A DNA stretch of 64,000 bases from Acidovorax temperans. GTDB lineage: Bacteria > Pseudomonadota > Gammaproteobacteria > Burkholderiales > Burkholderiaceae_C. The DNA lies in the NCBI RefSeq assembly GCF_006716905.1, contig NZ_VFPV01000002.1:682001-746000 (forward strand). Reading direction: 5' to 3'. The notes below the pieces were generated by a model. The model saw only the letters and a list, made by a program, of their open reading frames with translations, did no database searches and was not told the DNA's origin. The translations under genes and the position numbers were made by a program. Shown one piece after another: positions 1 to 64,000 of this stretch (the stretch's first letter is position 1; each line of letters opens with the position of its first letter).

Positions 1-2
1 TC

Positions 3-1667
3 AAGGCCGGTGGCACGGCGGTGGATGCCGCCGTGGCCGTGCAGGCCGTGCTGGGCCTGGTCGAGCCGCAGTCCAGCACCATCGCTGGCAGCGCCTTCAT
101 GATGTATTACGACGCCGCCAACAAGAAGGTGGTGGCCTATGACGGCCGCGAAACCGCACCCGCCGCCACCGGCTACTACCTGGCGCGGCAGGACCAAAGC
201 AATGCCTCGTCTCCCGCCCCCGTGCCCAGCGCGCGGCGCAGCGGCCGCTCCATTGGTGTGCCGGGCGTGATGCGCATGCTGGACATGGCCCACAAGGAAC
301 ACGGCAAGCTGGCCTGGGCGCCATTGTTTGACGAAGGCATTCGCCTGGCGTCATCGGGCTACAAGATCCCTGGCCGCATGGGCGACGCCATCCGCACCAA
401 CGCCGCCAACCTGCAGCTTGATGCCAACGCCGTGGCCGCCTACTTCAACGCCGACGGCACACCCAAGACCACAGGCACCGTGACCACCAACCTGCCTTAC
501 GCCCAGTCGCTGCGCACCCTGGCCACCGGCGGGGCCGATGCCATGTACTCCGGCCCTCTGGCGGAAGCCATCGTGGCCAAGGCCGCCCAATCGGTGGGCG
601 ACGATGCAGCCAAAACGCCTATCACCCCCAGCCTGATGACGGTCACCGACCTCAAGAACTACCAGGCCAAAAAGCGCGAGCCGGTGTGCACCACTTACCG
701 CAGCAGCTACTACATCTGCACCATGTCGCCACCGTCTTCGGGCGGCATCGCCATCGCGCAATCGCTGGGCATTCTGGAGAACTTCGACCTGTCTCAATAC
801 GGCCCCACCAACCCCAGCAACGAGGGCGGCGTGCCCAGTGTGATGGGCGTGCATTTGGTGTCCGAAGCCCAGCGCCTGGCCTATGCCGACCGCGACAAGT
901 ACGTGGCCGACACCGACTTCATTCCGCTGCCCGGTAACGGCGTGTCGTCGATGATCGACAAGGCCTACCTCAAGCAACGCGCATCGCTCATCAACCCCAA
1001 TGGCAATTCCATGGGCACGGCCACTGCGGGTAATTTGGGCAACGTGCCGTTAGGCGTGGACAAGACCGTGGAGAAGGGCACCACCCACTTCTCTATCGTC
1101 GATGCCTACGGCAACGTGGTGTCGATGACCTCCACCGTCGAATCCAGCATGGGCTCGTACCACATGGTGGGTGGCTTCCTGCTCACCAACCAGCTCACCG
1201 ACTTCTCGGCACAGCCCGTTGACGCCGCAGGCGTGCCCGTGGCCAACCGCGTCGCTCCCGGCAAGCGGCCCCGCAGCACCATGGCCCCGACCCTGGTCTT
1301 CAAGGGCACCGGCCCTGGCGACTTTGTGATGGCCACCGGCTCGCCCGGCGGCGGCACCATCATCCAGTACGTGCTCAAGACCGTGGTGGGTGCGCTGGAC
1401 TGGGGGCTCGATGCACAGCAGGCCACCTCGCTGGTGAACTTTGGCGCCACCAACAGCCCCACCACCAACGTGGACGGTGCCAATACCTCGCTGGATCTGA
1501 CCGCCCTGATCGACGGCCTCAAGGCCAAGGGCCACACGGTGAACAACGGCGCGCAGTCCAGCGGCGTCTCCACCATCATGCGGGTCAACCGCAATGGCCA
1601 GACCAAGCTGGAAGGCGGCGTGGATCCTCGCCGTGAGGGGATTGTGCTGGGCGATGGTGCCCTCTGA
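3..1667 (+). CDS. ggt: gamma-glutamyltransferase, 5' end outside window
   Basis: Gamma-glutamyl transpeptidase of the N-terminal nucleophile hydrolase family, normally a periplasmic enzyme that removes the gamma-glutamyl group from glutathione and related compounds. The frame is already open at base 3, so the signal peptide and the start of the small-subunit-distal part are missing; 554 residues are visible. The visible start matches the family segment A-G-G-x-A-V-D-A-A. The autoprocessing site is T-T-H-F-S at about 1080-1094, whose first Thr should become the nucleophile after self-cleavage. S-P-G-G-G near 1341 fits the oxyanion-hole region. One oddity is that the segment usually reading S-G-I-G-G-G reads S-T-I-A-G-S. 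A strong terminator follows 60 bases after the stop. Confidence 0.93.
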   Translation, partial: KAGGTAVDAAVAVQAVLGLVEPQSSTIAGSAFMMYYDAANKKVVAYDGRETAPAATGYYLARQDQSNASSPAPVPSARRSGRSIGVPGVMRMLDMAHKEHGKLAWAPLFDEGIRLASSGYKIPGRMGDAIRTNAANLQLDANAVAAYFNADGTPKTTGTVTTNLPYAQSLRTLATGGADAMYSGPLAEAIVAKAAQSVGDDAAKTPITPSLMTVTDLKNYQAKKREPVCTTYRSSYYICTMSPPSSGGIAIAQSLGILENFDLSQYGPTNPSNEGGVPSVMGVHLVSEAQRLAYADRDKYVADTDFIPLPGNGVSSMIDKAYLKQRASLINPNGNSMGTATAGNLGNVPLGVDKTVEKGTTHFSIVDAYGNVVSMTSTVESSMGSYHMVGGFLLTNQLTDFSAQPVDAAGVPVANRVAPGKRPRSTMAPTLVFKGTGPGDFVMATGSPGGGTIIQYVLKTVVGALDWGLDAQQATSLVNFGATNSPTTNVDGANTSLDLTALIDGLKAKGHTVNNGAQSSGVSTIMRVNRNGQTKLEGGVDPRREGIVLGDGAL

Positions 1668-1728
1668 TGGCAGCACAGGGCCATCGTTGGCGCACTGGCG
1701 CTGACTGAAGGCAGCCCTTGTGCTAAAC

Positions 1729-1760
1729 GGCGCACTGCGTGAGTAGTGCGCCTTTTTTTT
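1729..1760 (+). terminator. rho-independent terminator of ggt
   Basis: An 8-base stem (ggcgcact / agtgcgcc) closes a short loop and is followed directly by eight T residues on the plus strand. Its place just after the ggt stop makes it the end of that transcript. Confidence 0.88.
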
Positions 1761-1890
1761 GGCATATGCCGTGCCTGGCCGGGGCAAACGCTTGCGCAGT
1801 CGTGGGGCTGTCGCCGTAGGCTTGTGGTGCTCACTCAGGTGCTGGCATAGTGCGGCGCGCGCCGGTGTGGTTCGCACACGGCTCTGGCTG

Positions 1891-1952
1891 CATTTGCTAT
1901 TGAAGTTATAGCTGCTTGCGCTTTTTGGGTGGGCGCAAGCGCGCTTTTTGAG
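1891..1952. repeat. AGCGCT-type palindromic repeat copy 1
   Basis: A tgctattgaagttatagctg block is followed by a gcttgcgc / gcgcaagc hairpin and a T-run. It belongs to the repeat family seen at 3671, 15105, 21351, 27676, 35020, 43718, 51471 and 61245. It lies between the converging ends of ggt and priA, where it could end transcription from either side. The rest of the gap 1668-2004 holds no gene that I can support. Confidence 0.7.
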
Positions 1953-2004
1953 GGTGTCTTGCGCAAGGCTGGCAGCCCTTGCCAAGAAGCACCCGCATCG
2001 CCCC

Positions 2005-4170
2005 TCAAATCGTCAGCGGGTCCACATCCACCAGCCAGCGTATCAAGCCCTTGTGCTCGCGGTTGTGGCGGGTGGTTTGCAGGATGGGCTGCCACGCGGT
2101 CAGAAAGCGTTGCAGGGCCGCGCGGCTGGGGCTTTCCATGAGCATTTGGGCGCGTTCCACATTGGCCACGCGCTGGATGGTGAGCGGCACGGGGGGGAAC
2201 AGCGTCACGGCCTCCAGCCCCGGCAGTGCAGCCGCGTGGGCGGCGGCGGTGGCAGCCTGCAAAAAGCCCTGTGCGGCCTCTTGTGTGCGGGCATCGGCGC
2301 GCACCAGGGCCTGGTAAGCGAACGGAGGCATGGCCGCCTCTTCGCGTTCTTTCAACTGCTGCGCGGCAAAGGCTTCGTAGTCGTGCCTGCGCAGCGCTTC
2401 GTACACCGCGTGCTGGGGGTGAAAGGTTTGCACCCACATCTCGCACGGTGTGCCCTGGGCCGCCATGTAGGCGGCGTCGCGGCCGGCGCGGCCAGCGGCC
2501 TGCATCAGCAGCGCGAACAGCCGTTCGGGCGCGCGGAAGTCACTGCTGAACAACGCGCCATCGGGTTGCACGGCAGCCACGAGGGTGATGCGGCGGAAGT
2601 CGTGGCCCTTGGCGATCATTTGCGTGCCCACCAGCACGTCCACTTCGCCCGCGTGCACTTGGGCCAGTTGCGCCTCCAGCGCGCCCTTGGCCTTGGTGGT
2701 GTCGGCATCGATGCGCGCTACGCGGGCGGCGTTGCCATCGGGGCGCTGCACGTTGCGCAGCAGGGCGGCCAGTTGTTCTTCGAGTTGTTCGGTGCCCCGG
2801 CCCATGGCGTGGATGTCAGGGCTGCCGCAGGTGGGGCAGTGGTGGGGCACGCGCACGGTGAAGCCGCAGTGGTGGCAGCGCAGGGTGCGGTCCGTCTTGT
2901 GGAAGACCTGGTGCGCGCTGCAGTGCGGGCAGTCGCTTTTCCAGCCGCAGTCCACGCAATGCAGCACGGGCGCGTAGCCCCGGCGGTTGAGCAGCACCAT
3001 GCTCTGCTCGCCCCGCGCCACGCGTTCGGTGATGGCTTGCAGCAGCGGCGCGCTGAACACGGCGCGCCGGGGCTGCTGGTTCATGTCCACCCGGCGCACG
3101 CTGGCCAGGGCGCCCGCGCCAATGCGGCTGGGCATGTGCAGCCGCAGGTAGCGGCCGCCTTCGGGGTCTTCGGGCGTGGGGGGGCGGCTGGCGTGCCAGC
3201 TTTCCAGTGATGGCGTGGCGGAGCCCAGCAGCACTTTGGCGCCCTGCTCGCGACCGCGCCAGATGGCCAGATCGCGCGCCGAATAGCGGGCCCCTTCCTG
3301 CTGCTTGTAGCTGGGGTCGTGCTCTTCATCGACCACGATGAGCTTGAGCCCTGGCAGGCTGGCAAACACCGCCATGCGTGTGCCCAACACGATGCGCGCC
3401 GTGCCGCTGTGCGCTGCCAGCCAGCTTTTGAGGCGCTGCGGGTTGGTCATGCCGCTGTGCAGCGACACCACCGCGCCCGCGCCAAAGCGTGGCGCAAAGC
3501 GGCTGACAAAGCGCTCTTCCAACTGGGGCGTGAGGTTGATTTCGGGCACCATCACCAGCGCTTGCGCGGTGGGGTCGGCTTCCAGCATCTCTTGCACGCA
3601 GCGCAGGTACACCTCGGTCTTGCCGCTGCCGGTGCTGCCAAACAGCAGAAAGGGGCCAGGGTTTGAGGCAATTTGGGCTCTGGCGCTTTCCTGTTCAGCG
3701 GTAAGTGCTATGTTTTCAATAGCGGTTCCAGAATCATCTGCGGCCAGTGCCGGGCGGCGCAGGCGCCGTGCGAGCTGCTCGGGTTTCAGGTCGCGCAACT
3801 GGGGCGGCAAGGCGGCCAGTGCCACCTCGCCCAAAGCCCGCTGGTAATAGCGCGCCGTGAAGGCCACCAGGCGGCGCCAGGGCAAATCCAGCGGCGCCAC
3901 GCCTTCCAGCACGCCGCCGATGGCGCGCAGGGTGGCGCCGTCGGGCAGCTCGCCGGTGGCGGCATCGCTGTCCCACACCACGCCCAGCACCTCGCGGTTT
4001 CCCAAGGGAACGCGCACCAGCGTGCCGGGCGGCAGGGGCCGGTCGCAGGCATAGCTCAGCAAATCACCCACGCCGCTGTGCGACGGTGTGTGCAGGGCTA
4101 CCGGGGCGATGAAAGGGGAAGAAGCACTCAAGGCTCTGGCGTGAAAGGCAACGGGGGCTGTGATTGTCAC
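2005..4170 (-). CDS. priA: primosomal replication helicase PriA
   Basis: PriA restarts stalled replication forks: a superfamily 2 3'-to-5' DNA helicase that loads the primosome. It has an N-terminal DNA-binding domain, Walker A G-S-T-G-S-G-K-T at about residues 178-185, the D-E-E-H box (V-V-D-E-E-H-D-P-S), and the zinc-binding insert with paired cysteines (C-V-D-C-G-W, C-P-H-C, C-H-H-C, C-P-T-C). The C-terminus L-V-D-V-D-P-L is typical. I chose the GTG at 4170 (721 residues) over an ATG at 4251, because the extra 27 codons run into a dispersed repeat (element A) and lack homology to PriA. About 20 residues just before the Q-motif L-T-A-E-Q are encoded by an AGCGCT-type repeat. Confidence 0.95.
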   Translation of the reverse strand: MTITAPVAFHARALSASSPFIAPVALHTPSHSGVGDLLSYACDRPLPPGTLVRVPLGNREVLGVVWDSDAATGELPDGATLRAIGGVLEGVAPLDLPWRRLVAFTARYYQRALGEVALAALPPQLRDLKPEQLARRLRRPALAADDSGTAIENIALTAEQESARAQIASNPGPFLLFGSTGSGKTEVYLRCVQEMLEADPTAQALVMVPEINLTPQLEERFVSRFAPRFGAGAVVSLHSGMTNPQRLKSWLAAHSGTARIVLGTRMAVFASLPGLKLIVVDEEHDPSYKQQEGARYSARDLAIWRGREQGAKVLLGSATPSLESWHASRPPTPEDPEGGRYLRLHMPSRIGAGALASVRRVDMNQQPRRAVFSAPLLQAITERVARGEQSMVLLNRRGYAPVLHCVDCGWKSDCPHCSAHQVFHKTDRTLRCHHCGFTVRVPHHCPTCGSPDIHAMGRGTEQLEEQLAALLRNVQRPDGNAARVARIDADTTKAKGALEAQLAQVHAGEVDVLVGTQMIAKGHDFRRITLVAAVQPDGALFSSDFRAPERLFALLMQAAGRAGRDAAYMAAQGTPCEMWVQTFHPQHAVYEALRRHDYEAFAAQQLKEREEAAMPPFAYQALVRADARTQEAAQGFLQAATAAAHAAALPGLEAVTLFPPVPLTIQRVANVERAQMLMESPSRAALQRFLTAWQPILQTTRHNREHKGLIRWLVDVDPLTI
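3671..3726. repeat. AGCGCT-type repeat copy 2, inside priA
   Basis: The bases resemble the repeat at 15105 (aatttgggc.ctggcgc) and end in a gctatgttttcaatagc block. The copy sits in frame within priA and encodes the linker T-A-I-E-N-I-A-L just ahead of the helicase core. No frameshift or stop results. Confidence 0.5.
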
Positions 4171-4198
4171 CGCGCCGCCGTGGGGCAATCCCAAAATT

Positions 4199-4313
4199 CT
4201 GTGGATAACTTTGTTGAAAGCCTGTAGCGACCAGCGCCAAACCCGCGCCACTGCTGGCTTTGAACAGATTGCCCGGCAAATAGGCAGATTGAAAAAATCC
4301 TTCTAAATCAAGC
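4199..4313 (+). repeat. DnaA-box element A (pair 1, upstream copy)
   Basis: One of four copies of an element of about 115 bases. It opens with CTGTGGATAACTTTGTTGA, carrying a perfect DnaA box (TTATCCACA on the minus strand, 4200-4208). Further blocks lie at fixed distances from the first base: gcgccaaaccc at +35, ttgcccggcaaa at +70 and aatca at +107. It lies just upstream of the priA start. The copy shares the TTGAAAGCCTGT variant with element C. Confidence 0.75.
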
Positions 4314-4388
4314 AGATGAAGCGATTTTTGGCATTTTTTCTGTGGTATGCCGTACGCCATTTCCGCGTTGTCGGTGCAGCTGCGGCAC

Positions 4389-4399
4389 TGTGCATAAGT
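4389..4399 (+). promoter_or_regulatory. DnaA-box-like site TGTGCATAA between elements A and B
   Basis: The 11-mer tgtgcataagt contains TTATGCACA on the minus strand, which fits the DnaA-box consensus TTATNCACA. It starts 190 bases after the start of element A; the same 11-mer starts 188 bases after element C at 7904. It points the same way as the boxes in the elements. Confidence 0.5.
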
Positions 4400-4534
4400 G
4401 CAACAGCCTGCGGCGTCAAGCCCCCGGCGTGGATGGCCGTCAGATTTGCTGCGAAGGTAAAACTTGCGCCACTGGTTGCAGATGTGGTGCTAAGTTGTTG
4501 ATTTTTCTGATGCTTTTCCTGTCATTCAGAAAAT

Positions 4535-4649
4535 CTGTGGATAACTTTGTTGATATCGTCGGTATACCCGCTCCAAACCCTTGAAATGCTTGGGCCGGAG
4601 TACTTTGCCCACCAAATCGGCACAGGGCAGGTGGCTGTATGAATCAACC
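4535..4649 (+). repeat. DnaA-box element B (pair 1, downstream copy)
   Basis: The second element of the priA-hemE gap starts 336 bases after element A and has the same orientation. It has the DnaA box at 4536-4544, gctccaaaccc at +35, ttgcccaccaaa at +70 and aatca at +107. It shares the TTGATATC and GCTCC variants with element D. The gap 4171-4752 holds only these elements and the hairpin at 4655; I see no convincing gene. Confidence 0.75.
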
Positions 4650-4654
4650 ACTTA

Positions 4655-4738
4655 GCGCAGCGGCGGTGGGGCTGCAAAAGAATTTCAATCGGCCTGAGGG
4701 CCAGATTTGAAATTTTGATGCCTGCACCGCCGCTGTGC
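4655..4738 (-). terminator. large nested hairpin after hemE
   Basis: Outer arms of 14 bases (gcgcagcggcggtg / caccgccgctgtgc, one G-A/T mismatch) enclose an inner hairpin with arms aatttcaa / ttgaaatt and a ggcc / ggcc core. It lies 15 bases downstream of the hemE stop codon, so it probably ends or protects the hemE transcript. It lacks a clean T-run. Confidence 0.5.
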
Positions 4739-4752
4739 ACAACCGGCGTGGT

Positions 4753-5868
4753 TCAGCCGGCCTGGCGCTGCGAACGCGAGTAGCTGTGCACCGCCTCCAC
4801 CAGGGCTGCAACGTGCTCTGGCGGGGTGAACTGGCTGATGCCGTGGCCCAGGTTGAAGATGTGGGTGGGGCCGGTGGTGGTGCGGTCGGTGTGTGGCTTG
4901 CCAAAGCTATCCAGCACCTTGTGCACCTGCTGCACGATTTGCGCTGGCGGAGCGAACAGCACGTTGGGGTCGATGTTGCCTTGCAGCGCTTTGCCGGGGC
5001 CACCTGCCGTGCCACCCACAATGGCGCGGGCCTTGCCCAGGTTGGCCGTCCAGTCCAGGCCCAGCACTTCGCAGTCGATGTCCTTCATGTCTTCGAGCCA
5101 GATGCCGCCGCCCTTGGTGAAGACGATGCGCGGCACGTCCATGCCGTCCACGCCCGTGCGCTTGAGTTGGGCCAGCACCCGCTTGGTGTAGGCCAGGCTG
5201 AATTCCTGGAAGGCGCCATCGGCCAGCACGCCGCCCCAGCTGTCAAACACCATCACGGCTTGCGCGCCAGCGTCGATCTGCGCGTTGAGGTATGCGGCCA
5301 CGCTGTCGGCGTTCACGGCCAGGATGCGGTGCATCAGGTCGGGGCGGGCGTACATCAGGCTCTTGACCAGGCGGTAGTCGTCGCTGCCCTTGCCTTCGAC
5401 CATGTAGCAGGCCAGCGTCCAGGGGCTGCCCGAGAAGCCGATGAGCGGCACGCGGCCGTTGAGCGCCTTGCGGATGCTGGTCACGGCGTCGAACACGTAG
5501 CGCAGCTTGTCCATGTCGGGCACGGTCAGCTCGGCCACGGCGGCCTCGTCGCGCACCACCTTGGCAAAGCGGGGGCCTTCGCCCTCGGCAAACGACAGGC
5601 CCAGGCCCATGGCGTCAGGCACGGTGAGGATGTCGCTGAACAGGATGGCTGCGTCGAGCGGGAAGCGCTCCAGCGGCTGCAAAGTCACCTCGGTGGCGTA
5701 ATCCACGTTGGTGGCCAGACCCATGAAGCTGCCAGCCTGGGCGCGCGTTGCCTTGTATTCAGGCAGGTAGCGGCCCGCTTGGCGCATGAGCCACAGGGGG
5801 GTGTAGTCGGTAGCCTGGCGGCGGCAGGCGCGCAGGAAGGTGTCGTTGGTGAGTGGGGCGTAGCTCAT
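4753..5868 (-). CDS. hemE: uroporphyrinogen decarboxylase
   Basis: HemE decarboxylates the four acetate side chains of uroporphyrinogen III to give coproporphyrinogen III, in the cytoplasmic haem pathway. The 371-residue length is standard. Signatures are the substrate-binding segment [12 protein letters not shown] near residue 28, G-F-S-G-S-P-W-T-L, the F-D-S-W-G-G loop, and the C-terminal N-L-G-H-G-I. I chose the ATG at 5868 (M-S-Y-A-P-L-T-N-D), where homology begins, over the upstream ATG at 5901. An 87-base gap separates it from the upstream MFS gene on the same strand. Confidence 0.96.
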
Positions 5869-5955
5869 GGCCCCGATTGTCGCAGGCTGCGCGCCTGGCA
5901 CCGCATGGCCGCGTTTGCGCCAGCGCAGAAGATGGAGAGGCCGAGGGGCTTGGCC

Positions 5956-7536
5956 CTACCGCTCGGCAATGTAATGCGACATCGTTGTGGTTTGCCCAGG
6001 CGCCAGGAAGGCGCGTACTTCGGTCTCCAGCGTCTGGTCGGCCACCGTGGCGCGGGCGCGCTGGTGCAGGTAGTCGGCCCACGATTCGACGATAAAGCGC
6101 TCCACATACCGCGAGGGTTGCCCCAAGTCTTTGTAGACCCGCCAGAAGGTGGCGCCATCGCGCCGACGCGGCGCCTTCAGGCGGCTGATGGATTCCAGAA
6201 ACGCGGCATCGGTGCCGGGTGTGATGCGGTAGCCAATCTCCACCGCCACGGGGCCCGCCTCGGGCAAGGGCTCGGCTTCGATGAACAGTTCGTCCCAGGG
6301 GGTGGCGGGTGTCACTTCGTGCAACGCGCCCATGCGCAGCGGCATGGTGCGCGCCAGCAGCAGGCCCACGCCCATGGCAGCGGCGGCGGCGCATAGGGTG
6401 GGCGCCAGCCCGGCCACGTCAGACGCCGCGCCCCAAAACGCCGAGCCCAGCGCAAAAGCCCCCAGGGCTGCCACCATGTGCAGCGCCACCGCACGCGAAC
6501 GTACCCAGGGCGGGGCGCTGGCTTGCGTGGCGGTGTTGAAGGTGGACATCGCAGACATCCACGCCGCGCCGCCCAGCAGCATGGCCAGGTACACCAGGGG
6601 AGCGATTTTGGTCAGTGCCGCCACCACCATGGCCGCCGCAAAGACGAGGCCGCTGACCAGCACGATGGTGTCCAGGCTGAACCGTGCCCGCACCTTGCCC
6701 AGCACCAGCCCGGCGGTCACGGCCCCGGTGCCCAGGCAGCCCATGAGCAGGCCGAACCCCTGTGCGCCCGTGCCCAGCTGGCGCTGGGCAATCACCGGCA
6801 GCAGCGCCCACAGGGCCGAGCCCGCGGCGCCAAAGGCCATCACCCGCACCAGTTGCGCAAGGATCAGGTCGGAATGCCAGGCAAACCGCAAGCCGCTGAG
6901 CATGCCGCCCCACAAGCGCTCGGCCGGCAGGCGCGACGGTGGATGGGCCTTGGGGGGCCAGCGGCGAATGGACTCCCAAATCACCAGGGTGGACAAGACC
7001 GAGATGGCAAACACCCACCCCGCCCCCCAATGCGCAAACACCAGCCCGGCCAGCGTGGGCCCCACGGCGCGGGCCGCGTTGTAGGCAATGCTCACGGCCG
7101 TGATGGCCTGCGGCCACTCATCGCGCGGCACCGGGTCGATCACTGAGGAATTCCACGCGGGCGTCAGCATGGCCGTGCAGCATCCGCCCACAAACACCAG
7201 CAGCAGCACCGTGGCGGGGCCGCCCCAACCCAGCAGCACCAGCAGCGTCAGCAGGGAAAAAGCGGCGGTTTGGGCGATCAGCGCCCCGGAGATGAGGCGT
7301 CGGCGGTCGTTGGTGTCGGCCAATACGCCGGCGGGCAGGGCCAGCAAAAACATGGGCAGAAACACGGCCGTCTGCACCAGCGCTGCCAGGAATGAAGAAC
7401 CGGTCAGCTCCACCATCAGCCAGGCCGCTGCCATGGCCTGCATGCCATTGCCCACAAAGAACACCCCCCCGCACAGCCAAAGCCCCCGGAAAGCAGGTTG
7501 GCGCAGGGGGCTCCACAAGGAGGTAGAAGAAGACAT
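5956..7536 (-). CDS. MFS transporter, EntS/MFS_3 type
   Basis: A 526-residue inner-membrane permease with about 12 hydrophobic segments over the first 410 residues. It resembles the MFS_3 (enterobactin-exporter-like) family: the N-terminal L-W-S-P-L-R-Q-P-A-F-R motif, then N-G-M-Q-A-M-A-A-A-W-L-M, and the loop D-T-N-D-R-R-R. The last 100 residues form the soluble tail found in this family, which looks like an antibiotic-biosynthesis-monooxygenase-like ferredoxin fold. The substrate cannot be told from sequence. The ATG at 7536 is chosen because the 46 upstream in-frame residues are arginine-rich and unlike a transporter. Confidence 0.85.
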   Translation of the reverse strand: MSSSTSLWSPLRQPAFRGLWLCGGVFFVGNGMQAMAAAWLMVELTGSSFLAALVQTAVFLPMFLLALPAGVLADTNDRRRLISGALIAQTAAFSLLTLLVLLGWGGPATVLLLVFVGGCCTAMLTPAWNSSVIDPVPRDEWPQAITAVSIAYNAARAVGPTLAGLVFAHWGAGWVFAISVLSTLVIWESIRRWPPKAHPPSRLPAERLWGGMLSGLRFAWHSDLILAQLVRVMAFGAAGSALWALLPVIAQRQLGTGAQGFGLLMGCLGTGAVTAGLVLGKVRARFSLDTIVLVSGLVFAAAMVVAALTKIAPLVYLAMLLGGAAWMSAMSTFNTATQASAPPWVRSRAVALHMVAALGAFALGSAFWGAASDVAGLAPTLCAAAAAMGVGLLLARTMPLRMGALHEVTPATPWDELFIEAEPLPEAGPVAVEIGYRITPGTDAAFLESISRLKAPRRRDGATFWRVYKDLGQPSRYVERFIVESWADYLHQRARATVADQTLETEVRAFLAPGQTTTMSHYIAER

Positions 7537-7715
7537 GGCAGCAAAGTGGGGCAGGAAACCGCTGGGGCAGCGGCGGCGGCAGATAGTACGGTGAAGGGCG
7601 TGCCCACCGAGCGTGACAGCATATCGCCGTGCGACCAAGCTTGCACGAACCCTGCGTGCTTGGCGTGACGGCACAAGGCTTCACCCCCTGCAGTGGAAAA
7701 AGCGATTCAGAGTTT

Positions 7716-7829
7716 CTGTGGATAACTTTGTTGAAAGCCTGTCGGTACCCGCGCCAAACCCGCATGCCACAAGGCTTTGCACACATTGCCCACCAATTCA
7801 GCAATTCAAAAAAACGTTATGAATCAATC
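7716..7829 (+). repeat. DnaA-box element C (pair 2, upstream copy)
   Basis: It has the same block order as element A: DnaA box at 7717-7725, gcgccaaaccc at +35, ttgcccaccaat at +70 and aatca at +106. It shares the TTGAAAGCCTGT variant with element A. It lies in the 760-base gap between the MFS gene and nhaR, which holds no gene I can support. Confidence 0.75.
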
Positions 7830-7903
7830 ATCTGAGGCGGAAATGGTGCTTTTTGTGTGCTAGCCAGTGACGCTATTTGTCTGACACTCTGCATACAAAA
7901 ATG

Positions 7904-7914
7904 TGTGCATAAGT
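7904..7914 (+). promoter_or_regulatory. DnaA-box-like site TGTGCATAA between elements C and D
   Basis: The 11-mer tgtgcataagt is identical to that at 4389 and lies at nearly the same distance (188 against 190 bases) from its upstream element. The surrounding bases 7830-8028 are visibly richer in A+T than the coding DNA. Confidence 0.5.
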
Positions 7915-8028
7915 CAAGGGTCGAGCGACGGAGGGGGTGCTGGATTTGCGCCGTCTTTTTCAAAAAAATATGCATAAAGCGACGCAAGTGGTTGATTCAT
8001 CGGGGATTTTGGGGAAAGTCCAGAATTT

Positions 8029-8143
8029 CTGTGGATAACTTTGTTGATATCACCCCCGCGTACGCTCCAAACCCGCGTGGATACGCGCTTTCATTGGTTT
8101 GCCTAGCAAAAAGGCATTTCCAAACATCGTAAGTAAATCAATG
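8029..8143 (+). repeat. DnaA-box element D (pair 2, downstream copy)
   Basis: The fourth element starts 313 bases after element C in the same orientation. It has the DnaA box at 8030-8038, gctccaaaccc at +35, ttgcctagcaaa at +70 and aatca at +107. It shares the TTGATATC and GCTCC variants with element B. Confidence 0.75.
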
Positions 8144-8244
8144 ACTTACAGAGTTTTTGCGAAATGCACAGGCCCACGCTCCTGCTTCTTCAGGAGCCGG
8201 GCAATCACCCTTGCTGAATGTGCGTAACCTGAGGTACGGGGTGG

Positions 8245-8278
8245 CGTTCGCGCAGCCCCGCGCGGGGCTGCGCGAACG
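8245..8278 (-). terminator. perfect 34-base GC-rich palindrome after nhaR
   Basis: Two 17-base arms (cgttcgcgcagccccgc and its exact complement) abut with no loop. It lies 18 bases downstream of the nhaR stop and could end that transcript, though no T-run follows on either strand. A DNA-binding site is the alternative. Confidence 0.5.
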
Positions 8279-8296
8279 GATTCTCTCGGCTGGTTC

Positions 8297-9184
8297 TTAC
8301 ACCTGCGGCTTTTCAAGCAACCGCAGCAGCAGCGGGTGCATGACCTTGCGGGCGCTGTAGATCAGGTGAAAGTGCTCCTCGATCTCGGGAGTGGTGCCCA
8401 CATGCTCCAGCCCGTGCGTCACCCGCAGGTGCTCGCCCAGAAACACGGGCGCGGGCATCACGCCCATGCCTGTGGCTGCAAAGGTGCTCAGCAAGGCGCT
8501 GTCCTCGAACTCGCCTGCAATGCGGGGGCGAATGCGCTCCCGTTCAAACCAGTGGTCAATCCGTGCACGCATGGCTGCGTGGTCGGTGGGCAGCAGCACA
8601 GGCACCACTGCCAGGCTTTTGGGGAAGGCCTGCCGCGCCGCGTCTGCCCACAAGGGGGGCGCATACCAGGCCACGGCGCTGGTGCTGAGCAACTGGCTGG
8701 TGGTTTTGAGGGCGGGGTTGGGCGGCGCCGGGCGGTCTGCCAGCACGGCGTCGAGCTTGTGCATGGCCAGCTCACCCAGCAGGGGCTGGAACTCGCCCTC
8801 ATGGCATAGCAGCCGCAGGTGGGGCTCGTCCAGCACGGTGGTCAGCAGCCGGTGCACTGCCAGTTTCGCAATGCCGTCAGAGATGCCTAGGTTCAGCCGC
8901 AACGTGGGCCCGGCGGCGGCTTCGCGCACCCGGTGCGGCAATTGCTCGCCCAGCGCGAAGATCTGATCGGCCTCGTGCATGGCCGCCACGCCGGCATCGG
9001 TCAGCACCAAGTTGCGTCCTTCGCTGCGCAGCAGGCTCACGCCGAGGGCTTTTTCCAGTTCGCGCACCTGGGCGCTGATGGTTTGTACCGCCATGTCCAG
9101 CCGCTCTGCCGCACGGGCAATTCCGCCCTCTTTGGCCACCACCCAGAAGTAATACAGGTGGCGGTAATTGAAGCTTTGGCTCAT
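8297..9184 (-). CDS. nhaR: LysR-family transcriptional regulator, NhaR type
   Basis: A 295-residue LysR-type regulator. The N-terminal winged helix-turn-helix (residues 1-60, F-N-Y-R-H-L-Y-Y-F-W-V-V-A-K-E-G-G) is the NhaR subtype rather than the general LysR start, and the C-terminal 200 residues form the effector domain. NhaR proteins respond to sodium and alkaline conditions in enterobacteria; here the neighbour is a divergent TerC/Alx-type gene, itself often alkali- or metal-linked, so regulation of that gene is a plausible inference. I chose the ATG at 9184, which has GGAG 7 bases upstream, over one at 9208. Confidence 0.85.
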   Translation of the reverse strand: MSQSFNYRHLYYFWVVAKEGGIARAAERLDMAVQTISAQVRELEKALGVSLLRSEGRNLVLTDAGVAAMHEADQIFALGEQLPHRVREAAAGPTLRLNLGISDGIAKLAVHRLLTTVLDEPHLRLLCHEGEFQPLLGELAMHKLDAVLADRPAPPNPALKTTSQLLSTSAVAWYAPPLWADAARQAFPKSLAVVPVLLPTDHAAMRARIDHWFERERIRPRIAGEFEDSALLSTFAATGMGVMPAPVFLGEHLRVTHGLEHVGTTPEIEEHFHLIYSARKVMHPLLLRLLEKPQV

Positions 9185-9354
9185 GGCACACTCCGTGGGT
9201 TCGTGCAAAGCAGGGGGTCTGGTTCCATTTGGTTCGTAAAAACCGAACTAATAGTACCAAGATGACAGGTTTTTAGGAATGCCGAGTGTCCCTACAGTCC
9301 GGTGCTCCATCGCGCTGGCTGCGCGATGTGCCGAAACACCTTTGGAGAAGAAAC

Positions 9355-10338
9355 ATGGAAACAATAGGAACGTGGTGGATGTGGGCGGGATTCGCCGTGT
9401 TTGTGGTGGTGGCCATTGCCATCGACCTGCTGGTCATGGAGCGCCAGGGGGCGCACAAGGTGACCATGGGCGAGGCGCTGCGCTGGAGCATTCTGTGGTT
9501 CTCGCTCGCGTTTGTCTTTGTTGCCATCCTCTGGTGGTATCTCGATGGCACGCAGGGGCGCACCGTCGCCAACACCGTGTCGATGCAGTTCATCACCGGT
9601 TACCTGGTGGAGAAGAGCCTCTCGGTGGACAACATCTTCGTCTTCCTGATGCTGTTCAGCTACTTTGCCGTGCCACCCCAGTACCAGAAGCGCGCCCTCA
9701 TCATCGGCATCATCGGTGCCATCGTGCTGCGCACGCTGCTCATCCTGGTGGGGGCATGGCTGCTGGCTACGTTCCACTGGCTGCTGTATGTGTTCGGTGC
9801 CTTCCTGGTCATCACGGGCGTGAAGATGTGGTTTGCAGCGGGCCAGGAGCCTGACATCACCACCAATCCGGTGCTCAAGCTGTTGAAGAAGCGCATTCGC
9901 ATCACCAACCACTTTGACGGTGAGAAGCTCAGCACCATGGTCGATGGCGTCAAGCACTACACCCCGCTGTTTGCGGTGCTGGTGCTGATTGGTACCACCG
10001 ACGTGATCTTCGCGGTGGACAGCATTCCTGCCATCTTCGCGATCACCAGCGATCCGTTCATCGTGCTCACGGCCAACATCTTCGCGATCCTGGGTCTGCG
10101 TGCGCTGTACTTCCTGCTGGCAGACCTGGCCAACCGCTTCCACCTGCTGGCGTATGGCCTGGCCCTGGTGCTGGTGTTCATCGGCGCCAAGATGCTGATG
10201 ATCGACTTCTACAAGATCCCGATCGGCTACGCGCTGCTGGTGACTGCTTCTCTGATCGCAGGCTCCATCATCCTGTCGCTGCGCAGCTCGGGCGAAAGCG
10301 CCCACGGCAAGCCTGCTGCTTTGCCCCACAAAGACTGA
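9355..10338 (+). CDS. TerC/Alx-family integral membrane protein
   Basis: A 327-residue membrane protein with about nine hydrophobic segments. Family markers are E-K-S-L-S-V-D-N-I-F-V-F near residue 81 and the repeated acidic motif V-D-S-I-P-A-I-F-A-I near residue 221, which in TerC/Alx proteins lie within membrane segments and are thought to handle Mn2+ or other metal ions. The ATG at 9355 follows GGAG at the right spacing; an upstream in-frame ATG at 9286 adds an unrelated hydrophilic leader. It is divergent from nhaR and precedes two small membrane genes. Confidence 0.9.
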   Translation: METIGTWWMWAGFAVFVVVAIAIDLLVMERQGAHKVTMGEALRWSILWFSLAFVFVAILWWYLDGTQGRTVANTVSMQFITGYLVEKSLSVDNIFVFLMLFSYFAVPPQYQKRALIIGIIGAIVLRTLLILVGAWLLATFHWLLYVFGAFLVITGVKMWFAAGQEPDITTNPVLKLLKKRIRITNHFDGEKLSTMVDGVKHYTPLFAVLVLIGTTDVIFAVDSIPAIFAITSDPFIVLTANIFAILGLRALYFLLADLANRFHLLAYGLALVLVFIGAKMLMIDFYKIPIGYALLVTASLIAGSIILSLRSSGESAHGKPAALPHKD

Positions 10339-10350
10339 AAGGCGCGCACC

Positions 10351-10512
10351 GTGGATTTGCTCGAATCAGTCATGTTGTGCATGTTGGTGGCCCTGCTGAT
10401 CGCTACCGTGACGGCCCGCAGTGCGGGCAGCGAATTGCGTGACGTGGGGCTGCTGGCGGCACTGACCACCGTGTGGGGCGCTGGCACCGCCTCAGCGGTG
10501 CTGATGGGTTGA
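10351..10512 (+). CDS. small hydrophobic protein, 53 residues
   Basis: A short open frame starting with GTG fits exactly between the TerC-family gene (12-base gap) and the DUF2062 gene (12-base gap). GAAAGG lies upstream of the GTG. The product has two hydrophobic stretches (V-M-L-C-M-L-V-A-L-L-I-A, and L-L-A-A-L-T-T-V-W-G-A-G) split by a short charged turn S-E-L-R-D, so it could be a two-segment membrane peptide. I recognise no family. An ATG at 10372 is the alternative start. Confidence 0.45.
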   Translation: MDLLESVMLCMLVALLIATVTARSAGSELRDVGLLAALTTVWGAGTASAVLMG

Positions 10513-10524
10513 GGGGCCGGGCGC

Positions 10525-11076
10525 ATGATGCAGACCTTGTGTACCTTGCGTCGCTGGCTTCGGGGGCTGGAGCCCCAGGTGCGTACCCGGCTGGAATGCA
10601 GCGCGCTGGCCCGCTTTCAGCCCTGGCTGGAACGGCGCGCGCTGTTTCGCTTCCAGCGCCAGCCCCTGGCGCGGGGCGTGGCGGCGGGCATGTTCTGTGG
10701 GCTCATCCCGGGGCCATTGCAGATTCCAGGCACCTTGCTGGTGTGTGCCTGGCTGCGCGGCAACATCGTGGCCGGGGGCGTGGCCACGTTCTATACCAAC
10801 CCCCTCACCACCGTGCCGCTGTATGCGCTGGCCTTCTACCTGGGGGCACTGGTCATGCCGGGTGAGCAGACCTTGCCTGCTTGGAGTTCGGTGGCCCCTG
10901 CGGGGGAGTTTTCAGTCCAGGCGCTGGCCACCTGGGTGCAGGCCCTGGGCACGCCGCTGCTGGTGGGCTTGCCCGCCTTGGCAGCCGTGATGGCGGTGCT
11001 GGGCTACGTTGCTGTGCAGCTGATGTGGTTAACCCCCGCCTTGCAGCGCAAGCGCCGCTGGGCGCGCGGGCGGTGA
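10525..11076 (+). CDS. DUF2062 domain-containing membrane protein
   Basis: A 183-residue protein with the DUF2062 pattern: a basic amphipathic start (L-E-R-R-A-L-F-R-F-Q-R-Q-P-L-A-R-G), then A-A-G-M-F-C-G-L-I-P-G-P-L-Q, and F-Y-T-N-P-L-T-T-V-P near residue 90, with three to four membrane segments. The biochemical role of the family is unknown. It probably shares a transcript with the TerC-family gene upstream, and a clear terminator follows. Confidence 0.85.
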   Translation: MMQTLCTLRRWLRGLEPQVRTRLECSALARFQPWLERRALFRFQRQPLARGVAAGMFCGLIPGPLQIPGTLLVCAWLRGNIVAGGVATFYTNPLTTVPLYALAFYLGALVMPGEQTLPAWSSVAPAGEFSVQALATWVQALGTPLLVGLPALAAVMAVLGYVAVQLMWLTPALQRKRRWARGR

Positions 11077-11085
11077 AGTGACCGG

Positions 11086-11110
11086 GGGCTTGTGATCAAG
11101 CCCTCATTTT
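11086..11110. terminator. terminator between the DUF2062 and CoA-binding genes
   Basis: A perfect 7-base stem gggcttg / caagccc closes the loop tgat and is followed by tcattttcatt on the plus strand. It ends the TerC-DUF2062 transcript and lies at the stop codon of the converging CoA-binding gene. Confidence 0.75.
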
Positions 11111-11556
11111 CATTGGGGTGTGCCTGCTGCCAACAGCCCAGCACTGCGCAGGCGCTGGTGCTCCACCAGGGTGCAGCGGTCTTGTACCACCTTCAGCCCC
11201 GCCGCCTGGGCCTTGGCCAGGGCTTCGTCATGACGCACACCAATCTGCAGCCACAAGGCCCTGGCGCCGATGGCAATCGCTTCGTCGGCAATGGGTGGCA
11301 CGGCAGCGCTGTCGCGAAACACATCTACCAGGTCAATGCGGTGGTGCTTTGCGGCCTCGGTCAATGAGGGCCAGCTGCGCTCGCCCAGAACCTCGGTGGC
11401 CGAAGGGTTGATGGGCACGATGCGGTACCCCTGCGCCTGCAGGTACTGCGCCACATGGTGGCTGTCGCGCTCGGGCTTGGGAGAGAGGCCGACGATGGCA
11501 ATCGTCTTGGCGCTTTGCAGGATGGACAGGTAGGGTTGGAGGTCGTCTGTCTGCAT
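11110..11556 (-). CDS. CoA-binding domain protein, YccU type
   Basis: A 148-residue single-domain Rossmann-fold protein of the CoA_binding_2 family. It shows I-A-I-V-G-L-S-P-K-P-E-R-D-S near residue 19, the G-Y-R-I-V-P-I-N-P motif, and V-D-V-F-R-D-S near residue 78, the usual layout of the YccU group. The ligand is predicted CoA or a related nucleotide; the cellular function is not established. The IS5-family element lies 52 bases upstream of its start and may separate it from its former promoter. Confidence 0.85.
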   Translation of the reverse strand: MQTDDLQPYLSILQSAKTIAIVGLSPKPERDSHHVAQYLQAQGYRIVPINPSATEVLGERSWPSLTEAAKHHRIDLVDVFRDSAAVPPIADEAIAIGARALWLQIGVRHDEALAKAQAAGLKVVQDRCTLVEHQRLRSAGLLAAGTPQ

Positions 11557-11611
11557 GGTGGTTGCCTCGGTCAGGCGGGTGTGTGGAGGAAAGATGCCGC
11601 AGTCGCCCTAA

Positions 11612-12932
11612 CAGGCCGTTGAAAAATCCTTCGCCGCCGCCCGTGTGGGCCGCTACGATCTGAAGCCATCCAAGAACGACCCAGACAAGAAAGATGAGAG
11701 GCAACCAAGACTTCCAGGGGGCGATGTTCAGCTACATCAGCCTTGAAGAGCGCGTGCCAGCGGCACACCCGCTGCGCAAGTTGCGCGCCGTGGTCGATGC
11801 GCTGCTGGCGACGATGCACAGCGAGTTCGAAGCGGTGTATGCCCGCCGCGGGCGCCCCTCGGTGCCGCCCGAGATGCTGCTCAAGGCCTTGCTGCTGCAG
11901 ATCCTGTTCTCCATCCGCAGCGAGCGCCAACTGGTCGAGGCGGTCAACTACAACCTGCTGTACCGCTGGTTCGTGGGCCTGAACATCGAAGACAAGGTCT
12001 GGGACCACTCCACCTTCAGCGCCAACCGCGAACGCTTGTTCAACGAAGACCTCGCCCGTGCCTTCTTCGAGCGCGTCAAGCTCAGCGCCCAGTGGGGGCG
12101 GCTTGCCAGCGACGAGCACTTCAGCGTGGACGGCACGCTCATCGAAGCCTGGGCCTCGCACAAGAGCTTCAAGCGCAAAGACGATGACAGCGACACGCCG
12201 CCCGGACGCAATCCCGAGGTGGACTTCAAAGGACAGGAGCGCTGCAACGACACCCACCAAAGCACCACGGACGCTGATGCACGGTTGTTCAAGAAGAGCG
12301 CGGGTGACAAGTCCCGCCTGTGCCACATGGGGCACATCCTCATGGAAAACCGCAACGGGCTGATCGTGGATGTTGAGATCACCCACGCCAGTGGCACCGC
12401 CGAGCGCGAAGCGGCGCTGGCCATGCTGGGGCGCCGGGGCAACAGGAACAAGCGGGCCACGGTCGGGGCCGACAAGGGCTACGACAGCAAGGCCTTCATC
12501 AAGGGCTGCCGCCGGCTTTTGGTCACGCCACACGTGGCGGCCAAGGACAAGCACTCGGCGGTCGACGCCAGAGTCACGCGGCACGAGAGCTACAAGACCA
12601 GCCTGAAGGTGCGCAAGCGCATCGAGGAGGCCTTTGGCTGGATCAAGACCGTGGGTGGTCTGGCCAAGACCAAGCTGATCGGTCAGGCCAAGCTCGCGGG
12701 CCAGGCGCTGCTGTGCTTTGCCACCTACAACCTGGTGCGCATGGGCAGTCTGGGTGGCTGGTGGGACGCGCATCATGCGTGAGCCATGGGATACGTGCGC
12801 CCGAAACGGGCAAAACGGCCTGCAAACAGGCCGAAATGGCCCTCGAATTTGATTCGTGGGCGCGTCTGGGCGACTTGCTTCTTCGAAATCCACGACCTTG
12901 ATGCGTTCGAAGAGCACTTTTTCAACGGCCTG
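11612..12932 (+). mobile_element. IS5-family insertion sequence, complete
   Basis: A 1321-base element bounded by perfect 15-base inverted repeats, caggccgttgaaaaa at 11612-11626 and its complement at 12918-12932. It is flanked by a direct CTAA at 11608-11611 and 12933-12936. A four-base YTAR duplication is what IS5-group elements make, so the copy moved as a unit and has intact ends. It sits between the dsbD stop and the CoA-binding gene start, interrupting no recognisable frame. Bases 12783-12917, between the transposase stop and the right end, hold no gene. Confidence 0.93.
11694..12782 (+). CDS. IS5-family DDE transposase
   Basis: A 362-residue transposase with the N-terminal DUF772-type domain (M-F-S-Y-I-S-L-E-E-R, H-P-L-R-K-L-R) and a DDE catalytic core. 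The probable catalytic residues are Asp in F-S-V-D-G-T-L-I-E-A-W near residue 145, Asp in G-A-D-K-G-Y-D near residue 264, and Glu in R-K-R-I-E-E-A-F-G-W-I-K near residue 310, which satisfies the R-(3)-E-(6)-K spacing of the family. The frame is intact, so the element is probably still active. Confidence 0.95.
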   Translation: MRGNQDFQGAMFSYISLEERVPAAHPLRKLRAVVDALLATMHSEFEAVYARRGRPSVPPEMLLKALLLQILFSIRSERQLVEAVNYNLLYRWFVGLNIEDKVWDHSTFSANRERLFNEDLARAFFERVKLSAQWGRLASDEHFSVDGTLIEAWASHKSFKRKDDDSDTPPGRNPEVDFKGQERCNDTHQSTTDADARLFKKSAGDKSRLCHMGHILMENRNGLIVDVEITHASGTAEREAALAMLGRRGNRNKRATVGADKGYDSKAFIKGCRRLLVTPHVAAKDKHSAVDARVTRHESYKTSLKVRKRIEEAFGWIKTVGGLAKTKLIGQAKLAGQALLCFATYNLVRMGSLGGWWDAHHA

Positions 12933-12962
12933 CTAAGCGTCTTTGAGAACCTGTTCAAGAGC

Positions 12963-15188
12963 CTACAACTGCGCGATGGTGCTGCGCACTTCGTCCACGC
13001 TCAGCACTTCGGTCAGCACCACCGGGGGCTTGCCTGGGCGGTAGAACACATACACCGGCACCCCATTGCGGCCCAGCTGGGCCAGGGCGGCGGTGATGGC
13101 GGGGTCGCGGCGGGTCCAGTCGGCACGCAGCAGGGCGACGTTCTTGGCGTGCAGGTCGGCCAGCACCTCGCTGTTGGCGAGGGTGGTTTTCTTGTTGTAC
13201 TGGCAGGTCACGCACCACGCGGCGGTGAAGTCCACAAACACCGGGCGTCCGCTGGCCACCAAGGCCTCTGCAGCGCCTGGGGCCCAAGGTTGCCAGCCTT
13301 GTGCGGCGGTGGCCGTGGCGTTGGCTGGAACCGTCGCCACCTCTGCCATGCGCGTGACATGGGGGCCAAAGGCCCACAGCAGCAGGGCCATGGCCACCGT
13401 GGCCACGCTGCCCAGCCAGCGCCGTGCGCGGCCTTGCAAGGCCAGCGACCAGGCCAGCAGGCCCAGGCCCACCAGCAAGATCAGCAGGGAGGCCGCGCCA
13501 TCGATGCCGCTTTGCTGCCCCAGCACCCACACCAGCCACACCACGGTGGCAAACATGGGGAAGGCCAGGAAGCGGCGGAAGGTGTCCATCCACGCACCGG
13601 GGCGGGGCAGGGCGCGCGCCACGGCGGGCCACAGGCTGGCGGCCAGGTAGGGCAACGCCAAGCCCAGGCCCAGGGCGGCAAACACCGCCAGCGCCTGCGC
13701 GGCAGGCAGCGTGGCCGTGAGGCCCATGGAGGCGCCCATGAACGGCGCCGTGCAAGGCGATGCCACGGCCACAGCGAGCACGCCGGTCAAGAAGCTGTCG
13801 GCCACCGGGTGGCGCGCCTGCAGGCTGGCCACTGACGACGGCAGCATGTTTCCAAACTCAAACACCCCGGCCAGATTCAGCCCGATGAGGGTGAACAGCC
13901 CGGCCAGCGCAGCCACCACGGCGGGCGACTGCAACTGAAAGCCCCAGCCCACGGCCTCGCCCGCAGCCCGCAGGCCCAGCATGAGCGCACCCAGCGCGAG
14001 GAAAGAAAGCACCACCCCTGCGGTGTAGGCCAGGCCGCTGATGCGGTGGGCGCGCCGGTCTTGTGCGTGGCGGGTAAAGCCCACCACCTTGATGGCCAGC
14101 ACCGGGAACACGCAGGGCATGAGGTTGAGGATGAGCCCTCCCAGCAAGGCGCCCAGCAGTGCGGCGGTGAGCGTGAGGCTGGATGCGCCTGAAGGCGCCG
14201 TAGGGGGCAGCCCGCTGCCCGCCAGGGCCGCATTCGCCTTGAGCGCTGCTTCCAGTGCGGGCGACACGCTGGCCTTGGCGGCCACTGCCGGCCAGGGGCC
14301 CTGCACGGTCAGATCGGCCCGGTACCCGGGGCGGGGCGTGCTGCCTTGCACGCGCTCGGCCAGCACCACGGGCAGGGTGCTGGGGCTGTTGCTGCGTTGC
14401 TCGGCCAGCGGGATGCGGGCGGTCCATACGTCGCCCTCCCATTGCTGGGTGCCGGGCGCAGCGTTGTGCAGCACTTCCGGCGTTTCCGGGAACAGGTCCA
14501 GCGTTTTGCCGCGCAGCGCGGCGGGCAGGCCAGCCACGCGCACCTGCAACGCATCGCCATCGACCTGGGCTTGTTGCTGCGCGCTCGCTTTTGCCAGCGG
14601 CTGGGGTTGCGCCTTCTGGGCCGCATCAAAGGCAGCGCTGTGCAGCGCGGTGGTGCTCTGGATGGGCAGTTGCAGGGTGAAGTTGCCTTCTTCGGGGATG
14701 CATTCCTTGCGGCACACCAGCCATGAGGCCTTGAGCTGCACGGTAACGTCCTTGGCCAATGGGCCGGGGGCAAAGGTCTGGGCCACGGTGACTGGCACGG
14801 GCAGCAGCACGGTGCCTTCGTAGCCGTAGTTGGCCAGGGTGCCAATGGCGATCTTGTGTGGCACGGGCCAGGCGATGTCGCCCGCATCCAGCCCGGCGGG
14901 CAGTTGCCAGGTCAGCTCGGTGGGCAGGCCGGAGTCGCCAGGGTTCTTCCAGTAGGTGTGCCAGTCGGGCTGGTGGGTGATTTGCAAGCCCAGCCACAGC
15001 GGCTGGCCCGGGCCCACGCCCTGCGGCGCGTGGGCGACCAGCTCGGCCTGCACATGGGGGGTGGTGACGGTGCTGTTGCCTTGGCTGGTGGATTTGGAGC
15101 TAAATTGGGCGCTGGCGCCCGTCCATAAAGCGCTGGAAGCTATAAAAAAGAGAGTGACTGCAAGGTGGTGGAACAGGCGTGAAGGCAT
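12963..15188 (-). CDS. dsbD: protein-disulfide reductase, DsbD/ScsB type
   Basis: A 741-residue protein that carries electrons across the inner membrane to periplasmic thiol proteins. It has a signal peptide, then an N-terminal periplasmic domain with the cysteine pair V-C-R-K-E-C-I-P as in ScsB-like proteins. A transmembrane DsbD core follows, with N-L-M-P-C-V-F-P-V and A-S-P-C-T-A-P-F-M, and then a C-terminal thioredoxin-like domain with W-C-V-T-C. The cysteines needed for all three relay steps are present. I chose the ATG at 15188, which gives a proper signal peptide. Much of that signal peptide (F-F-I-A-S-S-A-L-W) is encoded by an AGCGCT-type repeat. The IS5-family element lies 30 bases past the stop. 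Confidence 0.9.
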   Translation of the reverse strand: MPSRLFHHLAVTLFFIASSALWTGASAQFSSKSTSQGNSTVTTPHVQAELVAHAPQGVGPGQPLWLGLQITHQPDWHTYWKNPGDSGLPTELTWQLPAGLDAGDIAWPVPHKIAIGTLANYGYEGTVLLPVPVTVAQTFAPGPLAKDVTVQLKASWLVCRKECIPEEGNFTLQLPIQSTTALHSAAFDAAQKAQPQPLAKASAQQQAQVDGDALQVRVAGLPAALRGKTLDLFPETPEVLHNAAPGTQQWEGDVWTARIPLAEQRSNSPSTLPVVLAERVQGSTPRPGYRADLTVQGPWPAVAAKASVSPALEAALKANAALAGSGLPPTAPSGASSLTLTAALLGALLGGLILNLMPCVFPVLAIKVVGFTRHAQDRRAHRISGLAYTAGVVLSFLALGALMLGLRAAGEAVGWGFQLQSPAVVAALAGLFTLIGLNLAGVFEFGNMLPSSVASLQARHPVADSFLTGVLAVAVASPCTAPFMGASMGLTATLPAAQALAVFAALGLGLALPYLAASLWPAVARALPRPGAWMDTFRRFLAFPMFATVVWLVWVLGQQSGIDGAASLLILLVGLGLLAWSLALQGRARRWLGSVATVAMALLLWAFGPHVTRMAEVATVPANATATAAQGWQPWAPGAAEALVASGRPVFVDFTAAWCVTCQYNKKTTLANSEVLADLHAKNVALLRADWTRRDPAITAALAQLGRNGVPVYVFYRPGKPPVVLTEVLSVDEVRSTIAQL
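15105..15155. repeat. AGCGCT-type repeat copy 3, in the dsbD signal-peptide region
   Basis: On the minus strand the bases read tatagcttccagcgctttat, nearly the same as the left arm of the intergenic copy at 51471. The frame is kept and encodes the hydrophobic core and cleavage region of the DsbD signal peptide. Confidence 0.55.
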
Positions 15189-15320
15189 GGTGCAGTGTGG
15201 GAGCGGGGGGAACGGGTTTAGTTCCGGCCCCGCCATGGTTTCGATTCTCAATGCGCCATTGTGCTTTGAGCCGGCGCACCCTTTGAAACTGGCGCGGCAC
15301 AGTACCGGTGCCCCCGCCCA

Positions 15321-15441
15321 AGGGCCTACGCCGGCCGCGCTGCCCCGCCGCGAAGGCGGCGTATCCAGCTCATGCGCTGGGGGCGTCCCCCTCCCGCGTA
15401 GCGAGAGAGGGGGAAGGCGCCGCAGGCGACTCAGGGGGTGT
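15321..15441. repeat. GC-rich dispersed repeat, copy 1
   Basis: A block of about 120 bases shares ggccgc..gccccgccgc, the ccctcccg..tagcg..gagagggggaaggcg hairpin, and gcgactcagggggtgt with the block at 46313-46418. Both copies end a few bases from the stop of a minus-strand gene, DUF748 here and flgE there. The hairpin arms are cccctc / gagggg. The gap 15189-15446 holds nothing else that I recognise. Confidence 0.7.
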
Positions 15442-15446
15442 GTTGC

Positions 15447-18400
15447 TCATTGCGTCGCCAGGCTCAACTCTGCCTGGGGTGCACCCTTGGGCACCTGGCT
15501 GCCAGTTTTGGGGGCGGCCAGGAAGAGGCGCTCGGCGGGCAGCTTTTGCGCGGCCAGATAGCTCTGGATGGCATGGCCGCGCTGGGCGGCCAGCTCGGCA
15601 GCCATGGCTTCGGTGGCGGGCTGGTTGGCCATCAGCAGGGCTTCCATCTCGGGCACCGTCAGGTCTTTGGCAATGCCCACCAGGTTGCGCGGCTTGGGGA
15701 TGCTGGCGCGGCCATAGGCGGCCTTGAGCAGCGCGGGGTACTCGTCGGCGGTGACGGGCTCGGTGCTGTCCGGCTGGGCACGGCGCTTTTCCGCGCGCAC
15801 CAGTTGCTGCAGGCGCTCGCGTTGCAGTCCTTCACGTTCCGCTTCCAGGTTGGCGGTACCGGTCACGGTCAGTTTGAGGGCCGGGCGGTCCACCAGGGCC
15901 TTGGCCACCTTGCCCAGGTTTTGCTGCGCTTCGGGGCTCAAGGTGGCGCTGCCGGGGGCAAAGGCCACGCTGCTCATTTCCTCACCCCCACCAAAAGCGC
16001 TGGCCAGCAGGCTGAAGGGGGAGGTGAGCGCCTTGCCGATGAGGTTGAGGATGATCTTGCCAATCACCGGGCCGATGCGGAACTGCGGGTCGTTCAGCGA
16101 ACCACTGATGGGCAGATCCAGGTCGATCACGCCGCGCCGGTCGGCCAGCAGCGCAGCCGCCAGGCGCACGGGCAGGCTGTTGGGCGCACCTGCCACGGGC
16201 TCGCCAAAGGTCAGCTGGTTCAGCACGATGCGGTTGCTGGCCGTCAGCTGCCCGTTGGGCAGCACCTTGTAGGTCACGTCCACGCTGAGCTTGCCGCGTT
16301 CAATGCCGTGGCCTGCGTACTTCACCGAATAGGGCGAAAGCGGCGGCAGGTCCAGGTCGCGCACCTTGCCTGCAATGTCCAGCGCCAGCGGCTGGGCCAG
16401 GGGGTTGAGTTGGCCAGAGACCTCCAGCGAGGCGGAGCCCTCGGCGCGGCCCAGTAGCTCCAGTGCGGCCAGCTGGGGCTCACTACCCGGCGCTTCGGAC
16501 GAGAACGCCCCCAGCTTGCCTGTCAGCTCGGTCAGGTCGGCCGAGTAGTTGGGCTTGATGAAAAAGTCAGAAAACAGCACCTTGCCGTTGACCAGGCTCA
16601 TGGGGCCAAACTGCACCACGGGTGCCAGCGGGTCGCGCGCCGCGGTGTGCACGGGCTGCGTGGCTGAAGCAGCCGAGGCGCTTGGCACGGGAGCTGACGC
16701 CGCAGCCGTAGCTGCCGTTACCGGTGGGGTTTGCGGCTCGCCTTTGACGATGTCGCGCAGGTTGATGCGCCCCGCTTCGTTGATGGTGATGCGCGCAAAA
16801 AAGTCCTGCAAGCTGGTCTCGCCCACCTGCACCTTGGGCGCTGTGCCAGGGGCGGTGGCCACGTTCAGGCCGCGCAGATTCAGGCTCTTCCATGCCAGCA
16901 GTTCCTCGCCCACCTGCGCTTCGGTCATGGGGGTGGATGCCGCGGTGCTGTTGGCCTTGAGTTCTTCAATGGCCGCGTCGCCCGCCAGCTTCAGGCTGGG
17001 GCCCTTGTCAGACTGCGCAAACGCCACCTGGCCGCGAAAGCCCACATCGGCACGCAGCAGCTCAATGGCCAACTGCTGGGCCAGGTAGCCGTCCAGACCG
17101 TGCACGGGCACGCGGGTGGCGTCCAGCTTGCCCTGGGTGGCCAGGGGCTGCAGGGCCAGCGTGCCCTGGTAGTCAATCTTGCCCGCCGCACTCTTGGCGT
17201 TGCCCTTACCCGCTGCTGCGCGGGCACTCAGTGTGAAGGCGCCGGGCTTGCTGCTGTCGGTGGCCAGGCTTTTGGCGCTCACGTCCAGGGCCGATACCTC
17301 TAGTGCCACAGGGCGGGGCTGGGCGTTGTCGGCAAAGGCCACAGCCCCGCCTTGCAGGGCCAGCTCGCCCACGCGCACCACCCAAGGTGCGTCGGTGGCC
17401 GCTTTTGCTGCCGTGGTCTCGCTCGCTGGGGTTGGTGTCTGTGCCTGGACCTTGGCCCAGCGTTCAAACATCCAGCGCCCGTCGCTGCCGCGCTCCACGG
17501 CAAGGGTGGGGGTGTTCAGCGCCAGGGATTCCAGTGAGACGGTGCGCTTGTCCACCGGCACCTGCAAGCCCTTGACTTCCAGCTTGCCCAGGCTGACCAG
17601 CGACTTGCCGTTCTGGCGCAACGCCAGCTGCTCCAGCGCGAGTGGACCGGCTGTCACGGTCAGGCCCGTGGCGTTTTTGTCTGCGGGTGGGGCTTGCCAC
17701 TGCACGCCCAGGGTGCCGGTGAGCTGGCCGGCCACCGTGGGCTCCAGGTGCTGCGCCACATAGGGCGCCGCCAGTTGCAGCGCCAGCGCTTCGGTGGTGA
17801 TTTGCACCCGGGCGTTTTGGGTAGTGGCTTCGCCTTCAAACGCCAGCTTGCCCTCCGGGACGCCCTGGGCGGCCACGGCGGGCAGCACGAAGTCGCCCTT
17901 GAAGGCCACGGGCTTTTGCAGTGGCAGGGCCAGGTTGGTGAGTTCCAGGCCCAGCCCGCGTGCCTGCAGGGCTGCTGCGGGCTGGGTGGTCTGGTCAGCC
18001 CAGTGCACCGTGCCATCGCGCACGCTGGCGCGCGCCACGGTCACCGCCCACGGCGGGGCGGCTTTGGTGGATGGCTTGGCAGGTTGCGAGGCGGCTTCCT
18101 TCGGGGGCGACGCGGGCGCTGGGCCACCGGCCAGTTGTGCCAGGTTCAGCCGCCCGGCGGCATCGCGCTGGGCGTGCAGTACGGGCTTGAGCAGTTCTAC
18201 CTGGGCCAGGTTCACCACCTGCTCCAGCGGGCGCACATCGGCCATGTCCACCGTCAGGCGATCAAAGGCCAGCAGGTCCTGGCCTTCGCGGTCGGTCATC
18301 TTCACATCGCGGGTCTGCACTTGGCCCGAGAGCTTCACAGCCAAGCGCGGTGTCTGCTCAAAAGCCAGCTTCACGTCCACGTCCAGCGTGGCCGCCTTGA

Positions 18401-19193
18401 GCTGAATGGGCAGGCTGGCGGGCAGGTAGCCCAGGTAGGGCGCCAGGTCCAGGTCATCCCAGCGGATGTGGGCGTCGGCGTGCCGGGTTTGCGCAAACGG
18501 CGTGCTTTGGGCCGAAGAGTCAAAACGGCTGCCTTCCAGCGTGAATGCCAGCCGGGGCTCCACGCGCACTTCTTTCTTGTCGGACAGCGTGCTGATGAAC
18601 GGCACTGACAGCAGCAGGTCCTGCACCGAATGCGTCTTGCCCACAGCGTTGTCGGTGAAGTCCACGCGCCCGCCCTGCAGCAGCAGGTTGTACAGCGCCA
18701 GCCGCGCGGGCTCGGTCGATGGGGGCGGTGCCGGTTCGTCCTTGGGAGCCGCCAGCTTGGCAATCACATCGTCCACGTCGTAACGGCCCTGGCCCAGGTG
18801 GGTGAGGCGCAGCACGGGGTTTTCCACGGTGAAGGCATCCACCACCGGCGCCAGGCGCAGCAGCGACTGCAGTTCGGCGTCCACATACACGCGCCCGATG
18901 GTCAGCTGTGCCGGGCCCTCAATGCCTTTGGCCCCGGCCACGGCAATGTCGCGCAGCGTCAGTTCCAGCGACCAGGGCTTGAAGTCGAGTGAGCCCACGG
19001 TGACGGTGCGGCCCAGCTGCTCGCTGGCCAGGCGCTCCAGCGGCCCCTTGACCAGGGCAGGCACGGAAAGCCACGACAGGGCCCATACCCCCAGCAGTGC
19101 GGCCAGCGCCCGTGTGGCGGGCTTGAACCAGCGGCGTTGCCGCAGGGCGGTGAGGTGGGGGTGGCCGAGCAGGGCGCGCAGGGGGGCTGGCAT
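15447..19193 (-). CDS. DUF748 / AsmA-like giant envelope protein
   Basis: A 1248-residue protein with one N-terminal membrane segment (about residues 28-50) and a long periplasmic part. The first 120 residues (L-E-R-L-A-S-E-Q-L-G-R-T-V-T-V-G, then F-K-P-W-S-L-E-L-T-L) and the repeated F-x-V-x-N-P and D-L-x-L-P-P-L-S-P-Y motifs match the DUF748 family, related to AsmA and other bridge-like lipid-transfer proteins. Linkers near residues 160, 370 and 820 are rich in Ala and Pro. The last 150 residues resemble a degenerate OmpA-like end. A role in moving lipid between membranes is inference from the superfamily. It appears to be transcribed alone. Confidence 0.85.
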   Translation of the reverse strand: MPAPLRALLGHPHLTALRQRRWFKPATRALAALLGVWALSWLSVPALVKGPLERLASEQLGRTVTVGSLDFKPWSLELTLRDIAVAGAKGIEGPAQLTIGRVYVDAELQSLLRLAPVVDAFTVENPVLRLTHLGQGRYDVDDVIAKLAAPKDEPAPPPSTEPARLALYNLLLQGGRVDFTDNAVGKTHSVQDLLLSVPFISTLSDKKEVRVEPRLAFTLEGSRFDSSAQSTPFAQTRHADAHIRWDDLDLAPYLGYLPASLPIQLKAATLDVDVKLAFEQTPRLAVKLSGQVQTRDVKMTDREGQDLLAFDRLTVDMADVRPLEQVVNLAQVELLKPVLHAQRDAAGRLNLAQLAGGPAPASPPKEAASQPAKPSTKAAPPWAVTVARASVRDGTVHWADQTTQPAAALQARGLGLELTNLALPLQKPVAFKGDFVLPAVAAQGVPEGKLAFEGEATTQNARVQITTEALALQLAAPYVAQHLEPTVAGQLTGTLGVQWQAPPADKNATGLTVTAGPLALEQLALRQNGKSLVSLGKLEVKGLQVPVDKRTVSLESLALNTPTLAVERGSDGRWMFERWAKVQAQTPTPASETTAAKAATDAPWVVRVGELALQGGAVAFADNAQPRPVALEVSALDVSAKSLATDSSKPGAFTLSARAAAGKGNAKSAAGKIDYQGTLALQPLATQGKLDATRVPVHGLDGYLAQQLAIELLRADVGFRGQVAFAQSDKGPSLKLAGDAAIEELKANSTAASTPMTEAQVGEELLAWKSLNLRGLNVATAPGTAPKVQVGETSLQDFFARITINEAGRINLRDIVKGEPQTPPVTAATAAASAPVPSASAASATQPVHTAARDPLAPVVQFGPMSLVNGKVLFSDFFIKPNYSADLTELTGKLGAFSSEAPGSEPQLAALELLGRAEGSASLEVSGQLNPLAQPLALDIAGKVRDLDLPPLSPYSVKYAGHGIERGKLSVDVTYKVLPNGQLTASNRIVLNQLTFGEPVAGAPNSLPVRLAAALLADRRGVIDLDLPISGSLNDPQFRIGPVIGKIILNLIGKALTSPFSLLASAFGGGEEMSSVAFAPGSATLSPEAQQNLGKVAKALVDRPALKLTVTGTANLEAEREGLQRERLQQLVRAEKRRAQPDSTEPVTADEYPALLKAAYGRASIPKPRNLVGIAKDLTVPEMEALLMANQPATEAMAAELAAQRGHAIQSYLAAQKLPAERLFLAAPKTGSQVPKGAPQAELSLATQ

Positions 19194-19345
19194 GGCAGGT
19201 CAGAACAAAAAAGTTGGCTGGGGCGTGGCACACCACCGTGGGTGCCGGCCCGTTGCTAGGTTCAACGCAGCAGGGTACTCAAAGGTAACAGGGGCTGGCC
19301 TGGCCTCAGGCTTTCAAGATATCCAGATGCTGATCGTGCTCAGGG

Positions 19346-19745
19346 GGCAAAGCCCAGCACCACCCGGCGGGTGGCCGCGGACATGGTGCAGCTTTTGGTG
19401 TGCCCCCACTGGCGCTGTGCGCCAATGAGTGCAACCCAAAGAAAAGCGCTGTTCGCTGCGCTCATGGGGCAAAGCCCAACACCACCCTGCGGGTGGTGGC
19501 GGACATGGTGCAGCTTTTGGTGTGCCCCCACTGGCGCTGTGCGCCAATGAGTGCAACCCAAAGAAAAGCGCTGTTCGCTGCGCTCATGGGGCAAAGCCCA
19601 ACACCACCCTGCGGGTGGTGGCGGACATGGTGCAGCTTTTGGTGTGCCCCCACCGGCGCTGCGCGCCAATGAGTGCACCCCAAAGAAAAGCGCTGTTCGC
19701 TGCGCTCATGGGACAAAGCCCAACACCACCCTGCGGGTGGTGGCG
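19346..19745. repeat. 122-base tandem repeat, about 3.3 units
   Basis: The marker aaagccc recurs at 19349, 19471, 19593 and 19715, exactly 122 bases apart, with only a few base differences between units. The last, partial unit is the 3' end of the alanyl-tRNA editing gene. The array thus seems to be serial copying of about 40 coding bases plus 80 downstream bases, and each unit still encodes T-T-R-R-V-V-L-G-F-x-P and a stop on the minus strand. The gap 19194-19705 holds nothing else. Confidence 0.93.
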
Positions 19746-20458
19746 CTTTTCTTTTCAATCTTGGTCACCACGATGGCGCCAATCTCGGCCGTGTTGGCCA
19801 CATGCGTGCCGCCGCAGGGCTGCAGGTCGATCAATGGCGCGTCGCCATCGCCGCCAATGCGGATGGTGCGGATGCGCCCCGTGCCCCGGGGCGGCTGCAC
19901 GCTCATGCTCTTGACCAGGGCGGGGTTGGCATCCAGCTCCTCATCGCTGATCGACGCCACAGTGAGCGGGTGGGCGGCAGCCACCATTGCGGCGATGGCG
20001 GCGGTCAGCTGCTCCTTGTCCAGCGGGTCGGTCATCGCAAAGTCCAGCCGGGCGTAGTCGGGCGTGATGGAGCAGCCATTGACCAGCTGCGGCACCACAC
20101 GGCACAGCAGGTGGCTGGTGGTGTGCAGCCGCATCATGCGGTGGCGGCGTTCCCAGTCGATGCGGGCGGTGACGGTGGTGCCAGGTGCCAGCGTGGCCAG
20201 CAGGGCTTCTTGCCCCGGTGCAGGTACATGCACGATGTTATTGGTGGCATTGCCCTCGGCGTCCTTGCCTTTGCGGGTATCGGCAATGGCGATTTCGGTG
20301 CCATCGGCCAGCACCAGCACCCCGCTGTCGCCCGCCTGGCCACCGCCCAGCGGGTAGAACACCGTGCGGTCCAGCACGATGCCCGCTTCGGTCACGGCGG
20401 TGATGTGGGCGCTGCATTCGCGCAGGTAGGCGTCTTGGCGGAAGAGGTCGTCGGTCAT
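19706..20458 (-). CDS. alanyl-tRNA editing protein, AlaX type
   Basis: A 250-residue stand-alone editing domain homologous to the AlaRS editing and C-terminal region. It hydrolyses Ser or Gly wrongly attached to tRNA-Ala. The zinc-binding and catalytic motifs are present: H-T-T-S-H near residue 104 and C-G-G-T-H near residue 217. The N-terminal G-G-G-Q-A-G-D-S-G segment is typical. I chose the ATG at 20458 (M-T-D-D-L-F-R-Q), where homology starts; longer in-frame starts exist through the palindrome. Its 3' end forms the first unit of the tandem array downstream. Confidence 0.92.
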   Translation of the reverse strand: MTDDLFRQDAYLRECSAHITAVTEAGIVLDRTVFYPLGGGQAGDSGVLVLADGTEIAIADTRKGKDAEGNATNNIVHVPAPGQEALLATLAPGTTVTARIDWERRHRMMRLHTTSHLLCRVVPQLVNGCSITPDYARLDFAMTDPLDKEQLTAAIAAMVAAAHPLTVASISDEELDANPALVKSMSVQPPRGTGRIRTIRIGGDGDAPLIDLQPCGGTHVANTAEIGAIVVTKIEKKSATTRRVVLGFVP

Positions 20459-20506
20459 GCCCGCCATGGTAGCGGGCCGCCGCCCCGCTACCATGGCGGG
20501 CATGAC
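20454..20506. repeat. perfect 23-base-arm palindrome holding both divergent start codons
   Basis: The left arm (20454-20476) and right arm (20484-20506) are exact reverse complements around 7 bases. The alaX-type ATG (20458-20456) and the creatininase ATG (20502-20504) sit at mirror positions. As a result both frames can be read upstream into the same leader, M-P-A-M-V-A-G-R-R-P-A-T-M-A-G-M-T. Confidence 0.95.
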
Positions 20507-21350
20507 TTCTGCCGCACCCCTGCCGCCGCTGCCGTCCCGCTTCTGGGCCGATCTTTCCACCCGCGACTTTGCTGCGTTGCAAGGCACCGGCCAGGCCGCG
20601 CAGGTGGTGGCGGTGCTGCCCGTGGCGGCGGTGGAGCAGCACGGCCCGCACCTGCCGCTGTCGGTGGATGCCGCGCTGCTGCAAGGTGTGATCGACGCGG
20701 CCCTGCCCCACCTGGGGGCCGATGTGCCTGCGCTGTTCTTGCCGCCGCAAAACATTGGCCTGAGCACCGAGCATGAAAACTTCTCCGGCACGCTCACGCT
20801 CTCTCCCGCCACGGTGATCGCCCTGTGGACCGAGCTGGGCGCCTGCGTGGCGAGGGCGGGTGTGAAGAAGCTGCTGATCTTCAACAGCCATGGCGGCAAT
20901 GTGGCGGTGATGGACATCGTGGCCCGCGAGCTGCGCCAGCGCCACGGCCTGCTGGTGTACAGCGCCAGCTGGTTCAGCTTGCCCCAGCCGGCCGAGGTGC
21001 AGGGCCTGTTCAGCGCGCAAGAGCACCGCTTTGGCATCCACGCGGGCGACATCGAAACGTCGATGATGCTGCACCTGGCGCCCGGCACCGTGCACATGGA
21101 ACACGCGCAGCACTTCCGCTCTACCTCGCAAGACCGGGCCGAGCGCTTTGCCATTTTGGGCAACGGCAAAAGCGCCAAGATGGGCTGGGCGATGGAGGAC
21201 TACCACCCAAGCGGCGCTGTGGGCCAGGCCGATGCTGCCACGGCCGACAAAGGCCGGGCCGTGGTGCAGGCGGCGGGCGCGGCCTTGGCGGCGCTGCTGG
21301 CCGAGGTGGCGGCCTTGCCGCTGGACACGGTGCGAGATGCTGGGGTATGA
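20502..21350 (+). CDS. creatininase-family amidohydrolase
   Basis: A 282-residue metal-dependent amidohydrolase of the creatininase / formamide-hydrolase family. Metal-ligand motifs are present: E-Q-H-G-P-H-L-P-L near residue 45, the S-T-E-H-E-N-F-S-G segment, the F-N-S-H-G-G-N loop near residue 127, and a later G-D-I-E-T-S. The substrate cannot be assigned; relatives act on creatinine, riboflavin-pathway formamides and mycofactocin intermediates. I chose the ATG at 20502 over 20457 and 20466, because the extra residues come only from the palindrome. An AGCGCT-type hairpin begins right after the stop. Confidence 0.85.
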   Translation: MTSAAPLPPLPSRFWADLSTRDFAALQGTGQAAQVVAVLPVAAVEQHGPHLPLSVDAALLQGVIDAALPHLGADVPALFLPPQNIGLSTEHENFSGTLTLSPATVIALWTELGACVARAGVKKLLIFNSHGGNVAVMDIVARELRQRHGLLVYSASWFSLPQPAEVQGLFSAQEHRFGIHAGDIETSMMLHLAPGTVHMEHAQHFRSTSQDRAERFAILGNGKSAKMGWAMEDYHPSGAVGQADAATADKGRAVVQAAGAALAALLAEVAALPLDTVRDAGV

Positions 21351-21408
21351 ATCAAATAGGCTGCTAGCGCTTTGCTGTAAAGCGCTTGCAGCTATTTATT
21401 TGATAGCA
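21351..21408. repeat. AGCGCT-type palindromic repeat copy 4
   Basis: The arms aaataggctgctagcgcttt and aaagcgcttgcagctattt form a long near-perfect hairpin with loop gctgt, starting at the base after the creatininase stop. It lies between converging genes and probably acts as a two-way terminator. Confidence 0.75.
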
Positions 21409-21447
21409 ATTGGTGGCGAAGGTTGCTGCGAATAAAAGCACGCTGAT

Positions 21448-21960
21448 TCAGCCCAGCTCCACCCATTCCACGCCCCAGTGGTGCAGCGCTTCCCGGAGGA
21501 TCAACAGCGCGGCCGCCCATTCCGCGCGCTGGGGCAGGGCGGTATCAGGGACGCCAGGGCGGTGAATCTGGTCGGACAGGCGATTGAACAGGTTCTCCAA
21601 GGCCTGCCGTGACAGCCGGGCGGGTGGCGTGGACAGCGCCACGCCTGCAACCTCTGCCACCTCGCGCAGCAATGGGCTGCGCGTGTGCAGGGTGAACGGC
21701 GGGGCGGTGCCTGCAGGGGGCTTTGTCAGCCAGCGGCTGGCCGGCATGACTGCGTCTTCTACCGTGGCGATGGCGTTTTCCAGCGACAGCGGCGTGGGCA
21801 TGCGCAGGCCAAACGCCTGGGCCACAGTCTGCCAACCCAGGGCCACGCTGTACGGCTCGGTGTTGCCGGTCGGGAGGGAAGCTGTAGGCATCCAGTAAAG
21901 CGCCAGTTGGTCAGGCTCCAGGCGAAGTTCGATGGAAGGCGGGGGCGGGTCGTTGTGCAT
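21448..21960 (-). CDS. hypothetical protein, 170 residues
   Basis: I do not recognise the family. The product is soluble, with no signal peptide or membrane segment. A central proline-rich stretch (K-P-P-A-G-T-A-P-P-F) is followed by a mostly helical C-terminal half (L-S-R-Q-A-L-E-N-L-F-N-R-L, and A-A-A-L-L-I-L-R-E-A-L-H-H-W). I chose the ATG at 21960 over 22041, which would overlap the end of the sulfatase gene. It lies 52 bases after the sulfatase on the same strand and may be co-transcribed. Confidence 0.6.
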   Translation of the reverse strand: MHNDPPPPSIELRLEPDQLALYWMPTASLPTGNTEPYSVALGWQTVAQAFGLRMPTPLSLENAIATVEDAVMPASRWLTKPPAGTAPPFTLHTRSPLLREVAEVAGVALSTPPARLSRQALENLFNRLSDQIHRPGVPDTALPQRAEWAAALLILREALHHWGVEWVELG

Positions 21961-22012
21961 GCCCCGGTTGTACACCGTGCGGGGCCATTCGCATGGTGGC
22001 CCCGTCAGCGGC

Positions 22013-23344
22013 TCAGCGCTGCGGCATGTCTTTGACCCCATAACCCAGACTCACCGTGGCATCGGCCGGAATGGGCGGCATGGTGGCTTCCCAAGCTTCC
22101 CACGCTTGCACCATGGCCGCCAGCCGCTCGGGGGCGATGGGGGCCAGGTTGGCGCGTTCGCGTTCGTCGCCTTCCAGGTTGAAGAGGTAGTCGTGCCCGT
22201 CCACGCGCAGGTACTTCCAGGGGCCGTGGCGCATGGCGCGCTGGCCCCGGTGGTTCATGCGCCAGAACAGCGGCTGGTCGTCGCGCCAGGTGGCGTCGCG
22301 CAGCAGGGGCATGAGCGAGCGGCCATCCAGCGGGTGGCTGGCGGCAGCCGTGGCGCCTGCGGCGTCGAGCATCGTCGCGCTCCAGTCCATGGTCATGCAG
22401 GTTTGCGTGCTGGTGCTGCCGGGGGCAATCACGGCGGGCCAGTGGGCAATCCAGGGCACGCGGATGCCGCCTTCGGTCAGGTCCATCTTGCCGCCCACCA
22501 GGGGCCAGTTGTCCGAGAAGCGTTCGCCGCCGTTGTCGCTGGTGAACACGACCAGCGTGTCGCGCTCCAGCCCTTCAGCGCGCAGCAGGTCCATCAGGCG
22601 GCCAATGCCTTCGTCCATGTGGTGGATCATGCGGCGGTAGGTGTCGATGTTGCCGCCGTGCAGATGAAAGAGGTTGCCTTTCACCTCCTGCGCCAGTGCC
22701 TCGTCGCGTGTTTCCCACGGCCAGTGGGGCGCGGTGTAGTGCAGGCTCAAGAAGAATGGCGTGCCGCTGCGCGCGCCACCCGCCATGCGGCGCACAAAGT
22801 CCAGGCCATGGTCGGTGATCAGGTCGGTGAGGTAGCCGTCTTCCTGCTGCTCGGCGTCGTTCAGGTACAGGTCGTGCTGGCCGGTGGAGCTGCAGTGGGT
22901 GAAGTAGTCCACCCCGCCCGACATGGGGCCAAAGAACTCGTCATAGCCCGAACGCAGCGGGCCGAACGCGGGCGGATAGCCCAGGTGCCACTTGCCCATC
23001 AGCGCCGTGCGGTAGCCCGCATCGCGCAGCAGCGAGGGCAGGGTGGGGTGCTCGGGCGGTAGGCCCAGCGTAGTGCTGCCCCGGCTCTTGCTGTTGATGG
23101 GTTCTTCGGCTGCGCCGCGCAGGCGGTACTGGTAGCGGCCCGTCATCAGCGCAAAGCGGGTGGGCGAGCACACGGGCGAGTTGGAATAGCCCTGGGTGAG
23201 CTTCAGGCCCTGGGCGGCCAGGCCATCGAGCACGGGCGAGACAGGGCCAAAGCTGGCGTCGCGGCCGCCGTAGCATCCCAGGTCGGCATAGCCCAGGTCA
23301 TCGGCCACGATGAAGACGATGTTGGGGCGTGTGGGTTGGGTCAT
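22013..23344 (-). CDS. arylsulfatase-family sulfatase
   Basis: A 443-residue sulfatase of the alkaline-phosphatase superfamily that should hydrolyse organic sulfate esters. The metal-binding pair D15-D16 (I-V-A-D-D-L-G-Y) opens the protein. The signature C-S-P-T-R-F-A-L-M-T-G-R begins at Cys59, which must be converted to formylglycine for activity. G-K-W-H-L-G and T-S-D-N-G-G add the remaining active-site motifs. No signal peptide is visible, so it is probably cytoplasmic. The neighbouring Bug-type binding protein, 13 bases upstream, suggests uptake of its substrate. Confidence 0.93.
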   Translation of the reverse strand: MTQPTRPNIVFIVADDLGYADLGCYGGRDASFGPVSPVLDGLAAQGLKLTQGYSNSPVCSPTRFALMTGRYQYRLRGAAEEPINSKSRGSTTLGLPPEHPTLPSLLRDAGYRTALMGKWHLGYPPAFGPLRSGYDEFFGPMSGGVDYFTHCSSTGQHDLYLNDAEQQEDGYLTDLITDHGLDFVRRMAGGARSGTPFFLSLHYTAPHWPWETRDEALAQEVKGNLFHLHGGNIDTYRRMIHHMDEGIGRLMDLLRAEGLERDTLVVFTSDNGGERFSDNWPLVGGKMDLTEGGIRVPWIAHWPAVIAPGSTSTQTCMTMDWSATMLDAAGATAAASHPLDGRSLMPLLRDATWRDDQPLFWRMNHRGQRAMRHGPWKYLRVDGHDYLFNLEGDERERANLAPIAPERLAAMVQAWEAWEATMPPIPADATVSLGYGVKDMPQR

Positions 23345-23357
23345 ACCGTCCGCGTCC

Positions 23358-24371
23358 TCAAGGTTTGAAGCCGGAGCGTTGCACCACCGGCGCCCACTGT
23401 GCCTTGTAGGCCTTCAGTGTGGCTTCGGTCTGCGCGCGGCTGGCAGCCACGGGTTCCAGCTTGGTGGCTTCAAACTTGCGGCGCGTGTCCGGGTCCTTCA
23501 TCACTTCATGGATGAGCTGCGACAGGCGCTCCACCTGCGCGGCAGGCATGCTGGCCGGGGCAAAGAACGTGTTCCAGCCGGTGGCCACCAGGTCCAGACC
23601 GGCTTCCTTGAAGGTGGGCACGTTCGGCGCCAGCGGGCTGCGCTTGGCGCTGGAGACAGCCAGGATGCGCACCTTGCCCGCGTCGTGCTGGGGCAGCAGG
23701 CTGTCCAGGGTGTCGAAAGCCACTGGCACCTGGCCGCCGACCAAATCCGTGGTCAGCGGGGCAGAGCCGCGGTAGCCCACGATTTCAGCGCGCACCTGGG
23801 CGGCATCGCCCACCATCAGGCCAAAGAAGTGCGGCAGGCTGCCGGTGGCCGGCACGCCAAAGTTGGCCTGGGCGGGGTTGGCGCGCAGCCAGGCCAGCAG
23901 GTGGGGCAGCTCCTTCACCGGCACGGCGCTGCCTACGGCCACGCCAAACTCGTAGCTGTTCACATGGCTCACGGCGCGGAAGTCGCGCTCGGCGTCGTAG
24001 CCCGCGTCGGGGAACACCAGCGGCGCCACCACCATCACGGCAGGGTTGGCCAGCAGCAGCGCGGGTTGGTTGGCGGGCGCGGCCTTCACATACTGGGCCG
24101 AGAGGCGACCACCCGCGCCCGTCTTGTTCTCGACGATGACGGGGCTGCCCAGCTTGGCCTGCAGCTTGTCGGCCACGATGCGGGCCACGCGGTCGCTGGA
24201 ACCGCCGGGCGGGTAGCCCACCACCAGGCGCAGGGGCGCATCGGCCGCAGCGCTGGCGGATTGGGCCTGGGCGCCGGGCGTGCCGAGCATCAATGTGGCG
24301 GCCAGACCGAGAGCCGTGGCCAGCAGGGGGCGCCTGGCAAGGTGACGTGTGCGGGAGATGGGGTGGGACAT
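23358..24371 (-). CDS. Bug-family (tripartite tricarboxylate transporter) solute-binding protein
   Basis: A 337-residue periplasmic binding protein of the Bug/TctC family, very common in Burkholderiales. A signal peptide (R-R-P-L-L-A-T-A-L-G-L-A-A-T-L, cleavage near A-Q-A) is followed by the family motif L-V-V-G-Y-P-P-G-G-S-S-D. The conserved V-E-N-K-x-G-A-G-G and P-x-V-P-T-F-K-E-A-G segments are both present. The ATG at 24371 has AGGAG upstream. No TctA/TctB membrane subunits are nearby, as is usual for orphan Bug proteins. The ligand is unknown; the sulfatase next door hints at a sulfate ester. Confidence 0.92.
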   Translation of the reverse strand: MSHPISRTRHLARRPLLATALGLAATLMLGTPGAQAQSASAAADAPLRLVVGYPPGGSSDRVARIVADKLQAKLGSPVIVENKTGAGGRLSAQYVKAAPANQPALLLANPAVMVVAPLVFPDAGYDAERDFRAVSHVNSYEFGVAVGSAVPVKELPHLLAWLRANPAQANFGVPATGSLPHFFGLMVGDAAQVRAEIVGYRGSAPLTTDLVGGQVPVAFDTLDSLLPQHDAGKVRILAVSSAKRSPLAPNVPTFKEAGLDLVATGWNTFFAPASMPAAQVERLSQLIHEVMKDPDTRRKFEATKLEPVAASRAQTEATLKAYKAQWAPVVQRSGFKP

Positions 24372-24441
24372 GGTGTGCTCCTGGGTGGCGTGGCCGGTAA
24401 TGATGGAAGTCAAGCGTGCATCGTGGCACTCTAGGGGCCTG

Positions 24442-24453
24442 ACAATCGATTGT
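24442..24453. promoter_or_regulatory. candidate MarR operator
   Basis: The perfect 12-base palindrome acaatcgattgt lies in the 112-base divergent space between the Bug protein and MarR genes. MarR proteins usually bind palindromes in such gaps and control both directions. No experimental motif supports the assignment. Confidence 0.45.
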
Positions 24454-24483
24454 TCAAATCAACAACTTTCCGGGTTTGCACTG

Positions 24484-25005
24484 ATGACCGATGCCTCCCG
24501 TCTGCGCGATCCGCAGGCTGCCAGTGACCTGCTGATGTACCGGCTGAACAAGCTGATGGCGGTGTCCGGCAGCCTGGTCATCCGCCTGTGCGAGGGCGGT
24601 TACGGCATCACCCGCCGCGAGTGGGGGCTGCTGATGTGGCTGGCGCGCCACCCAGACCTGCCGCCCGCTGAGCTGGCCCGCCTGCTGGGGCTGGACCGGG
24701 CCCGCACCTCGCGTGCCATCACGTCGTTGCAAGACAAAAAGCTCATCACCCGCGAACCCCTGCCCGGCGACAAACGCCAGGCGCGCCTGCGGCTCACCCC
24801 TGAAGGGCTGGCGGTGTACGAAGCGGTGTTCCCCCAGGTCAAACAGCTCAACCAGGCGTTGCTGCGGGGCTTGCCCACCGAAGCGGTGGAAGTGCTGGAC
24901 CAAGCCCTGATCCTGCTACAAGCCAATGCCGATGCCCTGCAGGCAGAGAACGCCCACCTGCCGCGCACCTACCGCATGCGGGGTGGGCGGCGCAGGGGCG
25001 GGTGA
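24484..25005 (+). CDS. MarR-family transcriptional regulator
   Basis: A 173-residue winged helix-turn-helix regulator. The recognition region L-P-P-A-E-L-A-R-L-L-G-L-D-R-A-R-T-S-R lies near residues 61-80, followed by the wing L-P-G-D-K-R-Q-A-R-L-R-L-T at residues 97-109, a standard MarR layout. The ATG at 24484 starts the homologous part; upstream in-frame ATGs run through the divergent promoter region. It probably controls the divergent Bug-sulfatase genes in response to a small aromatic or similar ligand, which is inference from position. Confidence 0.88.
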   Translation: MTDASRLRDPQAASDLLMYRLNKLMAVSGSLVIRLCEGGYGITRREWGLLMWLARHPDLPPAELARLLGLDRARTSRAITSLQDKKLITREPLPGDKRQARLRLTPEGLAVYEAVFPQVKQLNQALLRGLPTEAVEVLDQALILLQANADALQAENAHLPRTYRMRGGRRRGG

Positions 25006-25677
25006 TCAGGCGTGGGTGATGAGGGGCGCGTGCTCCACCTCGTTCAGGTGGGGTAGGGTGTTGAAGGTTTGCAGCATCAGCCGCTTGGGCGAGATGGAGA
25101 ACTCCGTCACCGCGCTGTTGCGGATGCGCATGTTCAGCGCAATCGTCACCTCCGGCGCTGTGCCCAGCACCTCGCCCACGGCCGTCGAGATGGGGCCGCC
25201 ACTGCTCACCAGCAGTACGTTCTGACCAGCGTGGTGGTGGCGCACATGGTCCAGCACGGCGCGCACGCCGCCTGAAAACTCTTCCCAGCTGGGCATGCCC
25301 TGGGGGCTGATGACGCCCGCCATCCACTGTGCCAGCGCATCGCACAGGATGCGGAAGTGCGCGCGGTAGCGCTCGGGCGTGTCGGCAGGGCCCAGGGGCT
25401 GGGGGTGAATGGCCGAGATCAGCGCATGGCTGTCGTATTCATTCAGGCCAGGCCAGCGGGTCACTTCGGGCATCGTCTGCAGGCCTTGGGCAATGCCCTG
25501 CAAGGTTTCGGTGTGGCGGCGCAGCGTGCCGGTCATCACCGCGTCAAACGCCATGCCCCGCCCGCGCCAGTACTCGCCCAGGCGCACCGCCTGCTCATGT
25601 CCGCGAGGGCTGAGCACGTCGTAATCATCAGCGCCAAACGAGGCCTGGCCGTGGCGCACGAGGTAGAGGGTTCCCAT
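25006..25677 (-). CDS. histidine phosphatase family protein
   Basis: A 223-residue enzyme of the phosphoglycerate-mutase-like phosphatase superfamily. The catalytic motif L-V-R-H-G-Q-A-S is at residues 6-13, with further conserved Arg residues in the S-P-R-G-H-E-Q-A segment, T-G-T-L-R-R-H-T-E-T, and the second catalytic His region V-S-S-G-G-P-I (where G replaces the more usual H). That substitution could lower activity or mark a distinct subfamily. The substrate is unknown. The ATG at 25677 begins the homologous part. Confidence 0.82.
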   Translation of the reverse strand: MGTLYLVRHGQASFGADDYDVLSPRGHEQAVRLGEYWRGRGMAFDAVMTGTLRRHTETLQGIAQGLQTMPEVTRWPGLNEYDSHALISAIHPQPLGPADTPERYRAHFRILCDALAQWMAGVISPQGMPSWEEFSGGVRAVLDHVRHHHAGQNVLLVSSGGPISTAVGEVLGTAPEVTIALNMRIRNSAVTEFSISPKRLMLQTFNTLPHLNEVEHAPLITHA

Positions 25678-25736
25678 GGGGGGATTTTGAAAACAAACCC
25701 TTCCACTGCTTGTCACTGGAGCGACTGAAAACACAG

Positions 25737-26210
25737 ATGACTGGCTGCGCTTCGGTCAATATGGCTTCCAAAGAGCAGTCGGCCAAGGCCAAAGAATTCC
25801 AACTGCCTCCCGAAGGCCAAACTGGCGCTTACCTGTATCGCAACAGCGTGCTCGGTAAGGCTCTGAGCAAGGATTTGCGGGTTGACGGCAATTGCGTGGG
25901 CGTCAGCGCACCCGATGTGTTTTTCTACACGCCGGTCGACGGCGGCAAGACGCGCGCCGTGGAGACCGAATCCGAGTTCTCTCCCAACAAGCTCGAACTC
26001 TTTTTTGAGGCAGGCAAAAATTACTTCATGCGCCAGTTCATCAAAGTAGGTTTGATGGTGGGTGGCGCCGACCTGGAGCAGGTGACTGAAGCGCAAGGCA
26101 AGGCGGACAATGCCGCCCGCCAGTCAAGTGACTGCCATGCTGCTGCGATGACTGCGCAAGCCAAATCAAAAGGGGGCTATGCGTCTTTTTTTGTTGCCAG
26201 CTCTTCGTGA
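25737..26210 (+). CDS. DUF2846-type lipoprotein lacking its signal peptide
   Basis: A 157-residue protein whose body (A-Y-L-Y-R-N-S-V-L-G-K near residue 32, and the later F-F-E-A-G-K-N-Y-F-M-R-Q-F) matches DUF2846 proteins, which are normally outer-membrane lipoproteins. The frame begins M-T-G-C-A-S, exactly at a lipobox cysteine, but none of the three upstream frames encodes the needed hydrophobic signal. The only longer start (TTG at 25710) adds nine polar residues. The 5' end seems to have been deleted or replaced, so the product cannot be exported as a lipoprotein. It is probably a decaying gene. Confidence 0.6.
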   Translation: MTGCASVNMASKEQSAKAKEFQLPPEGQTGAYLYRNSVLGKALSKDLRVDGNCVGVSAPDVFFYTPVDGGKTRAVETESEFSPNKLELFFEAGKNYFMRQFIKVGLMVGGADLEQVTEAQGKADNAARQSSDCHAAAMTAQAKSKGGYASFFVASSS

Positions 26211-26215
26211 CTTGC

Positions 26216-27205
26216 TCAATGGCCCGTTCGCAGGGTCTGCGCGAAAACCGACGCATCCACGTTGCCCCCCGTCAACGCCAGGCCCACGGTTTTGTCTTGG
26301 AGCAACTCTCGCTCTTGCAGTGCCGCAGCCAGCGCTGCAGCGCCCGCCCCTTCGGCCACGTTGTGGGTGTCGGTGAACAGTGCCTGCATGGCGGCGGCCA
26401 CTTCGGCGTCGCTCACCTGCACGATGTGGTCGATGTGCGGGGCCAGCACGGCCAGGGCTTCGGGGTCTGCCACGCGGCAGGCCATGCCGTCGGCCAGCTG
26501 GGTGGTGACAGGGGCCTCGACCACGCTGCCTGCGGCCAGCGAGTCGGCATAGGTGGTGGCGTGGCTGCTGACCACGCCCACCACGCGCACGGGGTGCCGC
26601 AGTGCCAGCTTGGCGGCGATGGCCGAGCACGCGCCCGAGCCCTGGCCGATGGGCACGTACACCACGTCAAGCTGGGGCACGGCGCGCAAAAATTCCCACC
26701 AGTAGGTGCTCACGCCGCGCAGCAGGTCAGGGTGGAAGCTGGGCACCATGTGCGCGCCGCGCTGCTGTGCCAGGTGCATGGCGTGCTCGCGCGCTTCCTG
26801 AAAATCGTCGCCGTGCTCGATGAGGGTGACGCCCAGCGCGCGCATGGCGGCGTTCTTCTCCACCGAGTTGCCACGCGGCACGACGATGGTGCAGGCCACG
26901 CCGTGGCGGCGCGCGGCCCAGCCCATGCTTTGGCCGTGGTTGCCGCGTGTGGCGCTGATGACCTCCCTAGGCAGGGCGCCGCGTTGTGCGAGCTGGTCAA
27001 AGTAGGTCAGGCCGCCGCGGATCTTGAACGCACCTACGGGCGTGTGGTTCTCGTGCTTGAGCCAGCAGTCGGTGCCCAGGCGCTGGCTCAGCAGGCCCCA
27101 GCGGTACTGGGGCGTGGCGGCAAAGTCGCGGTACACCACCTGGGCGGCGGCTTCGATGTCGGCCAGGGTGGGCAGCAAGGGGGGTGGGTCGATGCGGGCG
27201 TTCAT
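26216..27205 (-). CDS. threonine/serine dehydratase-like PLP enzyme
   Basis: A 329-residue fold-type II PLP enzyme of the threonine dehydratase / serine racemase group. The PLP lysine lies in G-A-F-K-I-R-G-G near residue 61, S-A-T-R-G-N-H-G-Q-S contacts the cofactor, and P-I-G-Q-G-S-G-A holds the phosphate loop. There is no C-terminal ACT regulatory domain, so it is a catabolic-size enzyme. Its start overlaps the stop of the glyoxalase-like gene by four bases (ATGA), showing translational coupling at the end of the eight-gene operon. The converging lipoprotein-like gene ends 5 bases away. Confidence 0.88.
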   Translation of the reverse strand: MNARIDPPPLLPTLADIEAAAQVVYRDFAATPQYRWGLLSQRLGTDCWLKHENHTPVGAFKIRGGLTYFDQLAQRGALPREVISATRGNHGQSMGWAARRHGVACTIVVPRGNSVEKNAAMRALGVTLIEHGDDFQEAREHAMHLAQQRGAHMVPSFHPDLLRGVSTYWWEFLRAVPQLDVVYVPIGQGSGACSAIAAKLALRHPVRVVGVVSSHATTYADSLAAGSVVEAPVTTQLADGMACRVADPEALAVLAPHIDHIVQVSDAEVAAAMQALFTDTHNVAEGAGAAALAAALQERELLQDKTVGLALTGGNVDASVFAQTLRTGH

Positions 27206-27930
27206 GCGGCAGCTTTCCGGGGAATGGATGACGACAGGGTGACGGGACCCTGCGGTGTGGTGAGTTGTGCGCTGAGCTGGGGCACATCGCCTGCGGTGAC
27301 GGCGACATGGGGTGCCACGCCGATGGCTTCACACGCTGCCCGCAGGGTGGCCGCCTGCGGGTGCTGCAGCCTGAGCTGCTGCAGTTGCACGCCGCTGGCG
27401 GGCAGGTTGTCGCAGGGGTGTGTGGCGCCCCACTGGATGAGCGTGGGCAGGCAGCCGTCCATCAGGCGCAGGCCGTCTTCGCGCACGGTGATTTGCCACT
27501 GCAGCAGGCCATTCGGCGTGGGGCGGCTGGCGGTGATGGTTGCGCCACGCTCAATGCTCAGTGCTGTCAGCGCGGCATGGCTGGCGGCCACATCAGGCAC
27601 GCAGGCTACCCAGTGGATGAGCTGCGGCCCGTGCTGCGCTACCTGCTGCTGCAGCGTTGCATCATCCATATCAAACCAGCGTCTAGCGCCCGCTGGTAAA
27701 GCGCTGGTAGCTCCTGAATTAATAGCAATAATTTCAAGGTAGGCGCGGGGGTGGCCAGGGCTGCTGATGTTGAAAATGCGGTTGTGCGTGCCCATCAGCG
27801 GGTGCTCTCCACCTGCCGTGGGGGTGATGCCCAGCGTGCGCTGGCACCAGTCCACGCCGCCCGCCAGGTCAGCCGCAAACACCACGAGGTGGTCCACGCA
27901 GGGGGCTTGTGCGGTGGTGGTCTCGTTCAC
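27202..27930 (-). CDS. glyoxalase-like (VOC superfamily) protein
   Basis: A 242-residue protein whose first 110 residues match the Glyoxalase_3 type of VOC fold (V-D-H-L-V-V-F-A-A-D-L near residue 12, and M-G-T-H-N-R). No reaction can be assigned. I chose a GTG start at 27930: homology starts there, and it overlaps the phzF stop by four bases (GTGA), whereas the ATG at 28083 lies deep inside phzF. Residues N-S-G-A-T-S-A-L-P-A are encoded by an AGCGCT-type repeat. Confidence 0.82.
   Translation of the reverse strand: MNETTTAQAPCVDHLVVFAADLAGGVDWCQRTLGITPTAGGEHPLMGTHNRIFNISSPGHPRAYLEIIAINSGATSALPAGARRWFDMDDATLQQQVAQHGPQLIHWVACVPDVAASHAALTALSIERGATITASRPTPNGLLQWQITVREDGLRLMDGCLPTLIQWGATHPCDNLPASGVQLQQLRLQHPQAATLRAACEAIGVAPHVAVTAGDVPQLSAQLTTPQGPVTLSSSIPRKAAA
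27676..27738. repeat. AGCGCT-type repeat copy 5, inside the VOC gene
   Basis: The segment tctagcgcccgctggtaaag followed by cgctggtagctcctgaattaatagc has the repeat's core and its A+T-rich ends. It stays in frame and encodes an extra loop between A-Y-L-E-I-I-A-I and R-W-F-D-M-D. Confidence 0.55.
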
Positions 27931-28829
27931 AGCAGCACCTCGCCCGCCATGCAGGTCACGCTGTGGCCGCCCACCCAAATGGTGTCGCCCTCTTGCTGCA
28001 CATACACGCGCCCCGCGCGGCCCAGGCAGGTGCCCTGGCTGGCCACATACTGCGCGGGGGCCAGGCCCGCGCCGATGAGCCACTGGGCCAGTGCGGCGTT
28101 CAGGCTGCCGGTCACGGGGTCTTCGGCCAGACCGTTGTTGCCAGGGAAGAAGGCGCGCACTTCAAACGCGATGCCGTCCGCATCGCTGCTGCCCACCACG
28201 CCCACCTTGCCACGCGGTGCGGAGGCTCCGCTTCCTGCTGCAGGCCCCACCACGCCCACGTCCAGCCCAGCGAGGATGGCCGCGTCTGGCTTGAGCGCCA
28301 GCACCTGCGCGCTGCTCGCCAGCAGCACGGCACGCCAGCCGGGGCCGTTGTCGCACCAGGCGTGTTGCACGATGTCTTCCCGCGCCACGCCCAGGCCGCG
28401 TGCAATCAGGGCCACGTCGGCCTCGTCCAGCGGGCCGCTGCGGCGCAGCGGTGGCGCGGTAAATGCCAGCAGATCGCCCTGCTGGCGGATGTTGACCAGA
28501 CCCACGCCGCATTCCTGAACGATGCGGCCCGCCACTTGCGGCTGGCCACCCGCCTTCAGCCAGGCGTGGCAAGTGCCCAGCGTGGGGTGGCCGGCAAAGG
28601 GCAGTTCGCCAGCGGGGTAGAAGATGCGCACGCGGTAGTCGGCACCAGCGGCGCGGCCCTCGGGCGTGGGGGGAAGCACAAAGGTGGCCTCAGACAGGTT
28701 GGTCCAGCGGGTGAACTGCTGCATCTCTTCGGTGGAGAGGTCTGTGCCGTCCAGCACCACGACCAGAGGGTTGCCACGGTAGGCGGTAGCAGTGAACACA
28801 TCAACTTGTTGGAACGGGCGGTGGTGCAT
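27927..28829 (-). CDS. PhzF-family isomerase, copy 1
   Basis: A 300-residue protein of the PhzF family of DapF-like isomerases/epimerases. It shows Q-Q-V-D-V-F-T near residue 6, the catalytic-Glu segment N-L-S-E-A-T-F near residue 45, F-A-G-H-P-T-L-G-T-C near residue 78, and the C-terminal D-P-V-T-G-S-L-N-A. No other phenazine genes are present, so a phenazine role is unlikely; most such proteins have unknown substrates. The ATG at 28829 has AGGAG upstream. The neighbouring gene is a paralogue of the same family. Confidence 0.9.
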   Translation of the reverse strand: MHHRPFQQVDVFTATAYRGNPLVVVLDGTDLSTEEMQQFTRWTNLSEATFVLPPTPEGRAAGADYRVRIFYPAGELPFAGHPTLGTCHAWLKAGGQPQVAGRIVQECGVGLVNIRQQGDLLAFTAPPLRRSGPLDEADVALIARGLGVAREDIVQHAWCDNGPGWRAVLLASSAQVLALKPDAAILAGLDVGVVGPAAGSGASAPRGKVGVVGSSDADGIAFEVRAFFPGNNGLAEDPVTGSLNAALAQWLIGAGLAPAQYVASQGTCLGRAGRVYVQQEGDTIWVGGHSVTCMAGEVLL

Positions 28830-28980
28830 GGGGAAAACTCCTGGAAAAAGTGGGAATGGGCGCACGCCAGGGGCTGGCCTGCTGTTGAGCGGGGGCCATG
28901 CCAAGGGTGGTGGGCGGGGCCAAGGCCCCGTGGGTCTCACCCGCTGGGGGGAGCGTTCAGTGTGTTGATTGGGACAGACG

Positions 28981-29847
28981 TCACAGCAGCGCAGTCCCTT
29001 CGATGCAGGTCACGGTGTGGCCGCCCACCCAGACCTGCCCCTGGGCATCCTGGCGGATGTACACCCGGCCAGCCCGGCCCAGGCATTCGCCTTGCGCCAC
29101 CAGGTACCGGGTGGGGGCCAGGCCTTCGCCAATCAGCCATTGCGCCAGGCTGGCGTTGAGGCTGCCAGTCACCGGGTCTTCCGGGTTGCCCATGGGGGCG
29201 GCGAAGGCGCGCACCACAGCGCCGGGGCGTTCGGGGTCGGCACCTGCATCGGGGGCGATGTGGATCACGCCCACGTCCTGCCCCAGGTCTTTGAGGCGGG
29301 CATGGTCGGGCGTGAGGCCGAGCACGGTTTCAGCGCTGTCCAGCAGCAGGCCCAGCCACACCGGGCCGTTGTCCAGCAATTGCGCCGCTTGAATTTGGTG
29401 GGGGCGCAACCCCAGCGCGCTGGCCACCAGCGGCACCAGGGCCGGGCTGGGCTTGCTGCGCTGCAGCGGCGGTGCGGCAAAGGCCAGGGTGTCCCCCTGG
29501 TGTTCGATTTGCACCAGGCCCTGCGCAGACTCTTGCACCACCAGGCCTGGCACGCGCGGCGTGTGGCCTTGCTGCAGCCAGGCGCGGCAGGTGCCCAGGG
29601 TGGGGTGGCCGGCAAAGGGCAGCTCGCCCCTGGGCGAAAAGATGCGCAGCCGGTAGTCGGCCCCGGCCGCATGGCCCGCTGCCGTGGGCGGCATCAGAAA
29701 GGTGGTTTCCGACAGGTTGGTCCAGGCGGCAAAGCGGCGCATGTCGGCGTCGCTCAGGCCCTGCGCGTCCAGCACCACGGCCACCGGGTTGCCGAAGCCA
29801 GGGTGGTGGCTGAAGACGTCGATCTGGCGAAAAAGACGTTGCTGCAT
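28981..29847 (-). CDS. PhzF-family isomerase, copy 2
   Basis: A 288-residue paralogue of the downstream gene. It shares R-Q-I-D-V-F-S, N-L-S-E-T-T-F-L, G-E-L-P-F-A-G-H-P-T-L-G-T-C, D-P-V-T-G-S-L-N-A, and V-W-V-G-G-H-T-V-T-C at the end. The pair probably arose by tandem duplication, but they have diverged well beyond recent copies, so they may act on different substrates. It is 151 bases upstream of copy 1, the longest gap in the operon. Confidence 0.9.
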   Translation of the reverse strand: MQQRLFRQIDVFSHHPGFGNPVAVVLDAQGLSDADMRRFAAWTNLSETTFLMPPTAAGHAAGADYRLRIFSPRGELPFAGHPTLGTCRAWLQQGHTPRVPGLVVQESAQGLVQIEHQGDTLAFAAPPLQRSKPSPALVPLVASALGLRPHQIQAAQLLDNGPVWLGLLLDSAETVLGLTPDHARLKDLGQDVGVIHIAPDAGADPERPGAVVRAFAAPMGNPEDPVTGSLNASLAQWLIGEGLAPTRYLVAQGECLGRAGRVYIRQDAQGQVWVGGHTVTCIEGTALL

Positions 29848-29887
29848 GGGGGACTCCGTTCACCGTGGGCGTGGTGGCTACGACAGC

Positions 29888-30514
29888 TTACGCCAGAGGC
29901 TGGTCCAGCACCCCTCGGGCACCGGGGCGGGTGCTGACGGTGCGGTACCAGCGCTCCAGCGCCGGGCGCGCGGGGCGTTCCTGCGGCAGCCCCCACCAGC
30001 GGTGCATTTCGCAGCCGATGGGAATGTCTGCCATGGTGAAGTGCTCACCCGCCATGAAGGGCGAGCGGGCCAGGTGCTGCTCCAGCAGGTCCAGCAGGGG
30101 CTCGGTGGCGGCCACCGAGGCCGAAATCAGCGCGCCGTTGCGCTGCGCGGCCGGTGTGCGTATCCACTGGATGAAGGCATCGCGCCCTGCGGGGTTCAGC
30201 GTGGTCTGCTGCCAGTCCATCCACTGCTCGGCCACAAACCGGGCGGGCAGCTCCTCCGGGTAGAGCTTGCCTGCCGAATGCCTTGCGCACAGGTAGCGCA
30301 CGATGGCGTTGGATTCCCACAGCACCAGGCCGGTGTCGTCGTCTTCCATCAGCGGCACCAGGCCGTTGGGGTTGCGCTGCAGGTAGGCCGCTTCGCGCAC
30401 CAGGCCGAACTGCCCGCCCGCATCGGTGCGCTGCAGGGGCAGCCCCAGCTCTTGAGCGGCCCACACCACCTTGCGCACGTTGATGGACGACAGGCGACCC
30501 CAAAGCCTCAGCAT
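29888..30514 (-). CDS. glutathione S-transferase family protein
   Basis: A 208-residue GST with an N-terminal thioredoxin-like domain (residues 1-78) and a helical C-terminal domain. The glutathione-contact motif is W-E-S-N-A-I-V-R-Y-L near residue 65, and S-S-I-N-V-R-K near residue 9 supplies the probable active-site serine. The substrate is not evident. Its start lies 6 bases after the aminotransferase stop, so the genes are co-transcribed. Confidence 0.88.
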   Translation of the reverse strand: MLRLWGRLSSINVRKVVWAAQELGLPLQRTDAGGQFGLVREAAYLQRNPNGLVPLMEDDDTGLVLWESNAIVRYLCARHSAGKLYPEELPARFVAEQWMDWQQTTLNPAGRDAFIQWIRTPAAQRNGALISASVAATEPLLDLLEQHLARSPFMAGEHFTMADIPIGCEMHRWWGLPQERPARPALERWYRTVSTRPGARGVLDQPLA

Positions 30515-30520
30515 GCTGGA

Positions 30521-31702
30521 TCAGCCCTTGTGCTCACGGATGGCAGCGGCCAGCGCGGCAATGCCGGTGGCGATCTGCTCGACCGTCGACGTCACGAACG
30601 ACAGGCGCAGCGTGCGCTGGTCGGCGTTGTCGGCATAGAAGGCCGCGCCGGGCACAAAGGCCACGTTGCGCTCTACCGCCTTGGGCAGCAGCTCGATGGC
30701 GCTCATGCCTTCCGGCAGGCGCACCCACAGGAACATGCCGCCATCGGGGCGGTTCCAGTGCACGCCCAGGCCTTGCATTTCCTTGTCGAGCGCGGCCAGC
30801 ATGGCTTCGCACTGCTGTTTGTACAGCGCGCGGATGGTGGGCACATGGCGGTCGAGAAAACCGCCCTTCATCACTTCGGCCACCAGGCGCTGGTTGTAGC
30901 CGGGGGTGTGCAGGTCGGCCGCCTGCTTGGCTTGCAGCAGCTTGGGGTACACGGCCTTTGGCGCCACGATGTAGCCCAGGCGCAGGCCAGGGGCCAGCAC
31001 CTTGGAGAACGAGCCCATGTAGATGCAGCCCTCGGGGTTGCGGGCCGTGAGCGGCGCGGGCGGCGGGTTGTCAAACCACAGGTCGCCGTAGGGGTTGTCT
31101 TCCACCAGCGGCAGGTTCAGCTCGGCGGCAGCTTTCACCAGCTCGGCGCGGCGTGCGTCGCTCATGGTGCGGCCGGTGGGGTTCTGAAAGTTGGGCAGCA
31201 CGTACAGGAAGCGTGCCTTGTCGGCGCCGGTGCCCACCTTGGCCTTCAGGTCGTCGATCAGCACGCCTTCATCATCGCTGGCCACCGCCACCACGGTGGG
31301 CTCCATGGGCGTGAACGCCTGCAGGGCACCCAGGTAGGTGGGCGTTTCGACCAGCACGCGGCTGCTTTCGTCGATCAGCACCTTGGCGATCAGGTCCAAC
31401 GCCTGCTGTGAGCCGGTCGTGATCAGGATCTGGTCGGGGTCCACATTCCAGGGCAGGAAGTCGGCAATCGCCTGGCGCAGGGGCGCAAAGCCTTCGCTGG
31501 CGGCGTACTGCAGGGCGGCGGGGCCATCGTTGGCCAGCACGGCGGCCGAGGCTTCGGCAAACGCCGATACGGGGAAGGTCTTGGGCGAGGGCAGGCCGCC
31601 CGCCAGACTGATGATGCCGGGCTTTTCCGTGACCTTGAGGATCTCGCGAATCACCGAGGGGTTCATCTTCTCGGCGCGGCGGGCCAGGGTCCAGTTCGTC
31701 AT
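30521..31702 (-). CDS. class I/II PLP-dependent aminotransferase (LysN / 2-aminoadipate type)
   Basis: A 393-residue fold-type I aminotransferase. I-I-S-L-A-G-G-L-P-S-P near residue 29 and the phosphate-site T-T-G-S-Q-Q-A-L-D near residue 95 are present. The PLP-binding lysine lies in M-G-S-F-S-K-V-L-A-P-G-L-R near residue 230. The N-P-T-G-R and N-P-Y-G-D motifs resemble the 2-aminoadipate / branched-chain group related to MocR catalytic domains. It sits between an EamA transporter (48 bases upstream) and a GST. Confidence 0.9.
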   Translation of the reverse strand: MTNWTLARRAEKMNPSVIREILKVTEKPGIISLAGGLPSPKTFPVSAFAEASAAVLANDGPAALQYAASEGFAPLRQAIADFLPWNVDPDQILITTGSQQALDLIAKVLIDESSRVLVETPTYLGALQAFTPMEPTVVAVASDDEGVLIDDLKAKVGTGADKARFLYVLPNFQNPTGRTMSDARRAELVKAAAELNLPLVEDNPYGDLWFDNPPPAPLTARNPEGCIYMGSFSKVLAPGLRLGYIVAPKAVYPKLLQAKQAADLHTPGYNQRLVAEVMKGGFLDRHVPTIRALYKQQCEAMLAALDKEMQGLGVHWNRPDGGMFLWVRLPEGMSAIELLPKAVERNVAFVPGAAFYADNADQRTLRLSFVTSTVEQIATGIAALAAAIREHKG

Positions 31703-31750
31703 GTCATTGATCTCCAGGTAGGTGTTGTATGCAATGGTATCGGGGCCATG

Positions 31751-32656
31751 TCAGGAAAACCGCTTGCCCGCCACCACGGTGGCGACAACGGCGACGGCAA
31801 AGCCCAGGGTGACCAGGTCGAGCGACTCGCCCAGCAGCAGGGCGGCGGCCAGGATGGAAAGAAAGGGCTGCAGCAGCTGCGTCTGGCTCACGCGCAGGGC
31901 GCCGCCCAGGGCCAGCCCCCGGTACCAGGCGAAGAAGCCGGCCCACATCGAGAACACGCCCACATACAGAAAGCCACCCCAGGCCGAGGGCGCCACGGGA
32001 TGGCTGGGCCACAGCCACAGCGTGGCGGGCAGGGAGACGGGCAGCGCCATCAGGCACACCCAGCAGATCACGCGCTCGGCCCCCAGCGCGGGTGTGATGC
32101 GTGCGCCGTGGATGTAGCCCACGGACGCCGCCACCACCGCGCCGACCAGCAGCGCATCCGCCGCCTCCAGGCTGAACAGGCCGTGGCCCTGCTGCCAGCC
32201 GCGCAGCAGCGAGAACGCCACCACCAGCAGGCTGCCCAGCACCGCGAAGAGCCAGAACCCCAGGCGCGCACGCTGGTGCAGCACCAGCGCGGCCACGGCC
32301 GCCGTCACCAGCGGCAGCAGCGCCGTTACCACGGCCGCGTGGCTGGCCGTGACGCTGCGCAGCGCAAACGCCAGCAGCAGCGGGTAGCCCAGCGCATTGC
32401 CCAGCACGGCCCAGCCCAGGTGCCGCCACTGCTGCGGCTGAGGGCGCGGCGAGCGCGTGGCCAGCAGAAACACCGCCGACAGCAGCCCCGCCAGCGCGGC
32501 GCGGCCCACGGTGACGAACCAGGGCGAGAGCTGGGGTTGCTCTGACGTGCCGGTGGCCAGGCGCGTGGCGGGCAGGGTGACGGCGAAGATCGCCACGCCC
32601 AGCACGCCGAGCCACAGGCCTAGGGTGCGGTCGCGGTGCGAGGAGGGCGTGTTCAT
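31751..32656 (-). CDS. EamA/DMT-family transporter
   Basis: A 301-residue inner-membrane protein with about ten hydrophobic segments in two EamA halves; the second half carries the typical Q-L-L-Q-P-F-L-S-I-L-A-A-A-L-L-L-G-E. DMT proteins commonly export metabolites or amino acids. The ATG at 32656 overlaps the upstream lysE stop by four bases (ATGA), which supports this start over 32743 and shows translational coupling. Two amino-acid-exporter-type genes in tandem suggest a shared export role. Confidence 0.87.
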   Translation of the reverse strand: MNTPSSHRDRTLGLWLGVLGVAIFAVTLPATRLATGTSEQPQLSPWFVTVGRAALAGLLSAVFLLATRSPRPQPQQWRHLGWAVLGNALGYPLLLAFALRSVTASHAAVVTALLPLVTAAVAALVLHQRARLGFWLFAVLGSLLVVAFSLLRGWQQGHGLFSLEAADALLVGAVVAASVGYIHGARITPALGAERVICWVCLMALPVSLPATLWLWPSHPVAPSAWGGFLYVGVFSMWAGFFAWYRGLALGGALRVSQTQLLQPFLSILAAALLLGESLDLVTLGFAVAVVATVVAGKRFS

Positions 32657-33267
32657 AGAGTCAGCATCCAGACAGCGGTGGCCACCAGCACCAGCGCCAG
32701 GGCGCGGTTGAACCACAGCAGGCGAGCACCCTGCGACAGCCACTGGCGCAGCAGGGAGCCCAGCAGCGCATAGACAAAGTTGCTGCTGAAGGCAAACGCC
32801 ACCATCACGCAGCAGATGATGGCCAGGCGCTCACCCGGGTTGGTGGCCGGCTGCCCGGCTGCGTTGACCACCCAGCCCGCGCTGAGCGTGAGGGCCAGCA
32901 TCCAGGCCTTGATGTTCACGAACTGCAGGCCCACGCCTTGCCAGAAGGTCACCTGCAGGCGGCTGCCGTCCACCTCGGCAAGCTGCCCGGCGCGGCTGAG
33001 CTTCCAGGCCAGCCACAGCATGTAGGCCACGCCCATCAGCGTGACCGTCCAGCGCAGCGCGGGAACGCCGGTGATGAGGGCCCCCAGGCCCAGGCCGCTG
33101 CCCAGCATCAGCAGGGTCCAGCCCGTGGGCACGGCCAGGCAAAAGCGCAGGGCGCGCTTGAGGCCCAGGTTGGCGGCCAGGGCGGTAGACAAGGTGGTGT
33201 TGGGCCCCGGCGAAAAGCTCATGGCGGTGCAAAACAGCAAAAGGGCGGTGAGTTCGGCGGTGCTCAT
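32653..33267 (-). CDS. LysE-family amino-acid exporter
   Basis: A 204-residue LysE/RhtB-type exporter with six hydrophobic segments and the family motif S-F-S-P-G-P-N-T at residues 17-24. The inner-membrane protein is expected to export an amino acid or related compound. It is the first gene of the minus-strand operon and starts 157 bases from the divergent MocR-type regulator. Confidence 0.88.
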   Translation of the reverse strand: MSTAELTALLLFCTAMSFSPGPNTTLSTALAANLGLKRALRFCLAVPTGWTLLMLGSGLGLGALITGVPALRWTVTLMGVAYMLWLAWKLSRAGQLAEVDGSRLQVTFWQGVGLQFVNIKAWMLALTLSAGWVVNAAGQPATNPGERLAIICCVMVAFAFSSNFVYALLGSLLRQWLSQGARLLWFNRALALVLVATAVWMLTL

Positions 33268-33342
33268 GCAATAGGCGGTGCGGGCGGGTGTTGCGCGGGA
33301 GTATGGCTGTCCAATGTAATCGGATGTACCGATACACTACCC

Positions 33343-33375
33343 ATACAGTTCAGCAGCGCAGTATGCAAACTGTAT
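33343..33375. promoter_or_regulatory. candidate MocR operator, inverted repeat
   Basis: Arms atacagtt (33343-33350) and aactgtat (33368-33375) are perfect inverted copies 17 bases apart, in the gap between lysE and the MocR gene. Further nearby tgtacc / ggatgtaccgatac steps suggest more half-sites. The assignment rests on position. Confidence 0.4.
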
Positions 33376-33423
33376 TGTTGGCTGTGCCAGTACACGGCAC
33401 AGCGCCTTGCCCGGAGACCCGCC

Positions 33424-34905
33424 ATGTTGATGAAGTCGTCCACCCAGTCGCTGACCGAGCAGTTGTCGGAGCGCTTTGCCGAGCGCATCCGCAATCGGCT
33501 GCTGGCCCCGGGCGCGCGCCTGCCGTCGGTGCGCCAGTGCGCTCAGCAAAACGGCGTGAGCCCGTCCACCGTGGTGGCGGCCTATGACCAGCTGCTGGCG
33601 CTGGGGCTGGTGGAGGCCCGCAAGAACCGGGGCTTCTTCGTGCGCGACAGCGGCGGCGCGGACACCGCCGCCGGGGCCGATGCCCGCACCGCGGACCCGA
33701 CCCTGGAAAACGCCGCCCCCAACTGGAGCACCGCCCACTGGTTTGCGGCGCGCGCCGCCGGGCGCGCGGGGCGGGGCGTGTCGCCCGTCAACGCCACGGC
33801 GCTCATCCGCGGCATGTTCCACAAGATCAGCGACAAGCCCCAGCCCGGCATGGGCGTGTTTCCGTCCGAGTGGCTGGAGTCCACCTTCATGCCCGCTGCG
33901 GTGCGCAAGGTCACCAACTCGCGCAGCCTGCAAGATTTTTCGCTGCAGTACGGCGAGCCGCTGGGCGATGCGCACCTGCGCCGCCTGCTGGCCAAGAAGC
34001 TCTCCACCCTCAACGTGCACACGGTGCCCGAGCACATCATCACCACCGTGGGGGCCACGCACGCGCTGGACATCGTGAGCCGCACGCTGCTGCGCCCTGG
34101 CGACCCGGTGATGGTGGAGGAGCCCGGCTGGGCGGTGGAGTTTGCGCGGCTGGCGGCCTTGGGCATGCGCATCCTGCCCGTGCCGCGTCGCGCTGACGGG
34201 CCAGACCTGGAGGTGATGGCACGCTACTGCGAAGTGCACCAGCCCAAGCTGTACGTGAGCGTGAGCGTGTTCCACAACCCCACGGGCTACTGCCTCAGCC
34301 CGGGCAGCGCCCACCGCGTGCTGCAGTTAGCCAACCAGCACAACTTTCATGTGGTGGAGGACGACACCTACAGCCACATCGCGCCAGAGCACGCCACTCG
34401 CCTCACGGCGCTCGATGGTCTGCAGCGCACCATCTATGTGAGCGGGTTCGCGAAGATTCTTGCGCCCAACTGGCGCATTGGTTACCTGGCGGCCCCGCCG
34501 AATCTGGTGGAGCCCCTGCTCGACACCAAGCTGCTGGCCACTCTCACCACCCCTGCCTTGCTGGAAAAAGCCTTGGCCCTGTGCATTGAGCAAGGGCAGC
34601 TGCGCCGCCATGCCGAGCGCATCCGTACCCGGCTGGATGCCGCCCGGTCACGCAGCGTCAAGCTGGCGCTGCAAGCCGGCTGCACTTTTGCGGCAGAGCC
34701 GGTGGGCCTGTTCGGCTGGGTCGATACGGGCGTGGACACCGACGCTCTGGCCCAGCGCATGCTGGACGAGGGCTACTTGCTGGCTCCCGGCGCGCTGTTC
34801 CATGCCGAGCGCAAACCCAGCACGCTTATGCGCATCAACTTTGCCACCACGCAGGAAGCGGCCTTCTGGCAAATCTTCCAGCAGGTGGTGGCAGCGATGA
34901 AGTGA
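33424..34905 (+). CDS. MocR-type GntR/aminotransferase transcriptional regulator
   Basis: A 493-residue fusion of a GntR winged helix-turn-helix (residues 5-75: L-A-P-G-A-R-L-P-S-V-R-Q-C-A, then G-V-S-P-S-T-V-V-A-A-Y) and a fold-type I aminotransferase-like domain. The PLP lysine is kept in V-S-G-F-A-K-I-L-A-P-N-W-R near residue 345. MocR regulators sense an amino-acid-PLP adduct. It is divergent from the lysE-led operon, which it probably controls. The frame is open well upstream; ATG 33424 is chosen because the helix-turn-helix domain follows directly. Confidence 0.9.
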   Translation: MLMKSSTQSLTEQLSERFAERIRNRLLAPGARLPSVRQCAQQNGVSPSTVVAAYDQLLALGLVEARKNRGFFVRDSGGADTAAGADARTADPTLENAAPNWSTAHWFAARAAGRAGRGVSPVNATALIRGMFHKISDKPQPGMGVFPSEWLESTFMPAAVRKVTNSRSLQDFSLQYGEPLGDAHLRRLLAKKLSTLNVHTVPEHIITTVGATHALDIVSRTLLRPGDPVMVEEPGWAVEFARLAALGMRILPVPRRADGPDLEVMARYCEVHQPKLYVSVSVFHNPTGYCLSPGSAHRVLQLANQHNFHVVEDDTYSHIAPEHATRLTALDGLQRTIYVSGFAKILAPNWRIGYLAAPPNLVEPLLDTKLLATLTTPALLEKALALCIEQGQLRRHAERIRTRLDAARSRSVKLALQAGCTFAAEPVGLFGWVDTGVDTDALAQRMLDEGYLLAPGALFHAERKPSTLMRINFATTQEAAFWQIFQQVVAAMK

Positions 34906-35019
34906 GCGGCTGAGCGCAGAGCCGCGAAACAGGCGCTTGGCGCGCGGATGGCCGTCGCCTCGGTGCCTTTTGCAGGCTTTCTCGCCACCCAGGTGCGGTT
35001 TTTTTGAACAAAACACCCT

Positions 35020-35068
35020 TGCAGCGCTTTATTTATAAGCGCAAGCAGCTATCAATAAAGTAGCAATT
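35020..35068. repeat. AGCGCT-type palindromic repeat copy 6
   Basis: The segment gcagcgctttatttataagc followed by gcaagcagctatcaataaagtagc lies between the converging MocR and oxidoreductase genes, seven bases from the oxidoreductase stop. It probably serves as a shared terminator. Confidence 0.65.
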
Positions 35069-35074
35069 CAAGCG

Positions 35075-35716
35075 TCAATACGCCACGGTGAAGCGCTGCT
35101 GCAGGTGGCGTGGAGCCTCCAGCTCGTCCACGATGGCCACTGCCAGATCGGCCACGCTGATCTTGCCGGGCTGGTCGCCGTTCATCAGGGGGGATTCCGT
35201 GCCCAGGCGGTAGTGGCCCGTGCGCTCGCCGGGCTCCAGCAGGATGGCGGGTGAGAGGAAGGTCCATTGCAGGGTGGATTCCTGGCGCAGCAGGTTCAGC
35301 GCTTCGCGGGCGGCCAGTGCGCCGTTTTTCCATTCGGCCGGGAACTGGGGGGTGTCCACCAGCTGCACGCCTGGCGCCACATACAGGCTGCCTGCGCCGC
35401 CCACCACCAGCAGGCGCTGAACGCCAGCGGCCTTGACGCCCGCCGTGATGGCGCGGCTGCCCCGCAGAAATTCGTCGTGCAGGTCGGGATGCGTCCAGCC
35501 TGGGTTATAGGCGCTGGCCACCGCGTCCACCCCCCGGACGGCCTGGGCCACCTGCGCGGCGTCTGTTGCGTTTGCCTGCACCACGGTCAGGCCCTCGCGC
35601 AAAGGAAGCTTGGCCGGGTCGCGGGCCAGGGCCGTCACGCGGTGGCCGCGTTGCAGCAGTTCATTCAACAATGCGGTGCCTACAAAGCCGGTGGCGCCAA
35701 TCAGTGCGATGTGCAT
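35075..35716 (-). CDS. NAD(P)-binding Rossmann-fold oxidoreductase (NmrA/SDR-like)
   Basis: A 213-residue protein of the atypical short-chain dehydrogenase group. G-A-T-G-F-V-G-T near residue 7 is the nucleotide-binding loop, R-D-P-A-K suggests NADP preference, and V-V-G-G-A-G-S-L follows the fourth strand. Relatives include flavin/biliverdin-reductase-like proteins; no substrate is evident. I chose the ATG at 35716 (M-H-I-A-L-I-G), preceded by AGGA, over a start 42 codons upstream. It is divergent from a LysR gene, its likely regulator. Confidence 0.85.
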   Translation of the reverse strand: MHIALIGATGFVGTALLNELLQRGHRVTALARDPAKLPLREGLTVVQANATDAAQVAQAVRGVDAVASAYNPGWTHPDLHDEFLRGSRAITAGVKAAGVQRLLVVGGAGSLYVAPGVQLVDTPQFPAEWKNGALAAREALNLLRQESTLQWTFLSPAILLEPGERTGHYRLGTESPLMNGDQPGKISVADLAVAIVDELEAPRHLQQRFTVAY

Positions 35717-35856
35717 GGTGTGTTCCTGCAAGGGGAGTGAAGATGCTGCAAGCTTATTTTTGATGCTGCGCTTGCGGTAGAGGGTTGAAAATGCTTTGTC
35801 TTTGAAGCGCTGCTTCAAAATCAAGCCTTTGAACAGGCTCACTGCGGCAGGAGGAT

Positions 35857-36762
35857 GTGTTGGACGATCTCAAGCGGATGGCGGTGTTTGCCAGCGTGGT
35901 GCAGCATGGTTCGATGACGGGCGCGGGCCGGGTGCTGGGCATGAGCCCGTCAGCGGTCAGCCAGCAGGTGCGGCAACTGGAGCGGGAAGGGGGCGTGACG
36001 CTTCTGCACCGCTCCACCCGCAAACTGGCTTTGACCGAAGCAGGCCAGCGTTATCACGCCCAGTGCGCAGCCATGTGCGCGGCAGCCGAGCAGGCGCGGG
36101 CCGAGCTGGCGGCCGCGCGCGATGCGCCCAGTGGCGAGCTGCGCATGTCGGCCACCGTGGGCTTTGCGCGGCATGTCTCCCCGGCTCTGGGCGCGATGCT
36201 GGCGCAATACCCCTCGTTGCGGCTGCGGTTGCTGGTGGACGATGCTCCCATTGATCTCATCAACGCCCGGGTGGACCTGGCGGTGCGCTTTGGCCGCCTG
36301 GCCGATTCGACCTGGGCGGCACGCAGGCTGGGGGCGCTGGAATGGTGGCTGTGCGCCTCGCCCGAGTATCTGGACCGGCATGGCAACCCCGAAACGCCAG
36401 ATGCCCTGCTGGCCCATGGCTGGCTGGGCTTAGCACGCGAAGGGGCGGGCCTGCTGCTGGACCTGAGGGGCCCCGAGGGCGCGGCCCGCAGCCTGCGGGT
36501 GGAGCCGCGCATTGTGAGCAACAACCAGTTGTCCATCCAGCAGATGTGCGAGGCAGGCCTGGGTGTGGCGCTGATGGGCAGCCTGGATGTGCAGGACGCG
36601 CTGGCATCAGGCCGCCTGGTGCGGCTGTTGCCGCAGTGGACCATGGGCACCCTGGATATCTGGGCCGTGACGCCCCAGCGGGATGCGCAGCCTGCCAAGG
36701 TGCGGCAGGCCATTGCGGCCTTGCAGAGCTATCTTGTCACCCAGCCGGGTGTGCTGGAGTAG
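35857..36762 (+). CDS. LysR-family transcriptional regulator
   Basis: A 301-residue LysR-type regulator with N-terminal helix-turn-helix (D-D-L-K-R-M-A-V-F-A, then M-S-P-S-A-V-S-Q-Q-V-R-Q-L-E) and a C-terminal effector domain. It belongs to the CrgA/DsdC-like group of many Burkholderiales LysR genes. The start is GTG 35857 or TTG 35860; the TTG lies better after the AGGAGG. The divergent oxidoreductase is its most likely target. Confidence 0.9.
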   Translation: MLDDLKRMAVFASVVQHGSMTGAGRVLGMSPSAVSQQVRQLEREGGVTLLHRSTRKLALTEAGQRYHAQCAAMCAAAEQARAELAAARDAPSGELRMSATVGFARHVSPALGAMLAQYPSLRLRLLVDDAPIDLINARVDLAVRFGRLADSTWAARRLGALEWWLCASPEYLDRHGNPETPDALLAHGWLGLAREGAGLLLDLRGPEGAARSLRVEPRIVSNNQLSIQQMCEAGLGVALMGSLDVQDALASGRLVRLLPQWTMGTLDIWAVTPQRDAQPAKVRQAIAALQSYLVTQPGVLE

Positions 36763-36819
36763 TGGGTGCGGGCTGCGGGCTGCGGGCAGATCGGTGCAGA
36801 TCAGCCTGGGTCACACCCC

Positions 36820-38058
36820 TCAACGGGGAGGGGCCGGACGTTCCACTTCCAGATCGGACAGCACCCGCAGCAGCGCGCGGTTGACTTCCTCCAGGTCCAT
36901 CTCGTGCTCTTCGCACAGGCGGCGGATCACGCTGGCGTCGTCGTGTTCCAGCGCGCAGGCCATTTGCAGGCTGGGTGCGTACGGGCCGGTGTGCAGCACC
37001 GTGGCGTCGTAAATGCGTTCCGACAGCGGGATGCGGCGCAGGATCGTGCCCAGGGGCTCGCGCAGCAGTTCATCCATTTGCGACAGCAGTGCGCAGAGGT
37101 AAATTTCGCGCCGCAGCTCGTTTTCCACGCCGGGGTTGAGCAGCAGTGTGGTCAGGCGCGCACGCATCACCATGGACTCGCGGATGGGCTGCATGTTGGG
37201 CTCGGTGCTGGAGTGGGGCAGCTGGTCCGACAGCCAGCGCTTGATGGACTCGTACCCCATCATCACCATGCCCCGGCGCAGAGAGTCGATGCCGGTGCGC
37301 AGGCCCAGGGCTGCCGAGTTGGTGTAGATCATGAAGCGGTAGGACAGGATCGGATCCTCGCTCATGATGTCTTCAAACGTCTCCAGCGACTGCTCGTTGT
37401 CGATGGCCTTCATCAGCCGGTGAATGACCGCGTGTGACGGCTGCTGCGGCGTGTGCCGCATGCTGTAGAGCACGTCTTCCGTGGGCCAGCCGGCCAGCGC
37501 CAGCGCGTTGTTGTCCAGGCAGTGCTCCATCAGGGCACGGCTGGCCACGTTCTCATACATCTGCCCTGCCAGGATGGGGCTGATGTTGCGTGGTGGTAGC
37601 TTGGGGGCGCCGGGCTGTTGTGGTCCGCGCTGCAGTGCGGCAATGGCGTCTTCGGCGCGCAGGGTGAGCAGGCTGTTGTCAAAGCAGCGCGCCACTTCGG
37701 CGGGTGGTAGGTTGGCAATCTCGCCACGCCACACCAGCTTGAGCCCCCGCCGATGGGCTGCGCGCACCTGGTTGAAGATGGTGGAATCGTTCAGCCAGTC
37801 GCCGCGCACTTCAATCCACGGGCTGCCGCGCGGCGCGCTTTCCAGCAGGCTGGAGAGCAGCTGGTGCGTTTGGGGCGAGATCAGCAGCGGCGGGGAACTG
37901 GCCGACCACAGCTCTGCCAGCGTGCGCAGCAGGTGGCCTGCGTCTACCAGCAGCGAGGACTCGTTGTGCACATACAGCTGCACGCCAGCCAGCTTGCGGG
38001 CGCGGTTCCACAAGGGGCGGTAGCCCAGAATCAGACTGCCTAGGACGGATTGGACCAT
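36820..38058 (-). CDS. EAL-like plus HDOD domain protein
   Basis: A 412-residue protein with a YuxH-like layout. The N-terminal 150 residues look like a degenerate EAL domain without the E-x-L motif, so no cyclic-di-GMP phosphodiesterase activity is expected. The HDOD domain from about residue 190 on has M-E-D-I-M-S-E-D-P-I-L-S-like and M-G-Y-E-S-I-K-R-W-L segments. HDOD proteins act in signalling, sometimes in motility and chemotaxis. It is the last gene of the flgB-flgL run, 58 bases after flgL on the same strand. Confidence 0.82.
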   Translation of the reverse strand: MVQSVLGSLILGYRPLWNRARKLAGVQLYVHNESSLLVDAGHLLRTLAELWSASSPPLLISPQTHQLLSSLLESAPRGSPWIEVRGDWLNDSTIFNQVRAAHRRGLKLVWRGEIANLPPAEVARCFDNSLLTLRAEDAIAALQRGPQQPGAPKLPPRNISPILAGQMYENVASRALMEHCLDNNALALAGWPTEDVLYSMRHTPQQPSHAVIHRLMKAIDNEQSLETFEDIMSEDPILSYRFMIYTNSAALGLRTGIDSLRRGMVMMGYESIKRWLSDQLPHSSTEPNMQPIRESMVMRARLTTLLLNPGVENELRREIYLCALLSQMDELLREPLGTILRRIPLSERIYDATVLHTGPYAPSLQMACALEHDDASVIRRLCEEHEMDLEEVNRALLRVLSDLEVERPAPPR

Positions 38059-38116
38059 GTGCTCTCAGGCGGTGCGGCTGGCATCTGGGGCCCGGCGCGC
38101 TGCGCGGGGCGGGACG

Positions 38117-39427
38117 CTAGCTGATGTAATTGAACAGCGAAAGCTTCTGAACCGACGCATAGGTCTGCAGCGCTGCCTGGTAGCCCGTCTGCTGGTTCTG
38201 GAAGTCCGAAATGCCTTTGATCATATCCAGATCCTCGGCGCGTGAGCGGTCGGATTCGAGCTGCACGGAGCGCTTTTCCTGGTCGCCGGTGATACGGTCT
38301 GCGCGGTTGAGCAACTCGCCTGCATAGCCGCGCATGTTGTGCATGCGTTCCAGACCCCTGTCGATGTTGGCCAGAGCCTGGCCCACGGCCTGCGTGGCGG
38401 CGTTGTTGTTAGCTGCGCCGCCGATGTTCTTGATAGCGCTGTCGATGGTGCTGAAAAGGCTGGGGCTAGGCTGCAGGCTGATGGTGTCGCCGTTGGCGGG
38501 TGAATAGGCCAGGCTGCCGTCGGCCTGCTTGGCAGGCGAGGCATTGATGGTGAAGGACAGACCGGGCACGTTGACTGCGGGGTTGGTCGCGGCAGATATT
38601 TCGATGCTCAGCGGCTTGTCGGTCGGAAAGTCAGGCACCGTGACGGGGGCCGATGAAGTACCTAGGGTGAGGTCTTGAATGGTGTACGTGGCCGTGGCCG
38701 TGCCGGGCGTGGCGCCGGGGCCCACGGCGCTGAACACGATCTGGTAGTTGTTGCCCGTGACGGCACCGGGGTTTACCGGGGTGAGGGCGCTGGTGGTGAG
38801 CGTGCGGTTGCCGGGGATGGTGCTCACGCTGGCGGTGTAGGCGCCGTCGCGCTGCGGATCGAACATGAAGGCCGAATGGCCGTCCAGCGTGTTGGCGATG
38901 GAAACCCCTGTGTTGCTGCTTTGCCCCGGCTGGCCCTTGAACTCGTAGTCGGGGTTGCCAGGCAGCGGTCCCAGAAACGGGTTGACCGCGCTGCCCAGGG
39001 CGCCCAGCAAGGGGATGCCGTTGGTGTCCTTGCGGTTGGCCACATCGGAGAGCTGCTCGCGCAGGCTCTGCAATTGGTTGGCGATGGTCTTGCGGTCTTC
39101 GGGCTTGAGGGCGCCGTTGCCCGCATTCACGACCAGCTGGCGAATTTCCTGCACCAGATTGACGGCGTCACCCATGGTGGATTCAGCTTGGGCAATGGCG
39201 TTGCGCTGGTTTTCCAGGGCGCGCTGCTCGGTCTGGATGCGGCTGATCCGGGTCAGCGCGCGTTCAGCCTGGGCGGCCGACACGGGGTCGTCGCTGGCAC
39301 GCACCACACGCTTGCCCGAGGTCAGGTTCTCCTGCAGGTTGACGAGCGACGTCTGCCGCGCCGATACGTTGCGGATGGCGTTGTCATACATGTTGGCCGT
39401 GCCAACGCGAAAGATCGTATTGCTCAT
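38117..39427 (-). CDS. flgL: flagellar hook-associated protein 3
   Basis: FlgL (HAP3) is the outer of the two hook-filament junction proteins. The 436-residue protein has flagellin-like N-terminal helices (Q-E-N-L-T-S-G-K-R-V-V-R-A-S-D-D-P) and C-terminal helices (F-Q-N-Q-Q-T-G-Y-Q-A-A-L-Q-T-Y) around a variable middle region. It has no signal peptide, as expected for an export-apparatus substrate. It follows flgK by 33 bases. Confidence 0.94.
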   Translation of the reverse strand: MSNTIFRVGTANMYDNAIRNVSARQTSLVNLQENLTSGKRVVRASDDPVSAAQAERALTRISRIQTEQRALENQRNAIAQAESTMGDAVNLVQEIRQLVVNAGNGALKPEDRKTIANQLQSLREQLSDVANRKDTNGIPLLGALGSAVNPFLGPLPGNPDYEFKGQPGQSSNTGVSIANTLDGHSAFMFDPQRDGAYTASVSTIPGNRTLTTSALTPVNPGAVTGNNYQIVFSAVGPGATPGTATATYTIQDLTLGTSSAPVTVPDFPTDKPLSIEISAATNPAVNVPGLSFTINASPAKQADGSLAYSPANGDTISLQPSPSLFSTIDSAIKNIGGAANNNAATQAVGQALANIDRGLERMHNMRGYAGELLNRADRITGDQEKRSVQLESDRSRAEDLDMIKGISDFQNQQTGYQAALQTYASVQKLSLFNYIS

Positions 39428-39460
39428 GTCAGACTCCTTCGGAGTGCATCAGAGGCGGCC

Positions 39461-41515
39461 TCATCGGCCCAGGTTCTGGATCAGCGTGTCAAAGACACTC
39501 TGCGCAATTTGCAGCATCTTGGCCGATGCCTGGTAGGCCTGCTGGTACTGCAGCAGCTTGGCGGCTTCTTCGTCCAGGTTCACGCCTGAAACGGCCGTGC
39601 GGTCGTTTTCCAGGTTCACCGCAATTGACTTTGACAGATCGGAGGCAAACAGCGCGCTCTGCGTGCGCGTGCCCACCTGGGCCATGGCACTGGCGTAGCC
39701 GTCGCTGAGGGTGGATTCGTCGAACATCTTCACATCGCGCAGGTTCATCAGCGCTGTGGCGTTGCCGGCATTGCGGGTGTAGTAGTCGCCGTCCAGCTTT
39801 GCATCGCCTACGGTCACGATATCCCCATCTTTGGGCGTGCCCTTCAGCGTGATGGACCAGCCATTGAGGCGGATGGCCTGGCCGGAGGTGTAGGGAACCA
39901 CGGTGGTGCCGGCCACATACGTGTCTGGGGGCGGGACGTTCAGGGGGCGCTCGCTAGTGCCCGAGATGATGAAGCCGCCTTTGTCCTGTTCGTACTTGAG
40001 CGTGATTTGGGAAGGGATGGTCTGTGGATCGAGCGTGATGTCGGCCACCACGCCGTTGCTGATGATTTCGGGCGGGTCGACGAAGACGGGCGGAGTGCCC
40101 GTGGTCTTCCAATGCGCGCCGGTAGTCTTGAGTTCCGCCAGCTGCAGCGTGCCGCCATTGGACGGGTCCATGGCCGCGTTCACGGGGTTGGCCGCAGCCA
40201 GATCGCGGGGCGAATACACCAGCGCCTGAATATTAGCCGCCGCGTCGGCGAATGGCTTGAACAGCACGCGTTCATTCAGGGTGCCAGCGGCAGTGAACTT
40301 GAAGGTAAGCCCGTCCATCATCACCCCTGCTGGATCGGTGAAATCAAGCACGTTGGTGGTTGTGTTGTCGGACAGGCGAATGATCTGTCCCCCAGGTGGA
40401 GAGGTAAAGCGCACCTCGTAATCCGAAGCCGCAAACTGGGAGGTGCCCAGCGGGGTTTGGAAGTCGATAATTCCTTCGGCGATGCCGCTGGTGTACCCGA
40501 GTGCACTTTTGGGTTCAGAAAACAGAGGTTTCCCTTTTTCACCGTCCAGTGTGAGCCCCATACCCTGTTGGTAGTTTATAGACCTGCCAATGGCCAATGC
40601 CATGCGGCCCAGCAGGTTGCGCCCTTCGGCCAGATCGGTGTTGTTGAACCGGAGCAGGCCCGAGATGCTGCCGCCCCCGAGCATGTTTTCGTCCAGCTCA
40701 ATCTTTGGAGAGCCTGGGCGGGTGAAGAGCAGCTTGACCTGCCCGCTGTTGACCTGCCCGCTGGACGGGAACGTGCCCGAGTCGCCTACCGCCACCTCGG
40801 TGGCTGTGGTGCCTAGCACCAGGGGCTGGCTACCACCGACGAACAGGCCGATGGTTCCGTCGTCTGCCGGTATCTGCGTGGTTTGCACATACTGGTTGAT
40901 TTCGCGGATGACCTGCTCGCGCTGGTCCAGCAGGTCGTTGGGGGTTTGCCCGTTGCCTGTGGCGCGTGCAATCTGCTCGTTGATCGCAGCCATCTGCTTG
41001 GCCAGGCTGTTGACGGTGTTGGCGCTGTTCTTCAGCTCTTCGGTCACCGTGTACTGGATCTCGTTGATGCGGTCGGCCGAGGTGCGCATGCGCGATGCGG
41101 TTTCGTCCATGCGTGTGAGCACCAGGGTGCGCGCCGACAGGTCGGTGGGGGCAGCCACGACGTCCGAGAACGCGTTCATCATGTCGTTGATGGCGGCGCC
41201 CAACCCCGTGGGGCCGCCGCTGAAGATCTCCTGCAGCTGGCTGAGCCGCTGCGCGCGCACCGTATCCCCAGCGCTCACTGATCCCGCCGCTGCGGCCTGG
41301 CGGGTGAGCAATTCGCTCTGGTTGCGCAAGATGGTGCGCACATCCACCCCTTGCCCGATGTAGCCCGCGCCCGAGAATTGCCCCTGCACGGTTTGCAGTG
41401 CCACGGACTGGCGCGAATACCCGGGGGTGTTGACGTTGGCAATGTTGTTGCCAGCCGTCTGCAAGGCCACCTGGTTGGCCATCAGGGCGCGAGCGCCGAC
41501 GTTGAGCAGTCCCAT
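39461..41515 (-). CDS. flgK: flagellar hook-associated protein 1
   Basis: FlgK (HAP1), 684 residues, joins the hook to FlgL. The N-terminus carries the rod/hook motif A-G-N-N-I-A-N-V-N-T-P-G-Y-S-R-Q near residue 26, and the C-terminal A-K-L-L-Q-Y-Q-Q-A-Y-Q-A-S-A-K completes the coiled coil. A large middle domain is typical. It lies 17 bases after flgJ in the same operon. Confidence 0.95.
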   Translation of the reverse strand: MGLLNVGARALMANQVALQTAGNNIANVNTPGYSRQSVALQTVQGQFSGAGYIGQGVDVRTILRNQSELLTRQAAAAGSVSAGDTVRAQRLSQLQEIFSGGPTGLGAAINDMMNAFSDVVAAPTDLSARTLVLTRMDETASRMRTSADRINEIQYTVTEELKNSANTVNSLAKQMAAINEQIARATGNGQTPNDLLDQREQVIREINQYVQTTQIPADDGTIGLFVGGSQPLVLGTTATEVAVGDSGTFPSSGQVNSGQVKLLFTRPGSPKIELDENMLGGGSISGLLRFNNTDLAEGRNLLGRMALAIGRSINYQQGMGLTLDGEKGKPLFSEPKSALGYTSGIAEGIIDFQTPLGTSQFAASDYEVRFTSPPGGQIIRLSDNTTTNVLDFTDPAGVMMDGLTFKFTAAGTLNERVLFKPFADAAANIQALVYSPRDLAAANPVNAAMDPSNGGTLQLAELKTTGAHWKTTGTPPVFVDPPEIISNGVVADITLDPQTIPSQITLKYEQDKGGFIISGTSERPLNVPPPDTYVAGTTVVPYTSGQAIRLNGWSITLKGTPKDGDIVTVGDAKLDGDYYTRNAGNATALMNLRDVKMFDESTLSDGYASAMAQVGTRTQSALFASDLSKSIAVNLENDRTAVSGVNLDEEAAKLLQYQQAYQASAKMLQIAQSVFDTLIQNLGR

Positions 41516-41532
41516 GATTTACACCGCTTCCA

Positions 41533-42453
41533 TCATGCTTGCGCCTTCTGGGCCCGCAGTGCGCTCTGAATGGCACCGCTGAGTTTCCTGGCGTATTCGG
41601 GGTCTGTGGCGTAGCCCGCCTTCTGAAGTTCGGCGGCATAGGCCACGGCAGAGCCAGTCCGGGCCGTGGCCTGGGCTTTTTCGTAGCGGGGGTTGTCGGT
41701 GATGAGCCGGGCGTAGTCGCGGAACGAATCTTCGTACGAGTCGTAGGCGCGGAACTTGGCCACCACCTTGCGGGGCACGCCGTTGATGTATTCGGTGGTG
41801 GTGACCTCGGCCACCTTGCCCGTCCAGCCCTTGCCTGCCTTGATGCCGAACAGGTTGAACGAAGTGGAGCCGTCCTTGTTGCGGATTTCGCTGCGGCCCC
41901 AGCCGGTTTCGTGGCCTGCCTGGCCCAGCATGAAGCTGGCAGGAATGCCGCTTTCCTTGGCCACGGCTTCGGCCGTGCTGCTCAGGTGCTGCACAAAATC
42001 GTCACGCCCCTTGGGGGCGGGCGTGGTGGTGTTGATGGGGCTGACTGCCCCCTTGGTGGCCACGCCAGCGCGGCCCGTGACTTGCGGCAGGCTCAGCGTG
42101 GAAGGCACCGAGAAGGTGGGCTCTGCCACACCCATCTGGCGCGAGAGTTGCCGTGCAATCGCTTCCGACAAGCCCCCAGGCTGCCCAGACATCTGCACCG
42201 ACAGTTGCTGGTCCAGCATGTCCGAGCCCAGGTCGCCCTGGGCGCCGTCGAGCAGGCCCGACTTCATGGTGGCCTCGCGCATGCTTTTGATCAGCTCGCG
42301 CATGAACAGCGACTCGAACTGCTTTGCGGCTTCCTTGGCCGCATCGGGGCTGTTTTGCCCCGCTTCCAGCTTGAGGTTGTTGAGCGAGCGCGTGTCCACC
42401 GCCAGCGCCTGGCGGGCGCTGCTGGGAGCAGACGAGGGCAGGGTCAGGGCCAT
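41533..42453 (-). CDS. flgJ: flagellar rod-capping muramidase FlgJ
   Basis: A 306-residue two-domain FlgJ. The N-terminal rod-binding domain (residues 25-110: A-A-K-Q-F-E-S-L-F-M-R-E-L-I) caps the growing rod. The C-terminal glucosaminidase-type domain opens a hole in peptidoglycan, with the catalytic Glu in G-H-E-T-G-W-G near residue 181. Its start lies one base after flgI. Confidence 0.95.
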   Translation of the reverse strand: MALTLPSSAPSSARQALAVDTRSLNNLKLEAGQNSPDAAKEAAKQFESLFMRELIKSMREATMKSGLLDGAQGDLGSDMLDQQLSVQMSGQPGGLSEAIARQLSRQMGVAEPTFSVPSTLSLPQVTGRAGVATKGAVSPINTTTPAPKGRDDFVQHLSSTAEAVAKESGIPASFMLGQAGHETGWGRSEIRNKDGSTSFNLFGIKAGKGWTGKVAEVTTTEYINGVPRKVVAKFRAYDSYEDSFRDYARLITDNPRYEKAQATARTGSAVAYAAELQKAGYATDPEYARKLSGAIQSALRAQKAQA

Positions 42454-42454
42454 G

Positions 42455-43597
42455 TCAGATCACCTCCAGCTCCGCGTTCAGAGCGCCAGCGGCCTTGATG
42501 GCCTGCAAGATGGCCAGCAGGTCCTGCGGTGTGGCACCCAGCTGGTTCAAGGCGCGCACCACATCGGCCAGTTGGGCCGAGGGCGGCATCTGGATGATGT
42601 TGCCGGGCTCCTGGTTGATGGTGATGTCGCTCTTTTGCGTGACCACCGTTTGCCCCTGCGACAGCGGATTGGGCTGGCTGATGACCGGGGTGGAACTGAT
42701 GGTGATGGACAAGTTGCCGTGCGCAATGGCGCACGAGCCCAGCGTGACGGCCTGGTTGAGCACGATGGAGCCCGTGCGGGCGTTGATGACCACCTTGGCC
42801 GTGGGCACGCTGTTTTCCAGGGGCAGCTCTTCCAGGTCGGCGATGAAGCCCACGCGGGCACCGGGGTCCTGAGGTGCGCGTACCTGCACGGTGCGGCCGT
42901 CAATGGCGGTGGCCAGGCCGTTGCCCAGCTTGGCGTTGATGGCTTGGGCCACCTTGCGGGCGGTCTGGAAGTCTGAGGCGTTCAGGCCCAGGTTGATGGT
43001 GTCGCTGTCATGCAGTGGCGTGGGCACGGTGCGCTCGACCTGCGCGCCCTGCGGAATGCGGCCAGCCGCGAGGTGGTTGATCTGCACCTTGCTGCCGCCT
43101 GCCGACGCCCCGGCGCCACCCACCACCAGGTTGCCCTGGGCCAAAGCGTAGACCTCGCCATCGGCACCGCGCAGCGGCGTGGTGATGAGGGTGCCGCCCT
43201 TGAGCGACTTGGAGTTGCCCATGGAAGACACGTTCACGTCCAGCATCTGCCCCGGCTGCGCAAACGCGGGCAACTGGGCGGTGACGATGACGGCTGCCAC
43301 GTTCTTGAGCTGCAACTGCGAGGCCGTGCCCGGCGGCAGGGGGATGCCCATTTGCTGCAGGTAGTTGGACATGGCCTGCGTGGTGTAGGGCATCTGCGTG
43401 GTCTGGTCGCCTGTGCCGTCCAGCCCCACCACCAGACCATAGCCGGTGAGCTGGTTGCTGCGCACGCCTTGCACGGCCGCCACTTCCTTGATGCGCAATG
43501 CGTGCGCTGCAGGCGATGCCGCCGCCAGCACTGCGGCCAGCAAGAGCCAGAGTGCGCGCAGGCTGCGCGACCAAACGGAGTGGGACGAGGCTTTCAT
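42455..43597 (-). CDS. flgI: flagellar P-ring protein
   Basis: FlgI forms the P ring around the rod in the peptidoglycan layer. The 380-residue precursor has a signal peptide (L-W-L-L-L-A-A-V-L-A-A-A-S-P-A-A-H-A) and the conserved mature start R-I-K-E-V-A-A-V-Q-G-V-R, then L-T-G-Y-G-L-V-V-G-L-D-G-T-G-D. I chose the ATG at 43597, though 43606 is also possible. A 297-base gap separates it from flgH and holds an AGCGCT-type repeat. Confidence 0.95.
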   Translation of the reverse strand: MKASSHSVWSRSLRALWLLLAAVLAAASPAAHALRIKEVAAVQGVRSNQLTGYGLVVGLDGTGDQTTQMPYTTQAMSNYLQQMGIPLPPGTASQLQLKNVAAVIVTAQLPAFAQPGQMLDVNVSSMGNSKSLKGGTLITTPLRGADGEVYALAQGNLVVGGAGASAGGSKVQINHLAAGRIPQGAQVERTVPTPLHDSDTINLGLNASDFQTARKVAQAINAKLGNGLATAIDGRTVQVRAPQDPGARVGFIADLEELPLENSVPTAKVVINARTGSIVLNQAVTLGSCAIAHGNLSITISSTPVISQPNPLSQGQTVVTQKSDITINQEPGNIIQMPPSAQLADVVRALNQLGATPQDLLAILQAIKAAGALNAELEVI

Positions 43598-43717
43598 GGC
43601 TTCCATTGTGGTCGGCCATGGCAAGAACTAAAACCCAAAAAGAAGCCGGTTCACCGGTCTATTGCCTCGGATGGCGCTGCGCTGCTGGCACGCGCCCAGC
43701 GCATGCCCTGCGCGGAG

Positions 43718-43778
43718 AATTTCAATAAAAATGCCACCCGGCGCTTATGTATCAAGCGCGGGTAGCTATCAAAATATG
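43718..43778. repeat. AGCGCT-type repeat copy 7, between flgH and flgI
   Basis: The segment aataaaaatgccacccggcg followed by cttatgtatcaagcgcgggtagctatcaaaat resembles the intergenic copies. It lies inside the flagellar operon, where it could reduce read-through from flgH into flgI. The gap 43598-43894 holds no other feature. Confidence 0.5.
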
Positions 43779-43894
43779 AGTGATTGGCGGGGCCGGTGCT
43801 AGCGGGTGGCGCGACCACCATGGTGTGCCGCGCGCGGCCGCCGAGCCTTCATGCCGGCCCCGGCAGCGCGCGAAGCGACCGAAGCAGGCCCCGT

Positions 43895-44629
43895 TCAGAA
43901 CGGTGTGACCTTGTTGAAGAAGCGGCCCAGCCAGCCCATGGCCTGGGCTTCGCTTTGCGCGCCCCGGCCACGCGATTCCACGCGCACATTGGCCACCTGG
44001 GTGGAATTGATGACGCTGCCCGGCTGCATTGCGCGGGGGTCGATGGTGCCGGAAAACCGCAGCACGTCCACGTTCTGGTTCACGCCAATCTGCTTTTCGC
44101 CCGCCACCACCAGGTGTCCGTTGGGCAGCACGTCGATCACGGTGGCGGTGATGGAGCCCTGGAAGGTGTTGGCGCTTTCCGTGCCGCCCTTGCCCGAGAA
44201 GGTGTTACCCGAGCTGGCGCCCAGGCTGAGCTTGTCGGTGAGGGTGGCCTTGGCGAATGGCAAGGCCGTGACGCCGCCGCTGACTTCGGAGCTGCGGTCT
44301 ACTGTGGACGATGAAGCCTGCTTGGCGGTCACTGTCTCCACGATCTGGATGGTCACCAAATCACCCACCAGCCGTGCGCGCCGGTCTTCGAACGAAGGGC
44401 GGTAGCTGGCTGCGTTGTACAGGCTGCCGGTGGCGGGCGCAGGCGCAGCGCGGGGGGCGACGGTGAGTTGTAGCGGGGCCGTGGGCAGGATGTCCACCGG
44501 GGGCGGTGGCGACATGCTGGCGCAGCCGGTGGCCAAAGCCACCAGGGCGATGCTGGCGCTGACGGCCAGCGTTCTGCGTGCGGTGCCCTGGGTGCTGAGG
44601 GCCATCAGGGTGAATGCGGTGCGGTTCAT
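43895..44629 (-). CDS. flgH: flagellar L-ring lipoprotein
   Basis: FlgH forms the L ring in the outer membrane. The 244-residue precursor has a lipoprotein signal ending in A-L-A-T-G-C with the lipid-carrying cysteine at residue 36. The body contains the family segments R-L-V-G-D-L-V-T-I-Q-I-V-E and L-P-N-G-H-L-V-V-A-G-E-K. It starts 27 bases after flgG. Confidence 0.94.
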   Translation of the reverse strand: MNRTAFTLMALSTQGTARRTLAVSASIALVALATGCASMSPPPPVDILPTAPLQLTVAPRAAPAPATGSLYNAASYRPSFEDRRARLVGDLVTIQIVETVTAKQASSSTVDRSSEVSGGVTALPFAKATLTDKLSLGASSGNTFSGKGGTESANTFQGSITATVIDVLPNGHLVVAGEKQIGVNQNVDVLRFSGTIDPRAMQPGSVINSTQVANVRVESRGRGAQSEAQAMGWLGRFFNKVTPF

Positions 44630-44656
44630 GGCAGGCTTTCTTCAGGCGGCGCGGGC

Positions 44657-45439
44657 TCAGAGCTGGCTCAGCTTGGCCAGCATCTGGTCGGTGGTGGAGA
44701 TGGCCTTGGAATTCATCTCGTAGGCGCGCTGCGTCTGGATCATGTTCACCAGCTCTTCCACCACGTTCACGTTGGAAGACTCCAGAAAGCCCTGCTTGAT
44801 GATGCCCAGCCCGTTGGTGCCAGGCGTGCCCTGCTGGGGCTGGCCCGAGGCTGCAGATTCCTTGAACAGGTTTTGCCCGATGGGCTCCAGGCCGCCCGCA
44901 TTCACAAACCCCGACATGGCCAGGTTGCCCAGAGGCTGGGGCTGGGTGTTGCCCGGCACGGTGGCGCTCACGGCGCCGTCGTTGCTGATGCTGATGTTGG
45001 TGGCGTTGGGCGGAATGGTGATGCCGTTGGCCACCGGCAGGCCACCCGAGGTGACCAGGCGGCCCTGGGCGTCCACCTTGAAGGAGCCATCTCGGGTGTA
45101 GCCGATGGTGCCGTCGGGCATGGTCACTTCAAAGAAGCCGTTGCCGTTGATGGCCACGTCCAGGCTGTTCTTGGACTCTTGCAGGCTGCCCTGCTCGAAG
45201 TTGCGGCCAATCGACACCGTGCGCGCACCCAGGCCCATGTGCAGCCCGGTGGGCAGCTGGTTTTGCTCTGTGGCGGCAGCGCCCACCTGGCGGTAATTCT
45301 GGTAGGCCAGGTCTTCCACGTTGGCAAAGTTGCGCTTGAAGCCGGTAGTGGAGACGTTGGACAGATTGTGCGAATGCAGATCGATCTTGGTCTGCTGCAC
45401 GGTCATGCCGGACTTGGCGGTGTAGAGGGCGGTGAACAT
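44657..45439 (-). CDS. flgG: flagellar distal rod protein
   Basis: FlgG, 260 residues, builds the distal rod. The N-terminus M-F-T-A-L-Y-T-A-K-S-G-M and H-N-L-S-N-V-S-T-T-G-F-K-R (with H in place of the usual N) and the C-terminus N-V-V-E-E-L-V-N-M-I-Q-T-Q-R-A-Y-E match the family. Length is normal. It lies 45 bases after flgF. Confidence 0.95.
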   Translation of the reverse strand: MFTALYTAKSGMTVQQTKIDLHSHNLSNVSTTGFKRNFANVEDLAYQNYRQVGAAATEQNQLPTGLHMGLGARTVSIGRNFEQGSLQESKNSLDVAINGNGFFEVTMPDGTIGYTRDGSFKVDAQGRLVTSGGLPVANGITIPPNATNISISNDGAVSATVPGNTQPQPLGNLAMSGFVNAGGLEPIGQNLFKESAASGQPQQGTPGTNGLGIIKQGFLESSNVNVVEELVNMIQTQRAYEMNSKAISTTDQMLAKLSQL

Positions 45440-45484
45440 GGCGATTTCCTTGAGGGCGGTTCAGCGTGGGCGTGGGGCCGACGG

Positions 45485-46225
45485 TCAGCCGTTGAGGCTG
45501 AGCAGCTGGGCGGCTGATTTGTCGTTGGTTTCGGCCGTTTGCAGAAGCCGCATCTGTTGTTCGAACTGGCGGGAGGCTGCGATCATGCCGACCATGCTCT
45601 CCACCGGGTTCACGTTGGAGCCTTCGAGCGCACCGCTGAGCATGCGCGCTGCTGCATCGTTGGGCATGGGCTCACCCGAGGCGGTGCGAAACAGCCCGTC
45701 GTCGCCGCGCTTGAGCGGGTCTTCCGCCGTGGGAGAAGCCAGCTTGAGCCGGCCTACTGCAGCGGGCGGCTGGCCTGCGGCCTTGGCGGTGATGGTGCCG
45801 TCGGCGCCCAGGGTCACTTCGGCGCCCTGGGGAATGTCGATGGGTGCGCCACCGTCAGACAGCACAGGCAGGCCCGAAGGCGTGACCAGCTGGCCCGCGG
45901 CCGAGACGTTGAACGAGCCCGCACGGGTGTAGGCCTCCAGGCCATCGAGCCCCTGCACGGCAAACCAGGCGTTGCCCATGGCCATCGCGTCCAGGCTGCG
46001 CCCGGTGGTCTTGGCGGGGCCAGCGGTGTTCAGGTAACCCGACGTGGCTTCCAGCGCGAACACGCGGGTGGTGGAGCCGTCGCCCTGCATCGGCACCGAG
46101 CGGAAGGTGGACATCTCTGCCCGAAAGCCGTTGGTGGACGCATTGGCCAGGTTGTTGGCCAGCACCGACTGCCGGTGGGCAGCGGCGTTGGCACCTGTCA
46201 TGGTGGTGTAGATGATGCGGTCCAT
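45485..46225 (-). CDS. flgF: flagellar proximal rod protein FlgF
   Basis: FlgF, 246 residues, is a proximal rod subunit. The start M-D-R-I-I-Y-T-T-M-T-G-A and the motif L-A-N-N-L-A-N-A-S-T-N-G-F-R, with the end N-P-V-E-S-M-V-G-M-I-A-A-S-R-Q-F-E, are typical. A 194-base gap with a GC-rich dispersed repeat separates it from flgE. Confidence 0.95.
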   Translation of the reverse strand: MDRIIYTTMTGANAAAHRQSVLANNLANASTNGFRAEMSTFRSVPMQGDGSTTRVFALEATSGYLNTAGPAKTTGRSLDAMAMGNAWFAVQGLDGLEAYTRAGSFNVSAAGQLVTPSGLPVLSDGGAPIDIPQGAEVTLGADGTITAKAAGQPPAAVGRLKLASPTAEDPLKRGDDGLFRTASGEPMPNDAAARMLSGALEGSNVNPVESMVGMIAASRQFEQQMRLLQTAETNDKSAAQLLSLNG

Positions 46226-46312
46226 AACGCCATGTTCCTTTCAGTTCCCTGCGATCCCGCACGCCGTCCACTGCGCATGCAGCTGGCGCGGCCCAAGCCA
46301 GCGCAGCCGCGC

Positions 46313-46418
46313 AAGGGCCTGAGCCGGCCGCACCGCCCCGCCGCGCTGGGTGCGTCCCGCTCCCGTAGCGCGCAGCGCGTAGAGAGAGGGGGAAGGCGCG
46401 AAGCGACTCAGGGGGTGT
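46313..46418. repeat. GC-rich dispersed repeat, copy 2
   Basis: It shares the block order of the copy at 15321: ggccgcaccgccccgccgc, a ccgctcccg..gagagggggaaggcg hairpin, and gcgactcagggggtgt. It ends two bases from the flgE stop on the minus strand, so flgE translation or transcription read-through into flgF crosses it. Confidence 0.7.
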
Positions 46419-46419
46419 C

Positions 46420-47874
46420 TCATCTCAAGTTCACCAGGGTGGACAGCACCTGGTCTTGCGTCTTGATGGTCTGTGCATTGGCCTGGTAGGCGCGCTGGGC
46501 GGTTATCATGTTGACCAGCTCGGCCGTCAGGTCCACGTTGGATTCTTCGAGCGCACCAGAGCGCAGCGAGCCGAAGTTGCCGGCGGTGGCCGCGCCCTTG
46601 ACGGGTTGGCCCGACTCGAAAGTTTCCACCCAGTTGTTCCCGCCGATGGAGGCAAGCCCCTGGGTGTTGCGGAAACTGGCCAGCGCCAGCTGCCCTTCGG
46701 CACGGGTGACGCCGTTGGAGTAGCGCGTCATGATCATGCCGTTGTTCTCGATGTTGATGCCTGTCAGCTCACCGGACGCATAGCCGTCCTGCGTCAGCTC
46801 GGACACCGCGAACTTCGCACCGAACTGGGTGGTCTTGCTCAGGTCCAGACTGACGTCGAACTTCGTCGGCGGGTTGTTGGGGTTGGCCTGGCTGGGGTCT
46901 ACCGACAGGTTTAGCTTGAACTCGAATGTGGTCGGTGCCGTTGGATTAACAGTGAAGGTTTCAGTATTCACCACCCAGTCGATAGTCTTATTTGGCGTCA
47001 CCGAGGTGTCTTTGACCTCTGTCCATTTCCATGTGACATCAGACTTCTCAAAGGTACCGTCAGCTTTGCGGGTGGTCCTTATGCCTGCCTCGAAGTTACC
47101 ATCTGAATTTGGCTTCCCCGTGGGCTGCGTCATCCCGATGATGTTGCCGTTGCCGTCCATTTCGATCTTGCCCACAAAGCGGCCGATCACTGGCGGGACG
47201 GCGTTCTTATCATTCAGCTTGTCGTAGATTTCCCAGCTGTTGGAGCCGTTCTTTTGAAAATATAAGTTCACAGGTGTGGGTACACCTTGGGTGTCAAACA
47301 CATTAATGGACGTGCCATAGGTGGAGCGGTCGGCCGGTTGTACTGGTGGCGTGGCTTTGAGGTCGCCAACTGCGGTTGCGTCCAGATTCATGCCCAGCAC
47401 GATGTTTTGCGTCTTTTTGGCAGGGATGGGCTCAGAGGTGGGGAACACCATAGGCACAGGCTCGTTGCTGCGCTGACCCGTCACGGGATTGATGGCGTAG
47501 CCCAGAATTTGTGCCCCATCGTTGGTGACCATGTTGCCCACCTTGTCGAGCTTGAAGTTGCCCGCGCGGGTGTAGGCCTGGGTCTGGTCCGGCAGCTTCA
47601 GCATAAAGAAGCCATTGCCGTTGATGGCCACGTCCAGGTTATTGCCCGTGATGTTCAGATTGCCCTGGGTGAACTGCTGGGCTACGTTGGCCGTCTCCAC
47701 CCCGATACCGGCGCTGGAGCCGCCTGCCGAGCCGATGGCAGAAGCCACCATTTCCGCAAACTCCGCGCGCGAGGCCTTGAAGCCCACGGTGTTGGAGTTG
47801 GCGATGTTGTTGCCGATCACGTCCAGATTCTTGCTGGCGGCGTTCAGGCCGGAGAGGCCTTGTTGAAAACTCAT
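46420..47874 (-). CDS. flgE: flagellar hook protein
   Basis: FlgE polymerises into the flexible hook. The 484-residue protein starts M-S-F-Q-Q-G-L-S-G-L-N-A-A-S-K and continues N-N-I-A-N-S-N-T-V-G-F-K. The C-terminal N-V-D-L-T-A-E-L-V-N-M-I-T-A-Q-R-A-Y is typical, and the middle domains are larger than in enteric FlgE. It has no signal peptide. It follows flgD by 54 bases. Confidence 0.95.
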   Translation of the reverse strand: MSFQQGLSGLNAASKNLDVIGNNIANSNTVGFKASRAEFAEMVASAIGSAGGSSAGIGVETANVAQQFTQGNLNITGNNLDVAINGNGFFMLKLPDQTQAYTRAGNFKLDKVGNMVTNDGAQILGYAINPVTGQRSNEPVPMVFPTSEPIPAKKTQNIVLGMNLDATAVGDLKATPPVQPADRSTYGTSINVFDTQGVPTPVNLYFQKNGSNSWEIYDKLNDKNAVPPVIGRFVGKIEMDGNGNIIGMTQPTGKPNSDGNFEAGIRTTRKADGTFEKSDVTWKWTEVKDTSVTPNKTIDWVVNTETFTVNPTAPTTFEFKLNLSVDPSQANPNNPPTKFDVSLDLSKTTQFGAKFAVSELTQDGYASGELTGINIENNGMIMTRYSNGVTRAEGQLALASFRNTQGLASIGGNNWVETFESGQPVKGAATAGNFGSLRSGALEESNVDLTAELVNMITAQRAYQANAQTIKTQDQVLSTLVNLR

Positions 47875-47928
47875 GGTGTTCTCCTGGGAGGGCGGTGTGT
47901 TCGATGCGGTCGTGGGAAATGGCGGTCG

Positions 47929-48585
47929 TCAGACCATGGCCTTGATGTCGGTGTAGCGGACGGCCTGGCCGTTCGAGAGGTTCAGCATCAGCTGGCCGTC
48001 CTCGGCGCCTGCGGCGACCACCTTCGACAGGGCCAGCGAGGTGGTTCCCACCTGGGTGTTGCCGTTGAGTGCCGTGACCCGGAAGCGCAGCCCATCGGTA
48101 GAGCCTGCGTATTTGCTGCTGTCCCAGTTGAACAGGCGCCGGCCCGCGCCCTGGCCGCCCATGTCCACGGTATCTACGACCTGGCCGTTGGCGTTGACGA
48201 TCTCCACCTTCACACTGGTGGCGGCAGAGGCCAGCTCGAAGCCTCCCTTGCCCGTCTTGTCGTCGATGGTGACGGTGGAGCCTTCGGTCAAGACACTGCG
48301 CCCCACCAGGGCGGTGCCCTGCATGACCTGCAGCGAATTGAACTGCGCCGCCATGCTGGCCATGGTCTGGTTCAGCTGCTGGATGCCAGTCACCGTGTTG
48401 ATCTGCGCCATTTGCGATGTCATCTGGGCGTTGTCCAGAGGATTCATCGGGTTCTGGTTGTTCAGCTGCGCCACCAGCAGTTTCAGAAACCGGTCCTGCG
48501 CTGCCGCCGGATCGGTGTTGGGGTCAGAGGCCTTGGTGCTGCCCGTGGTGGTACCAGCGGTGGCTTGGGTGGGGCTGATGATCAT
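47929..48585 (-). CDS. flgD: flagellar hook-cap protein
   Basis: FlgD, 218 residues, caps the growing hook. The N-terminal F-L-K-L-L-V-A-Q-L-N-N-Q-N-P-M-N-P near residue 33 is the family signature, followed by an Ig-like/tudor region. It lies 27 bases after flgC. Confidence 0.94.
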   Translation of the reverse strand: MIISPTQATAGTTTGSTKASDPNTDPAAAQDRFLKLLVAQLNNQNPMNPLDNAQMTSQMAQINTVTGIQQLNQTMASMAAQFNSLQVMQGTALVGRSVLTEGSTVTIDDKTGKGGFELASAATSVKVEIVNANGQVVDTVDMGGQGAGRRLFNWDSSKYAGSTDGLRFRVTALNGNTQVGTTSLALSKVVAAGAEDGQLMLNLSNGQAVRYTDIKAMV

Positions 48586-48612
48586 GCGGATCTCTCCTGG
48601 ATGCCGGGTCGG

Positions 48613-49017
48613 TTACTGGCCCATTTGCAGGGTCTTGAGGAGCAGCGACTTGGCTGTGTTCATGACCTCGACGTTGTTCTGGTACGAGCGCGAGGCAGAA
48701 ATCATGTTGACCATTTCTTCCACGGCGTTCACGTTGGAGTGGTTCACGTAGCCCTGCTCGTCGGCCAGGGGGTGCGCGGGGGCGTGCACCTTGCGTCCGG
48801 GCGCATCGCTTTCCTTGATGGACGACACACGCACGCCTGCGGCACTGTCGGTACCCATGGGTGTGGTCTGGAAAACCACTTGCCGGGCCTTGTAGGCCTT
48901 GCCATCCGGGCCTGCCACGGCGTCTACGTTGGCCAGGTTGCTGGCCACCACATTCAGGCGCTGCGACTGCGCGCTGATGGCGCTGCCAGACACATTGAAG
49001 ATGGAGAACATGGACAT
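48613..49017 (-). CDS. flgC: flagellar proximal rod protein FlgC
   Basis: FlgC, 134 residues, is a proximal rod subunit. It starts M-S-M-F-S-I-F-N-V-S-G and has V-V-A-S-N-L-A-N-V-D and the C-terminal V-E-E-M-V-N-M-I-S-A-S-R-S-Y. I chose the ATG at 49017 over 49134, which overlaps flgB with an unrelated leader. It lies 28 bases after flgB. Confidence 0.94.
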   Translation of the reverse strand: MSMFSIFNVSGSAISAQSQRLNVVASNLANVDAVAGPDGKAYKARQVVFQTTPMGTDSAAGVRVSSIKESDAPGRKVHAPAHPLADEQGYVNHSNVNAVEEMVNMISASRSYQNNVEVMNTAKSLLLKTLQMGQ

Positions 49018-49045
49018 GGGGTGCCTCGTTGGGTGGTGTTTGCGC

Positions 49046-49510
49046 TTACTGGCCCTGGATGGCGCTGAGCATGGTCTTGGCGTTGCCGTTGATGAAGCGC
49101 AGGGTGGCTTCGTAACGCACCGCGTTGTCCACAAAGTTCGCGCGCTCGCGGTCCAGGTCCACCGAGTTGTTGTCTAGCGCAGGTTGGGTCTGCACGGCAT
49201 AGCCGAGCTTGCCGGGGCCGCCCAGGGTGGAAGCCGAGCCCGAGCCGGTGGTGGTGGCGCGGAAATGCCGGGGGTCCGAGGTGGCGGTGCTGACTGCGGG
49301 CCCCTTGTCTCCGTTCAGAACGGACTTCACATCCGTGCCTGCAGGCGCTTTGGTGGCTTCGCGCAAGGTGCTGGCAAAGTCAAAGTCCCGCGCAACGTAG
49401 CCGGGGGTGTCTGCGTTGGCAATGTTGCTGGCAATGATGCGCTGGCGCTCGGCGCGCAAAATCAGCGCGTTGCCCTGAAAACCCAGCTGGTTGGTCATCT
49501 TGTCAAGCAT
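49046..49510 (-). CDS. flgB: flagellar proximal rod protein FlgB
   Basis: FlgB, 154 residues, is the rod subunit nearest the MS ring and the first gene of the long flgB-flgL operon. It shows I-I-A-S-N-I-A-N-A-D-T-P-G-Y-V-A-R-D-F-D near residue 28 and the C-terminal V-D-L-D-R-E-R-A-N-F-V-D-N-A-V-R-Y. It is divergent from flgA, 299 bases away. Confidence 0.94.
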   Translation of the reverse strand: MLDKMTNQLGFQGNALILRAERQRIIASNIANADTPGYVARDFDFASTLREATKAPAGTDVKSVLNGDKGPAVSTATSDPRHFRATTTGSGSASTLGGPGKLGYAVQTQPALDNNSVDLDRERANFVDNAVRYEATLRFINGNAKTMLSAIQGQ

Positions 49511-49636
49511 GGTTGCCTCACATCCTGTATCGCTTGGCGCCTGGGCCCGGAGCGGGCTTTGGCGTGGTTCGATTATGGAAATGGCAGGTTTTTTCTAAAG
49601 CCCGAAGAACGCGGAAATGGCCGCGCAGTTTCGGGT

Positions 49637-49664
49637 TTTGCAGGTTGCGATGCCGTCCTATAGT
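49637..49664 (+). promoter_or_regulatory. possible sigma-70 promoter of flgA
   Basis: TTTGCA (49637-49642) and TATAGT (49659-49664) are 16 bases apart, upstream of flgA. The match to -35 is moderate. The rest of the gap 49511-49809 holds no gene. Confidence 0.3.
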
Positions 49665-49809
49665 GACGGCGTTGGAATGGGTCTGCGGCCCCTTGCCCGC
49701 CAAAGCCGCCCTCGACCTTGACTGCGTGATTGCCCCGGGCTTGGCTGCTGTCATCGAACCATTCCACCGCGGCGCAGCGGGTTGGCGCCATTACTGGAGA
49801 GTGCTCACC

Positions 49810-50535
49810 ATGCCGTCCCTTTCATTTTTTCGTTGTGCCTGGCTGGCCCTGTCGGCTTTTGTCTTTGCGGGCGCCGCACAGGCGCAAGCCGTGGCCGATC
49901 CGGCCTCAGAGCTCGGCGCGCTCACCCAGCGCTGGCTGGACGACGCCCTGACCCGCAACCAGGCCCCCGGCGCCACGCTGCGCATGGAGGTGAGCGTGGG
50001 CACCCTGGACAGCCGCCTGCGCCTGGCCCCTTGCAGTCGTGTGGAACCTTATCTGCCTGCAGGCTCGCGCCTGTGGGGGCGCACCCGGCTGGGTTTGCGC
50101 TGCGTAGAGGGCAGTTCCGCCTGGAATGTGTTCCTGCCTGTCACCATCAAGGCCTGGGGTCCGGCCTGGGTGCTCACGGGCAATGTCGCCCCCGGCGCGG
50201 TGCTGACGGCCAACGATGCAGCCCAGGCGGAAGTCGACTGGGCCGCAGACGCTGCGCCGGTGCTGGCAAACCCAGAGGCGTGGCTGGGCCAAACGGCCAC
50301 GCGCCAATTGATGGCCGGGCAGGCCTTGCGCCAGTCCATGGTCAAAGCCCCCAGCCTGTTCAAGGCCGGCGCCCAGGTGCGTGTGTCAGCCCAAGGCCCG
50401 GGTTATGCTGTGACTTCTGCAGGTCAAGCGCTGTCTGCCGGCTCTGTCGGGCAGACTGTGCGCGTGAGAATGGACAATGGTCGGATAGTGAGTGGAATTG
50501 TTTCCGAAGATGGAACGGTGACCATCACTCTTTGA
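49810..50535 (+). CDS. flgA: flagellar P-ring chaperone FlgA
   Basis: FlgA is the periplasmic chaperone for P-ring assembly. The 241-residue precursor has a signal peptide (F-V-F-A-G-A-A-Q-A-Q-A) and a C-terminal SAF-like domain with V-R-V-R-M-D-N-G-R-I-V-S-G near the end. I chose the ATG at 49810 (GGAG upstream) over 49513, which would fuse 99 unrelated residues. It is the first gene of a plus-strand unit with flgM and flgN. Confidence 0.92.
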   Translation: MPSLSFFRCAWLALSAFVFAGAAQAQAVADPASELGALTQRWLDDALTRNQAPGATLRMEVSVGTLDSRLRLAPCSRVEPYLPAGSRLWGRTRLGLRCVEGSSAWNVFLPVTIKAWGPAWVLTGNVAPGAVLTANDAAQAEVDWAADAAPVLANPEAWLGQTATRQLMAGQALRQSMVKAPSLFKAGAQVRVSAQGPGYAVTSAGQALSAGSVGQTVRVRMDNGRIVSGIVSEDGTVTITL

Positions 50536-50556
50536 GGATTTGCCCGCATAAACACC

Positions 50557-50583
50557 TAAAGTCCTGCGAAAACGGGTCGAAAA
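50557..50583 (+). promoter_or_regulatory. sigma-28 (FliA) promoter of flgM
   Basis: TAAAGTCC (50557-50564), 11 bases, then GTCGAAAA (50576-50583) closely fits the FliA consensus TAAAGTTT-N11-GCCGATAA, with 6 of 8 matches in the -10 part. It lies 44 bases before the flgM start, so flgM gets a late-class promoter besides read-through from flgA. Confidence 0.7.
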
Positions 50584-50626
50584 CATTGCTACTGAGCCCC
50601 ACATCACCGGGGTGGTGGAGAGAGCG

Positions 50627-50947
50627 ATGAAGATAGGTCAAAAACCGGAACTCCCGGGCGCATTGGCGCAGACAGGGCTTGCCAAGCAAGCCAAAAGTCC
50701 AGCCCCAGCAGCCGAAGGGGTGGCGAAAGGCGCTGCAGCTGCGTCGGCCGCCGGTGTGCCTGTCACCGTGTCTGGCTCGGCCCGGGCACTGGAGCAGTCC
50801 GGCCGCACGTCCAGTGAATTTGATGCCAAGCGGGTCAGCGAAGTGCGCGCAGCGATTGGCAATGGCACGTTCAAGGTCAACGCTGAGGTGATTGCAGACA
50901 AAATGCTGTCCGGCGCCCAAGAAATCTTTTCCCGTTCGCGCGGCTGA
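50627..50947 (+). CDS. flgM: anti-sigma-28 factor FlgM
   Basis: FlgM, 106 residues, binds FliA and blocks late flagellar genes until it is exported through the finished hook. The C-terminal half V-S-E-V-R-A-A-I-G-N-G-T-F-K-V-N-A-E-V-I-A-D-K is the FliA-binding region. The N-terminal part is Ala/Pro-rich and likely disordered. The ATG at 50627 has GGAG upstream. It is preceded by its own FliA promoter and followed by flgN. Confidence 0.92.
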   Translation: MKIGQKPELPGALAQTGLAKQAKSPAPAAEGVAKGAAAASAAGVPVTVSGSARALEQSGRTSSEFDAKRVSEVRAAIGNGTFKVNAEVIADKMLSGAQEIFSRSRG

Positions 50948-50986
50948 GCACCAGATCCATCGGGCTTGGGCTAGCGCATCTCCACC

Positions 50987-51370
50987 ATGTCGTTAGAAGA
51001 AGCCCTCACCGCTGTAGAGCAACACATCGAACAAGTTTCAGGGGCCTTGCTGTCCCTGGATGCCCCTGCGCTGGAGACCGCCAGCACTGCGCTGCGCGAC
51101 GCAGCCGCTCGATTTACCTGGGTGCTGGAGCAATCCAAAGGCATTTCCGCCGCCCAACTTCCCCCTCAGTTTGAAAAACGGCTGGCCGCCATTGGCCAGC
51201 AACTGGCCGTCCAACGTGACAACCTGGCCCGTGTATCCGTGATCACCGACCGGCAAGTCGCCGTGGTGGTTCCCCAGGCGGGCAGTGCCCAGTCGGCCAC
51301 CTACGGCAACCCCCAAGCTGGCCCGAGCAAGGCGGGCGCGGTGGCGCGAATCTACCGTTCGGCAGGCTGA
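50987..51370 (+). CDS. flgN: FlgK/FlgL export chaperone FlgN
   Basis: FlgN, 127 residues, is a small mostly helical chaperone for FlgK and FlgL. The first 90 residues form amphipathic helices (L-T-A-V-E-Q-H-I-E-Q-V-S, and F-E-K-R-L-A-A-I-G-Q-Q-L). Identity is low as usual for FlgN, but the position 39 bases after flgM is diagnostic. It ends before a shared hairpin facing fliA. Confidence 0.85.
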   Translation: MSLEEALTAVEQHIEQVSGALLSLDAPALETASTALRDAAARFTWVLEQSKGISAAQLPPQFEKRLAAIGQQLAVQRDNLARVSVITDRQVAVVVPQAGSAQSATYGNPQAGPSKAGAVARIYRSAG

Positions 51371-51470
51371 GTTTCTTGCACGTGCGTTGCCTGTACTTCG
51401 CAGGCGTGGGTATCCCGTCCCTGGCGACCTGCAGTTGTGGCGCGCGGCGGGCCAATTTCAATTGGAATAG

Positions 51471-51537
51471 TTTGCTATAAAAACAATAGCTTCCAGCGCT
51501 TGCCTATCAAGCGCTAGAAGCTATTTTTATTGCAAAC
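51471..51537. terminator. AGCGCT-type palindrome copy 8, two-way terminator of flgN and fliA
   Basis: Long arms read ttgctataaaaacaatagct followed by tccagcgcttg, and on the other side caagcgctagaagctatttttattgcaa, with loop cctat. They pair nearly perfectly and carry T-rich ends on both strands. The element lies between converging flgN and fliA, 14 bases from the fliA stop. It is the best-preserved member of the repeat family in the window. Confidence 0.8.
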
Positions 51538-51551
51538 CCTGCGGGGTGGCG

Positions 51552-52271
51552 TCAGTGGCTGCGCATTTTGGCGCGCAGGCGTGCGATGGACTGGCTGTGC
51601 AGTTGGCACACGCGCGATTCGGTCACGCCGAGCACGGCGGCAATTTCCTTGAGGTTCATGTCGTGCTCGTAGTACATGCCCATGATGTATTGCTCCCGCT
51701 CGGGCAAGCTCTTGATGGCGTTGACGAGTGAGGCCCGCAGGCGCTGGTCGCGCAGCAGCTCTGCCGGGTCCGCCCCGGCGTCGGCAACGTGGCGGTCCAG
51801 AAAACCGTCTTCGTCGTCCCCGCCATGGGTCATGTCTTCCAGATACACCAGTTGGGTGCCGCGCACTTTGCTCAGCAGGCTTTGGTACTCGGCCAGGCTC
51901 AGTTCCATCTCTGCGGCGATTTCTGATTCGAGCGGGCTGCGCCCCAGCTTTTGCTCCAGACGGTGCAATGCGTGCTCAATGTCTTTCTGGCTTTTGCGCG
52001 AACTGCGCGACATCCAGTCGCTCTCGCGCAACTCGTCGAGCATGGCCCCGCGGATGCGCTGGCTGGCGAAGGTTTCGAACTGCACTCCCTGGGCGGTTTC
52101 GTAGCGCGAGAGGGCTTCCGCCAAGCCCATCATGCCCACCTGGATCAGGTCGTCCAGCTCCACATTGGGAGGCAGCTTCGCAATCATGTGGTGCGCAATC
52201 CGTCGAACCAGCGGAACATGCTGGCGGATCAGCGCATCACGATCGAGCTGGCCTTTGGCGGTGTACATCAC
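51552..52271 (-). CDS. fliA: flagellar sigma factor 28
   Basis: FliA directs RNA polymerase to late flagellar genes. The 239-residue protein has sigma region 2 (L-D-D-L-I-Q-V-G-M-M-G-L-A-E-A-L near residue 42) and region 4 helix-turn-helix (L-K-E-I-A-A-V-L-G-V-T-E-S-R-V-C-Q near residue 207). It starts 3 bases after the FlhG-like gene stop. Confidence 0.96.
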   Translation of the reverse strand: MMYTAKGQLDRDALIRQHVPLVRRIAHHMIAKLPPNVELDDLIQVGMMGLAEALSRYETAQGVQFETFASQRIRGAMLDELRESDWMSRSSRKSQKDIEHALHRLEQKLGRSPLESEIAAEMELSLAEYQSLLSKVRGTQLVYLEDMTHGGDDEDGFLDRHVADAGADPAELLRDQRLRASLVNAIKSLPEREQYIMGMYYEHDMNLKEIAAVLGVTESRVCQLHSQSIARLRAKMRSH

Positions 52272-52274
52272 AGA

Positions 52275-53075
52275 TCAGTGGCTCCGGATGGGTTGTGCAG
52301 ATACTTCTGAAAAACCCTTCAAACTGCCCGAGGACAAGGTGCCCTGCGGCCCATGGATGGTGCCCGCGTTTTCCAGCAGTTGCAAGGCCAAGCGTTGAAC
52401 GTCGTGGGGGTTATTGGCCGACACGGTGGCGGTGCGCACGCGCCCGCTCAGATGACGCTCGGCACAGTCCTGCAGCGTTTGCAAGGCTCCCAGCACTTTG
52501 CGTCGTTCCGCGGGTGTATCGGTTTGCAGCACAGACGCCACTGTACAGGGCAACCCCGTGTGCGTGGCGATGTGCTTGAGGCTTTTGTAGCAAGAGAGCA
52601 CCCCGGCCGAACCACCCTCCATCACCGCCAGCGGAATGGTGCTGGTATGGGTGAGCAAAGGTGCCAGCAGGCCCGCAGGCGCGTGCAGCACCAGCATGCC
52701 GTAGGCGCGGAAATAGGGCTGCAGGCTCTGCAAAGGCGGTGTGCCCTCGCTGTAGGCCTGGCGTTGCAGCTGGAGCATGCCCCGGGCTGCAGGCAGCACC
52801 GCCACCGAAGTGACTGATGCGCTGGCATTCAGCCCATCGTTCCAGGGGGCTTGCAGCAGATGGCTGAGGCCGGGGGATTCATCGGTTTCCAGCGCTGTGC
52901 CGTCCAGCACCGCCACCGGGTATCCCAGGCGCTGCAGGTTGGCGCAGATCTGCCAGAGCATTTCCAGGCCGCTGGAAGCACGCTCCTGGCTGGCCACCGC
53001 CAGCACACGCAACTGCGCCTGGGGCGTAAAGCTGTTCAGGCCCGCCGCTTGGTGAAAACCGGTATCAAGCATCAA
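52275..53075 (-). CDS. FlhG/FleN-like protein without a P-loop
   Basis: A 266-residue protein in the place where flhG (fleN), a MinD-like ATPase setting flagellar number, normally lies between flhF and fliA. The expected deviant Walker A, G-K-G-G-V-G-K-T, is absent: after L-A-V-A-S comes Q-E-R-A-S-S-G-L-E. The later strand Y-P-V-A-V-L-D-G-T and a C-terminal helix-rich half keep the outline of the fold. It overlaps the flhF end by 11 bases. ATP hydrolysis is not expected; it may be a degenerate partner of FlhF. Confidence 0.65.
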   Translation of the reverse strand: MMLDTGFHQAAGLNSFTPQAQLRVLAVASQERASSGLEMLWQICANLQRLGYPVAVLDGTALETDESPGLSHLLQAPWNDGLNASASVTSVAVLPAARGMLQLQRQAYSEGTPPLQSLQPYFRAYGMLVLHAPAGLLAPLLTHTSTIPLAVMEGGSAGVLSCYKSLKHIATHTGLPCTVASVLQTDTPAERRKVLGALQTLQDCAERHLSGRVRTATVSANNPHDVQRLALQLLENAGTIHGPQGTLSSGSLKGFSEVSAQPIRSH

Positions 53076-54606
53076 CCAGTCCTTTCTCGCTCAGGGCCTC
53101 AGGCGCGTTCGAGAAGTAGTAGTTCAGCTCCACCGACTTGGGGTCGAAAGCGGATTTGACGGGTGCACGCATGGATGCGCTGATGAGCTTGTGCGCCTCG
53201 GCGGCTTCCCAGTCTTCGGGCACGCGCTGGCCGTTGGTCACACCGCGCAACACCATTTGGTGGCGGATGAGCGCGTCGATAGAGGGACCGAGCTTCACGG
53301 CTTCGTCCACCTTCGACAAGATGGCCTGCTGCGAGCCCGCGGTCTTGAACGAGGTCAGCACATCGTCCAGCGTGTCGCCGTGGCAGCCTGCGTTGAGCAC
53401 CAGCAGGCGGTTCACATGGGGCAGGTCCAGCACGTCCAGCATGCTGCGCTTGCGGGGGTCGCGCGGTGCCACGCCGGTGGTGTCGATCAACACCATCTTC
53501 TTGCCGCTGAGCAGACCCAGCAGGTCTTGCAGCGCGGCACGGTCATGGGCCAGGTGGGCCACGATGCCCAGCATGCGGCCATAGGTGCGCAGTTGTTCAT
53601 GGGCTCCCACGCGGTAGGTGTCGAGCGTGATCAGGCCCACGCTGCCAGGGCCATGCACGCGGGCGCACAGTGCAGCCAGCTTGGCCGTGGTGGTGGTCTT
53701 GCCTACACCGGTAGAGCCCACCAGGGCAAAGATGCCGCCTTGCTCGTACAGCGGTACGTCGTGTTCGTCGGTCTTGAGGTTGCGCTCCAGCACTTCCATC
53801 AGCCAGCGCACGGAGTCGCCAGCGGACAGGTCTTCGGGCAGACGTTCCAGCACTGCGCGCGCCAGGGCGGGCGAGTAACCTGCGCGAATCATCTTCAGCA
53901 TCAGGTTGGACTGGATGGGGTTTTGCTTGGCCTGCCCCAGCCATGCCATGGTGTTGAAGCGGTCTTCAATCATCTCCTTCATGGCGTGCAGCTCGTTCAT
54001 CAGGCTTTGCTGCTGGGCCATGGAGATGGCGGCCGCTGCGGGCTCGGCCTTGCGCCGTGGCGCGGGCTGGGGCAGGTCCATGGGGATGGAGCGCAGGGGG
54101 TTGTGGCGCACCACGGCAGGGGCAGCAGGGCGTTCGCGGGGGAAGTCGCGGTCTTGGTCGCGGCTGCGCTCGGCAAAGGTGGGCGGCGTGGACGGGCCGT
54201 TCATGGCTTCATGGCGGCGGCGCAGCATGCGCTCGCGCACGTAGTCCTGGAACGACAGTGTGCTCATTGCCAGCTGTTCGGTGTCTTCTTCCACCGGGTT
54301 GTGGCGGCTGGCGGGGGCCGCCATCTGTGTAGCGCGGGGTGCTGCACGGTGGTTGTTCTTGCCGCCGAGCCGGTCGTCATCATGGGGGCGCGAATCCTGG
54401 AAGTCGCGGCCACCTTGTGGTGCGGGGCTGCCCGAGCCTTGGGCCGCGCTGTCCAGCGCAGACAGGGTGTCTTCGGCGGTTGCCACCACTTCCACGCCGT
54501 TGGCGGTGGGCCGGTTGGACAGGATGAGGGTGCCCTCGCCAAAGGCCATGCGCGCCTTGGCCAATGCCTCGCGGGAGGTGGGGGCGGTAAAGCGTTTGAT
54601 GTTCAT
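53065..54606 (-). CDS. flhF: flagellar SRP-type GTPase FlhF
   Basis: FlhF, 513 residues, is an SRP-family GTPase that helps place the flagellum. An N-terminal basic/disordered region (about residues 50-200, rich in Pro, Arg and Asp) precedes the NG domain. G1 is G-S-T-G-V-G-K-T-T-T-T near residue 291, D-T-Y-R-V-G-A-H-E-Q follows, and G3 is I-D-T-T-G-V. Its start overlaps the flhA stop by four bases (ATGA). Confidence 0.95.
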   Translation of the reverse strand: MNIKRFTAPTSREALAKARMAFGEGTLILSNRPTANGVEVVATAEDTLSALDSAAQGSGSPAPQGGRDFQDSRPHDDDRLGGKNNHRAAPRATQMAAPASRHNPVEEDTEQLAMSTLSFQDYVRERMLRRRHEAMNGPSTPPTFAERSRDQDRDFPRERPAAPAVVRHNPLRSIPMDLPQPAPRRKAEPAAAAISMAQQQSLMNELHAMKEMIEDRFNTMAWLGQAKQNPIQSNLMLKMIRAGYSPALARAVLERLPEDLSAGDSVRWLMEVLERNLKTDEHDVPLYEQGGIFALVGSTGVGKTTTTAKLAALCARVHGPGSVGLITLDTYRVGAHEQLRTYGRMLGIVAHLAHDRAALQDLLGLLSGKKMVLIDTTGVAPRDPRKRSMLDVLDLPHVNRLLVLNAGCHGDTLDDVLTSFKTAGSQQAILSKVDEAVKLGPSIDALIRHQMVLRGVTNGQRVPEDWEAAEAHKLISASMRAPVKSAFDPKSVELNYYFSNAPEALSEKGLVDA

Positions 54607-56687
54607 GCTGATGCACCTCTGAGAATGGGCCCAATCCGGATGGTGTGGGTCTCGGGAATTTCACTGTGCGCAAGCACCTGCAGGCGGGGAGCGACACGGC
54701 GCACCAAGCGGGAGATGGCATTGCGGATTTGGTCTGGCACCAGCAGGCAGGCGGGCAAGCCCATTTCTTCCTGCTTCAGGGCCACTTCGGCGGCCTTCTG
54801 GGTCAGGATGTCGGCCACGCCGGGGTCCAGCGCGGGACCGGCGGCATTGCCCAAGGCCTGTACCAAGAGGCGTTCCAGCCCAGGCTCGATGGCGATGACG
54901 TTGAGTTCGCGGGTGGGGCCGTAGATCTGCTGGACGATGGCGGGCGACAGTGCAATGCGCACGCGCCGTGCCAGCTCCACAGGGTCGGACACCGTACCAG
55001 CGTGCTCGGCCAGGGTTTCGATGATGGTGCGGATGTCGCGGATGTGCACAGACTCTTCCAGCAGCAGCTGGAGAACTTTCTGGAACGTTGCGATCGACAC
55101 CATTTTCGGAACCACTTCTTCGATGAGCTTGGGGGCCAGCTTGCCTACGTGTTCCACCAGTTGCTGGGTTTCGGTGCGACTGAGGAGCTTGGCTGCCTGG
55201 ACTTGCATCAAGTGTGACAAATGCGTCGCCATCACGGTTTCTGAATCAACGACGGTAAAACCCGCCATTTGTGCCGCTTCCTTTTGGCGATCGTCAATCC
55301 AGTGTGCTGGCAGGCCGAATGCAGGGTCGGTGGTGGGCGTGCCGATCAGGGGCGTGGTGATGCCGCCGGGATTGATGGCCAGGAACATGCCGGGGAAGGC
55401 CTCGCCTTCGCCCACCACCACGCCGCGCAGGGTGATGCGGTAGGCGCTGGGCTTGAGTTCCAGGTTGTCGCGCACATGCACGGCAGGGGGCAGGAAACCC
55501 ACTTCCTGCGCAAACTTGCGGCGCACGCCCTTGATGCGGGTGAGCAGGTCGCCCTGGCGGTTCTTGTCCACCAGCGAGATCAAACGGTAGCCCAGTTCCA
55601 GGCCCAGCAGGTCGATGGGCTGCAGGTCGTCCCAGGTGGCTTCGCCATCGGTTGTGGGTGGTGCGGGTGGGGCCTCGGGTTCGGCGGGGGCTTGCTGGCG
55701 CTGGTACAGCGTCCACGCGCCATAGCCAAACGCGGTGCCAATCACCAGAAACACGATGTGGGGCATGCCGGGAATCAGCCCCAGCATGATCAGAATGCCG
55801 GCCGTCACGCCCAGCACGCGGGGCGACATGAAGAGCTGCTGCACGATCTGGCGGCCCATGTCGTGCTCTTTGCCGACGCGCGACACCACCATGGCGGCGG
55901 CTACGGAAATCAGCAGGCCAGGAATCTGGGCAACCAGCGCATCACCGATGGCCAGCAGGATGTAGCTGTCGGCGGCTTCCTTGGCCGTGAGACCGTGTTG
56001 CAGCACGCCAATGGTGAAGCCGCCCACGATGTTGATCAGCAAAATCAGGATACCGGCCACGGCATCGCCGCGCACGAACTTCGAGGCACCGTCCATGGAG
56101 CCGAAGAAGTTGGCTTCTTCTCCCACCTCAGCACGGCGGCGTTTGGCTTCTTTCTCGTCAATCAGGCCAGCATTCAAGTCCGCGTCCACAGCCATCTGTT
56201 TGCCTGGCATCGCATCCAGGGTGAAGCGGGCTGACACTTCGGCAATACGCTCGGCACCCTTGGTCACCACGATGAAGTTGATGACCACCAGGATGGCAAA
56301 CACGATGAGACCCACGGCAAAGTTGCCACCGATCAGAAAGTGGCCAAAGGCCTCAATCACTGCGCCTGCTGCGCCAGGGCCGGTGTGACCTTCCAGCAGC
56401 ACCACGCGGGTGGAAGCCACGTTGAGCGACAGGCGCATCAGCGTGGTCAGCAGCAGCACCGATGGGAAGGCTGCGAAGTCCAGCGGCCGGATCATGTAGG
56501 CCGCGACCATCATCACCATCAGGGCAACGGCGATGTTGAGGGTGAAGAAAGTGTCCAGCAGCCATGCGGGGATGGGCAGCACCATCAACGCCAGAATGGC
56601 CACGACCAGCAGGGGGGCGGACATGCCTTGCAGAACCGAGGTGTTCTTGCCCGCCCACAATTTCAGGTAGTTGACGGAGGTGTTCAT
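54603..56687 (-). CDS. flhA: flagellar export-gate protein FlhA
   Basis: FlhA, 694 residues, is the main gate of the flagellar type III export apparatus. Eight predicted membrane segments fill the first 320 residues. The conserved cytoplasmic FHIPEP-type segment R-I-A-E-V-S-A-R-F-T-L-D-A-M-P-G-K-Q-M-A lies near residue 145, and a cytosolic C-terminal half of four subdomains follows. Its start overlaps the flhB stop by four bases. Confidence 0.96.
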   Translation of the reverse strand: MNTSVNYLKLWAGKNTSVLQGMSAPLLVVAILALMVLPIPAWLLDTFFTLNIAVALMVMMVAAYMIRPLDFAAFPSVLLLTTLMRLSLNVASTRVVLLEGHTGPGAAGAVIEAFGHFLIGGNFAVGLIVFAILVVINFIVVTKGAERIAEVSARFTLDAMPGKQMAVDADLNAGLIDEKEAKRRRAEVGEEANFFGSMDGASKFVRGDAVAGILILLINIVGGFTIGVLQHGLTAKEAADSYILLAIGDALVAQIPGLLISVAAAMVVSRVGKEHDMGRQIVQQLFMSPRVLGVTAGILIMLGLIPGMPHIVFLVIGTAFGYGAWTLYQRQQAPAEPEAPPAPPTTDGEATWDDLQPIDLLGLELGYRLISLVDKNRQGDLLTRIKGVRRKFAQEVGFLPPAVHVRDNLELKPSAYRITLRGVVVGEGEAFPGMFLAINPGGITTPLIGTPTTDPAFGLPAHWIDDRQKEAAQMAGFTVVDSETVMATHLSHLMQVQAAKLLSRTETQQLVEHVGKLAPKLIEEVVPKMVSIATFQKVLQLLLEESVHIRDIRTIIETLAEHAGTVSDPVELARRVRIALSPAIVQQIYGPTRELNVIAIEPGLERLLVQALGNAAGPALDPGVADILTQKAAEVALKQEEMGLPACLLVPDQIRNAISRLVRRVAPRLQVLAHSEIPETHTIRIGPILRGASA

Positions 56688-57844
56688 GCAGATTCACCTT
56701 TGGCCTGGGCCGAAAGCTTGTTGTGTGGATCGAGTTCTGGCGGTACGTACGGTTCGACCAGCTCGCCGGGCATGCGGCCCTGGCCGCGCATGGCTGCCTT
56801 GAGCCGGTAAACATAGGCCAGCACCTGGGCTACCGCGGTGTACAGGGTGGCCGGAATGGGTTGGTCCAGCCCGGCGTGCGCATACAAGGCGCGCGCCAGC
56901 ATGGGCGACTGCAGCACCGGAATGTCGTGGCCCTTGGCCAAATCACGAATGCGCATGGCCACCAGGTCGGTGCCGCGCGAAATCACCTGGGGGGCTGACA
57001 TGGTGGCTTCGTCGTACTTGAGTGCCACGGCGTAGTGGGTGGGGTTCATCACCACAAAATCAGCCTTGGGCACAGCGCCCACGCTGGCACGGTCGGCCAG
57101 TTCGCGTTGCTTTTGGCGGATGCGGCCTTTGGTGTGGGGGTCGCCTTCGGCTTCCTTGTGTTCTTTCTTGACTTCTTCGTGGGACATCTTGAGGCCCGAT
57201 TTGAAGAAGAAGGCCTGCAGCGGAATGTCGATCAGTGCGGCCAGAAAGACCACCAGCAGCAGCATGCTGACCCCGGTGGTGAGCCATTCGGCCATGGCGC
57301 GAATGGCGCTGGTGGAAGGTTGTAATACCAGCATCGCAATGCTCTCGATGCTGTTGCCCATGTACTTCCAGGCCACAAAAGCCAGGGTGGACGTCATGAG
57401 CACCATCTTGGCCACGTTGGCCAGTTGCTGCTTCGCAAACAGGTTGGTGAAGCCCGTGATGGGGTTCAGGCGGTTGAATTGCGGCGTGATGGGCTTGGTA
57501 CTGAAGATCCAGCCACCCGCACCAATGGCGCTGATGACGGCTGCCATGCTGGTCAGCACGGCAAACACCACGCTGGCGACCAGCCCCACCATGACCACGG
57601 CTTGCATGCGTTCGAGCATGCTGCCGGGCGTCATGACCGTGCGCGAGTCAAACACGAGTTGTTGGCTCAGGGCCTTTTGCAAGTGGTCCATGAGCGTAGG
57701 TGCCAGGACCAGAATGCTGGCAGCTCCTGCACCCAGGATGGCCAGGTGTGACAAGTCCTGCGAGCGCGCACCTTGGCCATCTTCGCGCGCTTTTTGTAGC
57801 TTGCGCTCCGTGGCGGGTAATTCTTTGTCTTGGCTGGAGTCCAT
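56684..57844 (-). CDS. flhB: flagellar export-switch protein FlhB
   Basis: FlhB, 386 residues, switches the export gate from hook to filament substrates. Four membrane segments lie between residues 30 and 215. The autocleavage motif N-P-T-H-Y-A-V in the cytoplasmic domain is intact near residue 264. It is the first gene after the cheZ terminator and starts the flhB-flhA-flhF-flhG-like-fliA unit, linked by short overlaps. Confidence 0.96.
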   Translation of the reverse strand: MDSSQDKELPATERKLQKAREDGQGARSQDLSHLAILGAGAASILVLAPTLMDHLQKALSQQLVFDSRTVMTPGSMLERMQAVVMVGLVASVVFAVLTSMAAVISAIGAGGWIFSTKPITPQFNRLNPITGFTNLFAKQQLANVAKMVLMTSTLAFVAWKYMGNSIESIAMLVLQPSTSAIRAMAEWLTTGVSMLLLVVFLAALIDIPLQAFFFKSGLKMSHEEVKKEHKEAEGDPHTKGRIRQKQRELADRASVGAVPKADFVVMNPTHYAVALKYDEATMSAPQVISRGTDLVAMRIRDLAKGHDIPVLQSPMLARALYAHAGLDQPIPATLYTAVAQVLAYVYRLKAAMRGQGRMPGELVEPYVPPELDPHNKLSAQAKGESA

Positions 57845-57901
57845 GATGGCATGACGGCTGGGTCATGCCATTGTCGTAAGCAGCTCAGAAATCTAAAGGC
57901 G

Positions 57902-57925
57902 GAAAAGGGGCCGCTGGGGCCCCTT
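57902..57925 (-). terminator. terminator after cheZ
   Basis: On the minus strand the stem ggggcc / ggcccc closes a 5-base loop and is followed by tttt. It lies 29 bases after the cheZ stop and before flhB, separating the motAB-cheYZ unit from the flhB unit. Confidence 0.75.
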
Positions 57926-57953
57926 ATTCAAGCATCGCAGAATGCTGCCAGGA

Positions 57954-58577
57954 TCAGAATCCCAAACTGGCGAGAAGATCGTCCACCTGGGATTGATCGG
58001 TCACGATGTCCGGGGTGTTCTCGGGATCCACCACCGGGCCTTGCAGCTTGGCTGGCTCTGGCGTGGGTACGACGACCTGGGCATTTGCTGGAGCCGTCTG
58101 GATGAGAAGCTGCACCAGTTGTTCTTCGATGGTTGCTGCCAGATTTACCACCCTGGTAATCACCTGGCCTGTCAGGTCGTGGAAGTCCTGCGCCATCATG
58201 ATTTCGGTCAGGTGAACGTCGGCCTCTTTCGTGACGCGTTCCACGTCCGTCAGGAAGTTGAAGATTTCACCCTTGGCAACCGCGGCGACCGGGTCTTTGA
58301 CCAATGAATCCACCACACGCCGGGTTTCCGAGGCGATGAAGTCGTGCTGGGCCTTGGCCAGTTCCACGCGGCTGAGCACTTTTTCGGCGGCTTCGCCGGT
58401 CAACCGCGCTATGTAGGAAAGGCGGCTCTGGGCATCGGGCAACTCACCCATGGAGCCCCGCAGTTTTTCCGCAAAGCCCAATTCGTTCAGCGAATCGTGG
58501 AGCTGCCGGGTCAGCTGTCCGATCTTGTGATGGATATCTGTTGCCGCCTCCGCAGGGGTGATTTCTGGCGTGTCCAT
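57954..58577 (-). CDS. cheZ: chemotaxis phosphatase CheZ
   Basis: CheZ, 207 residues, speeds dephosphorylation of CheY-P. It is a long helical-hairpin protein. The catalytic glutamine segment Q-D-F-H-D-L-T-G-Q-V-I-T-R-V is intact near residue 130, and the C-terminal CheY-binding tail (D-D-L-L-A-S-L-G-F) is conserved. It starts 4 bases after cheY. Confidence 0.94.
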   Translation of the reverse strand: MDTPEITPAEAATDIHHKIGQLTRQLHDSLNELGFAEKLRGSMGELPDAQSRLSYIARLTGEAAEKVLSRVELAKAQHDFIASETRRVVDSLVKDPVAAVAKGEIFNFLTDVERVTKEADVHLTEIMMAQDFHDLTGQVITRVVNLAATIEEQLVQLLIQTAPANAQVVVPTPEPAKLQGPVVDPENTPDIVTDQSQVDDLLASLGF

Positions 58578-58581
58578 GGCT

Positions 58582-58968
58582 TCACAGTCCCATTTTCTTG
58601 AGGATCAGCAGAACTTTTTCTTCCAGAGTGGCTTTGGTGAACGGCTTGACGATGTAGCCCGCAGCGCCCCCTTGGGCGGCGGCAACAATGTCTTCCTTGC
58701 GCGCCTCGGCAGTGACCATGAGAACCGGCAGGTGCTTGAGCTTGTCGTCTTTTTTGATTTCAGATAGCAGCTGAAAGCCGTTCATGTTCGGCATGTTGAT
58801 GTCAGTGACGACAAAATCAAATTTGCCATTGCGCAGCTTGTTGAGCGCAGCGACGCCATCTTCCGCCTCATCGGCATCTGGAAAGCCGCTTTCCTTGAGC
58901 AGGTTGCGAACGATGCGGCGCATGGTGGAGAAGTCGTCAACGATAAGAAAGCGAAGGGCTGTGGTCAC
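58582..58968 (-). CDS. cheY: chemotaxis response regulator CheY
   Basis: CheY, 128 residues, is a single receiver domain that binds the flagellar switch when phosphorylated. The acid pocket D11-D12 (I-V-D-D-F-S), the phospho-accepting Asp in [12 protein letters not shown] near residue 56, the switch T in V-T-A-E-A, and the conserved K in Y-I-V-K-P-F-T are all present. It is coupled tightly to cheZ. Confidence 0.96.
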
Positions 58969-59036
58969 GTGGGACCCTTTCGGTCGAAATGTCTGATATT
59001 GTCAAGTGTGGCAGGTTTTGTGACAAGGCGTAACGT

Positions 59037-59969
59037 CTACCTGCCCTCCTCGGGATTTTCCTGCTTTTCCATCGACAGTTCAGTCGATGTTACGGTGGGA
59101 GTCCCTTTTCCCATGAGTCTTTCTTCAGCTTCACGGGTTAATACCGTGATGGTAATGCGGCGGTTGGCGGCGGACCGAGGGTTGTCTGGTTCTAGCAGAT
59201 CGCTGGCTGCGAGCCCCACGACCCGTCCCAATTTGGCATCTGGCATGCCAGCCGCCACCAGTTCCCGGCGGGTGGCATTGGCCCGGTCGGAAGACAATTC
59301 CCAGTTGCTGTAGCCACGGTCGCTGTTGCTGTAGGGCACGGCATCGGTGTGACCGGCAAGGCTCACGCGGTTTTCCACACCGTTGAGCGCCGCACCAATT
59401 TCCCGAAGGATGTCGCGCATGTAAGGCTTCACCATCGCGCTGCCGCTGTCGAACATCGGGCGGTTTTGATCGTCCACGATCTGAATTTGCAGGCCATCCG
59501 GCGTCACATCGATGCGAATTTGCGACTTGTATTCGTTCAGGCGCGGGTTTTCCGTGATCAGCGCGTCGATTTTGGCTTGTAGTGTCTTGATGCGCTGGGC
59601 ATCTTGCTTGGCGCGCTCGGCTCTGGCGGTGTCAATGCTCTGGCGGCGCGCTTTTTCCGAGTCTGCGTCAGAGCGTCGCACCTGCCCGTGCACTTTCGAA
59701 AGGTCATTGCCCCCACCCGGGATGACGCTGGAGCTGTTGCCCGAACCATCTCCACCGGCCATGGCCACTTTGAGTGGTGAACTGAAATAGTCTGAAATGC
59801 CCTGCAGCTCGCCCTTGGCGGTAGACCCCAGCAGCCACATCATCAGAAAGAAGGCCATCATGGCCGTCACAAAGTCGGCGTAGGCGATCTTCCACGCGCC
59901 GCCGTGGGCGGCATGGCCGCCCTTTTTGACGCGCTTGATGATGATGGGTTGAAGTTTTTTTTCTGCCAC
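59037..59969 (-). CDS. motB: flagellar stator protein MotB
   Basis: MotB, 310 residues, anchors the stator to peptidoglycan. One membrane segment near residues 25-50 carries the proton-accepting Asp in I-A-Y-A-D-F-V-T-A-M-M-A-F-F-L. The C-terminal OmpA-like domain has S-L-A-G-H-T-D-A-V-P-Y and the R-A-N-A-T-R-R-E-L-V-A-A-G-M helix. It lies 12 bases after motA. Confidence 0.95.
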   Translation of the reverse strand: MAEKKLQPIIIKRVKKGGHAAHGGAWKIAYADFVTAMMAFFLMMWLLGSTAKGELQGISDYFSSPLKVAMAGGDGSGNSSSVIPGGGNDLSKVHGQVRRSDADSEKARRQSIDTARAERAKQDAQRIKTLQAKIDALITENPRLNEYKSQIRIDVTPDGLQIQIVDDQNRPMFDSGSAMVKPYMRDILREIGAALNGVENRVSLAGHTDAVPYSNSDRGYSNWELSSDRANATRRELVAAGMPDAKLGRVVGLAASDLLEPDNPRSAANRRITITVLTREAEERLMGKGTPTVTSTELSMEKQENPEEGR

Positions 59970-59981
59970 AGTGCAATCCGG

Positions 59982-60842
59982 TTACTTCTTGCCCTTCACG
60001 TGGCCTTCCAGCTCTGAGAACGTGGGGCGGTCTGTGGAGAACAGCACCTTGCGGCCAAACTCAATCGCTGTGGCCGGGTTGTAGCCCTGCATGCTGGCAA
60101 GCAACGTGGATTTGATGCACTGGAATTCTTTGGCGGCATCTTCGGTCTTTTGCTCCAGCAGGCCGCCCAGCGGCTCAACGAAACCGTAGGCCAGCAAGAT
60201 CCCCAGAAACGTGCCCACCAGCGCCGAGGCGATCATGCCGCCCAGTACCGATGGGGGCTGCCCCACCGAGCCCATGGTGTTCACCACCCCCAGCACCGCA
60301 GCCACGATACCAAACGCAGGCAGAGCGCCGGCCAGGCGGGCGATGGCCGCCACCGGGGCATGGGCTTCTGCATGGTGGGTGTCGATTTCGGCGTCCATGA
60401 GCGCTTCGATCTCGTGCGAGTTCAGGTTGCCAGACACCATCATGCGCAGGTAGTCGGTAGTGAACTCGATCACGTGGTGGTCATTGCCCACCACGGGGTA
60501 CTTCTTGAAGATTTCGGATTCGTGGGGCGCTTCCACGTCTTTTTCAATCGCCATCAGGCCTTCTTTGCGGGCTTTCTGAAGGATTTCGTACAACATCGCC
60601 AGCAGCTCCATATAGCGTGCCTTGGTGTACTTGCTGCCCTTGAGCGCCTGCGGAATCGCCTTGAGCGTGGCCTTGAGCACCTTGGGCTGGTTGTTGACCA
60701 CAAACGCGCCCAGGGCACTGCCCCCGATGGTGATCATCTCAAAGGGAAGGGCTTTCAGGATGACCTGGATGTTCCCGCCGTGAACGATGTACACGCCGAA
60801 GATACAGCCGAGACTAACGATGTAACCAATGATGACTAGCAT
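59982..60842 (-). CDS. motA: flagellar stator protein MotA
   Basis: MotA, 286 residues, is the stator's proton-channel ring subunit. It has four membrane segments, the cytoplasmic charged loop with M-E-L-L-A-M-L-Y-E-I-L near residue 88, and M-G-S-V-G-Q-P-P-S-V-L-G-G-M-I near residue 194. I chose the ATG at 60842 (M-L-V-I-I-G-Y); longer starts run into the intergenic heptamer array. It heads the motA-motB-cheY-cheZ unit. Confidence 0.95.
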   Translation of the reverse strand: MLVIIGYIVSLGCIFGVYIVHGGNIQVILKALPFEMITIGGSALGAFVVNNQPKVLKATLKAIPQALKGSKYTKARYMELLAMLYEILQKARKEGLMAIEKDVEAPHESEIFKKYPVVGNDHHVIEFTTDYLRMMVSGNLNSHEIEALMDAEIDTHHAEAHAPVAAIARLAGALPAFGIVAAVLGVVNTMGSVGQPPSVLGGMIASALVGTFLGILLAYGFVEPLGGLLEQKTEDAAKEFQCIKSTLLASMQGYNPATAIEFGRKVLFSTDRPTFSELEGHVKGKK

Positions 60843-60926
60843 GGGGCGATTCTGGCAGAGTCTTGCCACTTCATTGGTGCAAACAAGACCCGCTTGGGCT
60901 GCCAGATTGCGTTGCTGGTGTATTTT

Positions 60927-60958
60927 GGCCACTGGCCACTGGCCACTGGCCACTGGCC
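60927..60958. repeat. GGCCACT heptamer array
   Basis: Four and a half direct copies of ggccact run without a gap in the 689-base space between motA and fliC. Such short arrays change length by slippage. The rest of the gap 60843-61531 holds an AGCGCT-type repeat and the fliC promoter, with no gene I can support. Confidence 0.85.
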
Positions 60959-61244
60959 GCACTGCGCACCGCTGTGCTGAGCGTCCGCCATGGCTGCTCA
61001 CTGGCCCTTGTTCAAGCAGCGCATTTCACCGGCGCAGCCTACCGCAGCTGCTCGCAGTGAACCCTCACCTCTGTCACTTGCCTCGGATCACCGCCCGCTT
61101 CGCGCCATGAGTCCGCCTGTCGCTCGTGTCAAGCGGCGCTCTGCGCTCGTGCTGCATACCAAAGCCTGCGGCATCAGCGCATCGAAACCAACCCAACACC
61201 GACGCCGTAGAGAAGTACAAGCGAAATATGCCTAAAGTCCATTA

Positions 61245-61277
61245 TTGGCAAGCGCTAACCGCTATTAAAAAATAGCA
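61245..61277. repeat. AGCGCT-type repeat copy 9, partial
   Basis: The segment ttggcaagcgctaaccgctattaaaaaatagc keeps the core and an A+T-rich small hairpin but only one long arm. It lies upstream of the fliC promoter. Confidence 0.45.
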
Positions 61278-61348
61278 AAAATAACCTGACTGACGACCAA
61301 ACGAAAAGACGTGTGCCGCTATTGATACACAAAAAGTTACGCCAGCCC

Positions 61349-61376
61349 TAAAGTTTGTTGCACATAGTTCCGATAA
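61349..61376 (+). promoter_or_regulatory. sigma-28 promoter of fliC copy 1
   Basis: TAAAGTTT (61349-61356) matches the FliA -35 element perfectly. TCCGATAA (61369-61376) matches the -10 at seven of eight bases. The spacing is one base longer than usual, with 16 bases after TAAA. The start codon lies 156 bases downstream. Confidence 0.7.
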
Positions 61377-61531
61377 CCAAAGCAACAGGGAACAAAAGCC
61401 CTGTCCCCGAAGGCAAACCACAACACACAAGTGGAGCGCCAACGGGTTGGGCAGCCAGCGTGTGCTGGCATTTGAGACACCGAAAGCAATACCGCTCGTT
61501 CGGGCTTTAAGTTACACAAGGAGCTATCACC

Positions 61532-62680
61532 ATGGCAGTCATCAACACCAACGTTCAGTCGCTCAACGCACAGCGCAACCTGAGCGCATCGCAAAGCCAG
61601 CTGTCCACGTCCATGCAGCGCCTGTCGTCGGGCCTGCGCATCAACAGCGCTAAGGACGACGCCGCTGGCTTGGCAATCTCTGAGCGTATGAGCACCCAAA
61701 TCCGTGGGTTGAACCAAGCTGCACGCAACGCCAACGACGGCGTGTCGCTGGCACAAACGGCCGAAGGGGCGCTGGGCACCATTGGCAACAACCTGCAGCG
61801 AATCCGCGAGCTGGCCGTGCAGTCGCGCAATGCCACCAACTCCAGCGACGACCGCGCAGCGCTGCAAAAGGAAGTCTCCCAGCTCAAGGGCGAAATTGGA
61901 CGGGTTGCCAATCAGACGGCATTCAACGGCACCAAGCTCCTGGACGGCTCGTTCACCAGCCAGGCATTCCAGGTCGGCGCCAACCAAGGCCAAACCATCA
62001 ACATCGCGGCCATCGCCAATGCGAACATCGATCAGCTTGGTACTTGGACCACACCGTCGTCGGCAGCGATGACAGGGGCTGCGGCATCGGCATTCACGGC
62101 CGTCACTGCTGGGGATATCAAAATCAACGGCATCAATATTGGCGCAGTGGCAGCAGGTGGTGCAGCACCGGCTCAGGGCGCCAACGTGGCAGCTGCCATC
62201 AACGCCATGAGTGTTGAGACCGGCGTGACTGCAACGGCAGATTCAGGGGGTTTGGTAACCCTGACCTCTGCCAATGCGTTCACCCTGGCCCTGTCGGGAA
62301 CAGCAACCACCGCCACAACGGGTCTCACTGCAGGCTCCGCGACTGTGACGCCGGGCACCGCTCAGACCGGTTTCCTCAACCTGGACATTTCCACGACGGC
62401 GGGCGCAGACAACGCCATCCTGGCCATGGACGCAGCTTTGAAGGCTGTGAACTCCTCGAGGGCGGATCTGGGTGCGGTGCAAAACCGGTTCAGCTCGGTA
62501 GTGGAAAACCTGGCCACGACAACGGAAAACCTGTCCGCCTCGCGCAGCCGCATCATGGACGCGGATTTCGCGGCCGAAACCGCCAACCTCAGCCGCGCGC
62601 AAATCCTGCAGCAGGCCGGCACCGCCATGGTCGCGCAGGCCAACCAGCTTCCCCAAGGCGTCTTGTCGCTGCTGCGTTGA
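61532..62680 (+). CDS. fliC: flagellin, copy 1
   Basis: Flagellin, 382 residues, forms the filament. The conserved N-terminal helices ([15 protein letters not shown], then [17 protein letters not shown]) and C-terminal helices (S-R-I-M-D-A-D-F-A-A-E-T-A-N-L-S-R-A-Q-I) frame a short variable domain. AAGGAG precedes the ATG at good spacing. Bases 61817-62436 are identical to 63286-63905 of the next gene. A terminator follows at 62740. Confidence 0.96.
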   Translation: MAVINTNVQSLNAQRNLSASQSQLSTSMQRLSSGLRINSAKDDAAGLAISERMSTQIRGLNQAARNANDGVSLAQTAEGALGTIGNNLQRIRELAVQSRNATNSSDDRAALQKEVSQLKGEIGRVANQTAFNGTKLLDGSFTSQAFQVGANQGQTINIAAIANANIDQLGTWTTPSSAAMTGAAASAFTAVTAGDIKINGINIGAVAAGGAAPAQGANVAAAINAMSVETGVTATADSGGLVTLTSANAFTLALSGTATTATTGLTAGSATVTPGTAQTGFLNLDISTTAGADNAILAMDAALKAVNSSRADLGAVQNRFSSVVENLATTTENLSASRSRIMDADFAAETANLSRAQILQQAGTAMVAQANQLPQGVLSLLR

Positions 62681-62739
62681 TGACATAACAAGTGTCGGCT
62701 CCTGCAAAGGGGCCGCGCGGAAAGTCACTTTGGCACTCA

Positions 62740-62775
62740 TGCCAGTCAGTTCACACTGACTGGCATTTTCTTTTT
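62740..62775 (+). terminator. terminator of fliC copy 1
   Basis: Perfect 11-base arms atgccagtcag / ctgactggcat close the loop ttcaca and are followed by tttctttttc. It lies 60 bases after the stop and separates the two flagellin genes. The rest of the 317-base gap holds no gene. Confidence 0.9.
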
Positions 62776-62997
62776 CAGGGTGCGCAGCTGGCACTGCTGC
62801 TGCTGCCGATGACAGCGAAAAGCTCCAGGTTTCACCCCTTTATCGGTGCAATGCCAAGCGGCGAGTCATCCAACAATGGGCCATCCGGAAAACGTGGGGC
62901 TGCCCTGCATCCGGCTGATGAGCCAGCGCACTTGCTGGCATGCAAACGGTCACTGCAAGTGCCGGTTTACTGGCTAAATTTAAAGGAGCTATACATC

Positions 62998-64000
62998 ATG
63001 GCAGCCACTATCAACACCAATGTTCAGTCGCTCAACGCGCAGCGCAACCTCAGCACGTCGCAGAATTCGCTGTCGACCTCGATGCAGCGCCTGTCCTCGG
63101 GCCTGCGCATCAACAGCGCCAAGGACGACGCGGCCGGCCTGGCCATCTCTGAGCGCATGAGCACGCAAGTGCGTGGCCTGAACCAGGCCTCGCGCAATGC
63201 TAACGACGGCATTTCGCTGGCCCAGACGGCGGAAGGCGCACTCAGCGCCATTGGCAACAACCTGCAGCGCATCCGCGAACTGGCAGTGCAGTCGCGCAAT
63301 GCCACCAACTCCAGCGACGACCGCGCAGCGCTGCAAAAGGAAGTCTCCCAGCTCAAGGGCGAAATTGGACGGGTTGCCAATCAGACGGCATTCAACGGCA
63401 CCAAGCTCCTGGACGGCTCGTTCACCAGCCAGGCATTCCAGGTCGGCGCCAACCAAGGCCAAACCATCAACATCGCGGCCATCGCCAATGCGAACATCGA
63501 TCAGCTTGGTACTTGGACCACACCGTCGTCGGCAGCGATGACAGGGGCTGCGGCATCGGCATTCACGGCCGTCACTGCTGGGGATATCAAAATCAACGGC
63601 ATCAATATTGGCGCAGTGGCAGCAGGTGGTGCAGCACCGGCTCAGGGCGCCAACGTGGCAGCTGCCATCAACGCCATGAGTGTTGAGACCGGCGTGACTG
63701 CAACGGCAGATTCAGGGGGTTTGGTAACCCTGACCTCTGCCAATGCGTTCACCCTGGCCCTGTCGGGAACAGCAACCACCGCCACAACGGGTCTCACTGC
63801 AGGCTCCGCGACTGTGACGCCGGGCACCGCTCAGACCGGTTTCCTCAACCTGGACATTTCCACGACGGCGGGCGCAGACAACGCCATCCTGGCCATGGAC
63901 GCAGCGCTGAACACCGTGAATTCCGCACGCGCGGACCTGGGTGCCATCCAAAACCGTTTCAGCGCAGTGGTAGAAAATCTGTCGATGTCGGCTGAAAACC
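62998..64000 (+). CDS. fliC: flagellin, copy 2, cut by the window end
   Basis: The second flagellin starts [18 protein letters not shown] and runs off the window after about 334 residues, so its C-terminal helix is not seen. Its N-terminal 96 codons differ from copy 1 at many mostly silent positions, the next 620 bases are identical to copy 1, and the sequence diverges again from 63906 on. AGGAG precedes the ATG. I found no clear FliA promoter in the 317 bases before it. Confidence 0.95.

Follow-up and report, generated by a model that had tools for sequence, protein, structure and literature searches.

A DnaA-IHF site beside hemE and priA in Burkholderiales: a candidate datA-like locus of replication control

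Why would two gaps between genes in Acidovorax temperans carry the same DnaA-box element twice each, with all boxes facing the same way and the parts of each element held at fixed intervals? We examined this question in a window of 64,000 nucleotides (the whole stretch of DNA analyzed, on contig NZ_VFPV01000002.1) and in related genomes. We conclude that this non-coding locus beside hemE and priA, judged by its sequence, probably helps to hold chromosome replication to a single round in each cell cycle.

Layout of the repeated modules

The window contains four exact copies of a 19-mer on the plus strand, at 4199, 4535, 7716 and 8029, forming two pairs with spacings of 336 (A-B) and 313 bases (C-D). 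The repetition reported in a preliminary description of this DNA is thereby confirmed, including four shared blocks at offsets 0, +35, +70 and +107 and a third box in each pair (TGTGCATAA at 4389 and 7904, or +189 and +187). The six boxes listed there point one way, as does a seventh, TGTGCACAA at 4734, which had not been listed; all seven window boxes therefore share one direction. The 18-mer core TGTGGATAACTTTGTTGA has exactly four matches in the whole 4.65 Mb genome (reversed control, 0), and TGTGGATAA at up to one mismatch occurs 11 times in the window versus 3.8 expected, a count reached by none of 100 shuffles.

The fourth of the shared blocks (aatca) turns out to be a predicted IHF site, so that each module consists of DnaA box I, an IHF site at +105/106, box II (TGTGCATAA) near +187 and, in many cases, an IHF site at -44 in inverted orientation. 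In module A, consensus scanning places box I (TGTGGATAA; TTATCCACA on the opposite strand) at 4200..4208 (+), a predicted IHF site with one mismatch at 4306..4318 (+) and box II (TGTGCATAA) at 4389..4397 (+). Module B has box I at 4536..4544 (+), a predicted IHF site of perfect consensus at 4642..4654 (+) and box II (TGTGCACAA) at 4734..4742 (+), preceded by an inverted perfect IHF site at 4491..4503 (-). The corresponding sites of module C are at 7717..7725 (+), 7822..7834 (+, one mismatch) and 7904..7912 (+, TGTGCATAA). Module D has an inverted perfect IHF site at 7985..7997 (-), box I at 8030..8038 (+) and a perfect predicted IHF site at 8136..8148 (+), and its box II position at 8219..8227 (+) is occupied by TGTGCGTAA, which is off the box consensus and may have decayed. 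No inverted IHF site was found upstream of modules A and C in the window scan. Perfect IHF consensus matches number six in 380 kb sampled, three of them in another DnaA cluster; the hemE-priA/lysR-MFS locus has four in less than 4 kb. As a sequence, the locus is almost certainly a DnaA-IHF site.

The A-B pair is flanked on the left by an open reading frame that reads away from the locus (2005..4131, -; start codon uncertain) and on the right by one that reads towards it (4753..5868, -; start approximate). From established family knowledge we take these to be priA and hemE, and tblastn synteny agrees. The C-D pair lies in a gap between lysR and an MFS gene, and the two pairs had been described as one compound element duplicated at two loci, with A matching C and B matching D. 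A and C are indeed 77% identical over 126 columns, but B and D, at 55%, are no closer than the other four pairings (59-62%), and A-B versus C-D overall are 58% identical. The case for a duplicated unit therefore draws on the order and spacing of the sites, the A-C match and the bases directly after the core, which are common to B and D.

Conservation of the module in related genomes

Further copies at the same offsets are present in most close relatives: in 31 of 35 other genomes of the genus two cores stand 333-336 bases apart, and two of the 35 gave no core match. The lack of further copies, named in the preliminary description as a ground for refutation, was thus not observed. The exact 19-mer was absent from 228 of 399 family genomes in an exact-match search, to which diverged modules are invisible. 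Other genomes supplied 133 modules, of which 111 have a perfect forward IHF site at +104..108, 124 have AATCAA and 127 have box II at +180..201. Forty-three of 44 control windows for the forward IHF site gave 0, and the remaining one (31) corresponds to a second site near +50. The 133 modules hold 269 forward boxes (133 by construction) versus three reverse.

All compared loci were found through the DnaA box, and the search pattern for one module set required the box as well as TTGATT at the -44 site, the size of that set being a lower bound. A core-only set from the genus and from other genera was chosen without an IHF filter. All 59 cores of the genus have a forward IHF site with at most one mismatch (25 perfect), and a perfect -44 site and a box II accompany 46 and 57 of them. 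Other genera of the family contributed 39 cores from 32 loci, eight of which had been found as close pairs; here the forward site was found with at most one mismatch in 30 cores and not found in nine, with a perfect -44 site in 19 and box II in 35. Eight loci from other families, chosen by core alone, showed an IHF-like site (at most one mismatch) at the expected place in seven cases, compared with five of 2,112 control windows. The module is spread across one family plus part of the order Burkholderiales, and its blocks are clearly set off from the filler. There is thus strong support for a DnaA site whose fixed spacing is under selection, a claim sharpened by the identification of block 4 as an IHF site. 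That the order and spacing of DnaA and IHF sites are kept in many related bacteria argues that the locus is probably a replication switch.

The spacing also varies in a patterned way. Box II is more than 3 bases off its mode in 17 thinned modules, 16 of which are off by 8-12 bases. Pair spacings fall within 312-314, 323-327 or 334-336 in 38 of 50 thinned pairs; the other 12 (263, 272, 355-480) are unclustered, and randomized group centers give a value of only 0.035. The pair spacings are suggestive of helical phasing, which appears better supported for box II.

The number of cores per region ranges from one to seven. Two relatives, G022 and G034, likewise carry cores in the lysR-MFS gap that holds the C-D pair, and G034 is the one with seven; the C3 cluster was present in one of 60 genomes under a strict pattern. 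Up to seven cores in one region would suit plain titration, in which the boxes merely bind up DnaA near the origin, and part of the account in PMC12371093 reads the accumulation of E. coli DnaA boxes near oriC in this way. Titration, however, requires no IHF sites and no fixed order or spacing, and we consider it unlikely.

A structured RNA gene or a mobile non-coding repeat, both offered in the preliminary description, fared worse. Short dyads are present at about +42..+62 and +70..+90, and the named dyad pairs in 68.6% of cells versus at most 50.8% when slid, as any dyad would. Against this, between 33 and 250 of 500 shuffles reached the five pairing measures, so that on most of them the dyad does not outdo shuffled sequence, and RNAalifold, run on 45 of the 74 thinned modules over the region of about +20..+104, returned no consensus pair. 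These two results leave a structured RNA unsupported; likewise, Rfam gave no family at gathering score in 4000-8400, and a scan of 4050-4800 revealed neither a sigma-70-like promoter nor a terminator. A mobile repeat is unsupported because the extra copies are few and close together and the locus sits mostly at one syntenic place. We regard either alternative as extremely improbable. A datA-like reading does not account for the dyads that lie between box I and its IHF site.

Genomic place and the question of an origin

Of 120 stretches compared by tblastn synteny, 96 have the locus flanked by priA and hemE; priA itself turned up in 113 and is 50-199 bases from a box in 98. Such a distance would suit promoter control, with DnaA and IHF regulating priA transcription or an attenuation between hemE and priA, and a passage of PMC10950094 describes box-bound DnaA as able to block transcription. 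This explanation is fairly unlikely, however, as modules also occur without priA as a neighbor: in L077 (hemE and an SPFH gene), L258 (hemE and a TnpB-like gene), L155, L177 and the other-family loci L259-L261. In the window itself the C-D pair sits before the MFS gene without priA, module B is 336 bases farther out than A, and the scan for sigma-70-like promoters and terminators given above was empty.

The neighborhood of hemE raises a further possibility, that the locus is itself a replication origin or a second one. The hemE-linked origins of alphaproteobacteria, including Caulobacter Cori, likewise have DnaA boxes and IHF beside hemE, according to the portion of PMC1914354 consulted, and the dnaA-rpmH gap holds just one TGTGNATAA box. 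Unlike those origins, the locus comes after hemE, at the 3' end of the gene, and there is no GC-skew switch at it in the two genomes sampled. In addition, DnaA-trio-like repeats with boxes at +22 and +140 are found elsewhere, 39-72 kb from dnaA, in five of five relatives. By itself the 12-base trio pattern carries little weight, as a reversed control matches about equally often and three of nine genomes have no match, so this candidate oriC is carried by its context of boxes at +22 and +140. The single trio form scanned, AGTAGTAGAGCA, matches only contig C4 in the A. temperans genome. Given the skew and the trio-like repeats elsewhere, an origin at the locus is very improbable. From the candidate oriC to the locus is 12.1-12.7% of the chromosome in five of five complete genomes; the other four of the nine scanned give no figure (three without a trio match, and G000, on another contig).

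Comparison with datA and a possible mode of action

In E. coli, datA is described in parts of PMC5742627 as a locus near oriC with same-facing DnaA boxes, an IHF-binding site between them and optimized intervals. Scanned identically, E. coli datA reads box, 65 bases, IHF, 97 bases, box, in one direction; the module described here has the same order and direction but intervals of 78 and 109 (modal offsets). The likeness extends to an IHF site in box direction, to intervals that are kept, to a non-coding setting and to a position near the candidate oriC comparable with the roughly 10% of the chromosome expected of datA. In contrast to datA, many modules have the inverted IHF site at -44, and modules occur in tandem and are duplicated. 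The place differs as well, hemE-priA here and glyVXY-queG in E. coli, so as far as place tells this is not datA by descent.

Taking these features together with the conservation, we favor a datA-like DnaA-IHF nucleoprotein control site of Burkholderiales that inactivates DnaA, at a probability only slightly above one half (about 0.52). IHF, at its site between boxes I and II, would bend the DNA and so join DnaA on these two same-facing boxes head to tail. The joined DnaA would form a stabilized ATP-DnaA oligomer in which ATP is hydrolyzed, so that DnaA would be inactivated soon after the fork passes and doubles the locus, some 12% from the candidate origin. The tandem modules, two at hemE-priA and two beside lysR, would raise the dose. 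Binding in the cell, hydrolysis of ATP rather than release of ADP, and this timing we infer; what is read directly from the DNA is the sites themselves, with the order, direction, spacing, place and conservation that they show, and the encoded proteins. The interpretation given in the preliminary description is, overall, partly supported.

Release of ADP from DnaA would make the complex a reactivating site like DARS. DARS2 also unites DnaA boxes with IHF, as PMC5742627 has it in the sections seen. In the DARS three-box core, as far as the excerpted descriptions go, box I is opposed to II and III, whereas here all boxes face one way, and E. coli DARS2 is about 20% from oriC (64.0 versus 84.6 min). 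We therefore consider such reactivation quite unlikely. Passages of PMC10950094 and PMC5742627 report DnaA-box clusters outside oriC that restrain initiation in Bacillus subtilis and Streptomyces coelicolor; by description they are alike as non-oriC clusters, their sequences lying outside the comparison.

The proteins needed by a datA-like site are encoded in the genome. IHF alpha and IHF beta pass the NF001401 and NF001222 cut-offs and fall narrowly below those of TIGR00987 and TIGR00988. DnaA has the same residues as E. coli at R281, R285, L290, R334, R399, H434 and T435, including the four (R281, R285, L290, R334) that the literature, in the parts available, assigns to datA action. Hda is also encoded, its cut-off being passed by 34 of 40 genomes, so DnaA is probably inactivated by a further route as well; an argument for datA from the absence of Hda would be wrong.

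We found no description of this locus in the literature searched, in which E. coli is the organism with datA-type, IHF-dependent control. As a tentative and rather doubtful extension, Burkholderiales may have a class of replication control locus to themselves, composed of repeatable IHF-bracketed DnaA modules in species-tuned number (one to seven cores), arisen independently of datA and perhaps from an ancient hemE-linked origin like that of alphaproteobacteria. Many Burkholderiales share this compact candidate, whose architecture is sharp and whose dose and spacing vary naturally, and so the existence of datA-type control beyond enteric bacteria becomes directly testable in Acidovorax laboratory strains, which grow easily; the spacing variants are a ready set for the helical-phase rules of IHF-DnaA complexes. 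Although box 7 of E. coli datA was not located, a possible counterpart of this low-affinity box is seen 12 bases from box I, where module A has a degenerate box-like site that DnaA may bind (TGTTGAAAG, 4212..4220, +) and where intact boxes, TGTGGACAA and TGTGGATAA, occur in L257 and L261 of other families.

DnaA boxes and IHF sites in the modules

Four elements, modules A to D, start at 4199, 4535, 7716 and 8029, with the blocks and spacings that the preliminary description had given. Its further claim that A matches C was borne out (77% identity), while the proposed match of B to D is weak (55%, the other four pairings giving 59-62%). The 18-base core of each module, TGTGGATAACTTTGTTGA, has four matches in the 4.65 Mb genome, every one of them within the window; the reversed control gave 0. 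Near matches to the DnaA box are in excess (11 versus 3.8 in shuffles). The window's two gaps, hemE-priA and lysR-MFS, hold seven TGTGNAYAA boxes, all on the same strand, and four perfect IHF sites plus three with one mismatch, of which the one at 4574 lies at no module position. The perfect IHF consensus is rare in the host genome (6 in 380 kb sampled), and three of these six lie on the stretch of contig C3 that holds a further DnaA cluster.

By comparison with the IHF consensus in passages of PMC4585315, and with its reverse in PMC10950094, the block aatca of the preliminary description reads as the opening of a predicted IHF site, WATCAANNNNTTR. Counted from the first DnaA box (box I, forward, 0), the full unit comprises an inverted IHF site at -44 on the reverse strand, a forward IHF site at +105/106 and, at about +187, a second box (box II) facing the same way as box I. 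Of the window's four modules, B and D have the -44 site; upstream of A and C it was looked for and not found. Judged on these sequence features, the locus is very probably a DnaA-IHF site. The interval from box I to the IHF site contains two conserved dyads, AAGCCTTGA..TCAAGGCTT and TGCC..GGCA (dyads at module offsets of about +42..+62 and +70..+90), the former sharing bases with a second IHF-like site at around +50. A reading of the locus as an RNA is disfavoured by the tests. A TTTTGTGCTAG motif is seen at about +130..+145 of the genus alignment in many members, and a similar motif precedes module B.

Conservation and spacing among relatives

With at most one mismatch, the core was found in 33 of 35 other genomes of the genus, 31 of them carrying it as a pair spaced 333-336 bases, and was not found in two. 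The exact 19-mer is present in 171 of 399 family genomes (71 of 141 genera). Among 59 same-genus cores picked without an IHF filter, all have a forward IHF site that departs from the consensus at no more than one base (25 perfect), 46 have a perfect -44 site and 57 have box II; for 39 cores from other genera picked in the same way, the counts are 30 (each of them perfect), 19 and 35. When named genomes were scanned with a pattern that joins the core to TTGATT of the -44 site, at least 120 stretches matched. Of 80 titles listed, 78 name what we take to be Comamonadaceae, other Burkholderiales or betaproteobacteria, the exceptions being a Gammaproteobacteria bin and a Methylobacillus metagenome bin. 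Of the 133 usable modules among the matches listed, 111 show a perfect forward IHF site, an element outside the scan pattern, at +104..108, and 127 have box II; 43 of 44 control windows for the forward site are empty, the remaining one being the second IHF-like site near +50 (31 modules). In the 109 modules left by thinning, the blocks rise above filler of near-zero information.

The core also matched in 8 of 24 genomes of other families, where it lies near genes other than hemE and priA as well. Seven of these eight loci, read without an IHF filter, have an IHF site at +103..106 with at most one mismatch (control windows, 5/2112 positive); L263, the remaining one, may have matched by chance. 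Elsewhere in the order, outside this family, the IHF-like site at +104..106 is perfect at L257 (hemE and priA nearby), L259 (ABC ATPase) and L261 (ExbB-like), and has one mismatch at L258 (hemE and TnpB-like) and L260 (HSP90). Core number is above the usual in four genomes, G005 (4), G022 (6), G032 (5) and G034 (7), with those of G022 and G034 sitting in the hemE-priA and lysR-MFS gaps.

Box II is present in 105 of the 109 thinned modules, at a modal distance of 187 bases from box I; 17 depart from the mode by more than 3 bases, 16 of them by 8-12. Box II follows the IHF site at a distance of 80-83 bases in 80 modules, 91-93 in 13 and 72-73 in three. Pair spacings cluster at 312-314, 323-327 and 334-336 in 38 of 50 thinned pairs, the other 12 lying elsewhere, a grouping that by itself is only modestly unlikely under randomisation (0.035). 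These shifts are suggestive of a looped protein-DNA complex that changes by whole helical turns. The boxes might simply titrate DnaA, but plain titration leaves the IHF sites and the spacing unaccounted for.

Genomic setting and a candidate oriC

In 96 of 120 listed stretches the module lies between hemE, read towards it, and priA, read away. Of the other 24, 13 end near the module on the missing gene's side, seven have priA and no adjoining hemE despite room, two (L155 and L177) have neither gene and two are arranged otherwise. priA is present in 113 of the 120, in 98 of these 50-199 bases from a box. Because of this close linkage, control of priA by the locus is the strongest rival explanation, but the module also occurs without priA.

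That the locus is itself an origin is disfavoured by the tests. No GC-skew switch was found at the locus in the host genome (skew positive in 17 of the 18 stretches sampled) or in a second genome, G011 (12 of 12 stretches across 3.0-4.92 Mb negative); elsewhere in G011 skew is positive at 0.1-1.0 and 2.6 Mb, negative at 1.8 Mb, and close to zero or mixed in the neighbourhood of dnaA. All five complete relatives (L127-L131) have trio-like TAGTAGTAG repeats with TGTGGACAA after them at +22 and TGTGGATAA at +140, and the arrangement is found twice in the host genome, at +140 or +141 (L043 10100-10800, equal to C4:16.1-16.8 kb). In five complete genomes the repeats are separated from dnaA by 39-72 kb, and in four of the five relatives a presumably rdgC-like gene adjoins them. 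These DnaA-trio-like repeats with boxes are a candidate oriC; the single trio form used as query was without a match in three of nine genomes. The element lies 589-636 kb from the candidate (12.1-12.7% of the chromosome) in all five genomes and about 450-650 kb from dnaA in nine, with its boxes on the strand opposite dnaA in 9/9. The dnaA-rpmH gap, a usual origin site, has a single TGTGNATAA box only (L040 10600-11010). A second DnaA cluster, at C3:464707-465050 (L042 9707-10050), consists of a unit, DnaA box, CAAGTnnTGTATGAG and reverse perfect IHF site, present three times; it is flanked on one side by what we take to be an SDR-type gene and on the other by a presumed methyltransferase/ribBA group. 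A search with a strict pattern found this cluster in 1 of 60 genomes.

Comparison with datA and DARS

Passages of PMC5742627 describe E. coli datA, a DnaA-inactivating locus, by same-facing boxes, an intervening IHF site, optimised intervals and nearness to oriC. Under the same scan, datA gave box, 65, IHF, 97, box in a single direction, with additional one-mismatch boxes on both strands; read on that strand, the module described here gives box II, 78, IHF, 109, box I. DARS-like action, in which the locus would reactivate DnaA, is a rival, but box I is opposed in the DARS core (same source) and is not so in the present module. Host DnaA retains R281, R285, L290 and R334 as well as the box-reading residues R399, H434 and T435. 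IHF alpha and beta score above the NF001401 and NF001222 cut-offs and narrowly below those of TIGR00987 and TIGR00988, and Hda is encoded in the genome. Taken together, the order and direction shared with datA, the opposed-box core of DARS, the retained DnaA residues and the encoded IHF favour a datA-like reading, in which DnaA would be inactivated at the locus; we consider this the most likely function, at a probability barely above one half. The likeness, at those same odds, would be one of action, but the position differs from that of datA. New to us are the inverted IHF site, the arrangement of modules in tandem and the location between hemE and priA, and the titles, abstracts and passages of the literature searched contained no report of such a locus. 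The alphaproteobacterial origin adjoins hemE and has DnaA and IHF sites, according to passages of PMC1914354, and one idea, by analogy, is that it might share a common past with the present locus.

In all four cores, the C preceding the DnaA box (4199-4204 in module A) gives CACAG on the opposite strand; in Burkholderia cenocepacia, according to passages of PMC7364216, this motif is methylated at DnaA boxes.
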